IMG/VR virus record: IMGVR_UViG_3300033998_000443
Coordinates: 1-43,364 of that record
Origin: a virus
Length of the DNA stretch: 43,364 nucleotides
Direction: 5' to 3' (one strand)
Shown: in pieces, positions 1 through 43,364 of the stretch
Layout of the letters: every line of letters begins with the position of its first letter
Numbering within the stretch: position 1 is the stretch's first letter
Position numbers and translations under genes: made by a program
Notes under the pieces: model-generated
The model's input: only the letters and a program-made list of their open reading frames with translations
What the model was told of the DNA's origin: nothing
Databases searched by the model: none

Positions 1-1110
1 TCATTTTTGCAATATCCTATTGAGTTTTTCTGCGGCATCCTTGTCCATTTTTTCTGTAACATGTTGATAAATTTTTTGAGTTATGGCCGGTGTAGAATGA
101 CCTAATCTTTTGGACGCAATTTTAGTTTCCACGCCATATTCTAACATCATGGTAGCATTGAAATGTCGCAAATCATGAAAACGGATATGTGGGAGCTTAT
201 GCTTTTTAAGTAAATCTTTAAAATGGTTGCTGAAGGTCCGGGGATTTATCATACTACCATCTGTTTTACGGCATACCAGTTTTTCTTTATAATCTTGCTC
301 ATTTTTCATACATTCTTCGATACATTTTGCACGATATTTTTTTAATATAGGAATTATATTCTCTGGAATAGATATTGTTCTTTTACTGGTCTCTGATTTG
401 GGCGGTTTAAATATAAATTGCTTATCAACATATATTAAAGTTTGATTAATAGTTATTGTTTTTTCTTCAAGGTTTACATCCTTCCAGCGAAGGCCAAAGA
501 CTTCTCCCCGCCGAAGCCCTAGAAGACCGGCCAAAATTATTGGCAGCTCGTCTTCCGTTCCGGAAATTGATTTCAGAAGGTTATTGAAATTTGTCTCATC
601 ATAAATTTGAGGTTTAAAATTATTTGGTTTTGGAGCTTCAACCATATCAATCGGATTTCTCTCGATTAAATAATTTTTCATAGCATCATCGAGTGCTTTA
701 TGCAAAAGTCTATGCTCATGCAGGACGGTTGTCCCGCTATAACCTTTTTCAAATTCATCATTATAAAACCTTTGTATATCTATCGGTTTTAATTTTTGTA
801 ATTTAAAATTACCCAAAAAAGGGATTATATGTTTTTTAATATACACAGTGTAACTTTCCAATGTGGTTGGTGATAGGTTAGTACAATAATCCTCAAGCCA
901 TTGCAATAAATAACCTTCGACTGTTAACTTCGAAGGCTCAACAAAATTACCTGAAGCGATTCTGTCTTCAAGCTTATTGGCTAATCTTTTTACCTCTGAC
1001 CTTGAATCTGCATATAGCCATTTCCTACGTCTCTTCCCTGTCTTAGGATCCGGGGGCAACTCTACTACTGCCTGCCACCGCCCATCTTTACGTTTAGTTA
1101 TTGTGGCCAT
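1..1110 (-). CDS. int: Phage integrase, tyrosine recombinase family
   Basis: Catalyses site-specific integration and excision of the prophage. The 369-residue protein has an AP2-like arm-binding N-terminus (about residues 1-55, rich in Lys/Arg), a SAM-like core-binding domain (about 60-160) and a C-terminal catalytic domain. The catalytic set is visible: Arg in LGLRRGEV (about R200), HDLR (H312 and R315), H338 in LGHST and nucleophile Y348. Length is normal for Gram-positive phage integrases. The stop codon lies at the window edge, so the attachment site is probably just outside. It is followed on the same strand by the repressor with a 4-bp gap, the usual lysogeny module arrangement. The ATG start has a GAGGAATGAT-type ribosome site inside the end of the repressor gene. 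Confidence 0.96.
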   Translation of the reverse strand: MATITKRKDGRWQAVVELPPDPKTGKRRRKWLYADSRSEVKRLANKLEDRIASGNFVEPSKLTVEGYLLQWLEDYCTNLSPTTLESYTVYIKKHIIPFLGNFKLQKLKPIDIQRFYNDEFEKGYSGTTVLHEHRLLHKALDDAMKNYLIERNPIDMVEAPKPNNFKPQIYDETNFNNLLKSISGTEDELPIILAGLLGLRRGEVFGLRWKDVNLEEKTITINQTLIYVDKQFIFKPPKSETSKRTISIPENIIPILKKYRAKCIEECMKNEQDYKEKLVCRKTDGSMINPRTFSNHFKDLLKKHKLPHIRFHDLRHFNATMMLEYGVETKIASKRLGHSTPAITQKIYQHVTEKMDKDAAEKLNRILQK

Positions 1111-1114
1111 ATTA

Positions 1115-1801
1115 TCATTCCTCCTCTAACAAAACTTTTCCTAATATCCTTACATCACCTTTGCTAACTATCATAGGCTTATATTTAGGGTTAAGAGAAT
1201 GAAGCTCTAAGGCACCGTTACGTTTATATACTTTTTTGCATGTTACAGCGCCATCAATTTCGATTATGGCGATTTCTCCATTTTCTACATCCGGCTGGCT
1301 ATGAACCCACACGGTTGAACCGTTTTTAATGAGAGGTTCCATGCTATCGCCTTTGACTGTCAAACCAAAATCAGCATTTTTGGGGGCGTTATCTGCATTC
1401 TCTATAAAAGAATCTACATATTCCAACGGTTGCCCAGCTGCAGTTTGTCCAAGAATATATTTCTCAGTCATCTTTGCTTTTAAATAATTTGCATAGTTAT
1501 ATAACTCACGCTTACCATATTCAGGTAAGGAATTGAAAATCTCAACTAAGTTATGTGAATCTATGTCTGGTTCTCTAATGTTAGAATATCCAACCAACCA
1601 ATTTACACTAACACCAAAATAGTCAGCTAACCTTTTAACATAAGTTAATTTTGGTTCTCTGAGTTCATTTTCATATTTACTTAATGTAGCTTTTGTAACC
1701 CCGATGGCGTTAGCCACATCTTCTTGTGACACATTTCTTTCTTCTCTAAGTTGTCTTAATCTGCTAGCAAATGTTTTTAATGATATTCCAGTCTCTTTCA
1801 T
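1115..1801 (-). CDS. LexA/CI-type phage repressor (HTH plus S24 peptidase)
   Basis: Maintains lysogeny by binding operators in the adjacent control region. From the ATG at 1801 the protein has 228 residues: an XRE helix-turn-helix at about 10-70, a linker, and a C-terminal S24 self-cleaving domain. The cleavage site is probably Ala122-Gly123 in TAAGQP, the catalytic serine is S153 in GDSMEP, and the lysine partner is K189 or K190 in TCKKVYK. I chose ATG 1801 because AGGAGG lies nine bases upstream; the TTG at 1810 abuts the ribosome site. Family knowledge implies induction through RecA-stimulated autocleavage after DNA damage. Confidence 0.95.
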   Translation of the reverse strand: MKETGISLKTFASRLRQLREERNVSQEDVANAIGVTKATLSKYENELREPKLTYVKRLADYFGVSVNWLVGYSNIREPDIDSHNLVEIFNSLPEYGKRELYNYANYLKAKMTEKYILGQTAAGQPLEYVDSFIENADNAPKNADFGLTVKGDSMEPLIKNGSTVWVHSQPDVENGEIAIIEIDGAVTCKKVYKRNGALELHSLNPKYKPMIVSKGDVRILGKVLLEEE

Positions 1802-1810
1802 TTTGTACAA

Positions 1811-1970
1811 CCTCCTTTTCCTATATTATATCCAAAAGTTTATAAAAATGCTATATTTGTAACCAAAAATTAATAAAAAAATCTCAAATATAGTTGACAA
1901 AAGTTAACGATCTGTTTATAATAGAATTAAGGTATCCGAAAGTTAACATAGAAAAAGGGGGGTCTAAATA
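1811..1970. promoter_or_regulatory. Divergent lysis-lysogeny control region with repeated operator-like sites
   Basis: AT-rich gap between the divergent repressor and Cro-like genes. Similar AAAGTT-centred sequences recur: CCAAAAGTTTATAAA near 1832, CAAAAGTTAAC near 1898 overlapping the rightward promoter spacer, and CGAAAGTTAACATA near 1938. The core GTTAAC at 1903-1908 and 1942-1947 is palindromic. Their placement over and beside the promoter fits repressor/Cro operators. On the minus strand a TATAAT lies just upstream of the repressor ribosome site, but no good -35 box is paired with it. Operator function is inferred. Confidence 0.65.
1894..1922 (+). promoter_or_regulatory. Early rightward promoter, sigma-A consensus
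   Basis: TTGACA at 1894-1899, a 17-base spacer and TATAAT at 1917-1922 are a perfect vegetative promoter. It reads into the Cro-like gene at 1971 and the early operon. A GTTAAC operator-like site sits inside the spacer, so repressor binding there would block polymerase. Confidence 0.9.
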
Positions 1971-2195
1971 ATGCAGAAAAAGTCAAAACCCAATTTTGAA
2001 CTTAAGGCTCTAAGAGCTAAATACAGAATTACTCAAAGAGACATGGCTAAAAGACTTGGTATAGCTGTATCTTCGTACAACCAAAAAGAAAATGGGCTTA
2101 GGGATTTTACACTCACTGAATGTAAAATCATTTCTGAAATACTTAAACATGATCCGAAAACTCTTTTTTTTGAACAGGAAGTATCCAATAGTTAA
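1971..2195 (+). CDS. Cro-like XRE-family HTH regulator
   Basis: First gene of the early rightward operon. The 74-residue protein is essentially one helix-turn-helix domain: KYRITQRDMAKRLGIAVSSYNQKENG covers the recognition helices (given here as a continuous stretch of the predicted domain at about residues 15-41). Small size and divergence from the repressor fit a Cro or accessory regulator. AGGGGGG precedes the ATG with suitable spacing. Whether it opposes the repressor or works with it cannot be read from sequence. Confidence 0.85.
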   Translation: MQKKSKPNFELKALRAKYRITQRDMAKRLGIAVSSYNQKENGLRDFTLTECKIISEILKHDPKTLFFEQEVSNS

Positions 2196-2229
2196 CTACA
2201 TAAAAAATTAACCAGGGGAGGCAAACAAT

Positions 2230-2406
2230 ATGGAAATAGCAATATCAAAAAGAGAAAAAGAGCTGCTGGGTGATAACATAACCTTTAAAAAAGTTATTTT
2301 AACTGACTTCCAGCTTGGATATTTGGAGAACATCCTTGAAGAATACGCCGACAATGAAACAGTAAAAGCAATACTTGAGAACTTAAATCGAGAAGAAAGG
2401 TGCTAA
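2230..2406 (+). CDS. Small early phage protein, unknown function
   Basis: A 58-residue reading frame with a GGGGAGG ribosome site nine bases before the ATG, in line with the neighbouring early genes. It is acidic and probably helical, starting MEIAISKREKELLGDN and ending ENLNREERC. No domain was recognised. Conservation of the ribosome site and tight packing between two genes support it as real. Confidence 0.6.
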   Translation: MEIAISKREKELLGDNITFKKVILTDFQLGYLENILEEYADNETVKAILENLNREERC

Positions 2407-2456
2407 TACCCAAAATTTTTTGAACAGATAATGGACAAGGGGGGGAGGTGAACAGG

Positions 2457-2633
2457 ATGGAAAAGACACTGGAAGAGCGAGTAGAGGAATTAGAAAAGAG
2501 ATTGGCAGAACTTGATGATAAAGCCATTTCTAAAACAATCACTGTAAATCTTTCGAGTGAAAAACTTATAGACAAGTTAAACGAACTCTCAAATCAAATT
2601 CAGCTTTTATCAAAAAGGGTGCCGATGAACTAA
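2457..2633 (+). CDS. Small coiled-coil protein, unknown function
   Basis: A 58-residue protein from the ATG at 2457, preceded by GGGGGAGGTG. The first 25 residues (EERVEELEKRLAELDDK) form clear heptads, and a second helix follows after a short beta-like stretch. It may oligomerise or be a regulatory adaptor. It is convergent with the zinc-ribbon gene downstream. No family assigned. Confidence 0.55.
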   Translation: MEKTLEERVEELEKRLAELDDKAISKTITVNLSSEKLIDKLNELSNQIQLLSKRVPMN

Positions 2634-2644
2634 TCACAACCTAA

Positions 2645-2902
2645 TTATCTAAACTTTTTCAACGTTTTTTCTAAGTCTTTCAAAGACTTGTTAAAGTCCT
2701 TTAGGGCTTTATTGCTGTCACGAATTGATTTTTCAGTAGTTGAATCATGTTGTAATTCAAACTTAGCTTGGCAGGCTGGGCATTGAATTACAGAATGATT
2801 CTTTAAAACTTTACCAAATTTGATTTTAAAGGTTTTCTTGCAATTTGGGCACTGAACTGTGAACGGTTCATCACCGAAAAAATCGTTCAAGTCAAAAGAC
2901 AA
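2645..2902 (-). CDS. Small zinc-ribbon protein
   Basis: Minus-strand gene inside the rightward early region. The protein carries a CPNC...CPAC zinc ribbon similar to MJ0042-type fingers, followed by a charged helical tail of repeated DSNKALKDFNKSLKDLEK-like units, probably a coiled coil. I prefer the TTG start at 2902 because AAGGAG lies nine bases upstream; a GTG at 2926 would add eight residues. Against-the-flow orientation suggests an independently expressed cargo gene. Function unknown. Confidence 0.6.
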   Translation of the reverse strand: MSFDLNDFFGDEPFTVQCPNCKKTFKIKFGKVLKNHSVIQCPACQAKFELQHDSTTEKSIRDSNKALKDFNKSLKDLEKTLKKFR

Positions 2903-2994
2903 TTTAATCAACTCCTTTATCGGCACCCTTAATACTATTTCTACATTGATAAGGCAAATCCTGTAAGTTGACTAAAAAGAGGGAGGTGAGAGGG

Positions 2995-3414
2995 GTGGAA
3001 GAAGAAATGATACAGTTTAGGTATATTACTGATGACGAAAGAAAAAGAGATAAATTCCGTAAGCTGGTAGCTTCAAAGAATTTATCTCGGGAGGATCTGG
3101 TTTTAATATTAACATCCATTAGTTTGAATTACGATATTTTTCCACAAGGCTTGTTAGAGAAGACTCTAGGAATTCAAAAGTTAAGAAATACAAAAGAAAA
3201 ACCAAAAAAAGTAAATTTAAAAAACATTACAACAAAGGCTTTAATCGAAGAATTACAAAGTAGAAAAGGAATAGAAAAAATATCCTTAGGGCAACCTTAT
3301 TCACCCTACGAATTAAGAAAAAAATATGTTCCTTACCGATCTTCTGATGGAACTCGAGGGCTTGTTACTTCCGGTATTGTTCTCTTAATTTCTCCAGATG
3401 TGATAAATGATTAG
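2995..3414 (+). CDS. Hypothetical early phage protein
   Basis: About 139 residues from a GTG at 2995, which has GGAGGTG eight bases upstream; a TTG at 2968 would extend it. The protein is basic in its middle part (KEKPKKVNLKNITTKALIEEL) and has no domain I recognise. Its last 50 bases overlap the minus-strand gene ending at 3365, an unusual tail-to-tail overlap. Confidence 0.6.
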   Translation: MEEEMIQFRYITDDERKRDKFRKLVASKNLSREDLVLILTSISLNYDIFPQGLLEKTLGIQKLRNTKEKPKKVNLKNITTKALIEELQSRKGIEKISLGQPYSPYELRKKYVPYRSSDGTRGLVTSGIVLLISPDVIND

Positions 3415-3649
3415 AAGCACAATAAAAACACCATACAGTAGAAAATGTCTCAATAACATTTGACCCAAAATTTTTACTAATAAGGTATTCATGAATATAT
3501 CCAAAATCATCTTCTTCAGGAAAATCAGGGTTGCTTAAAATATCTCGAGCTAAGTCACCTATAGGAAGATCCACGTCTTTAAAATTAGCAATCCAAGTTT
3601 TAAAGGTCCACGGAATTGGAGTTCCACTGGATAATTTTGAAATACTCAT
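3365..3649 (-). CDS. YozE-like SAM-fold small protein
   Basis: A 94-residue protein resembling the YozE/UPF0346 family: a Trp-containing first helix (FKTWIANF), the GDLARDILSNPDFP segment, then YIHEYLISK and a closing Trp helix (TFSTVWCFY). That family has a SAM-like helical fold and no established biochemical role. GGGAGGAGG precedes the ATG. It is oriented against its neighbours and overlaps the end of the preceding plus-strand gene by 50 bases. Assignment rests on pattern recognition. Confidence 0.6.
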   Translation of the reverse strand: MSISKLSSGTPIPWTFKTWIANFKDVDLPIGDLARDILSNPDFPEEDDFGYIHEYLISKNFGSNVIETFSTVWCFYCASNHLSHLEKLREQYRK

Positions 3650-3713
3650 CTTAATAAATTACCTCCTCCCAGGAACATTTTACCACAATTCAAGAGAAAG
3701 GAGGGCAGTGATT

Positions 3714-3992
3714 ATGTTTAAGGAAGAACTCGAAAGAGAAATCAATAGCATCACTCAACAGCTTAATGAATGTAACCAAATAATAGCTGAAGCCGTAGAA
3801 GCTACCAAAAAAGCAGACAAGCTCCGAACAAAACTAAAAGAACTTATGGTTGAATACCTGAAAATTGATACAGCAAAAGCCGAAATAAAGCCGCTTTTTA
3901 TCTTTCAGGGCAAAACAAAAGACCTTCTCAAAGAGCTCCGGCAAGAGCTTGAGAAGGCACAAAACCACTCACCCTCATTTTACCACTGGTAA
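3714..3992 (+). CDS. Hypothetical helical early protein
   Basis: A 92-residue protein from ATG 3714, chosen because AAAGGAGGG is well placed for it. An in-frame GTG at 3708 is too near the ribosome site. It is strongly helical and coiled-coil-like (EELEREINSITQQLNECNQ, then DLLKELRQELEKAQ). Its stop is immediately followed by the next frame. No function assigned. Confidence 0.55.
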   Translation: MFKEELEREINSITQQLNECNQIIAEAVEATKKADKLRTKLKELMVEYLKIDTAKAEIKPLFIFQGKTKDLLKELRQELEKAQNHSPSFYHW

Positions 3993-4019
3993 ATGAGGGA
4001 ATCAAGGGAGAGAAAAAAG

Positions 4020-4346
4020 GTGATAGGAAAAGACGTAAACAGTTTTTCTACCAAAGAAAACTGGTATGCATTGGTTATATCAATCCTTGGTAATTGTATT
4101 CCGGAAATAGCATTCAAAAAAATTGAAAGTGATCATCCCGACAAAGTGAAAATGCGGTACACCAGAGAAGATCTAAAAGATATAAACAAAATAAAAAGCT
4201 CCGGTGTAACGTATAAAGAATTGGCCGAAATGTATTGCACTACTCCAGATAACTTATACTGCCTTTTAAGTAAAGCAAAGAAAAAAAGGCAATTCCAGAA
4301 AGAAGGGAGGCCGAAACCTAATGCCAGACAAAGAAATAAAGTTTGA
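4020..4346 (+). CDS. HTH-like early phage protein
   Basis: About 108 residues from a GTG at 4020 with GGGAG upstream. An ATG at 3993, directly after the previous stop, would add nine residues. The central segment DINKIKSSGVTYKELAEMY looks like a helix-turn-helix of the Hin/resolvase recognition type, followed by a very basic tail (SKAKKKRQFQKEGRPKP). DNA binding is likely, the role unknown. The end overlaps the PC4-like gene. Confidence 0.55.
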   Translation: MIGKDVNSFSTKENWYALVISILGNCIPEIAFKKIESDHPDKVKMRYTREDLKDINKIKSSGVTYKELAEMYCTTPDNLYCLLSKAKKKRQFQKEGRPKPNARQRNKV

Positions 4347-4539
4347 AATCATACAAAATCTTGGGATCCTCTCTACATCTCCAAAGGGATGGAGAAAAGA
4401 AATCAATTTGATCAGCTGGGATGGCCGAGAACCTAAATACGATATCCGGGATTGGGACCCTGAACATAAAAGAATGAGTAAAGGTATTACGTTGACAACT
4501 GAAGAGCTGAAAAAACTGAAGGAGGCTTTAGATAAGTGA
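4321..4539 (+). CDS. YdbC/PC4-like single-stranded nucleic-acid-binding protein
   Basis: A 72-residue protein closely matching the YdbC family: LGILSTSPKGWRKEINLISW, DGREPKYDIRDWDPEHKRM and the closing SKGITLTTEELKKLKEAL. YdbC proteins are bacterial relatives of the eukaryotic coactivator PC4 and bind single-stranded DNA or RNA as dimers. It overlaps the previous gene and its stop overlaps the next gene, GTGA-style, so it is translated as part of the early operon. A supporting role in replication or transcription is inferred. Confidence 0.85.
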   Translation: MPDKEIKFEIIQNLGILSTSPKGWRKEINLISWDGREPKYDIRDWDPEHKRMSKGITLTTEELKKLKEALDK

Positions 4540-4991
4540 AACTAAAACGAGTGCCCATTAAAAAAATCATTCCACCCGATTCACCTGGCGCAAAAATTAC
4601 TATATCCGGAAAAAATTACATAGGCACCAAACATTATTTACTTCGGGAAGATATAACACCAAAGGCCTTTATCTCCGCAGTAAACGGCCTAAGTGAAATT
4701 AAAGTTCTCAACCCACCAAGTTTTGAAAGCTATTTCAAAGATGATTTTTATCATTGCTCTGATATAGACGCAGAAACTGAGCTTATTAAAGATAAAGTCA
4801 TAGATGGTAAAAAGCTTTTAATTATTATGATCAAAACAGAAGCAGGCCCTGTTTATGTAAATTATGACTATTATTGTTACTTCAAAAAGTTAGGATTAGA
4901 ATTTCGGTTTAACACACCTACGTTACCCATAGGCTTATTCAAAAACAATGAAATCGTCGGGATTTTATGCCCGATAGAATTAAAAAAGTAA
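4536..4991 (+). CDS. Hypothetical phage protein
   Basis: A 151-residue protein starting at a GTG that overlaps the stop of the PC4-like gene. It has mixed alpha/beta character with a possible beta-rich C-terminus (GPVYVNYDYYCYFKKLGLEFRF, roughly residues 108-130, then TLPIGLFKNNEIVGILCPIE). No signal peptide or membrane segment. Not recognised. Confidence 0.6.
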   Translation: MKLKRVPIKKIIPPDSPGAKITISGKNYIGTKHYLLREDITPKAFISAVNGLSEIKVLNPPSFESYFKDDFYHCSDIDAETELIKDKVIDGKKLLIIMIKTEAGPVYVNYDYYCYFKKLGLEFRFNTPTLPIGLFKNNEIVGILCPIELKK

Positions 4992-5011
4992 ATCAAAAGG
5001 AGAGAGAAACC

Positions 5012-5407
5012 GTGGATATGAACATCAGTATAAAAATCGACGCACCTGAATTGGCAGGTGCCATTCAAGCCCTGGCCGCAGCTTTGCTTGAAATGTCCAA
5101 ACCTGTATCTGAATCCATGCCAACACCTGAACCAGAACCCACACTTGAATCTACTCCAGCCCCCACTCAAGTACCGATAACAAAAACTGTACAAGCATCG
5201 AATCAAACAGCAGCACTTACAAAACCGGCAGAGGCGTCCACTCACACCATAACCCTGGAAGAAGTCAGGGCCAAACTTGCGGCGCTGTCCCAATCCGGCA
5301 AGCAGGCGCAGGTAAAAGCACTCATTACCAAATTTGGAGCTAAAAAACTAACTGATATACCACCTGAAAAATACCCTGAGCTGCTAGCCGAAGCGGAGGG
5401 GTTATAA
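5012..5407 (+). CDS. Hypothetical phage protein with low-complexity Pro/Glu linker
   Basis: About 131 residues from GTG 5012 (AAGGAGAG eight bases upstream); ATG 5018 is the alternative. An N-terminal helix (APELAGAIQALAAALLE) is joined by a Pro/Glu/Thr-rich linker to a C-terminal domain (ITLEEVRAKLAALSQSGK, then VKALITKFGAKKLTDIP and PELLAEAEGL). Proteins of this layout are common just upstream of DUF2800 genes in Firmicute phages, but their function is not established. Confidence 0.7.
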   Translation: MDMNISIKIDAPELAGAIQALAAALLEMSKPVSESMPTPEPEPTLESTPAPTQVPITKTVQASNQTAALTKPAEASTHTITLEEVRAKLAALSQSGKQAQVKALITKFGAKKLTDIPPEKYPELLAEAEGL

Positions 5408-6576
5408 TGGCGGACCACGCAATCCTTTCCGCCTCGGGATCCGAAAAATGGCTGACCTGCACACCCAGCGTCAGACTGGAACAGCAATTTCCTGAAGAAA
5501 CAAGCGAGTATGCGGCGGAGGGAACCTTCGCCCACTCGCTGGCAGAATTGCATTTAAGACATTATCTGAATCCCAATAAAAAAACCAGATACCTTCGAGA
5601 ATTGAAAAAAGCGCAGGAAAATCCATTCTACTCTCAAGAGATGGAAGATCACATCCAAACTTATATAGATATAGCAATTGAAAAAATTAATAAAGCTCGT
5701 GCCAGATCTAATGATGCTGTAATCCTCCTTGAACAAAAACTTGACTTTAGCCCCTGGGTGCCGGAAGGTTTCGGCACCGGCGACCTGGTTATAATTGCAG
5801 ACGGGATTCTGGAGATCGTTGACCTTAAATACGGGAAGGGGGTGCCGGTCTCAGCGGGAAGAAACACACAAATGCGGCTCTACGGCCTGGGCGCTATAAA
5901 TCAGTTTAACTGCCTCTACGACTTTGATACTGTGCGAATGACTATCGTGCAGCCGAGACTTGATAGCATATCTACCGATGAGGTTACAGTAGAAGATCTT
6001 CTGGCCTGGGGAGAAACCTACGTCAAGCCCAGAGCAGAGATGGCATTTAAAGGAGAAGGAGAATTTGTCGCCGGCGAACACTGCCGGTTTTGCCGGGCTC
6101 GGTTCACATGCAGAGCACGGGCAGAGGCAAACCTGGAACTTGCAAAATATGAATTTCGAGAACCGGCGTTGCTAACACATGAAGAAATAGCCGAGATCCT
6201 GTTCAAAGCTGAAGAATTACAATCCTGGGTCACCGATATAAAAACCTATGCACTTGATCAAGCAGAAAATCATGGCGTAAAATTCCCGGGCTGGAAGCTG
6301 GTTGAGGGTAGAAGCAACAGAAAATACGCTGATGAAGACGCCGTAGCCCAAACCCTCATTATCGAAGGCTATAAAGAAGAGGAGATTTACACTAAATCTC
6401 TACTCGGAATCACCGCCATGGAAAAGCTCCTGGGCAAAAAGCGCTTTGAAGAGCTTCTCGGTGAATTCATAATTAAACCCCCTGGAAAACCAACTCTAGT
6501 GCCGGAGAGCGACAAAAGACCAGAAATATCTTCCGTTGCTTCGGCAGTGGAAGATTTTAAAGAAAATATTATATGA
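5407..6576 (+). CDS. DUF2800 protein, PD-(D/E)XK nuclease-like
   Basis: A 389-residue protein matching the DUF2800 family of phage recombination/replication loci. The N-terminus LSASGSEKWLTCTPSVRLE and EGTFAHSLAELHL are typical. GTGDLVI...ILEIVDLKYGKG provides the D...ExK arrangement of the nuclease superfamily, and the C-terminal cluster CRFCRARFTC could bind an iron-sulfur or zinc centre as in AddB/Cas4-like nucleases. A RecB-like exonuclease role is inferred. Start overlaps the previous stop by one base, and the DUF2815 gene follows directly. Confidence 0.85.
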   Translation: MADHAILSASGSEKWLTCTPSVRLEQQFPEETSEYAAEGTFAHSLAELHLRHYLNPNKKTRYLRELKKAQENPFYSQEMEDHIQTYIDIAIEKINKARARSNDAVILLEQKLDFSPWVPEGFGTGDLVIIADGILEIVDLKYGKGVPVSAGRNTQMRLYGLGAINQFNCLYDFDTVRMTIVQPRLDSISTDEVTVEDLLAWGETYVKPRAEMAFKGEGEFVAGEHCRFCRARFTCRARAEANLELAKYEFREPALLTHEEIAEILFKAEELQSWVTDIKTYALDQAENHGVKFPGWKLVEGRSNRKYADEDAVAQTLIIEGYKEEEIYTKSLLGITAMEKLLGKKRFEELLGEFIIKPPGKPTLVPESDKRPEISSVASAVEDFKENII

Positions 6577-6592
6577 GAAGGAGAAATGCGAG

Positions 6593-7147
6593 ATGGCAAT
6601 CACAAATTCAGACACCAAAGTAATTACAGGGAAAGTGAGATTCAGCTACTGCCATATTTTTAAGCCGGTAGCAATATCAGAGGGGCAGGAACCGAAATAC
6701 AGCGTATGCCTGCTCATACCGAAATCAGACAAAGAAACCCTGAAAAAAATTAAAGCAGCAATTGAGGCGGCCAAACAATTAGGCGTCAGCCTATGGGGAG
6801 GAAAGATACCGGCCAATCTAAAGCTACCCCTCCGGGATGGAGATGAAGAAAGACCGGACCAGCCGGAATTCAAAGGCCATTATTTCCTTAACGCTACGTC
6901 AAAACAGAAACCCGGTATCGTGGACAGGCAATTAAATGAAATAATTGACTCCACCGAGGTTTACTCCGGCTGCTACGGGCGGGCAAGCATCAATTTCTAC
7001 CCCTTCAACCAGGCGGGAAACAAAGGAATTGCCTGCGGCCTCAATAACATCCAAAAACTGGCCGACGGAGATTACCTGGGCGGCCGAAGCAGACCTGAAG
7101 ACGATTTCGATGTAGTCGAAGACGAAGAAGAAGACTTCTTAGGTTGA
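6593..7147 (+). CDS. DUF2815 single-stranded DNA-binding protein
   Basis: A 184-residue protein of the DUF2815 family, related to T7 gp2.5-type ssDNA-binding proteins with an OB fold. Visible marks are the core TGKVRFSYCHIFKPVA, YSVCLLIPKSD and YFLNATSKQKP, and a strongly acidic C-terminal tail (DVVEDEEEDFLG) like that used by SSBs to recruit partner proteins. ATG 6593 has AAGGAG nine bases upstream. It lies between the nuclease-like gene and the DNA polymerase, as in many Firmicute phages. Confidence 0.87.
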   Translation: MAITNSDTKVITGKVRFSYCHIFKPVAISEGQEPKYSVCLLIPKSDKETLKKIKAAIEAAKQLGVSLWGGKIPANLKLPLRDGDEERPDQPEFKGHYFLNATSKQKPGIVDRQLNEIIDSTEVYSGCYGRASINFYPFNQAGNKGIACGLNNIQKLADGDYLGGRSRPEDDFDVVEDEEEDFLG

Positions 7148-7153
7148 TGAGCT

Positions 7154-9106
7154 ATGCGTGTATTGGGTATTGATATCGAGACATATTCCAGCGTGGACCT
7201 CGCCAGATGCGGGGTCTACGCCTACACAGAAGCACCTGACTTTGAGATACTTCTTTTCGGATACGCCTTTGATGATGAACCGGTGATGGTCATTGACCTG
7301 GCTCAAGGAGAGCAGCTACCACCAGAAGTTTTTGAAGCCCTCACAAATCCAAGCATAATCAAAACCGCATATAACGCAAATTTCGAAAGAACCTGTATAG
7401 CAAAATATTTCAGAATCCCAACCCCACCGGAACAATGGAGATGTTCCGCAGTCCATGCCCTTACTCTTGGCCTTCCAGGACACCTCGAAGAAGTAGCCAA
7501 AGCCCTCAAACTGGAACAGCAAAAAGACGCTGCGGGTAAAGCGTTAATACGATATTTTTCTATACCCTGTAAACCAACAAAATCAAATGGGATGCGGACC
7601 CGAAACCTTCCGGAACATGCTCCGGAGAAATGGAAAAGATTTATAGAATATTGCCGGCAGGACGTAGAAGTGGAACGGGCCATAAGAAAAACCCTGGAAA
7701 AATATCCGGTCCCAGAAAAAGAATGGAAACTCTGGCAGCTGGATCAACGAATAAACGACAGCGGCGTTATGGTGGACCTGGAGCTGGTCCGAAACGCCAT
7801 AACCTTTGACACTGCATATCAGAAAAGACTTGAAAAAGAAGCCATTACACTCACCGGCCTGCAAAATCCAAAAAGCGTAGCCCAGCTTAAAGCTTGGCTG
7901 GAAGATACAGAAGGTATCGAAATAGAGAGCCTCTCAAAAGAAACAGTGCCAGTGCTATTGGAAAAAGCAGGATGCGAAACAGTTAAAAGAGTGCTGGAAA
8001 TACGACAGGAGATGGCGAAAACCTCGGTCAAAAAATATCAGGCGATAGACAGGGCCGTCTGTCCTGACGGTAGGGTCCGGGGCCTATTGCAATTTTACGG
8101 AGCCAACCGGACAGGTAGATGGGCGGGAAGATTAGTGCAAGTGCAGAACCTTCCGAGAAACTCAATGCCGGACCTTGACCTGGCCAGGCGTTTATTGAAA
8201 GCCGGTGAATATGAACTTTTAGAACTACTATATGATAGTGTGCCGGAGGTCCTTTCTCAGTTGATTCGGACAGCCTTCATTCCATCCCCAAGATCTCGGT
8301 TTATAGTATCCGACTTCTCAGCCATAGAAGCCAGAGTAATCGCCTGGCTTGCGAATGAGAAGTGGAGAATAGATGTGTTCAACTCACATGGAAAAATCTA
8401 TGAAGCTTCAGCCGCTCAGATGTTCAAGGTTCCGGTCGAATCTATTACAAAAGACAACCCACTCCGCCAGAAGGGCAAAATCGCAGAGCTGGCCCTCGGT
8501 TACGGCGGCAGTGTAGGGGCGCTGGTCGCAATGGGGGCTCTCAAAATGGGGCTAACGGAAGAAGAACTTCCAGAACTGGTGGCCACATGGAGAGAGACAA
8601 ACCCAAACATAGTCCAGTTTTGGTGGGACGTGGGAAATGCCGCTATAAAAGCAGTCAAAGAAAAGACAACCGTTCCTTTGCATCACGGCATAGATTTCTC
8701 ATATGAGTCTGGCGGGTTATTCATTCGACTTCCCTCCGGCCGCCGGCTGGCATATGTGAGACCAAAAATCGAGACGGACAAGCGTTTTGGCAACCCTATT
8801 CTTACCTATGAGGGAGTGGAGCAGGGGAAAAAATCCTGGGGCAGGATAAGCACCTACGGCCCAAAACTGGTGGAGAACATCGTTCAGGCCGTTTCCAGAG
8901 ACTGTCTGGCTGAAGCCATGCTCAGGCTAGATGCCGCGGGATATAAAATAGCTTTTCATGTTCACGACGAAGTGATCCTTGATGTGCCCAACGGTTTTGG
9001 CTCCCTGGAAGAAGTATCTGAAATTATGAGCCAACCCATCCCCTGGGCTCCGGGATTACCCCTCAGGGCGGATGGCTTTGAGACTGACTACTATATGAAA
9101 GACTGA
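7154..9106 (+). CDS. Phage family A DNA polymerase (DNA polymerase I-like)
   Basis: Replicates phage DNA. The 650-residue protein has an N-terminal DnaQ-like 3'-5' exonuclease domain (LGIDIETYSS, D7 and E9) and a C-terminal family A polymerase domain. Motif A is SDFSAIEARV with D387, motif B is the KIAELALGYGG helix and motif C is HDE at 604-606. The 5'-nuclease domain of cellular Pol I is absent, as is usual for phage enzymes. It sits seven bases after the SSB gene and 22 bases before the primase/helicase. Confidence 0.96.
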   Translation: MRVLGIDIETYSSVDLARCGVYAYTEAPDFEILLFGYAFDDEPVMVIDLAQGEQLPPEVFEALTNPSIIKTAYNANFERTCIAKYFRIPTPPEQWRCSAVHALTLGLPGHLEEVAKALKLEQQKDAAGKALIRYFSIPCKPTKSNGMRTRNLPEHAPEKWKRFIEYCRQDVEVERAIRKTLEKYPVPEKEWKLWQLDQRINDSGVMVDLELVRNAITFDTAYQKRLEKEAITLTGLQNPKSVAQLKAWLEDTEGIEIESLSKETVPVLLEKAGCETVKRVLEIRQEMAKTSVKKYQAIDRAVCPDGRVRGLLQFYGANRTGRWAGRLVQVQNLPRNSMPDLDLARRLLKAGEYELLELLYDSVPEVLSQLIRTAFIPSPRSRFIVSDFSAIEARVIAWLANEKWRIDVFNSHGKIYEASAAQMFKVPVESITKDNPLRQKGKIAELALGYGGSVGALVAMGALKMGLTEEELPELVATWRETNPNIVQFWWDVGNAAIKAVKEKTTVPLHHGIDFSYESGGLFIRLPSGRRLAYVRPKIETDKRFGNPILTYEGVEQGKKSWGRISTYGPKLVENIVQAVSRDCLAEAMLRLDAAGYKIAFHVHDEVILDVPNGFGSLEEVSEIMSQPIPWAPGLPLRADGFETDYYMKD

Positions 9107-9128
9107 CGGTCTTTCAAGAGGTGATACC

Positions 9129-11582
9129 TTGATTAATCAAAATCCAGCAACAAACCTGAAAATCAAATATGACGGCCCTCTCACTATTGCCATCGGCCGA
9201 AGCCGAAAGGAAACAAACTGGAAAAATCGAGAAATGCTCTGGTCACAGTTAGTTGAACGGCTAAGCAAAACAACCCGGACGGGCGAAACATACGAAGAAT
9301 ATAAAAAAATGACTAAAGCTCAGCAGGATGAAATTAAGGATGTCGGTGGCTTTGTAGGTGGAACCCTGAAAGGCGGCCGGCGTAAAACAGATTCTGTGGT
9401 TTGGCGGCAGGTGGTGACTCTTGATGCAGATTACATAAAAGGCGATTTCTGGGCTGCCGTAGAGACCATGTTGGGATGTGCGTGCGTCGTATATTCTACC
9501 CACAAGCACAGCCCTCAAAATCCCCGCCTGCGTCTCGTTTTACCACTTTCCAGGCCAGTGGCCCCGGATGAATATCAGGCCGTGGCCAGGCGCATTGCCG
9601 GCGATTTGGGCATAGATTTCTTTGATGATACCACCTACCAGCCCCACAGGCTTATGTATTGGCCGTCTACATCTCAAGATGGGGAGTTCTTCTTTAAATA
9701 CCTGGATGAACCCTGGCTGGATCCTGACGAAGTCCTGGCCCGATATCCGGACTGGCGGGACCCGTCATATTGGCCCGAATCTTCCAGAACGAAAGAAGAA
9801 CGAAAGAAGCTGGCGGAAAAGCAGGGGGACCCGCTGGAAAAACCGGGCATCGTCGGAGCATTCTGCCGCACCTATACTATATCAGCGGCTATAGAAAAAT
9901 TCTTGAGTGATATATACGCTCCTGCGGGGGAAGGACGATACACCTACATCCCCGGTTCCACTACCGGCGGCCTGGTGCTTTACGATAACGACAAATTCGC
10001 ATATTCCCATCATGCCACCGATCCCATCAGCGGAAAGCTGGTTAACGCCTTTGACCTGGTGCGGCTGCACAAATTTGGAGAATTGGACGAGGACGCAGAT
10101 CCAGGAACTCCGACAGTAAAGCTGCCATCATATATGGCAATGCTGGATTTTGCCCGGAATGATGAAGCCGTTAAGCTAACAATGGGGGAAGAAAAACTTA
10201 TTGAGGCCCAAAGTGAATTTGAAGGCCTGAAAGTTGATACTGGGACCGATGCAAAATGGCTGACAAAATTAGAAACCGACCGAAAGGGACGGTATTTAGC
10301 CACAATTGACAATGTCGTACTAATACTTGAAAACGACCCCAACCTAAAAGGGAAAATCGGCCTGAATGAATTTACTAAAGGTCCTGTCATCCTGGGGGAT
10401 TTGCCCTGGCATAAAGTAAAAAACACGGAAGATGGGGATCCGTGGAAAGACAGCGACGATTCAGCTTTACGGCATTACATAGAAACAATTTACGAAATAT
10501 CGGCGCCTACAAAGATAAGTGATGCTCTAAACGTCATCCAGGAAAGACACCGCTTTCATCCAATCCGGGATTATCTAGACAATCTTGTTTGGGACGGTAT
10601 CCCTCGTGTGGACACATTACTTATTGATTATTTGGGGTCCGAAGACACGGAATACACCAGGGCCGTAACGAGGAAGACTCTGGCAGGGGCTGTCGCCCGA
10701 ATATATCAGCCTGGGATTAAATTCGACTATATGCTGGTGCTGGTGGGGCCCCAGGGCATAGGGAAAAGCCTCCTCATTAAAAAGCTAGGCCAGAGATGGT
10801 TCTCAGACTCTATCAATACCGTCCAGGGAAAAGAGGCCTATGAGCAGTTACAGGGCGCGTGGATAATTGAAATGAGCGAACTGGCGGCCACCAGAAAGGC
10901 GGAAGTCGAATCAATAAAGCAGTTCATCAGTAAGCAGGAAGATATATACCGTGTAGCCTACGGCCGGCGGGTATCGAGGTTCCCCAGACAATGCATCTTT
11001 ATCGGTACTACAAACGATCAAGAATTTTTACGGGATAAAACCGGAAACCGGCGATTTTGGCCGGTGGATGTCGGAATAATAGAACGGAAAAAAAGTTTAT
11101 GGAAAGATATGGACCAGCATGAAATTGACCAGATATGGGCTGAAGCTGTGCAGATATATAAAAATGGAGAACAATTGTGGTTAGATACTGAACTCGAAAA
11201 AATAGCCATACAAAAACAGGAACAGCATACGGAAGAAAGTTCGAAAGCCGGCTTGATACAGGAATACCTGGACACCTTGTTGCCTGATAATTGGGACGAG
11301 CTTGATATAGGCGCCAGGCGGCGGTATATCCATGGGACCGAATTCGGAGAGACGCAGAAAGGAACGATACGACGGGACCGAGTATGTGCAATGGAGATAT
11401 GGGTTGAGCTTTTCGAAGGGGATCCAAAACAGCTTACCCCTGCCCAAGCAAGAGAAATTAATGACATCCTCCGGCGGATGCCTAGGTGGAAACCCTATAC
11501 CGGAGGAACAGGAAAACTAAAATTCGGAAAACTTTACGGCCTTCAACGAGCTTTTATCAGGGATGAAAATTCCATAAATTAG
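9129..11582 (+). CDS. Primase-polymerase/VapE-type helicase fusion
   Basis: Probably primes and unwinds DNA at the phage origin. The 817-residue protein has an N-terminal primase-like part (VVTLDADYIKG, then STHKHSPQNPRLRLVLPLSR, about 95-140) and a C-terminal VapE/virulence-associated E ATPase. Walker A is GPQGIGKS at 540-547, followed by GAWIIEMSELAAT and the sensor-like FIGTTNDQEFL and RRFWPVD. TTG 9129 has AAGAGGTGA upstream. The repeat-rich block just downstream is a plausible target. Confidence 0.92.
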   Translation: MINQNPATNLKIKYDGPLTIAIGRSRKETNWKNREMLWSQLVERLSKTTRTGETYEEYKKMTKAQQDEIKDVGGFVGGTLKGGRRKTDSVVWRQVVTLDADYIKGDFWAAVETMLGCACVVYSTHKHSPQNPRLRLVLPLSRPVAPDEYQAVARRIAGDLGIDFFDDTTYQPHRLMYWPSTSQDGEFFFKYLDEPWLDPDEVLARYPDWRDPSYWPESSRTKEERKKLAEKQGDPLEKPGIVGAFCRTYTISAAIEKFLSDIYAPAGEGRYTYIPGSTTGGLVLYDNDKFAYSHHATDPISGKLVNAFDLVRLHKFGELDEDADPGTPTVKLPSYMAMLDFARNDEAVKLTMGEEKLIEAQSEFEGLKVDTGTDAKWLTKLETDRKGRYLATIDNVVLILENDPNLKGKIGLNEFTKGPVILGDLPWHKVKNTEDGDPWKDSDDSALRHYIETIYEISAPTKISDALNVIQERHRFHPIRDYLDNLVWDGIPRVDTLLIDYLGSEDTEYTRAVTRKTLAGAVARIYQPGIKFDYMLVLVGPQGIGKSLLIKKLGQRWFSDSINTVQGKEAYEQLQGAWIIEMSELAATRKAEVESIKQFISKQEDIYRVAYGRRVSRFPRQCIFIGTTNDQEFLRDKTGNRRFWPVDVGIIERKKSLWKDMDQHEIDQIWAEAVQIYKNGEQLWLDTELEKIAIQKQEQHTEESSKAGLIQEYLDTLLPDNWDELDIGARRRYIHGTEFGETQKGTIRRDRVCAMEIWVELFEGDPKQLTPAQAREINDILRRMPRWKPYTGGTGKLKFGKLYGLQRAFIRDENSIN

Positions 11583-11927
11583 GGTATCCTTAAAGGCGTT
11601 CATGCGTATCCATGCGTATCCATGAAAACCTTAAGGATACGTATCCTTGGTATCCTGAAAAATTAAAAATCTCTATAGAAATAGAAATTATAGAAATCAG
11701 CGTATCCTTGCGTATCCTTAAAATCGGTCATGGATACGGTTAAGGATACGGCTCGAAATCAACAACCATAAGGCTTTAAAGGTAATCGTATCTATAATAT
11801 CCTTATTTTCTATATAGGGATATACAAAAATAAAATATATAAATATATATGTACTCTATAATACGTATATATTATATACACGCGTATATAAGGATATCAC
11901 GGATACGACCAGGAGGATTTACAATAA
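11583..11927. repeat. Iteron-like repeat block with AT-rich segment; candidate replication origin
   Basis: A 345-base non-coding stretch. The hexamer GTATCC or its complement GGATAC occurs eleven times (starts near 11584, 11606, 11616, 11635, 11641, 11650, 11702, 11712, 11732, 11744, 11901), with further degenerate copies. CATGCGTATC is tandemly repeated at 11601-11620, GCGTATCCTT at 11700-11719, and AAGGATACGTATCCTT at 11633-11648 is a perfect 16-base palindrome. A very AT-rich segment lies at 11805-11890. This combination between primase/helicase and nuclease genes fits an iteron origin. Function inferred. Confidence 0.7.
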
Positions 11928-12209
11928 ATGGAAGAATCAAGACTAGAACACCGACTCAAAAGAGAAATAAAAGAGCGAGGAGGTAAAGCCCTAAAATTCA
12001 CATCCCCGGGTGAGGCGGGTATGCCTGACCGAATAGTTCTTCTTCCAGGAGGGCGGGCCGTATTCGTGGAGATGAAGGCTCCAAGCAAAGCACCTAGGTC
12101 ATTGCAACGAAAGAGGGCTGAAGAGCTTAAAGCGATGGGATTTTCAGTGTATTGTCTGGATTCGGTGGCTGCTATAAATAACTTTATCATGGAGGTTTTT
12201 GGGTCGTGA
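11928..12209 (+). CDS. VRR-NUC domain nuclease
   Basis: A 93-residue stand-alone VRR-NUC protein of the PD-(D/E)XK class. It starts with ESRLEHRLKREIKERGG, has the active-site run PGEAGMPDRIVLLPGGRAVFVEMKAP (split here: D in MPDRI, and E-x-K in VEMKAP), and ends with QRKRAEELKAMGFSVYCLDS. Related phage proteins are structure-specific nucleases of replication or recombination intermediates. AGGAGG lies upstream of the ATG. It overlaps the helicase gene by four bases, suggesting joint action. Confidence 0.92.
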   Translation: MEESRLEHRLKREIKERGGKALKFTSPGEAGMPDRIVLLPGGRAVFVEMKAPSKAPRSLQRKRAEELKAMGFSVYCLDSVAAINNFIMEVFGS

Positions 12210-13576
12210 AATTCATTCCGCACACTTATCAAAAATATGCCATACAGCGCATTTTGGAACAGCCGGCTGTAGGATTATTTTTAGACATGGGTATGGGGAA
12301 AACCGTATGCGCTCTTACAGCGGCCGCCGAATTGTTGCATGACCGTTTCGAGGTTACCAGGGTGCTGGTGATAGCACCTTTAAGAGTGGCCGAAGATACC
12401 TGGAGCCGAGAAGCGGAAAAATGGGATCACCTGAAATATTTGAGAATAGCAAAAGTTTTGGGGTCAGAACAACAGAGAGTAGCGGCCTTGAATTCAGATG
12501 CAGATATATATGTCATTAATCGGGAAAATGTAGAGTGGTTGGTAAATTACTTCGGAAAGCGTTGGCCTTTCGATATGGTAATCATAGACGAGCTTTCCAG
12601 TTTCAAATCTTCAAAGGCGAGACGGTTTAGAGCCCTTCGTAAAGTTCGACCTCTGATAAAAAGAATTGTGGGCTTAACCGGGACGCCGGCACCAAATGGA
12701 TTGATTGACCTCTGGGCTCAAATCTATCTCCTGGACCAGGGTGAGCGGTTAGGTAAGACCATCACCGGATATCGTGAAAGATATTTTAAGCCGGACAAGA
12801 GGAGCCGGACCGTAATCTACAGCTGGAAGCCGAAACCTGGAGCAGAAAAAGCGATCTTTGAAAAGCTATCGGATATCTGCGTAAGTATGAGAGCAGAAGA
12901 TTGGTTTGAAATGCCGGAAAGGATTGACCGGGTGATACCGGTTCAACTGCCGCAAGAGGCACAAGAACAATACAAACGGCTAGAACGAGATCTTTTACTT
13001 CCTTTTGCCGATGGGGATATTGTAGCAAATACCGCCGCCGTATTATCTAACAAGCTTTTGCAGATGGCTAACGGGGCCGTTTATGATGAAAATCGGGGAG
13101 TTAAAGTGCTTCACAATACAAAATTGGAGTTTTTAGAAGAAATAATTGAAGCGGCCAACGGAAAACCGGTGCTGGTGTTTTATGCATACCGGCATGATTT
13201 AGACCGGCTGAAAGCGTATTTTCCAAAAGCCAGAACCCTTGATACGGCAAAGGATATAAACGATTGGAATTCCGGGAAGATACCAATACTTTTAGCACAT
13301 CCTGCCTCTGCCGGCCACGGATTAAACCTTCAGGCAGGGGGGCATATTATCGTCTGGTTCGGATTGGTATGGAGTTTAGAGTTATACCAACAAGCCAATG
13401 CAAGACTGTGCAGGCAGGGTCAGACACACAGCGTCATCGTTCATCATCTGGTGGCGGAAGGGACAATTGATGAGGATGTGATGAAAGCTTTAAGTGATAA
13501 AGTTAAGGGACAGGATGCACTGCTTGAGGCCGTTAAAGCAAGAATTGAAAAATATCAAAGGGAGATGCCAAAATGA
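12206..13576 (+). CDS. SNF2-family DEAD-like helicase
   Basis: A 456-residue superfamily 2 ATPase of the SNF2 type common in phages. Motif I is FLDMGMGKTVCAL (about 28-40), motif II IIDELSSFK, motif III GLTGTPAPNG, and motifs V and VI are PASAGHGLNLQAG and QANARLCRQGQ. It probably remodels DNA or displaces proteins during replication. It starts at a GTG overlapping the VRR-NUC stop; the two genes are a conserved pair in many Firmicute phages. Confidence 0.94.
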   Translation: MKFIPHTYQKYAIQRILEQPAVGLFLDMGMGKTVCALTAAAELLHDRFEVTRVLVIAPLRVAEDTWSREAEKWDHLKYLRIAKVLGSEQQRVAALNSDADIYVINRENVEWLVNYFGKRWPFDMVIIDELSSFKSSKARRFRALRKVRPLIKRIVGLTGTPAPNGLIDLWAQIYLLDQGERLGKTITGYRERYFKPDKRSRTVIYSWKPKPGAEKAIFEKLSDICVSMRAEDWFEMPERIDRVIPVQLPQEAQEQYKRLERDLLLPFADGDIVANTAAVLSNKLLQMANGAVYDENRGVKVLHNTKLEFLEEIIEAANGKPVLVFYAYRHDLDRLKAYFPKARTLDTAKDINDWNSGKIPILLAHPASAGHGLNLQAGGHIIVWFGLVWSLELYQQANARLCRQGQTHSVIVHHLVAEGTIDEDVMKALSDKVKGQDALLEAVKARIEKYQREMPK

Positions 13577-13917
13577 GGGATTTTAAAAAAGATCTTGAGT
13601 TATGTGAAAAGGCGACACCGGGACCTTGGAAATATGCGAATACAGCCAATATGGGGCACGTTTTACAAATGCCGTATATCAATATACACGGTCAAAAAGT
13701 CATGGCGATTATTCTTAAAGAATGGACTCCACTTGAAAATATAAAGGATAATCTTGAATTCATAGTTCAAGCCAGAGAGGGTTGGCCTGAAGCTATAAAA
13801 AGAGTGATGGAATTAGAGGCAGAAGTGAAACGGTTGAAAGCTGAAAAAGAAGAACTGGCCAGGGAGATTAAAGTTTTAAAAGCGAAAATTGACAAGATTA
13901 AGGGGTTTGAAAGATGA
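13573..13917 (+). CDS. Ead/Ea22-like hypothetical phage protein
   Basis: A 114-residue protein with N-terminal LCEKATPGPWKY and a C-terminal coiled coil (VMELEAEVKRLKAEKEELA). The ATPGPW motif followed by an EFI...AREGWPEAIKRV segment resembles Ead/Ea22-type phage proteins. Function unknown. ATGA overlap with the helicase gene shows translational coupling. Confidence 0.7.
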   Translation: MRDFKKDLELCEKATPGPWKYANTANMGHVLQMPYINIHGQKVMAIILKEWTPLENIKDNLEFIVQAREGWPEAIKRVMELEAEVKRLKAEKEELAREIKVLKAKIDKIKGFER

Positions 13918-14102
13918 TAAAGAGATTTAAAGTTTATGGGTGTTTTTGTATAGCCGTAGAAAGTGAAGATGATAGAGAAGCCAAAGAGATAGTAGGACGT
14001 ATTCTGAAAGCTGAAGGAATTGAACATCTTATCACGGGTGTGAAACTTATTCCAGATATAGAACAAGAGTTACGAGGTGTTGTAAGTGAACACGGTTCAT
14101 AA
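13914..14102 (+). CDS. Small hypothetical phage protein
   Basis: A 62-residue protein beginning KRFKVYGCFCIAVESEDD, probably beta-alpha-beta. It overlaps the upstream gene by four bases and the next gene by 17 bases. Not recognised; tight operon packing is the main support. Confidence 0.6.
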   Translation: MIKRFKVYGCFCIAVESEDDREAKEIVGRILKAEGIEHLITGVKLIPDIEQELRGVVSEHGS

Positions 14103-14550
14103 TACATCAATCAGTAAGGTTGCAAACTGGCCATGGAGACTCCCACCAGCTGACAGGAAAGACGGAGAAGTTCGGACCTATTATTTAACTCCGGAGGAAC
14201 TTGAAAAATATAGAAAAAATCAGAAGGGAGAAAAGAAAATGGAAGAACATGTTATTTATAAAAATTCTGGTGTTGAATCAGGGATAACTCAAACGAAACC
14301 CTCACTTAAGGAAATACTTGAACAAGATTTTGCTACAGGGAAAAAGTCTATCGATGAAATAGCCAAAGGTCTTAATATAAGGCCCTCGGTTGTTAAAGCT
14401 GCGGCGGTGAGATTGGGATATATCAAAAAGAAGGAAACACAAGCAGAAAACCCCGATAATGGAGTAAGCAGAAAAATCGAATTTAAGGCGGCTACATTTA
14501 ATGGCAAATTTGAATATAGATTTGCCGGCAATAAGATTTTAATAAAATAG
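14086..14550 (+). CDS. Hypothetical protein with HTH-like segment
   Basis: A 154-residue protein from a GTG at 14086 (an internal ATG at codon 52 also has GGGAG upstream). The middle SIDEIAKGLNIRPSVVKAAAVRLGY is a probable helix-turn-helix; here it spans about residues 88-112. The C-terminus is a short beta-rich stretch (KAATFNGKFEYRF). A DNA-binding regulator is possible. The two candidate starts may give two products. Confidence 0.6.
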   Translation: MNTVHNTSISKVANWPWRLPPADRKDGEVRTYYLTPEELEKYRKNQKGEKKMEEHVIYKNSGVESGITQTKPSLKEILEQDFATGKKSIDEIAKGLNIRPSVVKAAAVRLGYIKKKETQAENPDNGVSRKIEFKAATFNGKFEYRFAGNKILIK

Positions 14551-14562
14551 GATAAACGCCAT

Positions 14563-14652
14563 ATGATCCTCATTGAACTTCAAAGTATCGATGATTTCGC
14601 TGCAGAAGTTAAGACAATAAAAGAAAAGATAAAGGCCATCCAGGGGGTGTAA
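14563..14652 (+). CDS. Possible very small protein
   Basis: A 29-residue frame (MILIELQSIDDFAAEVKTIK and so on) between two operon genes. Its ribosome site is weak, but composition is protein-like and it fills an otherwise empty gap. Low confidence. Confidence 0.3.
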   Translation: MILIELQSIDDFAAEVKTIKEKIKAIQGV

Positions 14653-14655
14653 GCT

Positions 14656-14829
14656 ATGTTTGATTGCCTATATGAAAATCTTATCCTGGAAAGGGACAAG
14701 CTTATCGAGGAATATCCTAAAACCCATGAAGAAGAACGGATTCGTGTATTGGCCAGGCTGATGGCCATTGATGAAGATATGGAGGTTATGGGGTATGGAG
14801 AAAAAAGAAATGTGGCAGATACTCATTGA
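14656..14829 (+). CDS. Small hypothetical phage protein
   Basis: A 57-residue protein from ATG 14656 with GGGGGTG upstream. It is acidic and helical (YENLILERDKLIEEYPK, RVLARLMAIDEDME). It overlaps the next gene by 35 bases in another frame. Similar small proteins are common in this part of Firmicute phages. Function unknown. Confidence 0.5.
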   Translation: MFDCLYENLILERDKLIEEYPKTHEEERIRVLARLMAIDEDMEVMGYGEKRNVADTH

Positions 14830-14980
14830 TAAGGCAAAGATTGAGCTTGCCCTGGCTGAACAGGACCTACAAAATGCGGAACCGGATTTTGTTGTGGCCG
14901 CGGCCTATGAAGTAGTTGCAAAGCGAGAGAAGCTGAACGCACTCTTGCATCGGGCAAAAAAGGAGTTGATGACAGCATGA
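14795..14980 (+). CDS. Small hypothetical helical protein
   Basis: A 61-residue protein from ATG 14795, chosen because GGAGG lies nine bases upstream. An ATG at 14768 has none. It is all-helical (MWQILIDKAKIELALAEQDL, LNALLHRAKKEL). ATGA overlap with the next gene. No family assigned. Confidence 0.55.
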   Translation: MEKKEMWQILIDKAKIELALAEQDLQNAEPDFVVAAAYEVVAKREKLNALLHRAKKELMTA

Positions 14981-15273
14981 TAAATATGCTTGCAGATAAG
15001 TTGGTCACCCAGGATCAAATACAATATCAAATACAGCAGTGGGTTAAGAAATATCGAAAGGTTTATAAAAAGTCTTATGGCAAAAACCGGAAAAGACTAA
15101 AAGAAATTGCCCATAGAATAAAAATCCTCCTGGAGGAAAAGGAGCGGTTGAAAAATGTGGGTGAGGAGGCTAATAGAGCGGATCATGCGTTATTTGCGGA
15201 TAATAAGAAGCAACAATGCAGAACTAATCAGCGTAGGAGAATACATAGCATACAAGCAGCCGGAGATTTATAA
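14977..15273 (+). CDS. Hypothetical phage protein, long 3' overlap with next gene
   Basis: A 98-residue basic protein. The first 60 residues look genuine (QIQQWVKKYRKVYKKSYGKN). From residue 60 on (VGEEANRADHALFADNKKQQ) it is of low quality and overlaps the next gene by 119 bases in another frame. The tail may be real, or the region may contain a frame change. Coupled to the gene before by ATGA. Confidence 0.5.
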   Translation: MINMLADKLVTQDQIQYQIQQWVKKYRKVYKKSYGKNRKRLKEIAHRIKILLEEKERLKNVGEEANRADHALFADNKKQQCRTNQRRRIHSIQAAGDL

Positions 15274-15475
15274 AAACTTAAAGAAGTATAGGGATTATGT
15301 CAAACAACAAAGATCCAGTAAATTCGCAAAAGAGAGAATTAGGGATATTACAGAACAGATCTTAAAGGCGGCCGAAGTGAGGGGTAAGGATAAGTCCTAT
15401 GTAGCAATTATGACCGAGCGGCCCAAACCAGGTAGGGGCGGGCTGCTTCCTGGGGAAGGAGATGATGCACTTTGA
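15155..15475 (+). CDS. Hypothetical phage protein
   Basis: A 106-residue basic protein with AAGGAG ten bases before ATG 15155. The core is SVGEYIAYKQPEIYKNLKKY and AKERIRDITEQILKAAEVRG, with a Gly-rich end. The start lies deep inside the previous gene. The stop overlaps the TTG start of the late regulator, so it belongs to the same transcript. Function unknown. Confidence 0.55.
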   Translation: MWVRRLIERIMRYLRIIRSNNAELISVGEYIAYKQPEIYKNLKKYRDYVKQQRSSKFAKERIRDITEQILKAAEVRGKDKSYVAIMTERPKPGRGGLLPGEGDDAL

Positions 15476-15906
15476 GTCACAAAGAACTTTTACAGCAATA
15501 TACGGATTTGCAAGCTGAAATTAAGGATTTAGAAGACCGAATAAGAAAATTAGAAAATCAGGCCAATAAAATTGAATGTGATAGCGTGACAGGATCAGAT
15601 AACAATTTTCCGTATACATTAAGAACTTTTCATATTGAAGGTTATAGTGATAAAAAACAACGAAGGTTAAGCCGATTAAAAAAACTTTTAAGCAAGAGAA
15701 AAGAAAAGTGCGAAGAGATGAAGTTAAGGATTGAAGAATTTATAAACAGTATTCCGGATTCCAAGACACGAAGAGTTTTTCAATATCGTTATATCGACGG
15801 TTTATCTTGGCAGGCAATTGCTAGTCGAATTGGAAAGCATGATGAGAGCTATCCAAGAAAAATTATTCACGATAAATATTTAGAGAATCCGAAAAATCCG
15901 AATTAA
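15472..15906 (+). CDS. Probable late-gene transcription regulator (sigma-70 region 4-like, RinA/ArpU-type)
   Basis: A 144-residue protein. An N-terminal coiled coil (AEIKDLEDRIRKLENQANK) is followed by a C-terminal region-4-like HTH (RRVFQYRYIDGLSWQAIASR). That layout is typical of RinA/ArpU/DUF1492 regulators that switch on phage structural operons. It is the last gene of the early/middle operon, has AAGGAGATG upstream of its TTG start and is followed by a terminator. Control of the packaging genes about 2 kb downstream is inferred. Confidence 0.75.
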   Translation: MSHKELLQQYTDLQAEIKDLEDRIRKLENQANKIECDSVTGSDNNFPYTLRTFHIEGYSDKKQRRLSRLKKLLSKRKEKCEEMKLRIEEFINSIPDSKTRRVFQYRYIDGLSWQAIASRIGKHDESYPRKIIHDKYLENPKNPN

Positions 15907-15946
15907 GTGTGTTAATATGATAATAAGTGGTAGTATAGTTAGAATG

Positions 15947-15970
15947 AGCATCGGGAAACCGGTGCTTTTT
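15947..15970 (+). terminator. Rho-independent terminator after the early/middle operon
   Basis: AGCATCGG and CCGGTGCT form an eight-base stem (one G-T pair) closed by a GAAA tetraloop and followed by a T run at 15966-15970. Confidence 0.85.
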
Positions 15971-15985
15971 ATATGGTGGAAAAAA

Positions 15986-16336
15986 TTATTTATGGACAAA
16001 TTCATAAATACCTTCAATATCTTGATCATTTTGATAGACTCTAAATCCATTAGATTTGTAGAACTTTATTAATTCTTCTACGGTAATATCATCAACCAAT
16101 GGGCTAATACTTAGAACCCTAATAGCAGCACAGTTATATTTTTCCCTAACAAGCTTTTTGAGACAGTTTAGTAGTTTAGTTCCTATGCCTTTTCTTCGAG
16201 TACTTACTTTTAGATTTTGAATAATTACTTCGCTGCAACAAATATCTGGTGGGCTAAATTCTAAGTAGCTATTAGGGAAATCATGAAGAGTCAATTTTAA
16301 GGTATTCGGAGGTATATTCTCTATGTTATATTTCAA
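15986..16336 (-). CDS. GNAT-family N-acetyltransferase
   Basis: A 116-residue acetyltransferase. The acetyl-CoA binding motif A is VSTRRKGIGTKLL and motif B is LIKFYKSNGFRVY. Substrate unknown. It sits on the minus strand between early and late phage operons, more AT-rich than its neighbours and with its own ribosome site, so it is probably lysogenic cargo (a moron) rather than part of the lytic programme. Confidence 0.85.
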   Translation of the reverse strand: MKYNIENIPPNTLKLTLHDFPNSYLEFSPPDICCSEVIIQNLKVSTRRKGIGTKLLNCLKKLVREKYNCAAIRVLSISPLVDDITVEELIKFYKSNGFRVYQNDQDIEGIYEFVHK

Positions 16337-16380
16337 TTAAACCACTTTCCTTTTTTTATTGATAATTATATCATCTTTAT

Positions 16381-16433
16381 AGCAGGAAAACCCTTCTTTT
16401 TTGTCGAAGTAGGATGGGAAAGGAGGGGAGAAG
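16381..16433 (+). repeat. Leader repeat, copy 1 of 2
   Basis: This leader and the one at 16656-16708 share AGCAGGA, then CCCTT, T-rich tract, GT-GAA-TA, GGGAAGGGAGGG-like order, and each precedes a small gene. Such paired leaders suggest duplication of a mobile or regulatory unit. Confidence 0.45.
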
Positions 16434-16595
16434 ATGGATTATTATAACATAATTGATGAATTCATTAATGATTTGCAAATGATTTTAAATGATAATGCTC
16501 CAGAAATAGACAGAAATATAATAGATGATATAAAAGTAGACGCAAGTGAAGCGCTTAATAAGATTCTAGTTAAATATAAATTAATTGAGCCTTAA
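16434..16595 (+). CDS. Small acidic hypothetical protein
   Basis: A 53-residue protein (MDYYNIIDEFINDLQMILND and so on) with AAAGGAGGGG before the ATG. Its stop codon lies in the loop of a strong terminator, so it is a single-gene unit. The high-quality ribosome site and own terminator argue that it is expressed. No domain recognised. Confidence 0.55.
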   Translation: MDYYNIIDEFINDLQMILNDNAPEIDRNIIDDIKVDASEALNKILVKYKLIEP

Positions 16596-16607
16596 GGCTC
16601 TTTTTTT
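16587..16607 (+). terminator. Rho-independent terminator overlapping the stop codon
   Basis: GAGCC-TTAA-GGCTC hairpin at 16587-16600 followed by seven Ts. The TAA stop is in the loop. Confidence 0.88.
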
Positions 16608-16655
16608 ATACTAAGGTGTGATGCTAATGCCATCACGACCGAATTTTTCGACAAT

Positions 16656-16708
16656 AGCAGGACTTCCCTTTTCCGTGTAGAAATAAGACGGGGAAGGGAG
16701 GGAAGAAG
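16656..16708 (+). repeat. Leader repeat, copy 2 of 2
   Basis: Second copy of the leader at 16381-16433, with the same AGCAGGA start, pyrimidine tract, GAA-TAAGA core and GGGGAAGGGAGGG ribosome site, upstream of the next small gene. Confidence 0.45.
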
Positions 16709-16712
16709 GATT

Positions 16713-17018
16713 ATGCAGACCTTTAGTAATCAAAGAATAGAAGATATGCTTAAAAAATATGAGTTAACTCAAGAGGAAATAGAATTTATTAAGTGCTCTC
16801 AAACTCCTACAACAATGGATATGAATCAATCAAGAATAATATCGGAATTAATATTAGCAAAAACGATTGAACAGTCAGTTAATAAGATGCTTAAATCGAA
16901 TAAAGAACTTCAGGAATCAAATGATTATCATAATAATAAAATAAGAATGCTTACAACAGCTTTAGTTTTTGTAGGTGTTGTTCAAGCAATATCAGCATTT
17001 ATTCAAATATTTCATTAG
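16713..17018 (+). CDS. Small protein with C-terminal membrane anchor
   Basis: A 101-residue protein: soluble N-terminus (IEDMLKKYELTQEEIEFIKC), a helical middle, and one C-terminal hydrophobic segment (LTTALVFVGVVQAISAFIQIF, about residues 79-99) that should anchor it in the membrane with its N-terminus inside. Own ribosome site and own terminator. Accessory cargo; a superinfection or membrane-sensing role is speculation. Confidence 0.6.
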   Translation: MQTFSNQRIEDMLKKYELTQEEIEFIKCSQTPTTMDMNQSRIISELILAKTIEQSVNKMLKSNKELQESNDYHNNKIRMLTTALVFVGVVQAISAFIQIFH

Positions 17019-17037
17019 AGCCTCGGGGCTCTTTTTT
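17018..17037 (+). terminator. Rho-independent terminator
   Basis: GAGCC-TCGG-GGCTC stem-loop at 17018-17031 followed by six Ts, at the stop of the membrane-anchored protein gene. Confidence 0.87.
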
Positions 17038-17048
17038 CATACCCAAAT

Positions 17049-17068
17049 AAAAAAAGGCCATTATGGCC
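17049..17068 (-). terminator. Terminator of the hicAB operon (minus strand)
   Basis: Read on the minus strand, GGCCA-TAA-TGGCC is followed by a run of Ts (A run at 17049-17055 on the plus strand). It overlaps the hicB stop. Confidence 0.75.
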
Positions 17069-17471
17069 TATCGTGAATACCGAGTTTTTCTTTTAAAGCA
17101 TATTGAAGCACTTGAGAAAAGTTTATATTCGCTTTTTCCGCTGCTTCATTAAGCCATCGGGGAAGCGTAAGAGTTTTATTTATACTTTTGTTAGCCATTT
17201 CATCACGAACGGGCGGCATATAAACTTCGATAAGGTTTATGAAAGCACCTTTAGGGACTTTAATTTTTTCTGGTGGAGTAGGTATTGGTATATGTTTTTC
17301 TTCTTCTTCAAGATTATAAATAAAAAGTTCCAAAGCATCTTTAGCCATATAAAGTGCTTCTTCAAGATTATCTCCTTCTGTAATACATCCAGGTAAATCA
17401 GGAAAGGTAATTGTATATCCGCCGTTACCGTCTGGGTCAAAGATAGCCGGAAAAATGTATTTATCCGCCAT
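17061..17471 (-). CDS. hicB: HicB family antitoxin
   Basis: Antitoxin of a type II toxin-antitoxin pair. The 136-residue protein has the HicB RNase-H-like fold: FPAIFDPDGNGGYTITFPDL, PGCITEGDNLEEAL and the amphipathic AKDALELFI. A C-terminal ribbon-helix-helix-like segment (LPRWLNEAAEKANINFSQVL) should bind DNA for autoregulation. It lies downstream of hicA with a 47-base gap. Confidence 0.93.
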   Translation of the reverse strand: MADKYIFPAIFDPDGNGGYTITFPDLPGCITEGDNLEEALYMAKDALELFIYNLEEEEKHIPIPTPPEKIKVPKGAFINLIEVYMPPVRDEMANKSINKTLTLPRWLNEAAEKANINFSQVLQYALKEKLGIHDRP

Positions 17472-17518
17472 AATAAAACCTCCTTAAATTATTTTATATA
17501 AACCTTAGCAAGAGGGCT

Positions 17519-17701
17519 TTATTTAAGCCCTGCTTGCTTTAAGATTGAATTCAATGTCTTTGGTTTTAAGTCTTTATTGTGATACGGGATTTGAATTTTA
17601 TTCGGGTTAGATGGATGAATCATATGTATGTGAGAGCCTTTTTGATTTTTAATTTGCCATCCGTGTTCCTTTAGAAGTTTGATTACTTCTTTCGGCTTCA
17701 T
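17519..17701 (-). CDS. hicA: HicA family toxin (mRNA interferase)
   Basis: A 60-residue dsRBD-fold toxin that cleaves mRNA when not bound by HicB. KEVIKLLKEHGWQIKNQKGSHIHM contains the conserved G-SH motif with the catalytic histidine (GSHIHM), followed by KIQIPYHNKDLKPKTLNSIL; both stretches are typical. ATG 17701 has AGGAGG upstream; a longer frame from 17734 would start inside the promoter. Located between early and late operons, the pair may stabilise the prophage. Confidence 0.93.
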   Translation of the reverse strand: MKPKEVIKLLKEHGWQIKNQKGSHIHMIHPSNPNKIQIPYHNKDLKPKTLNSILKQAGLK

Positions 17702-17725
17702 TTTCCCTTCCTCCTGACAATTATA

Positions 17726-17754
17726 TAATAACACATGTTATTTACACGTGTCAA
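17726..17754 (-). promoter_or_regulatory. hicAB promoter with operator
   Basis: On the minus strand TTGACA (17754-17749) is followed after 17 bases by TTATTA (17731-17726), ahead of hicA. The spacer holds near-palindromic half-sites ACACATGT (17731-17738) and ACACGTGT (17744-17751), a fit for autoregulation by HicB. Confidence 0.7.
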
Positions 17755-17915
17755 TAGGTTATATAAATATAAAAATATTTTGTAGTTTTTATATGTTTAA
17801 GGTGTATAAGCTCTGCGCACTAAGAGCGGGTCCTTCCAGAGGGGTGGGGAGGTTGCGGGTCTGGCGAGCCCGAAATTTTTCTAGCGACAGGGCTGAAAAA
17901 TTGGTTTCCGTTTCC

Positions 17916-17949
17916 ATTTCGGAGGTTTCAAAATTTCGGAGGTTTCAAA
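17916..17949. repeat. Perfect 17-bp tandem repeat upstream of the terminase genes
   Basis: ATTTCGGAGGTTTCAAA occurs twice back to back (17916-17932 and 17933-17949), 17 bases before the small terminase start. The flanking 17820-17910 contains G-rich sequence and no good gene. Together this is a candidate cos or terminase-binding site. Confidence 0.7.
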
Positions 17950-17965
17950 GAAAGGCGGTGAAACC

Positions 17966-18541
17966 TTGGGTGAACAAAAATCAAAGCTTGTCAGTACTTC
18001 AGAATTAGCGGAAATACTTGGTATTACAGATAGGCGCATTCGTCAGCTTGAAAAAGCCGGTATAATCTCAAAAATTAGCAGAGGAAAATACGATTTAGCC
18101 GCTGCGGTGCAGCAATACATTTCATGGATTAAATCTCAGTATGCCGAAACGGATGAAGAGCTAGATCTCAAAAAAGAAAAGACGCTGCTTACCCGGGCCA
18201 ACCGCCAAAAAGTTGAATTAGAACTTCAGATTATGCGGGGTGAGCTCCACCGGTCTGAAGATGTTCGCCGAGTAATGAATGACATGCTCGGAGCTTTTCG
18301 TGCTCGCTGCCTTGCTATCCCGTCGAAGGTAGCGCCGAAGATTCAGGGCAAAACAGATCTAGCCATCATACAAGACATTATAAAAAAAGAGGTTTATGAG
18401 GCACTATCGGAATTGGCCGACTACGATCCGGAGGTATTTTATAGACAGAGCAAGGATAAGCTCGTCCTTGATGAAGATGATATAGAAGAGGCGGCCACCG
18501 AAAAGGAGACGCCACGCCGTGGCAGTGGGAAGAAAAAATGA
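17966..18541 (+). CDS. Terminase small subunit (Nu1-like)
   Basis: Recognises phage DNA for packaging. The 191-residue protein has an N-terminal winged-helix/MerR-like HTH (STSELAEILGITDRRIRQLE, residues 10-29), a long helical middle that should mediate assembly, and a charged C-terminus. TTG 17966 has AAAGGCGGTG upstream. Its stop overlaps the start of the large subunit. Similar to lambda Nu1-type small subunits, which pair with GpA-type large subunits. Confidence 0.85.
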   Translation: MGEQKSKLVSTSELAEILGITDRRIRQLEKAGIISKISRGKYDLAAAVQQYISWIKSQYAETDEELDLKKEKTLLTRANRQKVELELQIMRGELHRSEDVRRVMNDMLGAFRARCLAIPSKVAPKIQGKTDLAIIQDIIKKEVYEALSELADYDPEVFYRQSKDKLVLDEDDIEEAATEKETPRRGSGKKK

Positions 18542-20351
18542 ACTTTATAGGCTTTTTCGGGAGTGCGCCCAGGTTGTTTCACCACCTCCGGATCTAACCG
18601 TATCGCAATGGGCTGATCTTTATCGCAGGCTATCTCCTGAATCATCTGCGGAGCCTGGGCAATGGAGGACGGACAGAGCTCCGTATCAAAGAGAAATAAT
18701 GGATGCTATCAACGATCCAGCAGTAGAGACAGTAGTAGTAATGACAAGTTCACAAGTTGGTAAAACTGAAATTCTTTTAAACATAATCGGCTATTATATT
18801 GATTACGATCCTGCGCCTATTATGGTCATACAACCTACTTTGGAAATGGCTAAGGCTTTTTCTAAAGATCGTTTGTCGCCGATGATAAGAGATACTCCGG
18901 CATTGCGGGGCAAAGTCAAGGATGCCCGGGCGAGGGATTCCGATAATACTGTGCTGCATAAAAAATTTCCTGGTGGGCATATAACCATAGTTGGCGCTAA
19001 CTCGCCAGCCAGCCTGGCTAGCCGGCCGATTCGTATACTGTTGGCCGACGAGGTTGACCGTTATCCAGTTAGCGCAGGAACGGAAGGGGATCCGCTTATA
19101 TTAGCGGAAAAGCGTACAACGACATTCTGGAATAGAAAAAAAGTTTATGTCTCGACACCAACTATAAAAGGAATAAGCCGCATAGAAGCGGCTTTTTTAA
19201 GTTCCAGTCAGGAAGAATGGTGCCTGCCCTGCCCCAGTTGTGGTAAATACCAGCCTCTAACCTGGGCACAGATGCGCTTTGAGGATGTAACCCATGAGTG
19301 TATATACTGCGGTGCTCGGCATGGTGAATTTGAGTGGAAGGCCGGCCAGGGGAAATGGGTAGCAAAAGAGAAAAACTTTAGAATACGCGGCTTTCACCTT
19401 AACGAATTGGCTAGCCCATGGAAACGATGGGAGAAAATTATAGAGGAATTCCAAGAGGCCAATAAAGAAAAAGAAAGGGGTAATATTGAACTACTCAAAG
19501 CGTGGATAAATACAACTCTGGGCGAGACATGGGAGGAACAAGGTGACGGTATTGAAACAAATGACCTTTTTAAACGTCGTGAGAATTATGGCTGTGAAGT
19601 GCCTGAAGGGGTACTGGTGCTTACTGCCGGGGTAGATGTCCAGGATGACCGACTTGAAGTTGAGGTTGTTGGATGGGGTAAAGACAAAGAATCCTGGGGT
19701 ATAGAATATCGTGCTATTTACGGAGACCCCGGCCAGCAGGCTGTGTGGCAGCAGCTGGATGATTATCTGAACCGGACTTGGAAGTATGAGGATGGCATGG
19801 CCATTAGTATTGCTTGTGCCTGTATTGACTCCGGAGGACACTTTACACAACAGGTTTACGATTTTTGTAAGCCGAGAGAGCACCGACGGATTTTCGCTAT
19901 CAAAGGCCAGGGCGGCCCAGGGTTTCCTTTGGTGGGACGTGCCACCAGAACTAATCGTAAGCGTGTCGCATTGTTTCCGGTGGGTGTTGATACTGGAAAA
20001 GAATTAATTTTATCACGACTTAAAATTGAAGAAGAAGGACCAGGATATTGCCACTTTCCGCGAGAACCAGAGAGAGGGTATGATCAGGCTTATTTTGACG
20101 GTTTAACCTCAGAAAAAAGGGTTTTGCGCTATCACAAAGGACGGCCCAGGTTTGAGTGGATCAAGCGGCCAGGTACTCGCAACGAACCTTTAGACTGTCG
20201 TAACTACGCCACAGCAGCGTTAGAAATTTTGAATCCCAATTTGGAAACTCTTGCTCAAATACCAAAAAAAGATTATTACAAACAAAATGCTCCAATGACA
20301 GGAGCACCGCGGCTGCGAAGACGCATCCTGAGCCGGGGCATCAGTGTTTAG
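18519..20351 (+). CDS. Terminase large subunit, GpA family
   Basis: Packaging motor ATPase and nuclease. The 610-residue protein has Walker A SSQVGKTE (K82), Walker B ILLADEVDRY (D177, E178), a zinc-ribbon pair CPSC...CIYC and the nuclease acidic motif VDVQDDRLEVEVVGW typical of lambda GpA relatives. It starts at a GTG 23 bases inside the small subunit gene. GpA motors usually cut at cos sites, consistent with the repeat upstream. Confidence 0.95.
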   Translation: MAVGRKNELYRLFRECAQVVSPPPDLTVSQWADLYRRLSPESSAEPGQWRTDRAPYQREIMDAINDPAVETVVVMTSSQVGKTEILLNIIGYYIDYDPAPIMVIQPTLEMAKAFSKDRLSPMIRDTPALRGKVKDARARDSDNTVLHKKFPGGHITIVGANSPASLASRPIRILLADEVDRYPVSAGTEGDPLILAEKRTTTFWNRKKVYVSTPTIKGISRIEAAFLSSSQEEWCLPCPSCGKYQPLTWAQMRFEDVTHECIYCGARHGEFEWKAGQGKWVAKEKNFRIRGFHLNELASPWKRWEKIIEEFQEANKEKERGNIELLKAWINTTLGETWEEQGDGIETNDLFKRRENYGCEVPEGVLVLTAGVDVQDDRLEVEVVGWGKDKESWGIEYRAIYGDPGQQAVWQQLDDYLNRTWKYEDGMAISIACACIDSGGHFTQQVYDFCKPREHRRIFAIKGQGGPGFPLVGRATRTNRKRVALFPVGVDTGKELILSRLKIEEEGPGYCHFPREPERGYDQAYFDGLTSEKRVLRYHKGRPRFEWIKRPGTRNEPLDCRNYATAALEILNPNLETLAQIPKKDYYKQNAPMTGAPRLRRRILSRGISV

Positions 20352-20366
20352 AAAGGTGGTGAAGGC

Positions 20367-20594
20367 ATGGCATGGACGCTAGATGAAGCAAAACAACATC
20401 TGAGAGCCTGGCTTGATGCCGAACTAGCGGTATCGACCGGCCAGCGGTATAAGATAGGCACCCGCGAGTTGACTCGAGCAGATCTCGGAGAAATAGCAGA
20501 AAGAATATGTTTTTGGAGCAATGAAGTTACGAGATTAGAACGGGGGAGGGGTGGCGGTGCTCGCGTCCTGCGGGTTGTGCCGCGTGACCTATGA
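20367..20594 (+). CDS. DUF6148/gpW-like head-tail joining protein
   Basis: A 75-residue protein between terminase and portal, in the position of lambda gpW. It matches small DUF6148-type proteins: LDEAKQHLRAWLDAELAVST and TRADLGEIAERICFW. AAAGGTGGTG is upstream. Probably a head completion protein at the portal; the stop overlaps the portal start. Confidence 0.75.
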   Translation: MAWTLDEAKQHLRAWLDAELAVSTGQRYKIGTRELTRADLGEIAERICFWSNEVTRLERGRGGGARVLRVVPRDL

Positions 20595-22096
20595 ATATAA
20601 TCGATAAAGTAATTGAAATCATATCACCTGAACGGGCTTTGCGTCGGCAGGCTGCACGTCGAGCTCTAAAGATTCTGAGCAGCGGCTATTCAAACCATGG
20701 TGCTAGCAGGACAAAAAAGTCTCTTGTGGGTTGGAACTATAGAGGAGGATCTCCTGACGACGATATTACTGATAATCTTGATATATTACGGCAACGTTCT
20801 CGGGACCTTTATATGGGAGCCCCATTGGCCACCGGCGCTCTTAAAGCATTTAGGGCAAATGTGGTAGGCTTTGGACTAAGGTTGAAGGCACAAATTGATG
20901 CAGAATATCTCGGAATGACCGATGAAGAGGCTGATAGATGGGAACGTAACGTTGAACGGGAATTTGCTTTATGGGCTAAAGATTGTGATGCGGGGAGAAT
21001 GCTAGATTTTTATGAAATGCAGGCCCTGGTGTTCCTTTCTATGCTCATGAGCGGAGATGTTTTTTGCGCTCTTCCGATGATCCAGCATCCGGGGAACCCC
21101 TATATGCTCAAAGTTCTTTTGATAGAGGCAGATCGAGTATGTAATCCAAACGGAGTATTGAATGACCGTATACGCGGGGGCGTCGAAATTGATGCATTTG
21201 GGGCGCCTGTAGCTTACTATATAGCCCAAAAACATCCACTGGATGCTAGGGCTGGGGCAAATAGCTGGATTCGAGTGCCGGCCTTTGGCATGAAGACTGG
21301 CCGCAGAAACATCCTTCACATTATGGAATTTGAGAGGCCGGGCCAGAGACGTGGGGTGCCGGTCCTTGCACCGGTCATTGAAGCCTTAAAACAACTAACT
21401 CGTTATAGTGAAGCTGAACTTATGGCTGCAGTGATTTCCAGTATGCTCACTGTCTTCATAACCTCAAATACAACTGAAACACCATTAGGCGAAGCAATCT
21501 CTGTTGAACAGCAAGTAGATACGGTTGATCAGAATAGTTATGAATTAGGCAGCGGCGCTATTATAGGCCTTGCGCCAGGTGAAGATGTAAAGATAGTAAA
21601 TCCGGCCCGGCCCAACTCTACTTTTGATGGCTTTGTCACTTCAATGACACGTCAGATTGGCACTGCTCTGGAGATTCCTTATGAGTTACTGATTAAGCAC
21701 TTCACAGCAAGCTATTCAGCCAGTAGGGCAGCTTTACTGGAGGCATGGAAAACGTTTAGAATGCGTCGTTCCTGGTTGGCGTCTAAGTTCTGTCAACCAA
21801 TTTATGAGGAATTCCTCTTCGAAGCAGTGGCCAACGGGCGCATCGAAGCCCCTGGATTTTTTGACGACCCTGTAATTCGTAAGGCATATGAGGGGGCTGA
21901 GTGGCATGGTCCGAGTCAAGGGCAAATCGATCCGCTTAAAGAAGTTAATGCGGCTGCTATTAGAGTTAAAGAAGGATTTTCTACGAGGGCTCGTGAGGCG
22001 GCAGAGCTTACCGGTGCAGATTTCGAGCGAATGATTCGGCAGCGCATCCGGGAGGAGCGAATGATGAGAGAAGGAGGTTTGCTTAATGACACATAA
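20591..22096 (+). CDS. Phage portal protein, lambda family
   Basis: Forms the dodecameric portal through which DNA enters the head. The 501-residue protein has hallmarks of the lambda gpB family: RALRRQAARRALKILSSGYSNHG near the start, LKAFRANVVGFGLRL, MLKVLLIEADRVCNPNG and the YSASRAALLEAWKTFR helix. Normal length. It overlaps its neighbours by 4 and 11 bases. Confidence 0.95.
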   Translation: MNIIDKVIEIISPERALRRQAARRALKILSSGYSNHGASRTKKSLVGWNYRGGSPDDDITDNLDILRQRSRDLYMGAPLATGALKAFRANVVGFGLRLKAQIDAEYLGMTDEEADRWERNVEREFALWAKDCDAGRMLDFYEMQALVFLSMLMSGDVFCALPMIQHPGNPYMLKVLLIEADRVCNPNGVLNDRIRGGVEIDAFGAPVAYYIAQKHPLDARAGANSWIRVPAFGMKTGRRNILHIMEFERPGQRRGVPVLAPVIEALKQLTRYSEAELMAAVISSMLTVFITSNTTETPLGEAISVEQQVDTVDQNSYELGSGAIIGLAPGEDVKIVNPARPNSTFDGFVTSMTRQIGTALEIPYELLIKHFTASYSASRAALLEAWKTFRMRRSWLASKFCQPIYEEFLFEAVANGRIEAPGFFDDPVIRKAYEGAEWHGPSQGQIDPLKEVNAAAIRVKEGFSTRAREAAELTGADFERMIRQRIREERMMREGGLLNDT

Positions 22097-23150
22097 AGCA
22101 AAGAAGTTCTGGAAATTCCGCGCGATGACGAAGAATAGTGCGGAATTATTACTCTATGGCCCTATTAGCGAAACAAGTTGGTGGGGTGATGAGGTTACTC
22201 CGAAACAGTTTGCAGAAGATCTAAAAGCTCTTGGTGATATTACAGAACTTACGGTGCGTATTAATAGCGGCGGCGGGGATGTGTTTGCCAGCCAGGCGAT
22301 TTACTCGCTCCTTAAATCACATGAGGCCGAGGTCACCGTTTATATTGATGGGCTGGCGGCCAGCGGGGCATCAATTGTTGCAATGGCCGGTGACAATATA
22401 ATTATGCCTCGAAATGCTATGATGATGATTCACAATCCTTGGACAATTGGGGTTGGAAATGCCAATGATTTCCGTAAACTTGCCGACGACCTTGATAAAA
22501 TTAGAGAAGCTATGATAGCAGCGTATCAAAATAAATCAGGCATTGACCGTGACCAACTCATTGAGCTATTGGATGCAGAAACATGGTTAACTGCAGAAGA
22601 AGCTATAGAATTGGGCCTGGCAGATCATATTGATGAAGAAAAACTGGTTGCGGCCTCACTGCGCTCTTCGATTCTTATTGTGAATGGAATGGAATTTGAT
22701 CTTTCCCGTTATAAAAACAGGCCCAGGGCAATTGCCGCAGAACCGGGGAAGGAGGTGAGCAAAATGGAATTGACAGAAGAAATATTGATACAGCAATATC
22801 CTGACCTCTATGCTGAAATTCACAGAAAGGCTTTTGAAGAAGGTAAAGCGGCCGGTATTCAGGCTGAGCGGGAGCGCTTTAGAGCTTTACAAGAATTAGA
22901 GACTCCCGGATGCGAAGAAATCTTAAACAAAGCTCGTTATGAAACCGGTCTGACTGCCGAGCAAGTGGCTCCGGAAATAGTTAAAGCGCTTAAGGTTCAC
23001 AGGTCCAATTTACTTAGCGCTCTTATGCAGGACGCGGGTGAGTTATCAAAGATTCAACAGTTTGGGCCAGTTCCGGACAAAGAAATTGAACGCAAAGCCA
23101 TGGCTGAAAAAATGGCCAAAGCGGCCAATGAAAAGAGAGGAGTGAAGTAA
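22086..23150 (+). CDS. ClpP-like prohead maturation protease with C-terminal scaffold-like region
   Basis: A 354-residue serine protease that processes the prohead. The ClpP-type core has INSGGGDVFASQAIY, the nucleophile S93 in GLAASGAS and the histidine in MMMIHNPW (about residue 116). The C-terminal 110 residues are charged and helical, resembling a scaffold; an internal GGAGGTG followed by ATG at 22764 could make a separate scaffold protein, as in lambda C/Nu3. Confidence 0.93.
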   Translation: MTHKAKKFWKFRAMTKNSAELLLYGPISETSWWGDEVTPKQFAEDLKALGDITELTVRINSGGGDVFASQAIYSLLKSHEAEVTVYIDGLAASGASIVAMAGDNIIMPRNAMMMIHNPWTIGVGNANDFRKLADDLDKIREAMIAAYQNKSGIDRDQLIELLDAETWLTAEEAIELGLADHIDEEKLVAASLRSSILIVNGMEFDLSRYKNRPRAIAAEPGKEVSKMELTEEILIQQYPDLYAEIHRKAFEEGKAAGIQAERERFRALQELETPGCEEILNKARYETGLTAEQVAPEIVKALKVHRSNLLSALMQDAGELSKIQQFGPVPDKEIERKAMAEKMAKAANEKRGVK

Positions 23151-23151
23151 A

Positions 23152-23505
23152 ATGGCGGAGATTTATACCCCTGATAACCTATTTGCCGGGCATACGATGC
23201 CTAAAGTAACTGACAGCGGTGTGATCGCTGCAGGTCAGAACCTACCTAGAGGGGCTGTTCTAGGAAAGGTAACTGCTGACGGTAAACTTAAATTATTGGA
23301 TAAGAATGCCACTGATGGCAGCCAAAACGTTTATGCCATTTTGGCTGAGGCGGTGGACGCAACCAGTGCTGATAAGACGGCCGCCATCTATTTGACTGGA
23401 GAATTCAATGAAAATGCGCTAATCCTTGCTTCCGGAACTACGGTTGCAGATATTAAAACCGCAGCACGAGCTTTAGGAATTTTTATTAAATCTGCTGTGG
23501 AATAG
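23152..23505 (+). CDS. Head decoration protein (lambda gpD family)
   Basis: A 117-residue capsid-stabilising protein. The pattern ITAGQNLPRGAVLGKVTADGK-like (here IAAGQNLPRGAVLGKVTADG) and AIYLTGEFNENALILASG are characteristic of gpD/HDPD proteins. It lies between the protease and major capsid protein as in lambda, with one base between genes. Confidence 0.92.
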   Translation: MAEIYTPDNLFAGHTMPKVTDSGVIAAGQNLPRGAVLGKVTADGKLKLLDKNATDGSQNVYAILAEAVDATSADKTAAIYLTGEFNENALILASGTTVADIKTAARALGIFIKSAVE

Positions 23506-23522
23506 AAGGGAGGAAATAACTA

Positions 23523-24554
23523 ATGCCTGTTGATCTGTTTGATACCAGAACTATGTTGGAAGCTGTGCGGCAGATCCAGCCTGTCCGCACCTTTTTACGG
23601 GACACTTTCTTCACCAATCGACGAACCTTTGATACCGAGTACGTTGACGTGGATATCGTGAAGGGTAAGCGGCGCATGGCTCCTTTTGTAAATCCGCGGA
23701 TGGCTGGTAAGGTAGTCGAGCGTCTTGGATATCAGACTCACACCTACAAAGCTCCTATGCTTTCACCGAAATTGCCGACTACTGCAGAACAACTGCTGAA
23801 GCGTTTACCCGGCGAACCCCTTTATTCCGGTATGTCTCCGGAAGACCGGGCGGCCGAACAGCTGGGTAGGGATCTTGCAGAGCTAGATGAAATTATCACA
23901 CGCCGTGAAGAATGGATGTGCGCCCAGGCTTTATTTAACGGCCAGATTCATATTGTGGGTGAAGGTGTTGATGAAATAATTGACTTCCAGCTTACAAACA
24001 GGGAAGCACTTGCAGGGACAGCTTTATGGAGTGATGCCAATTCCAATCCTTTGGCTGACCTAAAAAGGTGGCGGCAAACAATAATCAAAGAGTCCGGTTT
24101 TAATCCGGATATAGTTATTATGGCGTCGGACGTAGTTGATGCTTTTTTAGGTAATACAAAAGTAAAAGAATTACTTGACTTACGTTTGGTAGATACCGGC
24201 CAGATAAATCCACAGACCCTGCCAAACGGTGCCACATATATTGGTCGTATCGCTGAGGTTGGGGTTAATGTTTACAGCTACGATGAATGGTATTTGGACG
24301 ATGATGGCACCGAAAAACCCATGGTGCCGGCTAAAACAGTGCTCATGGCAAGTACGACAGCTCGTTTTGACTTATTATACGGGGCTTACATTGAACATGT
24401 AGAAGGCGGAGGAGTCCAGGTCTATGATATTCCCCGGGTACCCAGATCCTGGGTAGAAAAAGATCCTTCGGTGCGTTGGGTGCAGATGATTTCCCGCCCA
24501 CTCCCTGTGCCTCAGCATATTGACAGCCTATACGTTGCTACCGTATTGGCATAA
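23523..24554 (+). CDS. Major capsid protein (lambda gpE family)
   Basis: A 343-residue HK97-fold capsid protein of the gpE family. Marks are LFDTRTMLEAVRQIQPVRTF, FLRDTFFTNRRTFDTEYVDV and VEHVEGGGVQVYDIPRVPRSW-like C-terminus (IEHVEGGGVQVYDIPRVP). Length normal. GGGAGG precedes the ATG. Confidence 0.95.
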   Translation: MPVDLFDTRTMLEAVRQIQPVRTFLRDTFFTNRRTFDTEYVDVDIVKGKRRMAPFVNPRMAGKVVERLGYQTHTYKAPMLSPKLPTTAEQLLKRLPGEPLYSGMSPEDRAAEQLGRDLAELDEIITRREEWMCAQALFNGQIHIVGEGVDEIIDFQLTNREALAGTALWSDANSNPLADLKRWRQTIIKESGFNPDIVIMASDVVDAFLGNTKVKELLDLRLVDTGQINPQTLPNGATYIGRIAEVGVNVYSYDEWYLDDDGTEKPMVPAKTVLMASTTARFDLLYGAYIEHVEGGGVQVYDIPRVPRSWVEKDPSVRWVQMISRPLPVPQHIDSLYVATVLA

Positions 24555-24566
24555 GGGGGTGTCGGT

Positions 24567-25019
24567 ATGGCTGTTAAAGTTCTTTGGCGCATAAAAGCGG
24601 ATAAAATCTATGAGCCCGGTGAGGTGATTACCGGGCTTTCTCCTTCTGATGAAAAAAGGTTGGTAGAACTTGGGGCAGCTGAAATAGTCCAAGAGAAAAC
24701 TACGAAAGACATCAAAGTAGCGGATGACCCTGTTGAAATAAAAGGTCTTCACGCCGCACTCAAGATTATGACGAAAAAAGAGTTATTGGCCTATGCCGAA
24801 CGGGCGGGCATAGAAGTTTCTGAGAAGATGAAAGTTGATGATATCATAAACTTGCTTCTAAATGATGCAAGGGAGAAGGGCGTAGATGTTGAAGCGTTAA
24901 CAGACGAACAGCTGAGGGTTTTTGGCAATGCCATTGGCATTTCAATCAATGAAGATATGACTAAAGAACAACTCCTCGATGCTATTGAAGCTCATTTTGG
25001 AGTGTCAGCTGATGCTTAG
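24567..25019 (+). CDS. Hypothetical head-region protein with two LEM/SAP-like helical motifs
   Basis: A 150-residue protein. An N-terminal beta segment (VKVLWRIKADKIYEPGEVIT) resembles phage head-completion proteins. It is followed by two HeH/LEM-like helix pairs, MTKKELLAYAERAGIEVSEK and MTKEQLLDAIEAHFGV. Its stop overlaps the next gene. Head-tail region location suggests a structural or assembly role. Confidence 0.65.
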   Translation: MAVKVLWRIKADKIYEPGEVITGLSPSDEKRLVELGAAEIVQEKTTKDIKVADDPVEIKGLHAALKIMTKKELLAYAERAGIEVSEKMKVDDIINLLLNDAREKGVDVEALTDEQLRVFGNAIGISINEDMTKEQLLDAIEAHFGVSADA

Positions 25020-25335
25020 ATTAAAAGATTTAATTGCATCTGACTTATCGGCCTTTTTCAACCTGAACGAATTCGCCGAACTACATAACATTGATGGTCG
25101 TCTGGTACCTGCCGTAGTAGACAGTGACATTCTGAAAATCCGCAGCAATGATAAAAGTGAACAATATGATGGTGTCTATAAAGGTGAGGTGGCTATATAT
25201 GTTAAGGCCGTCGATTTTCCTTCTCGCCCGATCTTTGGCCAGCAGATGCGTCTTGATGGGAAACTCTATTTAGTAATCGAATGCAGTGAAGCAATGGGCG
25301 TCTTGGAAATTGTGCTGGGGGCGAATGAGTCATGA
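25012..25335 (+). CDS. Probable head-tail joining protein (gpFII/ATP-binding sugar transporter-like)
   Basis: A 107-residue protein from ATG 25012 (GGAG about eight bases upstream; a start at 24979 would sit deep in the previous gene). The C-terminal pattern YKGEVAIYVKAVDFPSRPIF and GKLYLVIECSEAMGVLEIVL resembles small beta-barrel head-tail adaptors. Position between capsid and minor tail gene Z fits. Medium confidence. Confidence 0.65.
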   Translation: MLRLKDLIASDLSAFFNLNEFAELHNIDGRLVPAVVDSDILKIRSNDKSEQYDGVYKGEVAIYVKAVDFPSRPIFGQQMRLDGKLYLVIECSEAMGVLEIVLGANES

Positions 25336-25895
25336 TTACAGTTGATGCAAAGCAGCTTGCCAGGGCTGAGTTATTACTGAAGACAATACCCAATGGAGTT
25401 GATAAAGCGGTTGTAGCAGCCCTCAACAGGGCGGTTGAGGGTGCCAGGACTGATGCCGTAAAAAAGGTACGGGAACGGTACTATATCAAGGCAAAAGATG
25501 TAAAGGATACCATTGAGATTAGGAAGGCGTCTTTAGAGAATCAGGTTGCCATTATCAAGGCATCCGGCAGCCCTATTGCCCTGTCTAAATTCCATGTGAC
25601 ACCCTCCAGGCCTCCTGCTAAAAGGCGTGCAAATCCCATAATCGTCAGGGTGGTGCGGGGAGGGGGCGGCCCTATAAAAGGAGCTTTCGTGGCCAAAATG
25701 CAATCAGGGCATATAGGAGTGTTCAGACGTGTGGGTAAGACGCGTTTACCTATCACAGAGCTTTATGGTCCATCGGTACCGCAGATGCTAGGCCACGAAT
25801 CGGTTACCGAATATATAGAGGAAAAGGCCCGAGAGCGCCTTGAAAGCCGGCTGGAGCATGAGATAAATCGTTTATTGAGGGGTGTAGGTAAATGA
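25332..25895 (+). CDS. Minor tail protein Z-like (GPZ family)
   Basis: A 187-residue protein matching prophage minor tail protein Z: an N-terminal helix with VVAALNRAVEGARTDAVKKV, KVRERYYIKAKDVKDTIEIRKA, and a basic Gly-rich middle (RVVRGGGGPIKGAFVAKM). It probably joins head and tail or controls tail length completion. Overlaps both neighbours by four bases. Confidence 0.85.
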   Translation: MITVDAKQLARAELLLKTIPNGVDKAVVAALNRAVEGARTDAVKKVRERYYIKAKDVKDTIEIRKASLENQVAIIKASGSPIALSKFHVTPSRPPAKRRANPIIVRVVRGGGGPIKGAFVAKMQSGHIGVFRRVGKTRLPITELYGPSVPQMLGHESVTEYIEEKARERLESRLEHEINRLLRGVGK

Positions 25896-26365
25896 TCACG
25901 CCCGTTTTTTTACTTGACGAATTAAAGACATTTCTAGAGCAAGTTGTGGAGAATTACCGGCTGGAAACTAATCAACCGGACAAAATAAAACCTCCTAAGA
26001 TCGTTATAGGCTATCTACCGCCGAAAGCTTCAAGTCAGGAGCCTGACTTCCCGTTTATAATTTTGCGGTTAGTGAACGGGATAGACGAAGAAAAAAGTGC
26101 TAGTGTTACGCTTAAGATTATTGTCGGTGTTTTCTCCGAAGATCCGCAAGACGGATGGCGTGATGCCATAAATATCATACAACGTATATGGCAGGAGCTT
26201 TTTAAGCGACGAGTAATAGCCAAAAGATATAGAGTCGAATATCCTATGAAGTTTGAAATACCTGAAGAGCAGCCGTATCCACATTGGATTGGTGTCATGA
26301 CAACAATATGGACGGTTGTTCATCCGGTCTTGGAGGAGGAGTTTATCTATGGCGAAAGTGAGTAA
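25892..26365 (+). CDS. Probable tail terminator/completion protein
   Basis: A 157-residue protein containing FPFIILRLVNGIDEE and VTLKIIVGVFSEDPQDGWRDAINIIQRIW, the latter about residues 70-98. The beta-strand then helix pattern is found in many gpU-like tail terminators. Positioned between Z and sheath genes. Function inferred from this context. Confidence 0.6.
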   Translation: MITPVFLLDELKTFLEQVVENYRLETNQPDKIKPPKIVIGYLPPKASSQEPDFPFIILRLVNGIDEEKSASVTLKIIVGVFSEDPQDGWRDAINIIQRIWQELFKRRVIAKRYRVEYPMKFEIPEEQPYPHWIGVMTTIWTVVHPVLEEEFIYGESE

Positions 26366-26621
26366 ATCCGGTCCCAAACCGGAGCAGCTAATTTACTGTG
26401 GGCCTAATATTCCGGGCGGTGTGCTACAGCGTTATACCGTCTTTAAAGGTGGCTTACCAGGTCATTTAAATGAGCTTTTCGATAAATGTCCAGCGATTAA
26501 GCAACTATTTGTTCCAGTAAATGAATTCACCAGGATGGAAAAAGCTATCGCTATAAAAGGCACTCCCGAAAATGCGTATTTTAACGAAGTCTTGAAGTTC
26601 GTTTCGAAGGGTGGTGTATAA
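26349..26621 (+). CDS. Small hypothetical tail-region protein
   Basis: A 90-residue protein from ATG 26349, which has GGAGGAGG upstream; a frame from 26316 lies inside the previous gene. It starts AKVSKSGPKPEQLIYCGPNI and has an FVPVNEFTRMEKAIAI segment. Such proteins precede sheath genes in Firmicute myophages. Specific role unknown. Confidence 0.65.
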   Translation: MAKVSKSGPKPEQLIYCGPNIPGGVLQRYTVFKGGLPGHLNELFDKCPAIKQLFVPVNEFTRMEKAIAIKGTPENAYFNEVLKFVSKGGV

Positions 26622-26624
26622 TCA

Positions 26625-28076
26625 ATGTCCTATAAGCACGGGGTGTATATTTCCGAAGTTCCTACTTCCGTTACCCCGCCGGTTCAGGCCACTGCGGGCC
26701 TGCCGGTAGTGTTCGGTACAGCTCCTATAAACCTGGCGACAGAACCTGCGCCGGTAAATAAGCCGGTGCTTTGCTATACTTATGAAGAGGCCGTGAAGCA
26801 GTTCGGTTATAGCAATGACTGGGAGAAATATACCCTTTGCGAGTTTATCAAGTCTCATTTTGCCTTGTTCAACGTGGCTCCGGTAGTGCTAGTAAACGTG
26901 CTGGATCCGGCTGTTCATAAGAAGAGCGTAACGGGGGAGAGCGTTACTCTGGTAAACGATCAGGCGGCACTGGCCAATACCGGGGTGCTGAAGGAAACCG
27001 TAGTGGTGAAGAGCCAGGATGGCAGCATCACTTATGTTGCTAACACTGATTACCTACTGACTTTTGATGACGAGGGCAGGGCTGTTATCACCCGGGTGGC
27101 CACCGGGGCTATTCCCGCAGCGGCTACTCTTAAGGTGGATTATGAGAATCTAGATCCTACTATGGTGACCGCGAGCGATATTATCGGTGGGGTAGATGTT
27201 GCAACCGGTGCTTACGAAGGCTTAGAATTGGTGAACAGAGTGTTCCCCATGTTCCGGTTGGTGCCGGGCACGGTGTTAGCTCCGGGATGGTCCCACGACC
27301 CGACTGTGGCTGCGGTGATGGTGGCGAAAGCCAGTAATATCAACAGTCACTTCAAGTGCATCGCTTTAACTGATGTGCCCACTAGCGAGGTCAAGAAGTA
27401 TACTGACGTGCCCAACTGGAAAGAGACCAATAATTATACTTCACCGCGCCAGGCTGTTTGCTGGCCGAAGGTGAAGCTAGGGGATGAAGTTTTCCACCTT
27501 TCTACTCAGCTGGCTGGGGTAATTTGTCGGACCGATGCAGAAAACGATGATGTACCATATACCAGTCCTTCAAATAAAGTCCTTCAGGCCAATGGTGCGG
27601 TGCTGGCCGACGGCACTGAAGTAACTCTGGGCCCGGACCAGGCGGCTTACTTGAACGGTCAGGGGATTATAACGGTCTTGAACTTTATCGGCGGCTGGAA
27701 GGCTTGGGGCAATAGGACCGGCGCTTATCCGGCGGTGACAGATCCTAAAGACGCATTCCTGCCAATTCGTCGGATGTTCGACTGGATTGCCAACACTTTA
27801 ATTCTTACATTCTGGCAGAAGGTTGACTACCCAATTAATAGACGGCTGATTGATACCATTGTCGATAGCGCTAATATCTGGCTTAATGGCCTTGCAGCCC
27901 GAGGCTTTATCCTTGGCGGTCGTGTAGAGTTCATTCCAGCCGAGAACCCGGATACTGATTTAATGGATGGAATTGTGCGTCTCCATGTGTATGTTACCCC
28001 GCCGTCGCCGGCCAGGGAAATTGACTTCATTGTTGAATATGACCCGCAGTATCTGAAATCATTGTTTGCCGCGTAA
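26625..28076 (+). CDS. Contractile tail sheath protein
   Basis: A 483-residue sheath protein: N-terminal MSYKHGVYISEVPTSVTPPV and VVFGTAPINLA; C-terminal LILTFWQKVDYPINRRLIDT and FIVEYDPQYLKSLFA are diagnostic. Contraction drives the tube through the cell envelope. Its presence defines the particle as a myovirus. The inserted beta domain (about residues 100-195) is typical of P2-type sheaths. Confidence 0.95.
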   Translation: MSYKHGVYISEVPTSVTPPVQATAGLPVVFGTAPINLATEPAPVNKPVLCYTYEEAVKQFGYSNDWEKYTLCEFIKSHFALFNVAPVVLVNVLDPAVHKKSVTGESVTLVNDQAALANTGVLKETVVVKSQDGSITYVANTDYLLTFDDEGRAVITRVATGAIPAAATLKVDYENLDPTMVTASDIIGGVDVATGAYEGLELVNRVFPMFRLVPGTVLAPGWSHDPTVAAVMVAKASNINSHFKCIALTDVPTSEVKKYTDVPNWKETNNYTSPRQAVCWPKVKLGDEVFHLSTQLAGVICRTDAENDDVPYTSPSNKVLQANGAVLADGTEVTLGPDQAAYLNGQGIITVLNFIGGWKAWGNRTGAYPAVTDPKDAFLPIRRMFDWIANTLILTFWQKVDYPINRRLIDTIVDSANIWLNGLAARGFILGGRVEFIPAENPDTDLMDGIVRLHVYVTPPSPAREIDFIVEYDPQYLKSLFAA

Positions 28077-28089
28077 GGAGGTGTGATGA

Positions 28090-28611
28090 TTGAACCAGGT
28101 ACCTGAAAAATTGATTAATTTTCGGGTATATGAGGGTGGAGTGGATCTCCTAGGTATCGCTGATGTGGAGCTGCCCAGCCTTGAGGCAATGACTGAAACG
28201 GTTAAAGGTGCGGGGATTGCTGGCGAGGTAGAAAGTCCGGTCCTTGGCCATTTTGGTAGCATGACTTGTACTATAAATTGGCGAACTGTTGTAAAGTCTA
28301 TAGCTCATCTTGCTGCGCCGCGGACCCATAACCTGGATTTTCGTGGTGCCACGCAGATGTATGATGCCAGTTCAGGAGAATACAAAGTCCAGTCGCTTAA
28401 AGTTACTGTTAGGTGCCTTCCGAAAACTACTAACCTTGGCAAATTGGATGTAGGTACCACAGCTGATGCGTCAAATGAGTTTGAAGTAATATATCTGAAA
28501 GTATCCATCGATGGAAAAGAGATTGCGGAGATCGACAAGTTCAACTATATTTGCAAGATTAACGGAGTCGATTATTTGAAACAGGTACGGCAAGCCTTGG
28601 GACTTAACTAA
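28090..28611 (+). CDS. Major tail tube protein
   Basis: A 173-residue P2 FII-like tube protein. Start is TTG 28090 with AAGGAGGTG upstream. INFRVYEGGVDLLGIADVELPSL, the first 35 residues, and FEVIYLKVSIDGKEIAEIDK are characteristic; the latter lies near 136-155. It forms the inner tube below the sheath. Confidence 0.93.
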   Translation: MNQVPEKLINFRVYEGGVDLLGIADVELPSLEAMTETVKGAGIAGEVESPVLGHFGSMTCTINWRTVVKSIAHLAAPRTHNLDFRGATQMYDASSGEYKVQSLKVTVRCLPKTTNLGKLDVGTTADASNEFEVIYLKVSIDGKEIAEIDKFNYICKINGVDYLKQVRQALGLN

Positions 28612-28619
28612 AAAAATAA

Positions 28620-28649
28620 GGCCCACCACTTTCTTTTCGTTGGTGGGCC
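28620..28649. terminator. Strong hairpin, probably bidirectional terminator
   Basis: GGCCCACCA and TGGTGGGCC pair over nine bases across a 12-base loop. On the minus strand the hairpin is followed by TTATTTTTT, ending the minus-strand gene. On the plus strand only a weak AT-rich tail follows, so tail-operon readthrough is possible. Confidence 0.8.
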
Positions 28650-28657
28650 TAATATTC

Positions 28658-28933
28658 TCAATTTTTATCCTTAAAATATCTTCTGGCAAATTTTATGCGT
28701 CGTTGGAGAGTGAATGGGGAAATATTTTTACCTTGTTTAGATTTTCCATCTCCGTATAAATTCTCTCCAATAAAGATAATGAAAGCAGCAGCACCTATGA
28801 TGAATCCAGGCCAGAATAGTAATTTCCCGAATGTAACTTCTAAAATACTTCCGACTATAATTCCGGGTATTGTTGAAAGAGCCAATACGATCGTCCAGAT
28901 AAACAGTCGTATGGCAATATCTAGAATACCCAT
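28658..28933 (-). CDS. Small membrane protein inserted in the tail operon (moron)
   Basis: A 91-residue protein with two hydrophobic segments (LFIWTIVLALSTIPGIIVGS, about 9-28, and LFWPGFIIGAAAFIIFIG, about 39-56) and a basic cytoplasmic tail (GKSKQGKN...RRIKFARRYFK). It lies against the flow of tail genes, with its own AGGGGTG ribosome site and terminator. Probably expressed from the prophage, for example in superinfection exclusion; that is inference. Confidence 0.75.
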   Translation of the reverse strand: MGILDIAIRLFIWTIVLALSTIPGIIVGSILEVTFGKLLFWPGFIIGAAAFIIFIGENLYGDGKSKQGKNISPFTLQRRIKFARRYFKDKN

Positions 28934-28984
28934 AATTTTTCACCCCTTTAGTTTTCATTATATCACGAAAGGAGAAGATAATTC

Positions 28985-29263
28985 ATGGAAAAGATAATAT
29001 TTTCTAAGCCGTGCGTCTTTGAGGAAAAAGAATATAAAGAAATAAACTTGGATTTAGAATCTTTGACAGGGCAAGACCTGATTACGGCCGCAAACCAGGC
29101 TAGGCTTTTGGGAGACAATTCGCCTGTGCCGGAACTATCGAAAACATATTTGGCCGTAGTAGCGGCAAAAGCTGGTAAGGTACCAGTTGATATGATTCTA
29201 TCATTACCGGCAAAGGACTTCACAGCTATTACAATGACGGTTCAGAATTTTTTACTCGGTTAG
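28985..29263 (+). CDS. Tail assembly chaperone, short form (gpE-like)
   Basis: A 92-residue P2 gpE/gp41-type chaperone: IFSKPCVFEEKEYKEINLDL, SLTGQDLITAANQARLLGD and LPAKDFTAITMTVQNFLLG. It acts with the longer frameshifted form on the tape measure protein. It has AAAGGAGAAG upstream of the ATG. The frame ends at TAG 29261-29263 directly after the slippery site. Confidence 0.9.
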   Translation: MEKIIFSKPCVFEEKEYKEINLDLESLTGQDLITAANQARLLGDNSPVPELSKTYLAVVAAKAGKVPVDMILSLPAKDFTAITMTVQNFLLG

Positions 29264-29442
29264 GGCTTAATAGATTTGTTCGTAAAACACTGATGGAGAT
29301 CAGTTTAAGGCTAGCAATGAATACCTTTACACCAGTTACATTTTGGCTCGGTATGCCCGTCCTTGAACTGATTGATTGGATTGAAGAAGCTGTGAAGGTT
29401 GCCCAGAAAGGGGATGGGCTAATGTATGGCACGCATGTTTGA
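28985..29442 (+). CDS. Tail assembly chaperone, -1 frameshift product (gpE+E'-like)
   Basis: A -1 slip at T TTT TTA (29248-29254) joins the E frame to an overlapping frame reading TRLGLNRFVRKTLMEISLRL, then MNTFTPVTFWLGMPVLELID and a helical tail, stopping at TGA 29440-29442. The sequence after the slip is typical of E' extensions in P2-like phages and of tail chaperone C-termini, and it has no good start of its own. The product has about 152 residues and overlaps the tape measure start by 17 bases. Confidence 0.85.
29248..29254 (+). promoter_or_regulatory. Programmed -1 ribosomal frameshift site
   Basis: T TTT TTA heptamer in the correct phase of the E frame (codons AAT TTT TTA), matching X-XXY-YYZ. 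The zero-frame stop follows two codons later. P2 E/E' uses the analogous T TTT TTG. Confidence 0.85.
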
Positions 29443-31891
29443 GATTGCCTTTCAATTGGCTGGCAAGATAAATTCATCATTTGGAAATGCTTTTGCATCG
29501 GCTGAAAGCAAGCTCCAGAAAATGAACCAGCAAATATCATCGTTAAAAGCCGAAATTAGGGAACTGGAAAGGGCACAGAAGGCCGGAAAAATCAGCGCCG
29601 AGGAATTTGCAGCGTCTTATTCTAAACTTACCGAACAGCTCCAGAAGACAGAAAGGGCTCAAAAGAATCTTGCCAGAGCAGTCAATCTTCAGCAGCGGGT
29701 AGCAGATTTTCGCGGGCGAATGCGGGCTGGAATGCTCGGGGCCGTTGAAACCGCAGTGACCGTTGGCGCCCCAGTAAAAGCGGCCATAGATTTTGAATCC
29801 GCCATGGCCGATGTGCGAAAGGTGGTAGATTTTGAGACACCTCAGCAGTTTGCGGCGATGGGGAAGGATATTTTAACTCTATCCACCAGGATTCCTATGG
29901 CCGCAAATGGTCTGGCGCAAATCGTTGCTGCAGGAGGTCAGGCAGGCATTGCTCGTGAGGAGCTTTTAGGGTTTGCCGAAAGCGCCGCTAAGATGGGTGT
30001 TGCCTTTGATATTACAGCGGAAGAAGCCGGCCAGATGATGGCTGAATGGCGATCGGCGTTTAAAATGAACCAGGAACAGGTCAATACTCTGGCTGATCAG
30101 ATTAATTACCTGGGTAACACGACAGCGGCATCGGCGCCAAAGATATCCGAAGTAGTGCGCCGTATCGGGCCACTTGGTGAAGTGGGTGGTGCGGCGGCGG
30201 GAGAAATAGCCGCCCTAGGTGCGACAATGGTTTCAGCCGGTATAACTGAAGAAATTGCGGCGACTGGTATAAAAAATCTAATTCTTGGCTTAGTTGCCGG
30301 CGAAAGCGCCACAAAATCCCAGGCCGAGGCTTTTGCAGCGCTGGGACTTAATGCCAAGTCAATGGCTAAAATGATGCAAAAGGATGCCCAGGGGGCTATA
30401 TTGAAAGTATTACAGGCCCTACAAAAACTTCCGGAATACAAACGGACGGCAGTATTGAGCGACCTTTTCGGGAAAGAAAGTATAGGGGCTATTGCGCCGC
30501 TCCTTACCAACCTTGATGCATTAAAGGAAAATTTCAAAAAGGTTGGTGACGCTACGCAATACGCCGGCAGTATGCAAAAAGAGTTTGAAGCACGGGCCGC
30601 TACTACAGAAAACAGCTTAATATTGCTGAAAAATCGCATTGCAGCATTAGGGATATCTCTTGGAAATATCATGTTGCCATACGTAAACGACATTTCTAAA
30701 AAATTGGCGGTCGCAACGGAGTGGATTCAAAAATTGTCTGAGAAACATCCGGGTTTAACCAGGGCAATTGTGCTGGGAACTGCGGCAGTTCTTGGATTTA
30801 GTGTGGCTTTGACGGGGTTAGGCTATGTTGCCAGCATTATTATCAGCCCATTCGTAAGCCTTTATTCTTGGATAATAAAATATACAGTCGCTACTGAAGC
30901 TGATGAAATAGCGACAAAAAAGGCAACTGCCGCGCAAAATGCATGGAACTTGGCTAAAAAGGCAGGACAAGGATTACTAAATGTCGGACGTCTTACCGTA
31001 TATTATACTAAAACCTTAGCGATTGCAGCTGCTACAAAAGCCTGGACCGCCGCACAGTGGCTCTGGAATGCGGCTATGAAAGCTGGCAGCGGATTACTTT
31101 CTGTGGGGCAAATAGTTTTATACTATACCAAGATGTTGGCAATCACAGCCGCGACCAAAGCATGGACGGCAGCGCAGTGGCTTTGGAACATGGCTATGAG
31201 TGCCGGCAAAGGTTTGCTTTCAGTGGGGCAGTTGGCACTTTACCATGCAAAGGTGTTGGCAATTACCGTAGCCACCAAAGCATGGACAGCTGCACAGTGG
31301 TTATGGAATGCGGCTATGAGCGCCAATCCCATTGGATTGGTCATTTTAGGAATAGGGGCACTTATCGGAGCTGGATACTTATTGATAAAAAACTGGGATA
31401 AAGTAAAAAATTGGTTTATTACTCTTTGGAATGACCCGTTAGCGGCTTTGAATCAGTTCGTCGCAAGTATCCGTGAGAAGTTTGCCGGTATTTTCGGCTG
31501 GTTGGAGAAAGGATGGAATAAACTGACTTCTCTATTTGGTGGAGGTAAGAAAAAGGCTACTGTTGAATTATCAACCGATGCTCTGCCTGGACATGCCGAA
31601 GGCGGAATTTTTAATAAACCGCACATTGCATGGTTTGCAGAGAATGGAGCCGAGGCGGCTATCCCGCTGGATGGATCATCAAGAGCTAAATCTATATGGG
31701 CAAAGGCCGGAGAAATGCTAGGAGTGAATCCGACTGGCGGAGCCAGCATAATGTATGCACCAGTCTATAATATTTACGGTGAAAGAGATGTCGAGAAACA
31801 GGTCAGGCGTGCTGCTAAATCTGCTGAAGATGATTTTGCAGCGCGTTTCAAGGCTTACCTGCGTCAGGAGAGGCGGTTGAGTTATGCGTGA
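29426..31891 (+). CDS. Tail tape measure protein
   Basis: An 821-residue TP901-type tape measure protein that sets tail length and may pass into the host on injection. It begins with a coiled coil (about 20-95), then the family core IDFESAMADVRKVVDFETP and LAQIVAAGGQAGIAREELLG. Hydrophobic repeats occupy about 496-635, then LVILGIGALIGAGYLLIKNW and a C-terminal GGIFNKPHIAWFAENGAEAA motif. Start ATG 29426 lies in the E' frame end. Confidence 0.93.
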   Translation: MARMFEIAFQLAGKINSSFGNAFASAESKLQKMNQQISSLKAEIRELERAQKAGKISAEEFAASYSKLTEQLQKTERAQKNLARAVNLQQRVADFRGRMRAGMLGAVETAVTVGAPVKAAIDFESAMADVRKVVDFETPQQFAAMGKDILTLSTRIPMAANGLAQIVAAGGQAGIAREELLGFAESAAKMGVAFDITAEEAGQMMAEWRSAFKMNQEQVNTLADQINYLGNTTAASAPKISEVVRRIGPLGEVGGAAAGEIAALGATMVSAGITEEIAATGIKNLILGLVAGESATKSQAEAFAALGLNAKSMAKMMQKDAQGAILKVLQALQKLPEYKRTAVLSDLFGKESIGAIAPLLTNLDALKENFKKVGDATQYAGSMQKEFEARAATTENSLILLKNRIAALGISLGNIMLPYVNDISKKLAVATEWIQKLSEKHPGLTRAIVLGTAAVLGFSVALTGLGYVASIIISPFVSLYSWIIKYTVATEADEIATKKATAAQNAWNLAKKAGQGLLNVGRLTVYYTKTLAIAAATKAWTAAQWLWNAAMKAGSGLLSVGQIVLYYTKMLAITAATKAWTAAQWLWNMAMSAGKGLLSVGQLALYHAKVLAITVATKAWTAAQWLWNAAMSANPIGLVILGIGALIGAGYLLIKNWDKVKNWFITLWNDPLAALNQFVASIREKFAGIFGWLEKGWNKLTSLFGGGKKKATVELSTDALPGHAEGGIFNKPHIAWFAENGAEAAIPLDGSSRAKSIWAKAGEMLGVNPTGGASIMYAPVYNIYGERDVEKQVRRAAKSAEDDFAARFKAYLRQERRLSYA
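30911..31330 (+). repeat. 120-bp tandem repeats inside the tape measure gene
   Basis: Units start at 30911 (degenerate), 31031, 31151 and 31271 (partial), exactly 120 bases apart. Each encodes 40 residues beginning ATKAWTAAQWLWN and continuing AGxGLLSVGQ...LY..K.LAIT. The later copies are nearly identical in protein but differ at third codon positions. Confidence 0.92.
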
Positions 31892-32093
31892 GTATGTGAC
31901 GGTGCAAGGTGATACATGGGATCTAATAGCATATAAGGTATATGATAACGAAGCATATATGAATAAACTTATTGAAGCCAATCCAGAACACAGAGAGACG
32001 GTATTTTTTAGTGCTAATGTAAGACTTAAGGTTCCAGAAATAGAAACGCCGATTCCAACAACTTTACCGCCCTGGAAGCGTGGTGAAACATAA
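31884..32093 (+). CDS. Tail protein X (LysM-like, P2 gpX)
   Basis: A 69-residue baseplate/tail hub protein with a LysM-like fold: YVTVQGDTWDLIAYKVYDNE and MNKLIEANPEHRETVFFSAN. It overlaps the tape measure and gpD genes, the P2 order. Probably links the tube end to the hub. Confidence 0.93.
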   Translation: MREYVTVQGDTWDLIAYKVYDNEAYMNKLIEANPEHRETVFFSANVRLKVPEIETPIPTTLPPWKRGET

Positions 32094-33109
32094 TGGGCGA
32101 GACAAGACGGGCTAAACTCCTTTTGAAGTATAACAACAGAGATATTTCCGCTGATTTGGCTCCTTATCTGTTGGACTTCTCATATACTGATTATGCTAGT
32201 GGAAAAGCTGATGATATCCAAATTACATTAGAAGACAGGGCAGGCCTTTGGCGGTCCCCCTGGATGCCGGAAAAAGGGGCAATTATTGTAGCATCTTTGC
32301 TGGTCCAGCACTGGGAGCGGGCGGGGCAGGCTCAGAAACTACCATTAGGAACTTTTGAAATAGATGAAATTGAGTACTCTGGGCCTCCAGATACAGTCAA
32401 GATAAAGGCGATCTCCGTGCCAGTATCTTCTTCCCTTGTCGATGAGGACAAAACAAGAGCCTGGGAAAAAACACGGTTGTCTGTTATTGCCAAAGATATT
32501 GCTGGTGGTGCGGGTTTGAAGCTCCTGTATGATGCCGACTATAATCCGGAGTATGATCGCATTGAACAGACAGAAGAATCGGACTTGGCATTTCTGCTCC
32601 GGCTCTGCGAGGATGCAGGATTGGCCCTAAAGGTTACAGATAAACAAATTGTAATTTTTGATGAGAGTAAATACGAACAGATAGCACCTATCATGACTAT
32701 TATCAGGGGTAAATCTTCATATATCTCCTATTCGGGCATATCTGCTACTCGTGAGGTTTACTCGGCAGCTCGGGTTGAATATAAAGGCGGCCACGATAAA
32801 GAAAGCATCAGATATACCTATACACCGCCGAACCGTCCCAAGACAGGGAAAACGCTTGTCATCAACGAACGGGTTACCAGTATAGCTGAAGCTGAGCGCT
32901 TGGCCAAAATGAGGCTTAGGCAGAAAAACAAAGAAGAAGTAAAGTTCAGCATAAACATGATGGGTGATATCCACCTAGTTGCTGGAGTCACGGTAATGAT
33001 TCAGGGTTGGGGCAAATTCGATGGCAAATACTTCGTAGAAACAGCCGAGCATAGCGGACCGGGATATACGACAAAGCTGGAATTACGACGCGTGCTGGAG
33101 GGATATTAA
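32093..33109 (+). CDS. Tail hub protein (late control gpD family)
   Basis: A 338-residue P2 gpD-like hub protein at the tip of the tube. YLLDFSYTDYASGKADDIQI, GTFEIDEIEYSGPPDTVKIK and TAEHSGPGYTTKLELRRVLE are typical. It overlaps gpX and gpV by one base each. Structurally equivalent to the T4 gp27 hub. Confidence 0.93.
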   Translation: MGETRRAKLLLKYNNRDISADLAPYLLDFSYTDYASGKADDIQITLEDRAGLWRSPWMPEKGAIIVASLLVQHWERAGQAQKLPLGTFEIDEIEYSGPPDTVKIKAISVPVSSSLVDEDKTRAWEKTRLSVIAKDIAGGAGLKLLYDADYNPEYDRIEQTEESDLAFLLRLCEDAGLALKVTDKQIVIFDESKYEQIAPIMTIIRGKSSYISYSGISATREVYSAARVEYKGGHDKESIRYTYTPPNRPKTGKTLVINERVTSIAEAERLAKMRLRQKNKEEVKFSINMMGDIHLVAGVTVMIQGWGKFDGKYFVETAEHSGPGYTTKLELRRVLEGY

Positions 33110-33591
33110 TGAACAATATATTAAAAAACCTAATCCGGATCGGGCGTGTATCGGCTGTGGATCCTGCAAAAGCAACAGCTCGGGTTGTTTTCGAAGCGCA
33201 TGATTTGGTTTCTTATGATCTTCCTGTTTTGCAACGTCAAACGATGAAGAATAAAGACTACTGGCTCCCGGACGTCGGAGAACACGTAATCTGTATTTTC
33301 TTACCTACCGGAAATGCGGAAGGGTTTATTCTAGGCGCTATATATTCTAAAGAAGACCAGCCCCTAGTAACTAGCCCGGACAAACGGGCTATATTTTTTG
33401 AGGATGGATCTTTTATCGAATACGATAGGGCATCACATATTTTGACGATTAACGTCAAAGGCCCAGTTAATATAGTAGCATCCGGCAATGTTAATGTGAG
33501 CGGTGATGTGGTAGCTGATGGAATATCTTTAAAAAACCATATTCACCCGGAAAATGATTTAGGCGGTCCAACAGGTCCACCTTTGAAATAG
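33109..33591 (+). CDS. Baseplate spike protein (gpV family)
   Basis: A 160-residue membrane-piercing spike: OB-fold N-terminus (IGRVSAVDPAKATARVVFEA) with LPDVGEHVICIFLPTGNAEG-like core (DVGEHVICIFLPTGNAEGF), then a short beta-helix. The C-terminal NHIHPENDLGGPTGPP has the HxH iron-binding tip found in P2 gpV. Confidence 0.93.
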   Translation: MNNILKNLIRIGRVSAVDPAKATARVVFEAHDLVSYDLPVLQRQTMKNKDYWLPDVGEHVICIFLPTGNAEGFILGAIYSKEDQPLVTSPDKRAIFFEDGSFIEYDRASHILTINVKGPVNIVASGNVNVSGDVVADGISLKNHIHPENDLGGPTGPPLK

Positions 33592-33602
33592 GGGGTGGCA
33601 GT

Positions 33603-33992
33603 TTGATTGGAGCTTTGGGTAACGTAGTATTCGTTGTTTCAGCTGATATTATACGCACTTTTGAAGATTTTGAGCGTAATACAGAGGGTCGATGGGCTAA
33701 GCACGATATACACCTTGCAAAACCTAAATCGGAATTTTTGGGTCCGGACCTTGATACTATCAGTTTTTCCATGCGTTTTGATGTGGCCTATGGCATTAAT
33801 CCCCGCAAAGAAATGGAAGCTTTAATGGAATTGGTGCGGTCTGGCAAAGCGGTTCCGTTGGTGATTGGGGGCAAAGGGTTAGGGGTTAATTTATGGAAAG
33901 TTAAATCATTGAAACAGAAATGGATTCATATTGATAATCGAGGCAATGTCCTGGTGGGTATTGTCGAGGTGGTTTTGGAGGAATATGTATGA
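33603..33992 (+). CDS. Tail protein U-like (P2 gpU family)
   Basis: A 129-residue protein of the phage_P2_GpU family: VFVVSADIIRTFEDFERNTE, GRWAKHDIHLAKPKSEFLGP and VPLVIGGKGLGVNLWKVKSL. In P2, U is needed for tail completion. TTG start with GGGGGTGG upstream. Confidence 0.9.
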   Translation: MIGALGNVVFVVSADIIRTFEDFERNTEGRWAKHDIHLAKPKSEFLGPDLDTISFSMRFDVAYGINPRKEMEALMELVRSGKAVPLVIGGKGLGVNLWKVKSLKQKWIHIDNRGNVLVGIVEVVLEEYV

Positions 33993-34007
33993 TGGGGGTG
34001 ATTTGCT

Positions 34008-34346
34008 CTGGAGGAATTCGAGGTTGTTGCCGGCACTGGCGAAATTGACTTTGCGCCGTCTTCGGAAATGGCTGAAATCCTGCAAAACGTGAGAACTATT
34101 ATTAGTACTCCTAAATATTCTGTTCCTCTTAATAGAGAATTCGGAATTTCGGCTACTATGTTAGATGAACCTATATCTATAGCTCAAGCCAAATTGACGG
34201 CAGAAATAATCTCAGCTGTGAGACAATGGGAACCAAGAGCTGTGGTAACGCAAGTCACTTACGAAAGTGATGCCCGTGAGGGTGTTCTCCGGCCGAAAGT
34301 GAGGGTGAGGTTAATTGAGCAGTTTGAAAAATCTCCCACAAATTGA
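34008..34346 (+). CDS. Baseplate wedge protein (gp25/gpW family), probable CTG start
   Basis: A gp25-like sheath-initiation/baseplate protein. Homologous content (EEFEVVAGTGEIDFAPSSEM) begins well before the first ATG at 34068. The only in-frame start-like codon after the upstream TGA is CTG 34008, with GGGGGTG at suitable distance. From there it has 112 residues, normal for the family; ILQNVRTIISTPKYSVPLNR and REFGISATMLDEPISIAQAK are diagnostic. An ATG start would cut off the conserved N-terminus. Confidence 0.85.
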   Translation: MEEFEVVAGTGEIDFAPSSEMAEILQNVRTIISTPKYSVPLNREFGISATMLDEPISIAQAKLTAEIISAVRQWEPRAVVTQVTYESDAREGVLRPKVRVRLIEQFEKSPTN

Positions 34347-35436
34347 GTTTGTTTCGACGGATGTGGAGGAAATCGAGGCGAATATAATAACCGTTTATGA
34401 GGGTATTTCAGGGCGCAAGCTGGCCCCAGGCGATCCGGTCCGCCTTTTTTTGCAAGCGATAGCGGCTATAATTGCTCAGCAAAGGGTTTTAATTAACTAT
34501 GCTGCCAAACAAAACCTCTTAGCATATGCAGAGGGAGTTTACCTGGATCACCACGGCGCGAAATTTAGCGTCGAAAGATTACCAGCGCAGCCGGCCAAGA
34601 CCACTGTTCGTTTTACTCTTTCAGCACCTCAGCCCCAGGATGTAATTATTCCGACTGGCACCAGAGTAACACCGGATGGTAAGGTGTTCTTTGTTACTAC
34701 TGCGTCTATCACAGTTCCGGCTGGGGTTACAGAAGTTGATGTAACGGCGGAATGCACTATATCGGGAAGTATCGGCAATGGCTGGCAGCCTGGGCAAATT
34801 AATACGTTGGTCGATCCTCTACCTTGGGTTAAATCAGTATCTAATATAACGACCAGTTCAGGAGGGGTTGATGAGGAGGATGATGACCACTACAGAGAGC
34901 GCATTCATCAGGCTCCAGAAAGTTTTTCGGTTGCAGGGCCTGAAGAGGCGTATAAATATTGGGCGAAGACAGCGCACCAATCTATTATTGATGTATCGGT
35001 GACTTCTCCTTCGCCAGGAGTGGTAGAAATACGCCCCCTGCTTGAAGGGGGACAGATCCCAGGACAGGAGATTCTTGATGCTGTTGCTGAGATTTGTAGC
35101 GATAAAAAAAGAAGGCCTTTGACGGACCATGTGATAGTATTAGCTCCGGAAATTGTCAATTATAATATCCAGCTGACTTATTGGGTTAGCGCTGAGAATG
35201 CGTCTATTGCCGCGAGTATTCAGGAGGCAGTTACTAAAGCGGTAGAAGATTACAGGGTCTGGCAGTGTTCGCGATTAGGCCGTGATATCAATCCATCGGA
35301 ACTTATTGCCAGAGTAATGAAAGCAGGTGCAAGGCGGGCAGAAGTAACTGCGCCGGTGTTTATGCAGCTGGAACCTACGCAGGTTGCCGTTGCTAACACT
35401 ATCACGATAAATTATGGAGGCCTTGAAGATGAGTAA
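34315..35436 (+). CDS. Baseplate assembly protein J
   Basis: A 373-residue gpJ-like wedge protein: VYEGISGRKLAPGDPVRLFL, NYAAKQNLLAYAEGVYLDHH and GGVDEEDDDHYRERIHQAPE are typical. TTG start overlapping the gp25 gene by 32 bases. It connects the hub to the tail fibres. Confidence 0.94.
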   Translation: MSSLKNLPQIEFVSTDVEEIEANIITVYEGISGRKLAPGDPVRLFLQAIAAIIAQQRVLINYAAKQNLLAYAEGVYLDHHGAKFSVERLPAQPAKTTVRFTLSAPQPQDVIIPTGTRVTPDGKVFFVTTASITVPAGVTEVDVTAECTISGSIGNGWQPGQINTLVDPLPWVKSVSNITTSSGGVDEEDDDHYRERIHQAPESFSVAGPEEAYKYWAKTAHQSIIDVSVTSPSPGVVEIRPLLEGGQIPGQEILDAVAEICSDKKRRPLTDHVIVLAPEIVNYNIQLTYWVSAENASIAASIQEAVTKAVEDYRVWQCSRLGRDINPSELIARVMKAGARRAEVTAPVFMQLEPTQVAVANTITINYGGLEDE

Positions 35437-36226
35437 TATTCAGGATATAAAACTTGTGGACCTTTTACCCCTTAACATTGCACAAGATCCGAAAATAAAG
35501 GCTGCGGCTGAGGCAATAGATAAAGAGATACTGGCGGTTACACAAGCAATAAAAATGTGTTTGGTGCAAATTAACATTGATGATTTGCCTGAAAAAGGTT
35601 TGGATATGTTAGCATGGGAATTACATGTCGATTTTTATGAGCCGGATCTGCCGATAGAAACTAAACGGGTGTTAGTGAAAAATTCTATTCCCTGGCATCA
35701 ACGAAAAGGGACCCCATCTGTGATGGAAGAATTGTTAAGCGCAATATTTTCTCCCACGATAGTGGAAGAATGGTGGGAATATAACGGCGAGCCTTATCAT
35801 TTTCGAGTATTTATAGGCATAAAAGAAGGAACTTCTCTTGAATATGACAAAATAATTTCTTCTATCGACAAGGTAAAAAATAAGCGATCGGTATTAGATG
35901 ACTTAATACCACTTTTTACTTCAACACTTTCAATAAATATATCGTTTAATAGATGGCTGTCCGATATATTGAGACGATGCGGCACGATAAATACCATTGA
36001 AGCGGAAATAATCGCTACCTTTGGCAGGAGATATGGATGCTTCTTATCCGAAATAAAGCAACGCTGGTTTTCTGAACTACTCCCTAGAGCGAGTCAGGCA
36101 ACATTCATGATGGGCAATGGTTTGACATACAATAGGGTGCTAACGGATAGCAAGACTAGCTTTTTCTCAATTGTCTTACCAAGAGCTAGCGAGACAACCT
36201 ATTGCGGATTGGAGGTATACGCATGA
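35429..36226 (+). CDS. Tail protein I
   Basis: A 265-residue P2 gpI-like baseplate protein. ATG 35429 has GGAGG upstream (a start at 35414 is possible). LLPLNIAQDPKIKAAAEAID, LPEKGLDMLAWELHVDFYEP and WHQRKGTPSVMEELLSAIF are diagnostic. The C-terminal 90 residues extend beyond the conserved part and may serve fibre attachment. Confidence 0.9.
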   Translation: MSNIQDIKLVDLLPLNIAQDPKIKAAAEAIDKEILAVTQAIKMCLVQINIDDLPEKGLDMLAWELHVDFYEPDLPIETKRVLVKNSIPWHQRKGTPSVMEELLSAIFSPTIVEEWWEYNGEPYHFRVFIGIKEGTSLEYDKIISSIDKVKNKRSVLDDLIPLFTSTLSINISFNRWLSDILRRCGTINTIEAEIIATFGRRYGCFLSEIKQRWFSELLPRASQATFMMGNGLTYNRVLTDSKTSFFSIVLPRASETTYCGLEVYA

Positions 36227-36516
36227 TTACCCAGGATGGGCTAAATTATATTTTTAGTGCCATCAAAGACGGGCTTTTGAAAGCGCGTGCGCTTATTAAT
36301 GGGCAATATCAAGATATTGAAATACAGCAAATTAAACAAGAATCAAATTCAATACGAATATATGTCTATATTTCTGAGCAGATAACAGGCCAGATTACGC
36401 GTTATCAACTATTACTCAACAACGGCAAAGTATTTTTAGATCGTTCCGAGAATATCACTAAAGACGGCACGCGTGGCCTGCTTACGCTATTTGAAATCAA
36501 GATGCAGGAGGTGTAA
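36223..36516 (+). CDS. Small tail fibre-region protein
   Basis: A 97-residue protein from ATG 36223 with GGAGG upstream. It starts ITQDGLNYIFSAIKDGLLKA and is beta-rich (NSIRIYVYISEQITGQITRY), probably a fibre connector. Overlaps the tail I gene by four bases. Precise role unknown. Confidence 0.65.
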   Translation: MITQDGLNYIFSAIKDGLLKARALINGQYQDIEIQQIKQESNSIRIYVYISEQITGQITRYQLLLNNGKVFLDRSENITKDGTRGLLTLFEIKMQEV

Positions 36517-36519
36517 TGA

Positions 36520-37362
36520 ATGCCTGACTACGAAAAGATAACCTGGTATGACCGTGTCGTAGACCAAAATGGGCAGGTGATCCAGGAAGGCACGCCTCTA
36601 TCGGCCACTAACATGAACCGAATGGAGGCCGGCATTGATTTGGCCGCTAATACGGTCGGAACACTGGTGATAGAGGCTCTGACACAGATCAATGTGCTGA
36701 AAAAAGAGCTGGATAAGTGGCAAAATCAAAAGCTGATGCAGGGAACGGTATACATTTACAACAAGTTCGTCATAGAAGGTTGCATCATCTCGGCGATGCA
36801 GAATTCACGATACCTTCAGATTAGTAGAACCGGTACCTATACTGCGGGGGATGCAAGCAGAGTTTATGTAGATGGAAAGCAGGTGCTTATCTATGATGAT
36901 CAGATGATAGCGATGGTGCCAATGGGAGATGGTTCGACCAACAAAGACTACTACACCTACATCGATTATGATTCGGCTGCCGGAAGATACAAGGTATTTC
37001 TAAGAGAAGCCTCTCAAGTGCCTGCGGGGAAATTGCTTCTTTACAAAATTACAGTCCCAGCAACAGACCAAAATATGGACTTGTCAGCGGTAACGATTAC
37101 AAGCGTAAGACGTATTGAACAGGGCAACGTTTATTACACAAGTGACCCCTATGCGATTGTGTCGTTGCCAAGCTATGCTTATTCACAGTTGAATTACCCT
37201 GACTATGATGTGGTTTGCACAGTTGAAGACGCAAGCGACATGCAAAGAGTTGGACAACTCATCGTTTATGATAAAACAGCAAATGGTTTTAAAATCAAAC
37301 ACACGGGGGCAGCTGATAACGTCAAGGTTAGATGGACTATACTCAATCCGAATGTAAAGTGA
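36520..37362 (+). CDS. Tail fibre/collar-like structural protein
   Basis: A 280-residue protein whose N-terminus (WYDRVVDQNGQVIQEGTPLS, then NMNRMEAGIDLAA) is shared by many Firmicute tail fibres. The rest is predicted beta-rich with a short coiled coil (IEALTQINVLKKELDKWQNQ). Located just before the DGR target, so it may bind the variable tip. Confidence 0.75.
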   Translation: MPDYEKITWYDRVVDQNGQVIQEGTPLSATNMNRMEAGIDLAANTVGTLVIEALTQINVLKKELDKWQNQKLMQGTVYIYNKFVIEGCIISAMQNSRYLQISRTGTYTAGDASRVYVDGKQVLIYDDQMIAMVPMGDGSTNKDYYTYIDYDSAAGRYKVFLREASQVPAGKLLLYKITVPATDQNMDLSAVTITSVRRIEQGNVYYTSDPYAIVSLPSYAYSQLNYPDYDVVCTVEDASDMQRVGQLIVYDKTANGFKIKHTGAADNVKVRWTILNPNVK

Positions 37363-37373
37363 GGTGATGAAAA

Positions 37374-37703
37374 GTGCAAATAATTGAGCAGAATGAAGGT
37401 GCAAAAATTGGCTACACGGTGGAAGGAGCACGAATTACCTTCGACGGCAAGCTGACGGTAGACCTGGAAGCAGAACAGGAGGATGTGCAGAAAATTGTAG
37501 ATGTCTCGCTGGACAACGAAGGTAATCTAATCCAAGGCGTGGGCCAATGGTATGTAGCCAATATAATTATCCCGCCCAGGGAATACTCCATAATCGAAAA
37601 CGAGAACGGTGAGCAGACGATAACGGCCTTACCCGTAAACAGGGAAAAGGTCGTTTTAATTTTGTGGACTTTACCTAACAACAATAATGGAGGTGCTTAC
37701 TAA
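37374..37703 (+). CDS. Hypothetical tail protein upstream of the DGR target
   Basis: A 109-residue protein from GTG 37374. It is beta-rich (GAKIGYTVEGARITFDGKLT, YVANIIIPPREYSIIENENG). Its TAA shares a base with the ATG of the next gene, so both are translated together. It may be a chaperone or connector for the variable adhesin. Confidence 0.65.
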   Translation: MQIIEQNEGAKIGYTVEGARITFDGKLTVDLEAEQEDVQKIVDVSLDNEGNLIQGVGQWYVANIIIPPREYSIIENENGEQTITALPVNREKVVLILWTLPNNNNGGAY

Positions 37704-38842
37704 TGGCATTTGTATTTTCGATTAAGGATAGCTATAGGGCTGCCGTGGAAGCTGCCAGTGGTGGCAAAAACACGGTATTATATGATGACCTTGGGTATCC
37801 ATCTATCATGACCATAGTTCCCCGCTATAAACTGAGCGATATCGACCCAACATGGCCTTCCGATCCTCATCCGGCCTTCATTGTTAATGACCGGATAATC
37901 GACGAAATTTTTACCTCAAAGTTCCAGAACGTAGTGGTGGGCGGTCGAGCGCTTTCCCTCCCCATGCAGGACCCGAAGGTCTATGTGAACTTTGACCAGG
38001 CCAGGGGCTACTGCACCGCCAAGGGCAAGGGCTGGCACTTAATGACAAACGCTGAGTGGGCCGCGATTGCCCTTTGGTGCTGGAAGAACGGCTTCCTACC
38101 GCGGGGTAATAACTATGCCGGAGCCGACCACGGAGCACTGTATGAGAATGGCCGCAAGACCTACGACTGGATTCTCACTTACAACTGGAATAATCGGGCC
38201 TATAAGATTGACGGCGCGAATTATTACCATGTAGGCCGGGTGGCCACGGGGAGCGGGCCCGCCTCCTGGTACCACGACAACACCCCCTTTGGCATTGCTG
38301 ACCTGAACGGCAACGTTTGGGAGTGGGTCGACGGACTGAAACTCCACGATGGCAAGATATACGTCCATGGCGCCGGCGGAGTGGCCCAGAACAACTTCGA
38401 GACCCAGAACAACAGTCATGATGTGACCGGCTGGGTGGATACCGGAGCATTCTTCGACAGCACCGTGGCGAGCGATACGACTCAGACAGACCACGAGATA
38501 GCCGGCGATCCCATTTTAAGCCCGGACCGCACTAACCCCATGTATACCACGGACCCGACAACTGACGCCTATTACGGGTGGGAATTCGTTAGCTTTGAAA
38601 GTCTGACTGCCGAAACCGGTTTCACGCCCCCAGCCATGTTAAAACATCTGGCTATCCAGCCCCCAGGTACCGGTCTAGGTGGCGACGGCCTCTGGGTGCG
38701 TAACTACGGCGAGCGCCTCCCGATCCGGGGCGGGACTTGGGCCAATGGTTCCCATGCGGGGGTCTTCGCCCTGAACCTGCACCGCGCCCGCTCGCGCTCG
38801 GACAGCAGCCTCGGCTTCCGCGCGGCTTTTATTCCCGTGTAA
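37703..38842 (+). CDS. DGR variable protein: C-type-lectin/FGE-fold tail adhesin
   Basis: The 379-residue target of the retroelement, probably the receptor-binding tip. N-terminus (about 1-90) should attach it to the tail. From about 95 it has the FGE-sulfatase/CLec fold: WHLMTNAEWAAIALWCWKNG, DLNGNVWEWVDGLK and the C-terminal RLPIRGGTWANGSHAGVFAL. Ten residues carry template-directed substitutions: 337, 345, 347, 351, 360, 361, 365, 368, 369 and 370. Constant scaffold residues of the fold (W346, N348, F355, L357, F372) are untouched. GGAGGTG precedes the ATG. Confidence 0.95.
   Translation: MAFVFSIKDSYRAAVEAASGGKNTVLYDDLGYPSIMTIVPRYKLSDIDPTWPSDPHPAFIVNDRIIDEIFTSKFQNVVVGGRALSLPMQDPKVYVNFDQARGYCTAKGKGWHLMTNAEWAAIALWCWKNGFLPRGNNYAGADHGALYENGRKTYDWILTYNWNNRAYKIDGANYYHVGRVATGSGPASWYHDNTPFGIADLNGNVWEWVDGLKLHDGKIYVHGAGGVAQNNFETQNNSHDVTGWVDTGAFFDSTVASDTTQTDHEIAGDPILSPDRTNPMYTTDPTTDAYYGWEFVSFESLTAETGFTPPAMLKHLAIQPPGTGLGGDGLWVRNYGERLPIRGGTWANGSHAGVFALNLHRARSRSDSSLGFRAAFIPV
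38711..38828 (+). repeat. DGR variable repeat (VR)
   Basis: Aligns without gaps to TR 39276-39393. Twelve of 118 positions differ: 38711, 38736, 38742, 38753, 38780, 38783, 38784, 38795, 38796, 38805, 38808 and 38810. All are A in TR (seven A to C, five A to G). The last 18 bases (38811-38828) are identical, contain no A and form the probable IMH. Confidence 0.96.
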
Positions 38843-38868
38843 TCTGGGTTCTGAAACCTGAAATCTGT

Positions 38869-38890
38869 TGGGCGGGCGACAGCCCGCCCA
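38869..38890 (+). promoter_or_regulatory. DGR target-recognition hairpin
   Basis: TGGGCGGGC-GACA-GCCCGCCCA, a perfect nine-base GC-rich stem with a four-base loop fitting the GRNA pattern reported for DGR hairpins. It lies 40 bases after VR and 27 bases after the target stop. No T run follows, arguing against a terminator. Confidence 0.82.
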
Positions 38891-38919
38891 CCCAGTTCTT
38901 GAACACGGGGGTAAAAGCC

Positions 38920-39255
38920 TTGGCTGAGGAGTTGAAGGTTCTACAAAAAACCTACGACATGATCCAATACGGCTATATTTGCCTGCGGCAGTACCCCAAG
39001 AGAGAGAAGCACACTTTGGCGGCCGAGACCAAGCGGGCCATGTTTGAGTTGCTAAAGGCCATCATCATGGCCAATAGGCGATACTACAAGAAGAACGCAA
39101 TCCAGGAGGCTGACGTCCAGTTAGAAATCCTCCGCCATTATATACGGCTTGCAAAGGACCTGGAGTTTCTACCCATCAAAAAATACGAGAACTGGTCTAA
39201 GATGACCACAGAAATAGGGAAAATGATTGGCGGCTGGCTTAAGTCAGCCCGTTAA
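38920..39255 (+). CDS. avd: DGR accessory variability determinant (Avd)
   Basis: A 111-residue protein from TTG 38920 with GGGGGT nine bases upstream. MAEELKVLQKTYDMIQYGYI, LRQYPKREKHTLAAETKRAM and EILRHYIRLAKDLEFLPIKK match the four-helix-bundle Avd family, and it is strongly basic. Family knowledge: Avd forms a pentamer that binds the RT and TR RNA and is needed for cDNA priming. A frame from 38737 lies inside VR and is not a credible start. Confidence 0.93.
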   Translation: MAEELKVLQKTYDMIQYGYICLRQYPKREKHTLAAETKRAMFELLKAIIMANRRYYKKNAIQEADVQLEILRHYIRLAKDLEFLPIKKYENWSKMTTEIGKMIGGWLKSAR

Positions 39256-39275
39256 TCATTTTGGGGAGAAAGCCA

Positions 39276-39393
39276 AAGCGCCTCCCGATCCGGGGCGGGA
39301 ATTGGGACAATGGTTCCAATGCGGGGGTCTTCGCCCTGAACCTGAACAACGCCCGCTCGAACTCGGACAACAACATCGGCTTCCGCGCGGCTT
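39276..39393 (+). repeat. DGR template repeat (TR)
   Basis: Template for mutagenic reverse transcription. 118 bases with 24 adenines, twelve of which are altered in VR. It is rich in AAC and AAT codons at target positions (reading NWDNGSNAGV and NLNNARSNSDNNIG in the VR frame), the design that gives the broadest amino-acid range on A mutagenesis. Non-coding, between avd and RT. Confidence 0.96.
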
Positions 39394-39575
39394 CACCCTG
39401 TAGCCAGAAGTGGCCGGCTTACGGGCCGGCCTCCAGCGCGCAGGGGTAAAGGGGCTTTCTTCCCTGCCGCGCCCCGATATCGGGACCGGCAAAAAACTGA
39501 ATTGCCGGGAAGGCAGTTAGTAACCCGCGAGGGCGAAGGGTGCCACGCCCGGCGCCTCTTTTTAGAGGTGATGAC
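39394..39575 (+). ncRNA. DGR RNA spacer region downstream of TR
   Basis: 182 bases between TR and RT without a gene. It can fold: GGCCGGC (39412-39418) pairs with GCCGGCC (39425-39431) across TTACGG, and GCGCGCAGGG near 39437 pairs imperfectly with CCCTGCCGCGC near 39465. In BPP-1 the equivalent spacer binds RT-Avd and primes cDNA synthesis. Such a role here is inferred. Other gap parts (39256-39275) show nothing. Confidence 0.65.
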
Positions 39576-40688
39576 ATGAAGAAACTTAAGGGGCTATATC
39601 CTAAGATTTATGATTTCGAGAACCTTTTGGAGGCATACAAGAAGGCACGTAAACGCAAAAGGTTCCGACACGAAGTCCTGCCTTTCACCCGTAACCTTGA
39701 AGAAAACCTGATCAACATACAAAACGAGCTGATCTGGAAAACCTACAAGGTAGGCAGGTATAGGGAGTTCTTCATCTCCGATCCGAAGAAACGGCTAATT
39801 ATGGCATTGCCATTTAAGGACAGGGTGGTTCAATGGGCCATATACAGGGTGTTGAACCCGATCTTGGAGCGGCGCTATATCTTGGATAGTTATGCCTGTA
39901 GGATAAGTTGCGGCCCTCAACGGGCAGCCGATCGACTGCAATACTGGCTTCGCTACTTGGACAGAAGGTATCCAAGAATTTATGTTCTGAAGCTGGATAT
40001 AAGTAAGTATTTCTACCGGGTGGACCACGACATTCTAATGGGTATCTTGCGGCGGATTATAGCCGACAAGGATCTCCTCTGGCTTTTAGAGACCATTATC
40101 CGGTCTGAGGATACGAAGTTCGGTATTCCCCTGGGCGACCACGGCTTCGAGTGCGAGAGGGTCGGGGGAGTGGGTATGCCTATAGGCAACCTGACAAGTC
40201 AAATGTTTGCCAACCTTTATCTAAACGAGCTTGATCAGTATGCCAAGCATGTCCTGAGAATTCAACATTATATCCGATATATGGATGACGTGGTTATTTC
40301 ACATCCGAATAAGAAATATTTATGGCAGCTTAAAGATGAGATTGGTACATTCCTGGAAGACCGTTTGCACTTGGTACTCAATAACAAGACCACCGTCCGA
40401 ACGGTAGACCAAGGCGTCGATTTCTGCGGGTATCGAATATGGCCCACCCACCGCAAGCTCCGCAAGAGTACGGCCCTCAAAATGAAACGGCGTCTGAAAT
40501 ACCTTCAGCAGGCCTATGCGCGGGGTGAGGTCAGCTTTGATGAGGTGAACGCCACCGTGCAGAGCTATCTCGGGCTGCTCAAGCATTGCAATAGTTATAA
40601 CTTGCGGAAGAAACTTTTTGAGACCTTGGTGTTTATTCGAGGAGGGGATACCGGTGAACAAGACGATAATAACTTGGCCGGAAGGTGA
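39576..40688 (+). CDS. DGR reverse transcriptase
   Basis: Copies TR RNA into A-mutagenised cDNA. 370 residues from ATG 39576 with GAGGTG upstream; a GTG at 39540 lacks a ribosome site. RT motifs: RLIMALPFKDRVVQWAIYRV, catalytic YVLKLDISKYF, DGR-specific IGNLTSQ at 203-209 (in place of the QGxxxSP of group II and retroviral RTs), catalytic YMDD at 235-238 and FCGYRIWPTHRKLRK. No maturase or endonuclease domain. Normal length for a DGR RT. Confidence 0.96.
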   Translation: MKKLKGLYPKIYDFENLLEAYKKARKRKRFRHEVLPFTRNLEENLINIQNELIWKTYKVGRYREFFISDPKKRLIMALPFKDRVVQWAIYRVLNPILERRYILDSYACRISCGPQRAADRLQYWLRYLDRRYPRIYVLKLDISKYFYRVDHDILMGILRRIIADKDLLWLLETIIRSEDTKFGIPLGDHGFECERVGGVGMPIGNLTSQMFANLYLNELDQYAKHVLRIQHYIRYMDDVVISHPNKKYLWQLKDEIGTFLEDRLHLVLNNKTTVRTVDQGVDFCGYRIWPTHRKLRKSTALKMKRRLKYLQQAYARGEVSFDEVNATVQSYLGLLKHCNSYNLRKKLFETLVFIRGGDTGEQDDNNLAGR

Positions 40689-40693
40689 CGCAT

Positions 40694-40924
40694 ATGCCTG
40701 GTTCTGAAATTGCACAATACGGAATAGGCTTTTTTGCTGTAGCAGGTCTGATCTTCATAGTGGCTCGCTATTTTGATGGCAAAAACGACAATAACTTAGC
40801 CGAGGTAATAGAAAACAACACGAAAGCCCTTGAGCAGGTGACGGCAGTGGTGCAGGCTATCCAGTTGTCTCTCACACGGCAGGAGGCCAAGATTGACGAG
40901 CTTCTCGAGAGGGCAAGGCGGTGA
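40694..40924 (+). CDS. BhlA/UviB-like holin candidate
   Basis: A 76-residue protein from ATG 40694 (GGAAGGTG upstream; GTG 40685 possible). One N-terminal membrane segment (YGIGFFAVAGLIFIVARYF) then a charged coiled coil (EVIENNTKALEQVTAVVQAI). This matches the BhlA/UviB holin-like layout. First gene of the lysis cassette, directly after the RT. Confidence 0.75.
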   Translation: MPGSEIAQYGIGFFAVAGLIFIVARYFDGKNDNNLAEVIENNTKALEQVTAVVQAIQLSLTRQEAKIDELLERARR

Positions 40925-40929
40925 TAGCC

Positions 40930-41271
40930 ATGAGGGGTTTTTGGAATGATCCAGATGGCTGGAGCCTGGCGGACATAGTAACCATGCTGGTACTTCCTGT
41001 TTGGATGTATGTGGCGGTGAAATTCGCATTAGCCAAAGATTTGTCCGGGAACCAGGTGGATTATTTTTTGGTCCTTAGTTACCCGCTCTTGATTGCTGTG
41101 GGCGGCAAGATGTTGAGTGGGCTGCCGCTTCCCTGGCCAAGGCGGAGCGGCTTTTCTATAACTCCGCAGCAACAACCCTACTATCAGGAGACCTATCAAG
41201 CCACACAAGTTGCTGAAGTTGCGGCGGAACCTGTGGCTCCGGATGGTTCTCCCGAAAAAACAAACTTTTAG
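40930..41271 (+). CDS. Small membrane protein of the lysis cassette
   Basis: A 113-residue protein from ATG 40930, with AAGGCGGTG upstream (GTG 40921 is possible). Two hydrophobic stretches (ADIVTMLVLPVWMYVAVKFA and YFLVLSYPLLIAVGGKML) and a polar Pro/Gln/Glu-rich tail. Holin or membrane partner by position; not assigned to a family. Confidence 0.6.
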   Translation: MRGFWNDPDGWSLADIVTMLVLPVWMYVAVKFALAKDLSGNQVDYFLVLSYPLLIAVGGKMLSGLPLPWPRRSGFSITPQQQPYYQETYQATQVAEVAAEPVAPDGSPEKTNF

Positions 41272-41283
41272 GAGGTGCGTGTC

Positions 41284-41997
41284 ATGAAAATAGTTATCGA
41301 CCCCGGTCATGGTGGCAAAGACCCGGGAGCCGTTGGACATTCTGGTCTAAAGGAAGCAAATGTTAACCTTCAGGTGGCCCTAAAGGTCGCCGAGAAACTA
41401 CAAAGAGCAGGGCTTAGTGCGAAGCTCACCAGGACAACTGATGTCTTTGTGGACCTTCAGCCTCGCTGCAATATCGCTAATTCATGGGGAGCCGATTATT
41501 TTGTGTCGATTCACTGTAACTCAGCTGGCACTCCCCAAGCATACGGCACGGAAACCTACTGCTATAAATTCGGTGGTAAAGGAGAGATTTTGGCAAAGGC
41601 TATACAGGCCGAACTTATTGCAGCGACTGGGAGAGCTAGTCGCGGAGTTAAAGAGGCGAATTTTTATGTGCTTCGCAAGACCAACATGCCTGCGGTGCTG
41701 ACGGAACTGGCCTTTATCTCGAATCCCGAAGAAGAACGCCTGTTGGCTTCTGCCGCTTACCAGGAAAAGTGTGCCTTGGCTATTACAAAGGCAATAGGCA
41801 AATTTATTGGGGTGGATATTGCCCAGCAAGCGCCTCAACCTGAACCACCGCAGGCACCAGCCGCCGATGCCAACAATGTAATCTATAAAGTGCAGGTAGG
41901 CGCATTTACTCAGCGCGAAAACGCCGAACTCCTGGCGGCAGAGCTACGCTCGAAAGGTTATAACACCTATATCGTGAGTGAAAGGAGAAATGGATAA
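41284..41997 (+). CDS. N-acetylmuramoyl-L-alanine amidase endolysin with SPOR domain
   Basis: Cuts the amide bond between MurNAc and the stem peptide. 237 residues from ATG 41284 (GGAGGTG upstream). Amidase_3 domain (1-180) with zinc ligands H9 (DPGHGG), E24 and H77 (SIHCNS) and catalytic E141 (LTELAFIS). A Pro/Gln linker joins a C-terminal SPOR peptidoglycan-binding repeat (YKVQVGAFTQRENAELLAAE). Confidence 0.94.
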   Translation: MKIVIDPGHGGKDPGAVGHSGLKEANVNLQVALKVAEKLQRAGLSAKLTRTTDVFVDLQPRCNIANSWGADYFVSIHCNSAGTPQAYGTETYCYKFGGKGEILAKAIQAELIAATGRASRGVKEANFYVLRKTNMPAVLTELAFISNPEEERLLASAAYQEKCALAITKAIGKFIGVDIAQQAPQPEPPQAPAADANNVIYKVQVGAFTQRENAELLAAELRSKGYNTYIVSERRNG

Positions 41998-42365
41998 TGG
42001 AAGAGCTGGTTTTGAGGTTAGTTTATGACATTCTGGCCATCCTGATTACCATAGCCGTGGCTATGTTGATTGGGTGGCTTAAGAAAAAGCTGGGGGTTGA
42101 AGGACTAAAGAAGGTTCAAGAAGAACTGGCAGCCAAGCAGGAACTGGCCCTGCTGGCAGTTAAAGCCGTAGAGCAACTATGGGGTGGCGTGCTCCATGGC
42201 GACGAAAAGGTCGAGAAGGCCACCGAGATTATATCCGAACAGGCAACCAAAATCGGGTTGAATATTTCTTCCGAAGAAATCCGCACTTTAATCGAATGGG
42301 CAGTGCGAACCATGAAAGATGAATTTGGCGAGGAATGGGCCAATGCTACAAAAGCGACGGCATAA
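41997..42365 (+). CDS. Phage holin, LLH family
   Basis: A 122-residue holin with one N-terminal membrane segment (ILAILITIAVAMLIGWLKKK) and a long amphipathic tail ending IEWAVRTMKDEFGEEWANAT, the LLH (Phage_holin_6_1) pattern. It forms the pore that releases the amidase. One base overlaps the amidase gene, and a terminator follows. Confidence 0.9.
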   Translation: MEELVLRLVYDILAILITIAVAMLIGWLKKKLGVEGLKKVQEELAAKQELALLAVKAVEQLWGGVLHGDEKVEKATEIISEQATKIGLNISSEEIRTLIEWAVRTMKDEFGEEWANATKATA

Positions 42366-42370
42366 AGACA

Positions 42371-42398
42371 CCCCCGGTTGAGGCCGGGGGAAATTTTA
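42371..42398 (+). terminator. Late operon terminator 1
   Basis: CCCCCGG-TTGAGG-CCGGGGG hairpin at 42371-42390 followed by AAATTTTAT. Just after the holin stop. Confidence 0.78.
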
Positions 42399-42440
42399 TA
42401 CCTGACGGGGAACACTAATTTTGGCAGAATTTACACTATT

Positions 42441-42476
42441 GCCATGGGAAGCAGAACCCCCATGGCTTTATTTTTT
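42441..42476 (+). terminator. Late operon terminator 2
   Basis: GCCATGGG and CCCATGGC form an eight-base stem (42441-42448, 42459-42466) followed by TTTATTTTTT. The T run overlaps the stop of the convergent SWIM gene. Confidence 0.85.
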
Positions 42477-43364
42477 ATTGCACCGATTACAGTTATATTT
42501 ATTAAGCAACGCAGTAACCTCATCATCGGGAAATTCATAACCCGAATAATTAGAGGATTTATAACCGGACCCGTCATACTTCAAATTAATTGAAGATATA
42601 AACATCGCACCAGCAGGGTAAGAAACAATCTTTTCACCATTAAAATATTCTTCATTGTCATATTTTCGGTGAAGATATGTATATAGTTGCCTTTTTGTTT
42701 TATTATAAATTGGGTTCAACTGCAAAACATATGCATCTGAACAAATAGAGGATATTTTATCGGGTATATTTACAATACACCATTGAATAAGATTCTTAAG
42801 GGACATATTCTTTTTGAAATTATCAATATTTAGTGCTGAAATTCTTTTGTTCAGTTCATTGCGTGGAAATATTTCCAATAGCCTTTCAGGATCTTGAACG
42901 CATCGAAGGATACCAGAATCTATCAACTCTGAAAATTCATCATTACGCATAACACCAACAATCTCTTTCTTGTGATACAAATGTTCTAAAAGAAAGGTTT
43001 TTAAAGCAATCTGTGCTTCACTGGAAAGAGCTTCAATGTTAGATACTGATTCTGCAAGATTCAAACTATCGGCAGGTGGAGGGTTTTTGATCTTCCTTGA
43101 ATCTGTTTCTGCGGAAAGATTAATCATTTGTAGTTCGATTGCTAATCGGTACATATGCTTACATGGTAAACGCCGCCTTATAAAGTCAATACAAGTGCAT
43201 TCATTTAAAGTAGTATTATAACAACCATGCGAACCGCTAAATTGACCGCAACAATTTTCTTTATCAATATGTAACGGAGTGCATTCAGCTTTCCTTGCGC
43301 TTGCAATTCGTTTTTGCTGATCAATAGATTCATGAACTGTCGAATCCCATTTACCGAAATTCAT
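42468..43364 (-). CDS. SWIM zinc-finger protein
   Basis: A 298-residue protein whose ATG is at the very edge of the window, so the true start may lie beyond it. The SWIM motif is C56-x-C58-x9-C68-x-H70 (ECTCIDFIRRRLPCKHMYRL), a zinc-binding module for DNA or protein contacts. A second Cys set lies near residues 38-48 (CCG...GCY) and a CNRC pair near the end. The rest is unrecognised. AT-rich, convergent with the lysis genes; phage cargo or first host gene. Confidence 0.8.
   Translation of the reverse strand: MNFGKWDSTVHESIDQQKRIASARKAECTPLHIDKENCCGQFSGSHGCYNTTLNECTCIDFIRRRLPCKHMYRLAIELQMINLSAETDSRKIKNPPPADSLNLAESVSNIEALSSEAQIALKTFLLEHLYHKKEIVGVMRNDEFSELIDSGILRCVQDPERLLEIFPRNELNKRISALNIDNFKKNMSLKNLIQWCIVNIPDKISSICSDAYVLQLNPIYNKTKRQLYTYLHRKYDNEEYFNGEKIVSYPAGAMFISSINLKYDGSGYKSSNYSGYEFPDDEVTALLNKYNCNRCNKK

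Follow-up and report, generated by a model that had tools for sequence, protein, structure and literature searches.

A BPP-1-type diversity-generating retroelement with a TaqVP-like target gene in a contractile-tailed phage

The diversity-generating retroelement (DGR) of phage BPP-1 has the order mtd, avd, template repeat (TR) and brt, the last encoding its reverse transcriptase (RT). Hairpins with a GRNA loop are needed for BPP-1 retrohoming, and eight phage DGRs, including two in Desulfotomaculum, have been described with such a hairpin at 4–34 bp from the variable repeat (VR) (PMC3240598). The BPP-1 system has also been reconstructed with a reporter VR in a laboratory strain of E. coli (PMC12875486). 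A DGR borne by a prophage of Thermus aquaticus Y51MC23 has the order variable protein, avd, TR and RT, and the variable residues of its target, TaqVP (crystal structure 5VF4), are solvent-exposed (PMC6328139).

The locus described here lies in a viral DNA of 43,364 nucleotides (IMG/VR record IMGVR_UViG_3300033998_000443), referred to below in its full length as the window. Between positions 37703 and 40688 of the plus strand, a target gene containing the VR is followed by a hairpin, avd, the TR, an RT-14 structured RNA and the RT gene (Table 1). This is almost certainly a complete BPP-1-type DGR of a temperate, contractile-tailed phage: the RT is placed with DGR RTs, TR and VR differ at adenines only, the VR is part of the target coding sequence, Avd and a GRNA hairpin are present, and the VR varies at A-sites among relatives. 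A preliminary description of this DNA had recognised four parts in the order VR, avd, TR and RT, with a C-type-lectin/FGE-like target, a basic Avd and an RT with YMDD and IGNLTSQ. All four were found where it had placed them, and its characterisation of each gene product was upheld. The hairpin and the RT-14 RNA are additions to that description.

Table 1. Features of the DGR cassette, with positions in the window
Feature	Position	Strand	Description	Evidence
Target gene	37703..38842	+	379 aa, TaqVP-like C-type-lectin (FGE subtype) variable protein	PF03781, phrog_2889, 5vf4 phmmer 9.7e-70, AF2 and Foldseek
VR	38712..38828	+	Last part of target gene; 23 A-sites in 13 codons	117-bp repeat of TR
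Hairpin/cruciform candidate	38869..38890	+	9-bp stem, GACA (GRNA) loop, 40 nt after VR	Consensus from PMC3240598
avd	38920..39255	+	111 aa, TTG start	NF033474 4.1e-36, above cut-off; PF22296; phrog_3206 Avd
TR	39277..39393	+	117-bp repeat	
RT-14 structured RNA (RF02921)	39391..39552	+		65.7 bits, gathering 48.1, full model
DGR RT	39576..40688	+	370 aa	phrog_1423 5e-146; 8ub7 5.5e-46; tree and motifs

With BPP-1, the cassette shares the order of parts, the RT motifs, Avd, the GRNA-loop hairpin and A-specific changes in the VR. It differs in phage type, in its repeat (annotated as 134 bp in BPP-1) and in its target, which is TaqVP-like rather than Mtd-like (Foldseek E against Mtd, 4e-3). The T. 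aquaticus cassette is alike in the order of its parts and in being carried by a prophage. Its target is homologous over the whole length, has the same fold and likewise bears the VR at its C-terminus.

Repeats, RNA elements and reverse transcriptase

The two repeats are 91% identical, and all 11 of their mismatches (11/11) stand at adenines of the TR. Given that 23 of the 117 bases are adenines, the probability of this is 1.6e-9, and a chance origin of the repeat is ruled out. No further TR or VR copy was found in the 43,364-base record, and a scan of viral contigs for the VR/TR pattern returned just three more loci. Across 131 related loci, 1435 of 1459 VR/TR mismatches are at TR adenines, a count that is partly circular because the pairs had been prefiltered for at least 60% of mismatches at A. 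None of the 13 VR codons that contain a TR adenine can turn into a stop codon, and about 1e13 protein variants are possible.

The VRs of two related loci break the reading frame. In L003 (4133–4248), the VR is one base short in a CCC run when compared with its own TR, which shifts the frame of the target end; this is either a dead variant or a sequencing error. The VR of L008, upstream of an RT at 2469, has two apparent single-base, frame-breaking deletions relative to its own TR, possibly also from sequencing error.

The hairpin behind the VR has a GC-rich stem. Its distance from the VR is slightly above the published range and equals the median of the related loci. The same scan recovers the BPP-1 hairpin, which has an 8-bp stem and a GAAA loop only 4 nt after the VR. 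Within 150 bases after the VR, 84 of the 131 related loci have a stem of 6 bp or more closed by a 4-nt loop, which is GRNA in 76 of the 84; among 501 control stretches, 25 have such a structure, two of them with GRNA.

The interval between TR and RT matches the Rfam family RT-14 over positions 1–144 of the 144-position model, and this RNA is present in 14 of 15 relatives. Since folding of the RNA downstream of the TR gives by itself only z = -2.3, the support for structure comes from the Rfam match. The RNA is probably the 3' part of the template RNA.

Avd has a pI of 9.7 and meets the NCBIfam DGR-Avd equivalog. A comparison of Avd with solved structures gave no match. The mechanically called RT reading frame opens at 39540, a point from which the first bases (39540–39552) fall within the RT-14 match, while homologues begin at the MKKL start at 39576.

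The best solved relative of the RT is 8ub7 ('Reverse transcriptase'), whose aligned residues are those of the BPP-1 bRT as translated from NC_005357; group II RTs are far behind (2e-17). Motif 4 reads IGNLTSQ in place of PQGxxxSP. A tree was built from the RTs of BPP-1, BalMu-1, Bacteroides phage p00, ANMV-1, Lagaffe, ACA2 and the related loci, together with four group II RTs. It separates DGR RTs from group II RTs with a support of 100/100 and places the RT of the window on the DGR side, the clade in which the preliminary description had expected it. Within the DGR side, the branching order is unsure owing to the long branches of BPP-1 and p00. The RT also matches bRT at R74 and I181, with R and I at the corresponding sites; these residues are associated with adenine infidelity.

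Like any RT, this one gives weak to moderate scores to other families, and it could in principle be a group II intron, retron or defence RT next to a coincidental repeat. Its matches to the NCBIfam DRT and retron models, however, are all far below the curated cut-offs. An origin from any of these families is ruled out by the cut-offs and the motifs, and for group II also by the tree; moreover, the VR/TR mismatches are A-only, and Avd and the RT-14 RNA sit between the repeat and the RT. The chance that such an RT is present is accordingly negligible, and the enzyme is read as a DGR RT.

The target protein and its phage

Over its full length, the target is homologous to TaqVP. A structure prediction, which the preliminary description had put forward as a check, produced an AF2 model with a mean pLDDT of 93 and the TaqVP fold (Foldseek against 5vf4: E 4e-40, TM 0.83–0.86). 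Homology and predicted fold thus both support a C-type-lectin/FGE-like protein. The two targets are 37–38% identical in the structural alignment, T. aquaticus belongs to another bacterial phylum, and the comparison is one of cassettes.

Judged by gene position and fold, the target is probably a receptor-binding adhesin of the tail or baseplate, and a location in the virion would agree with gene order and with its relatives. The gene sits directly after the baseplate J and I genes and ahead of the lysis genes, and the C-terminus of the protein also matches a tail-protein phrog (3.5e-16). Both of these points argue against the alternative that it is a binding protein of another kind, displayed or injected, or else an enzyme of the FGE/SUMF type that is encoded behind the tail genes by chance. 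That alternative draws on the Pfam domain being named FGE-sulfatase, on a whole-protein phrog without assigned function and on TaqVP being a single-domain monomer (PMC6328139). The authors of the TaqVP structure, however, hold FGE activity to be unlikely (PMC6328139), and the targets of viral DGRs are mostly tail proteins (PMC8144416). A role other than that of an adhesin is therefore rather improbable.

The head genes of the phage are of the lambda type (terminase gpA, portal, gpD and capsid E), while the tail genes are contractile and of the P2 type (sheath, tube FII, gpD hub, J and gpI); the earlier typing as a P2 tail with a lambda head is borne out by these matches. A temperate phage is indicated by an integrase and a repressor that are encoded at the left end of the window. 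Among named organisms, the closest match to the cassette lies in a prophage of Desulfovirgula thermocuniculi, a member of the class Clostridia. The closest named relatives of the cassette make a Clostridia-type host probable, but the cassette evidently passes from phage to phage and does not determine the host: the tail genes beside it are only 27–56% alike to those of the Desulfovirgula prophage. Neither sheath nor terminase pointed to a particular host, as the best sheath relatives were found in Vibrio phages and no terminase match reached 60%.

Three further features of the window lie outside the cassette or at its edge. Before the terminase, the minus-strand genes at 17061–17471 and 17519–17734 look like a HicB–HicA toxin–antitoxin pair, with a weak HicA-like match only. 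The RT end and the next gene contain a short near-repeat (GACGATAATAACTTGGCCG at about 40661–40680 and AACGACAATAACTTAGCCGA at 40784–40803), possibly a small duplication. A SWIM zinc-finger reading frame (42468–43364, minus strand) runs to the end of the window and belongs either to host flank or to phage cargo.

VR turnover and apparent exchange of the cassette

Activity was assessed in pairs of close relatives whose flanks have diverged by 2–3%, without any selection for mismatches at A. Between the window and L003, 16 of the 23 A-sites of the VR differ, compared to 1/93 other VR positions, 0/23 A-sites of the TR and 10/447 flanking positions. The comparison with L163 is similar, with differences at 15/23 A-sites, 0/94 other VR positions and 10/381 flanking positions. 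The excess at A-sites is strong (Fisher, about 2e-13), and the variation among relatives on which the preliminary description had made its reading depend is thus concentrated at A-sites. At the level of sequence comparison, this shows that the VR has changed almost to saturation over a period in which its surroundings diverged by 2–3%, and that the DGR was recently active in the lineage.

From the mechanism known for DGRs, we infer that this very copy may be active now. It might instead be intact in sequence but inactive, with a VR that stems from past mutagenesis and is now inherited unchanged, as must be the case in relatives without avd, TR and RT. Loss does occur in the group, where two contigs (L164 and L165) retain a VR without the machinery, and a single copy of this genome entered the comparison. 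On the other hand, this copy retains an intact RT, Avd, TR, RT-14 RNA and hairpin, each of them also conserved in relatives, and the A-sites of its VR differ almost to saturation from those of close relatives whose flanks differ by 2–3%. Inactivity of this copy is considered unlikely, and an active DGR is the preferred reading.

In an active DGR of this kind, a transcript with the TR and the RT-14 structured RNA would be copied by a complex of RT and Avd, which would misincorporate opposite template adenines. The mutagenised cDNA would then replace the VR at the end of the target gene, presumably guided by the matching 3' end of the VR and by the hairpin behind it. Up to about 1e13 variants, spread over 13 codons, could in this way appear on the ligand-binding face of the C-type-lectin adhesin. 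cDNA priming, retrohoming, the roles of the hairpin and the RT-14 RNA, and receptor binding are all proposed here from the known mechanism.

The relatives also differ in how much of the cassette they share. Between the window and both L003 and L163, identity is 45–71% in most of the target and 90–99% from about 38750 through avd. With L003, it is 94–99% through the TR and RT-14 region, then 75–88% in the RT and 63% beyond. In both comparisons, the neighbouring tail genes have diverged far more than the VR-avd(-TR) segment. The 900 bp from 38680 have a GC content of 0.576; in the 900-bp stretches to the left, the mean is 0.434 and the highest value 0.516. This suggests, as far as sequence can tell, that diverged phages have exchanged the cassette and that one breakpoint lies within the target gene. 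For DGR targets, Roux and colleagues have proposed intragenic recombination (PMC8144416).

In L164 and L165 (IMG/VR 3300033998_000366 and 3300033985_000247), the target with its VR and the hairpin is kept. A short way past the hairpin, the sequence resumes with the final 30 RT residues, and avd, TR and the rest of the RT are gone (L165, 1268–1560). Neither an intact RT nor a TR was found on these two contigs, which are fragments of phages that might carry a DGR elsewhere. They have one VR in common, which differs from the TR of the window only at A-sites; given this shared VR, they may represent one lineage.

A more speculative scenario for this phage group, put forward only tentatively, is that the segment of about 38680–39600 (target end, avd, TR and RT-14) travels as a matched unit between diverged phages. 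With a breakpoint just before the VR, it would graft the diversifier onto the phage's own adhesin, and some lineages (L164 and L165) would later have deleted avd, TR and RT, freezing one selected VR. If so, phages would acquire and shed the DGR as an explore-then-fix module.

Among the other related loci, L013 has 22 CRISPR-DR2 repeats (6262–7748) shortly after its DGR RT on a 38.7-kb viral contig, either a phage-borne array or host flank.

Comparison with described DGRs

The cassette of the Desulfovirgula thermocuniculi DSM 16036 prophage (L083; L004 in IMG/VR) has the same layout, including the RT-14 RNA, and its target and RT are 92% and 86% identical to those of the window. The divergence of the adjoining tail genes points to a different phage backbone. 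More distant RTs, 51–60% identical to that of the window, are those of Faecalibacterium phage FP_Lagaffe and Bacillus phage BalMu-1, which belong to different phage groups. The annotation of FP_Lagaffe places a SUMF1/FGE-family target and Avd ahead of the RT; the BalMu-1 record carries no DGR annotation for any part. Among contractile-tailed phages, a DGR was already known in Pseudoalteromonas phage ACA2 (Peduoviridae).

The DGR itself is therefore ordinary: the same target family is known from the T. aquaticus prophage, and DGRs are also known in contractile-tailed and Clostridia phages and prophages. The system by itself leaves the picture of how DGRs work unchanged. Its relatives provide natural test material, with near-identical TRs beside nearly saturated VRs, an apparent unit of exchange and a VR left stranded by a deletion in the cassette. 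To the DGRs of contractile-tailed Bacillota phages, the cassette is a well-formed addition, with both a hairpin and a recognisable structured RNA.

Follow-up and report, generated by a model that had tools for sequence, protein, structure and literature searches.

The window, i.e. the whole stretch of DNA that was analysed (a linear IMG/VR virus record of 43,364 bp), carries a complete diversity-generating retroelement (DGR) behind the tail module of an integrase-carrying phage; we put the probability of this reading at about 0.97. Judged from its sequence, the element is very probably a functional DGR of the BPP-1/TaqVP kind, with no part missing. An integrase gene was found at the left end of the window in a PHROG-type annotation search. 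Pfam-type matches included a GpA-type terminase, a minor-tail/tape-measure protein, baseplate J and P2 I-type tail proteins, and an amidase and a holin were also present. The DGR locus sits directly behind the tail genes on the plus strand, in the order target gene, hairpin, avd, TR, spacer RNA and RT, and the target, avd and RT frames are all open. Its features are as follows.

37703..38842, plus strand: DGR target gene, 379 aa, C-type-lectin (FGE subtype), TaqVP homologue (Pfam, phmmer, Foldseek)
38712..38828, plus strand: VR, 117 bp, target gene end (differs from TR at 11 sites, each an A in TR)
38869..38890, plus strand: hairpin, 9-bp GC-rich stem with a GACA loop that fits GRNA (fold z-score -4.2)
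38920..39255, plus strand: avd, accessory variability determinant (NCBIfam NF033474 DivGenRetAVD, Pfam bAvd)
39277..39393, plus strand: TR, template repeat, 23 adenines in 117 bp (repeat alignment)
39391..39552, plus strand: structured spacer RNA between TR and RT, Rfam RT-14 (RF02921), 65.7 bits
39576..40688, plus strand: reverse transcriptase (RT), 370 aa, IGNLTSQ and YMDD (RVT_1, PHROG 1423, PDB 8ub7_A)

When the TR region was used as a BLAST query, a single VR was found across the whole record. No tRNA genes were found in the window, and a phage collection gave no close DNA relative of positions 30000-43364. PADLOC, run on the window, returned RT-type matches only, in an output that does not carry its cut-offs.

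The target protein matched Pfam FGE-sulfatase (3.8e-07), and phmmer aligned its residues 3-377 with PDB 5vf4_A (E 9.7e-70). Its AlphaFold model had a pLDDT of 92, and the top Foldseek matches of the model were 5vf4 chains with a TM of about 0.84; TaqVP chains came first, followed by a Treponema variable protein and, further down, Mtd variants. VR lies at the 3' end of a C-type-lectin-fold target gene, as is expected of a DGR. Avd scored 123.3 bits against NCBIfam NF033474 DivGenRetAVD, above the DGR equivalog cut-off of 80, and 1.8e-34 against Pfam bAvd; the TTG at 38920 was chosen by us as its start. The RT matched RVT_1 (5.1e-19) and PHROG 1423 reverse transcriptase (5e-146), and its best PDB match was 8ub7_A (E 5.5e-46), which we take to be the BPP-1 RT. 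Both IGNLTSQ and YMDD are present, and the [IVL]GxxxSQ motif marks DGR RTs. Scores for the listed group II intron, retron and DRT models fell under their cut-offs. From PHROG 1423, 8ub7_A and the IGNLTSQ motif, the RT of the window is classed as DGR type.

The initial annotation had reported that 12 of 12 mismatches between VR and TR fell on adenines in 118 positions, and had proposed a recount on the raw sequence. The recount of 38711-38828 against 39276-39393 indeed gave 12 mismatches, with A in TR every time. The adenine-only character of the differences was thereby confirmed, but the repeat starts one position after the twelfth site, 38711. Whether it is included depends on the stopping point, because columns 38707-38711 mismatch consecutively and form a run of five directly before the repeat. 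The base preceding the repeat was G in VR in 8/8 loci and A (six) or T (two) in TR (window, L004, L005, L006, L008, L010, L011 and L012), and the codon of 38711, E337, was invariant across a 47-sequence target alignment. Position 38711/39276, being the end of the five-mismatch run, with a VR base that is always G and an invariant codon, was rejected as a diversified site. The accepted count is 11/11 mismatches at TR A in 117 columns (38712-38828 against 39277-39393) containing 23 A, for which the chance of all 11 falling on A is P = 1.6e-9; 0/94 non-A positions differ. These 11 are seven A>C and four A>G, spread over nine codons. The earlier figures of seven A>C, five A>G and ten codons are right for a repeat that begins at 38711, but not for the accepted one.

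It had also been stated that all changes alter amino acids. Every mismatch is nonsynonymous, but this carries no extra weight, since the template forces the outcome: any of the 69 single substitutions that the 23 TR adenines allow would alter an amino acid, without a stop in any case. Silent changes are absent because the placement of TR adenines allows none, and the pattern was rejected as a sign of selection. The absence of A to T is likewise true of the window (P = 0.012 with the three bases equal, 0.025 with the pooled spectrum), but it is no family trait. At TR adenines of 124 filtered pairs among the loci listed, 748 G, 452 T and 382 C were counted, with 1414 A unchanged and one N, and A>T made up 12/18 changes in L012 and 9/12 in L008. 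A C/G-only bias of the window RT was rejected on this ground. PMC3521204 gives G as the commonest and C as the rarest replacement, with ratios that vary widely among single VRs. In the same 124 pairs, natural VRs in which codon selection confounds the spectrum, mutated A before C became G in 66%, T in 18% and C in 15%, and mutated A before A became G in 37%, T in 37% and C in 26%. For the BPP-1 system rebuilt in E. coli, PMC12875486 describes raised G misincorporation, i.e. A>C, for A before C; the context spectrum of natural VRs disagrees with this pattern, again with codon selection as a confounder.

Relatives were collected by RT-based scans that gave at least 80 viral and at least 80 genome loci, several isolate contigs being in both lists. 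A VR/TR pair was detectable in 145 of 160 RT-based loci among the matches listed. The 15 listed loci without a pair (L013, L014, L027, L035, L054, L068, L080, L099, L116, L120, L123, L124, L132, L136 and L162) were in many cases, though not all, cut close to the RT. The 136 unique pairs among the listed loci had 1692 mismatches at A and 52 elsewhere, as counted by a finder that demands an A majority. According to PMC8144416, in TR/VR alignments of all DGR clades TR adenines overwhelmingly account for 75% or more of the mismatches.

A test free of this filter took in the window together with six of the eight loci closest to it in RT (L004-L008 and L011). L009 was omitted for a VR gapped against TR, and L010, with 13 VR/TR mismatches that are all at A, as more distant. 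All 89 substitutions between VR and own TR in these seven loci were at TR adenines, with none elsewhere; the gaps were one of 1 nt in L004 and 34 missing columns in L007. The initial annotation had held that related genomes in which VR differs equally often at non-A sites would speak against its reading, and this check came out in its favour, with 89/89 substitutions at TR A. Gapped VRs, in L004 around 5133-5248 (single-base) and in L009 around 1659-1750, reflect a broken target frame or sequencing error.

VR also tracks its own TR. In the window and the six sisters, VR equalled its own TR at 118/118 positions that are polymorphic among the TRs and have a base other than A in the own TR, and at 95/95 such cells in columns without any A. 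The target of L220 differs from that of the window at 260/548 columns in its first part, and its VR equals the window TR at 94/94 non-A sites. VR varies under an identical TR as well: 21 identical-TR comparisons with differing VR, which reuse loci and are not independent, had 300/319 VR differences at TR A and 19 elsewhere. In L021/L022, L051/L052 and L152/L153, TR is identical and VR is the sole difference in the flanks compared. Intact pairs with the same VR were L038/L039 and L059/L062, besides duplicate isolate records and within-genome copies. The VR/TR pair of the window is a record of past activity, and the earlier claim of activity since VR and TR were last identical is borne out by the DGR parts, by the 89/89 substitutions at A and by the 118/118 tracking.

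A view of TR as a generally hypervariable stretch was not upheld, as the seven loci differ by 7.6% in TR, 9.6% in avd, 6.1% in the spacer and 12.2% in the RT; TR is more diverged in some close pairs (L005/L008: TR 10/117, spacer 0/181). Window positions 38829-39601, which comprise the hairpin, avd, TR, spacer and RT start, differ by ~2-3% from L005 and L004. Divergence from these two loci is ~14-40% in the target upstream of VR and ~17-18% in the RT, whose first difference is at 39602. Going by these differences, 38829-39601 looks like a recombined block.

VR and TR share an identical GC-rich 3' end and diverge only past 38828/39393; when the two were aligned, no IMH/IMH* pair with internal differences was seen. 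The hairpin begins 40 bp after VR, and a GRNA-loop hairpin downstream of VR is a feature of phage DGRs; PMC3240598 describes GC-rich stems of 7-10 bp with GRNA loops, 4-34 bp past VR. Among 131 unique related pairs with sufficient sequence, 77 had a 4-nt loop on a perfect stem of 7 bp or more and 54 failed this strict test; the loop was GRNA in 71 of the 77. Mononucleotide shuffles gave means of 0.42 for the stem and 0 for the GRNA loop. It may be noted that L167 has an 18-base sequence found downstream of VR, yet its TR, VR and RT were undetected. The TR frame of the window (39261-39449) is open past the repeat and reads SPCSQKWPAYGPASSAQG up to a stop, an ending that differs from the target gene's own.

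Rfam RT-14 scored 65.7 bits in the window, above the gathering score of 48.1, and spans from the 3' end of TR to shortly before the RT. It was found in 9/11 further loci, L073 and L133 being without it. A search of 398 genomes of the Desulfovirgula phylum gave RT-14 at 13 places (L265-L277) in 12 genomes, 12/13 above the cut-off. All 13 genomic places adjoin avd and a DGR-type RT, and we infer from this that the template RNA of the DGR has RT-14 as its 3' part. The RT start lay within 50 bp of RT-14 at 12/13 places, and at L277 a second RT-14 copy intervenes. L277 and L272 (G230:C59:7394-8135) are tandem copies before a single RT that may be served by two templates. A literature search returned no paper with "RT-14 RNA" or with DGR and "RT-14"; the original description of RT-14 lies outside that search.

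Other origins of the pattern were weighed. A gene duplication followed by drift, gene conversion or recombination, with the adenine pattern arising by chance, would agree with a TR that remains an open frame continuous with a target-like C-terminus. It is made extremely improbable by the P of 1.6e-9 for 11/11 on A and by the same pattern in 145/160 listed RT-based loci, found by a finder that favours A mismatches; it is also inconsistent with the sister comparison, 89/89 substitutions in seven loci chosen without an A filter. The earlier statement that ordinary drift would not give this pattern holds on the same P value and sister count, together with the presence of the DGR parts. Confinement of the changes to A positions is also what would be left if one of the copies were altered by a host mutator, adenine-deaminating or other. 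Deamination of A yields A>G only, however, and is inconsistent with the transversions in the window (seven A>C); the family spectrum is 748 G, 452 T and 382 C, and a DGR-type RT, avd and RNA adjoin the repeat, so that hardly any weight is left for such a mutator.

We also consider it unlikely, though much less so than these two, that VR was written in the past by an element that is now dead. Relatives with lost or truncated cassettes do exist, some near-identical intact pairs from different records share their VR (L038/L039, L059/L062), and a single genome cannot reveal present activity. Against this, the RT, avd and target frames are open, TR, hairpin and RT-14 RNA are all there, and the 0/94 non-A differences between VR and TR imply little drift since the last rewriting.

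If the element works as a DGR, by analogy with characterized systems the TR-containing RNA (TR plus the RT-14-type spacer) would be reverse transcribed by the RT with Avd, bases would be misincorporated opposite TR adenines during cDNA synthesis, and the cDNA would take the place of VR in the 3' end of the target gene. The replacement site may be marked by the GC-rich end of VR together with the GRNA-loop hairpin, a role suggested for the hairpin by BPP-1 and other DGRs. The altered codons correspond to the binding face of a C-type-lectin protein. This protein is probably a tail-associated receptor binder, and a part in host recognition is suggested by the same systems.

Loss of the cassette was seen in relatives. 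In a target-based scan (best 80 of 131 loci), an intact RT adjoined the target in 36, the downstream sequence was too short in 25, an RT fragment only was present in six, and no RT in 13; two of these 13, L249 and L250, lie on records carrying an intact DGR. Seven distinct relatives keep target and VR with only an RT fragment (L182=L183, L185, L190, L195, L207, L236 and L238), of which L207 and L236 were drawn from the group with too short a downstream sequence. In L182=L183, L185, L207 and L238, the target region is joined at its end to the 3' portion of the RT gene. In L236 the target is followed by an RT without its first 65-70 residues, reaching the contig end, and in L190 and L195 avd is kept with an RT remnant only. 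Across the seven, avd-TR-RT is missing in whole or in part, with breakpoints that differ; the stretches concerned, downstream of the target, are 7095-7240 in L182 and 1963-2075 in L185. The whole records of L182, L183 and L185, which may be fragments, had no TR and no other RT.

The VR of L182 equals the window TR at 94/94 non-A sites, with 13/23 A changed, and that of L185 equals the TR of L007 at 94/94 non-A sites, with 10/23 A changed. These orphan VRs fit recent loss and also rewriting in trans, mis-assembly being another possibility. L249 and L250 show no non-A difference in VR from the TR on the same record (L028 and L017, respectively), and L246 and L254 show none from the TR of another record, their own records showing no RT. 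Among flank-identical pairs, 5/5 orphan pairs had the same VR, and most intact different-record pairs differed while two did not; one of the orphan pairs consists of duplicate records from the same isolate, and the independent clusters are few. It is possible, at slightly less than even odds, that diversification in this phage family follows a hit-and-run course, with recurrent deletion of avd-TR-RT and retention of the target, of the VR last written and, often, of the hairpin. The receptor-binding face would then be optimised and locked, or rewritten only in trans by the DGR of another prophage.

As one more well-preserved TaqVP-type phage DGR, the element of the window is an expected find, and greater use can be made of its relatives. 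Through them, Rfam family RT-14 is linked to the DGR template RNA; they also offer natural locus pairs with identical TR and flanks and different VR, and, with and without the cassette, provide a setting in which the effect of mutator loss can be measured.

Among named systems, the DGR of a Thermus aquaticus prophage (TaqVP, PDB 5VF4) has a variable protein to which the window target is homologous over its full length, with the same fold and about 37-38% identity over the structural alignment. Its order of variable protein, avd, TR and RT, as given in PMC6328139, is that of the window. The same text lists nine variable positions for TaqVP, and 9/9 of those listed align with A-containing TR codons of the window, which has additional adenine codons, e.g. 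347, 360, 368 and 370. The DGR of Bordetella phage BPP-1 (mtd, avd, TR, brt) has the same parts in the same order. Its target Mtd is a weak fold match only, whereas the window target is TaqVP-like, and BPP-1 has an IMH/IMH* difference inside the repeat where none was seen in the window. A hairpin with a 4-nt GRNA loop lies downstream of VR in both; at 40 bp past VR, that of the window is outside the 4-34 bp range of a figure legend in PMC3240598. A prophage DGR of Desulfovirgula thermocuniculi DSM 16036 (L084, the same locus as L005) has protein identities to the window of 86% for RT, 92% for target and 99% for avd. VR differs between the two at 22/117 columns and TR at 7/117, and the RT DNA has diverged at 177/965 positions, against 20/747 in 38829-39575.
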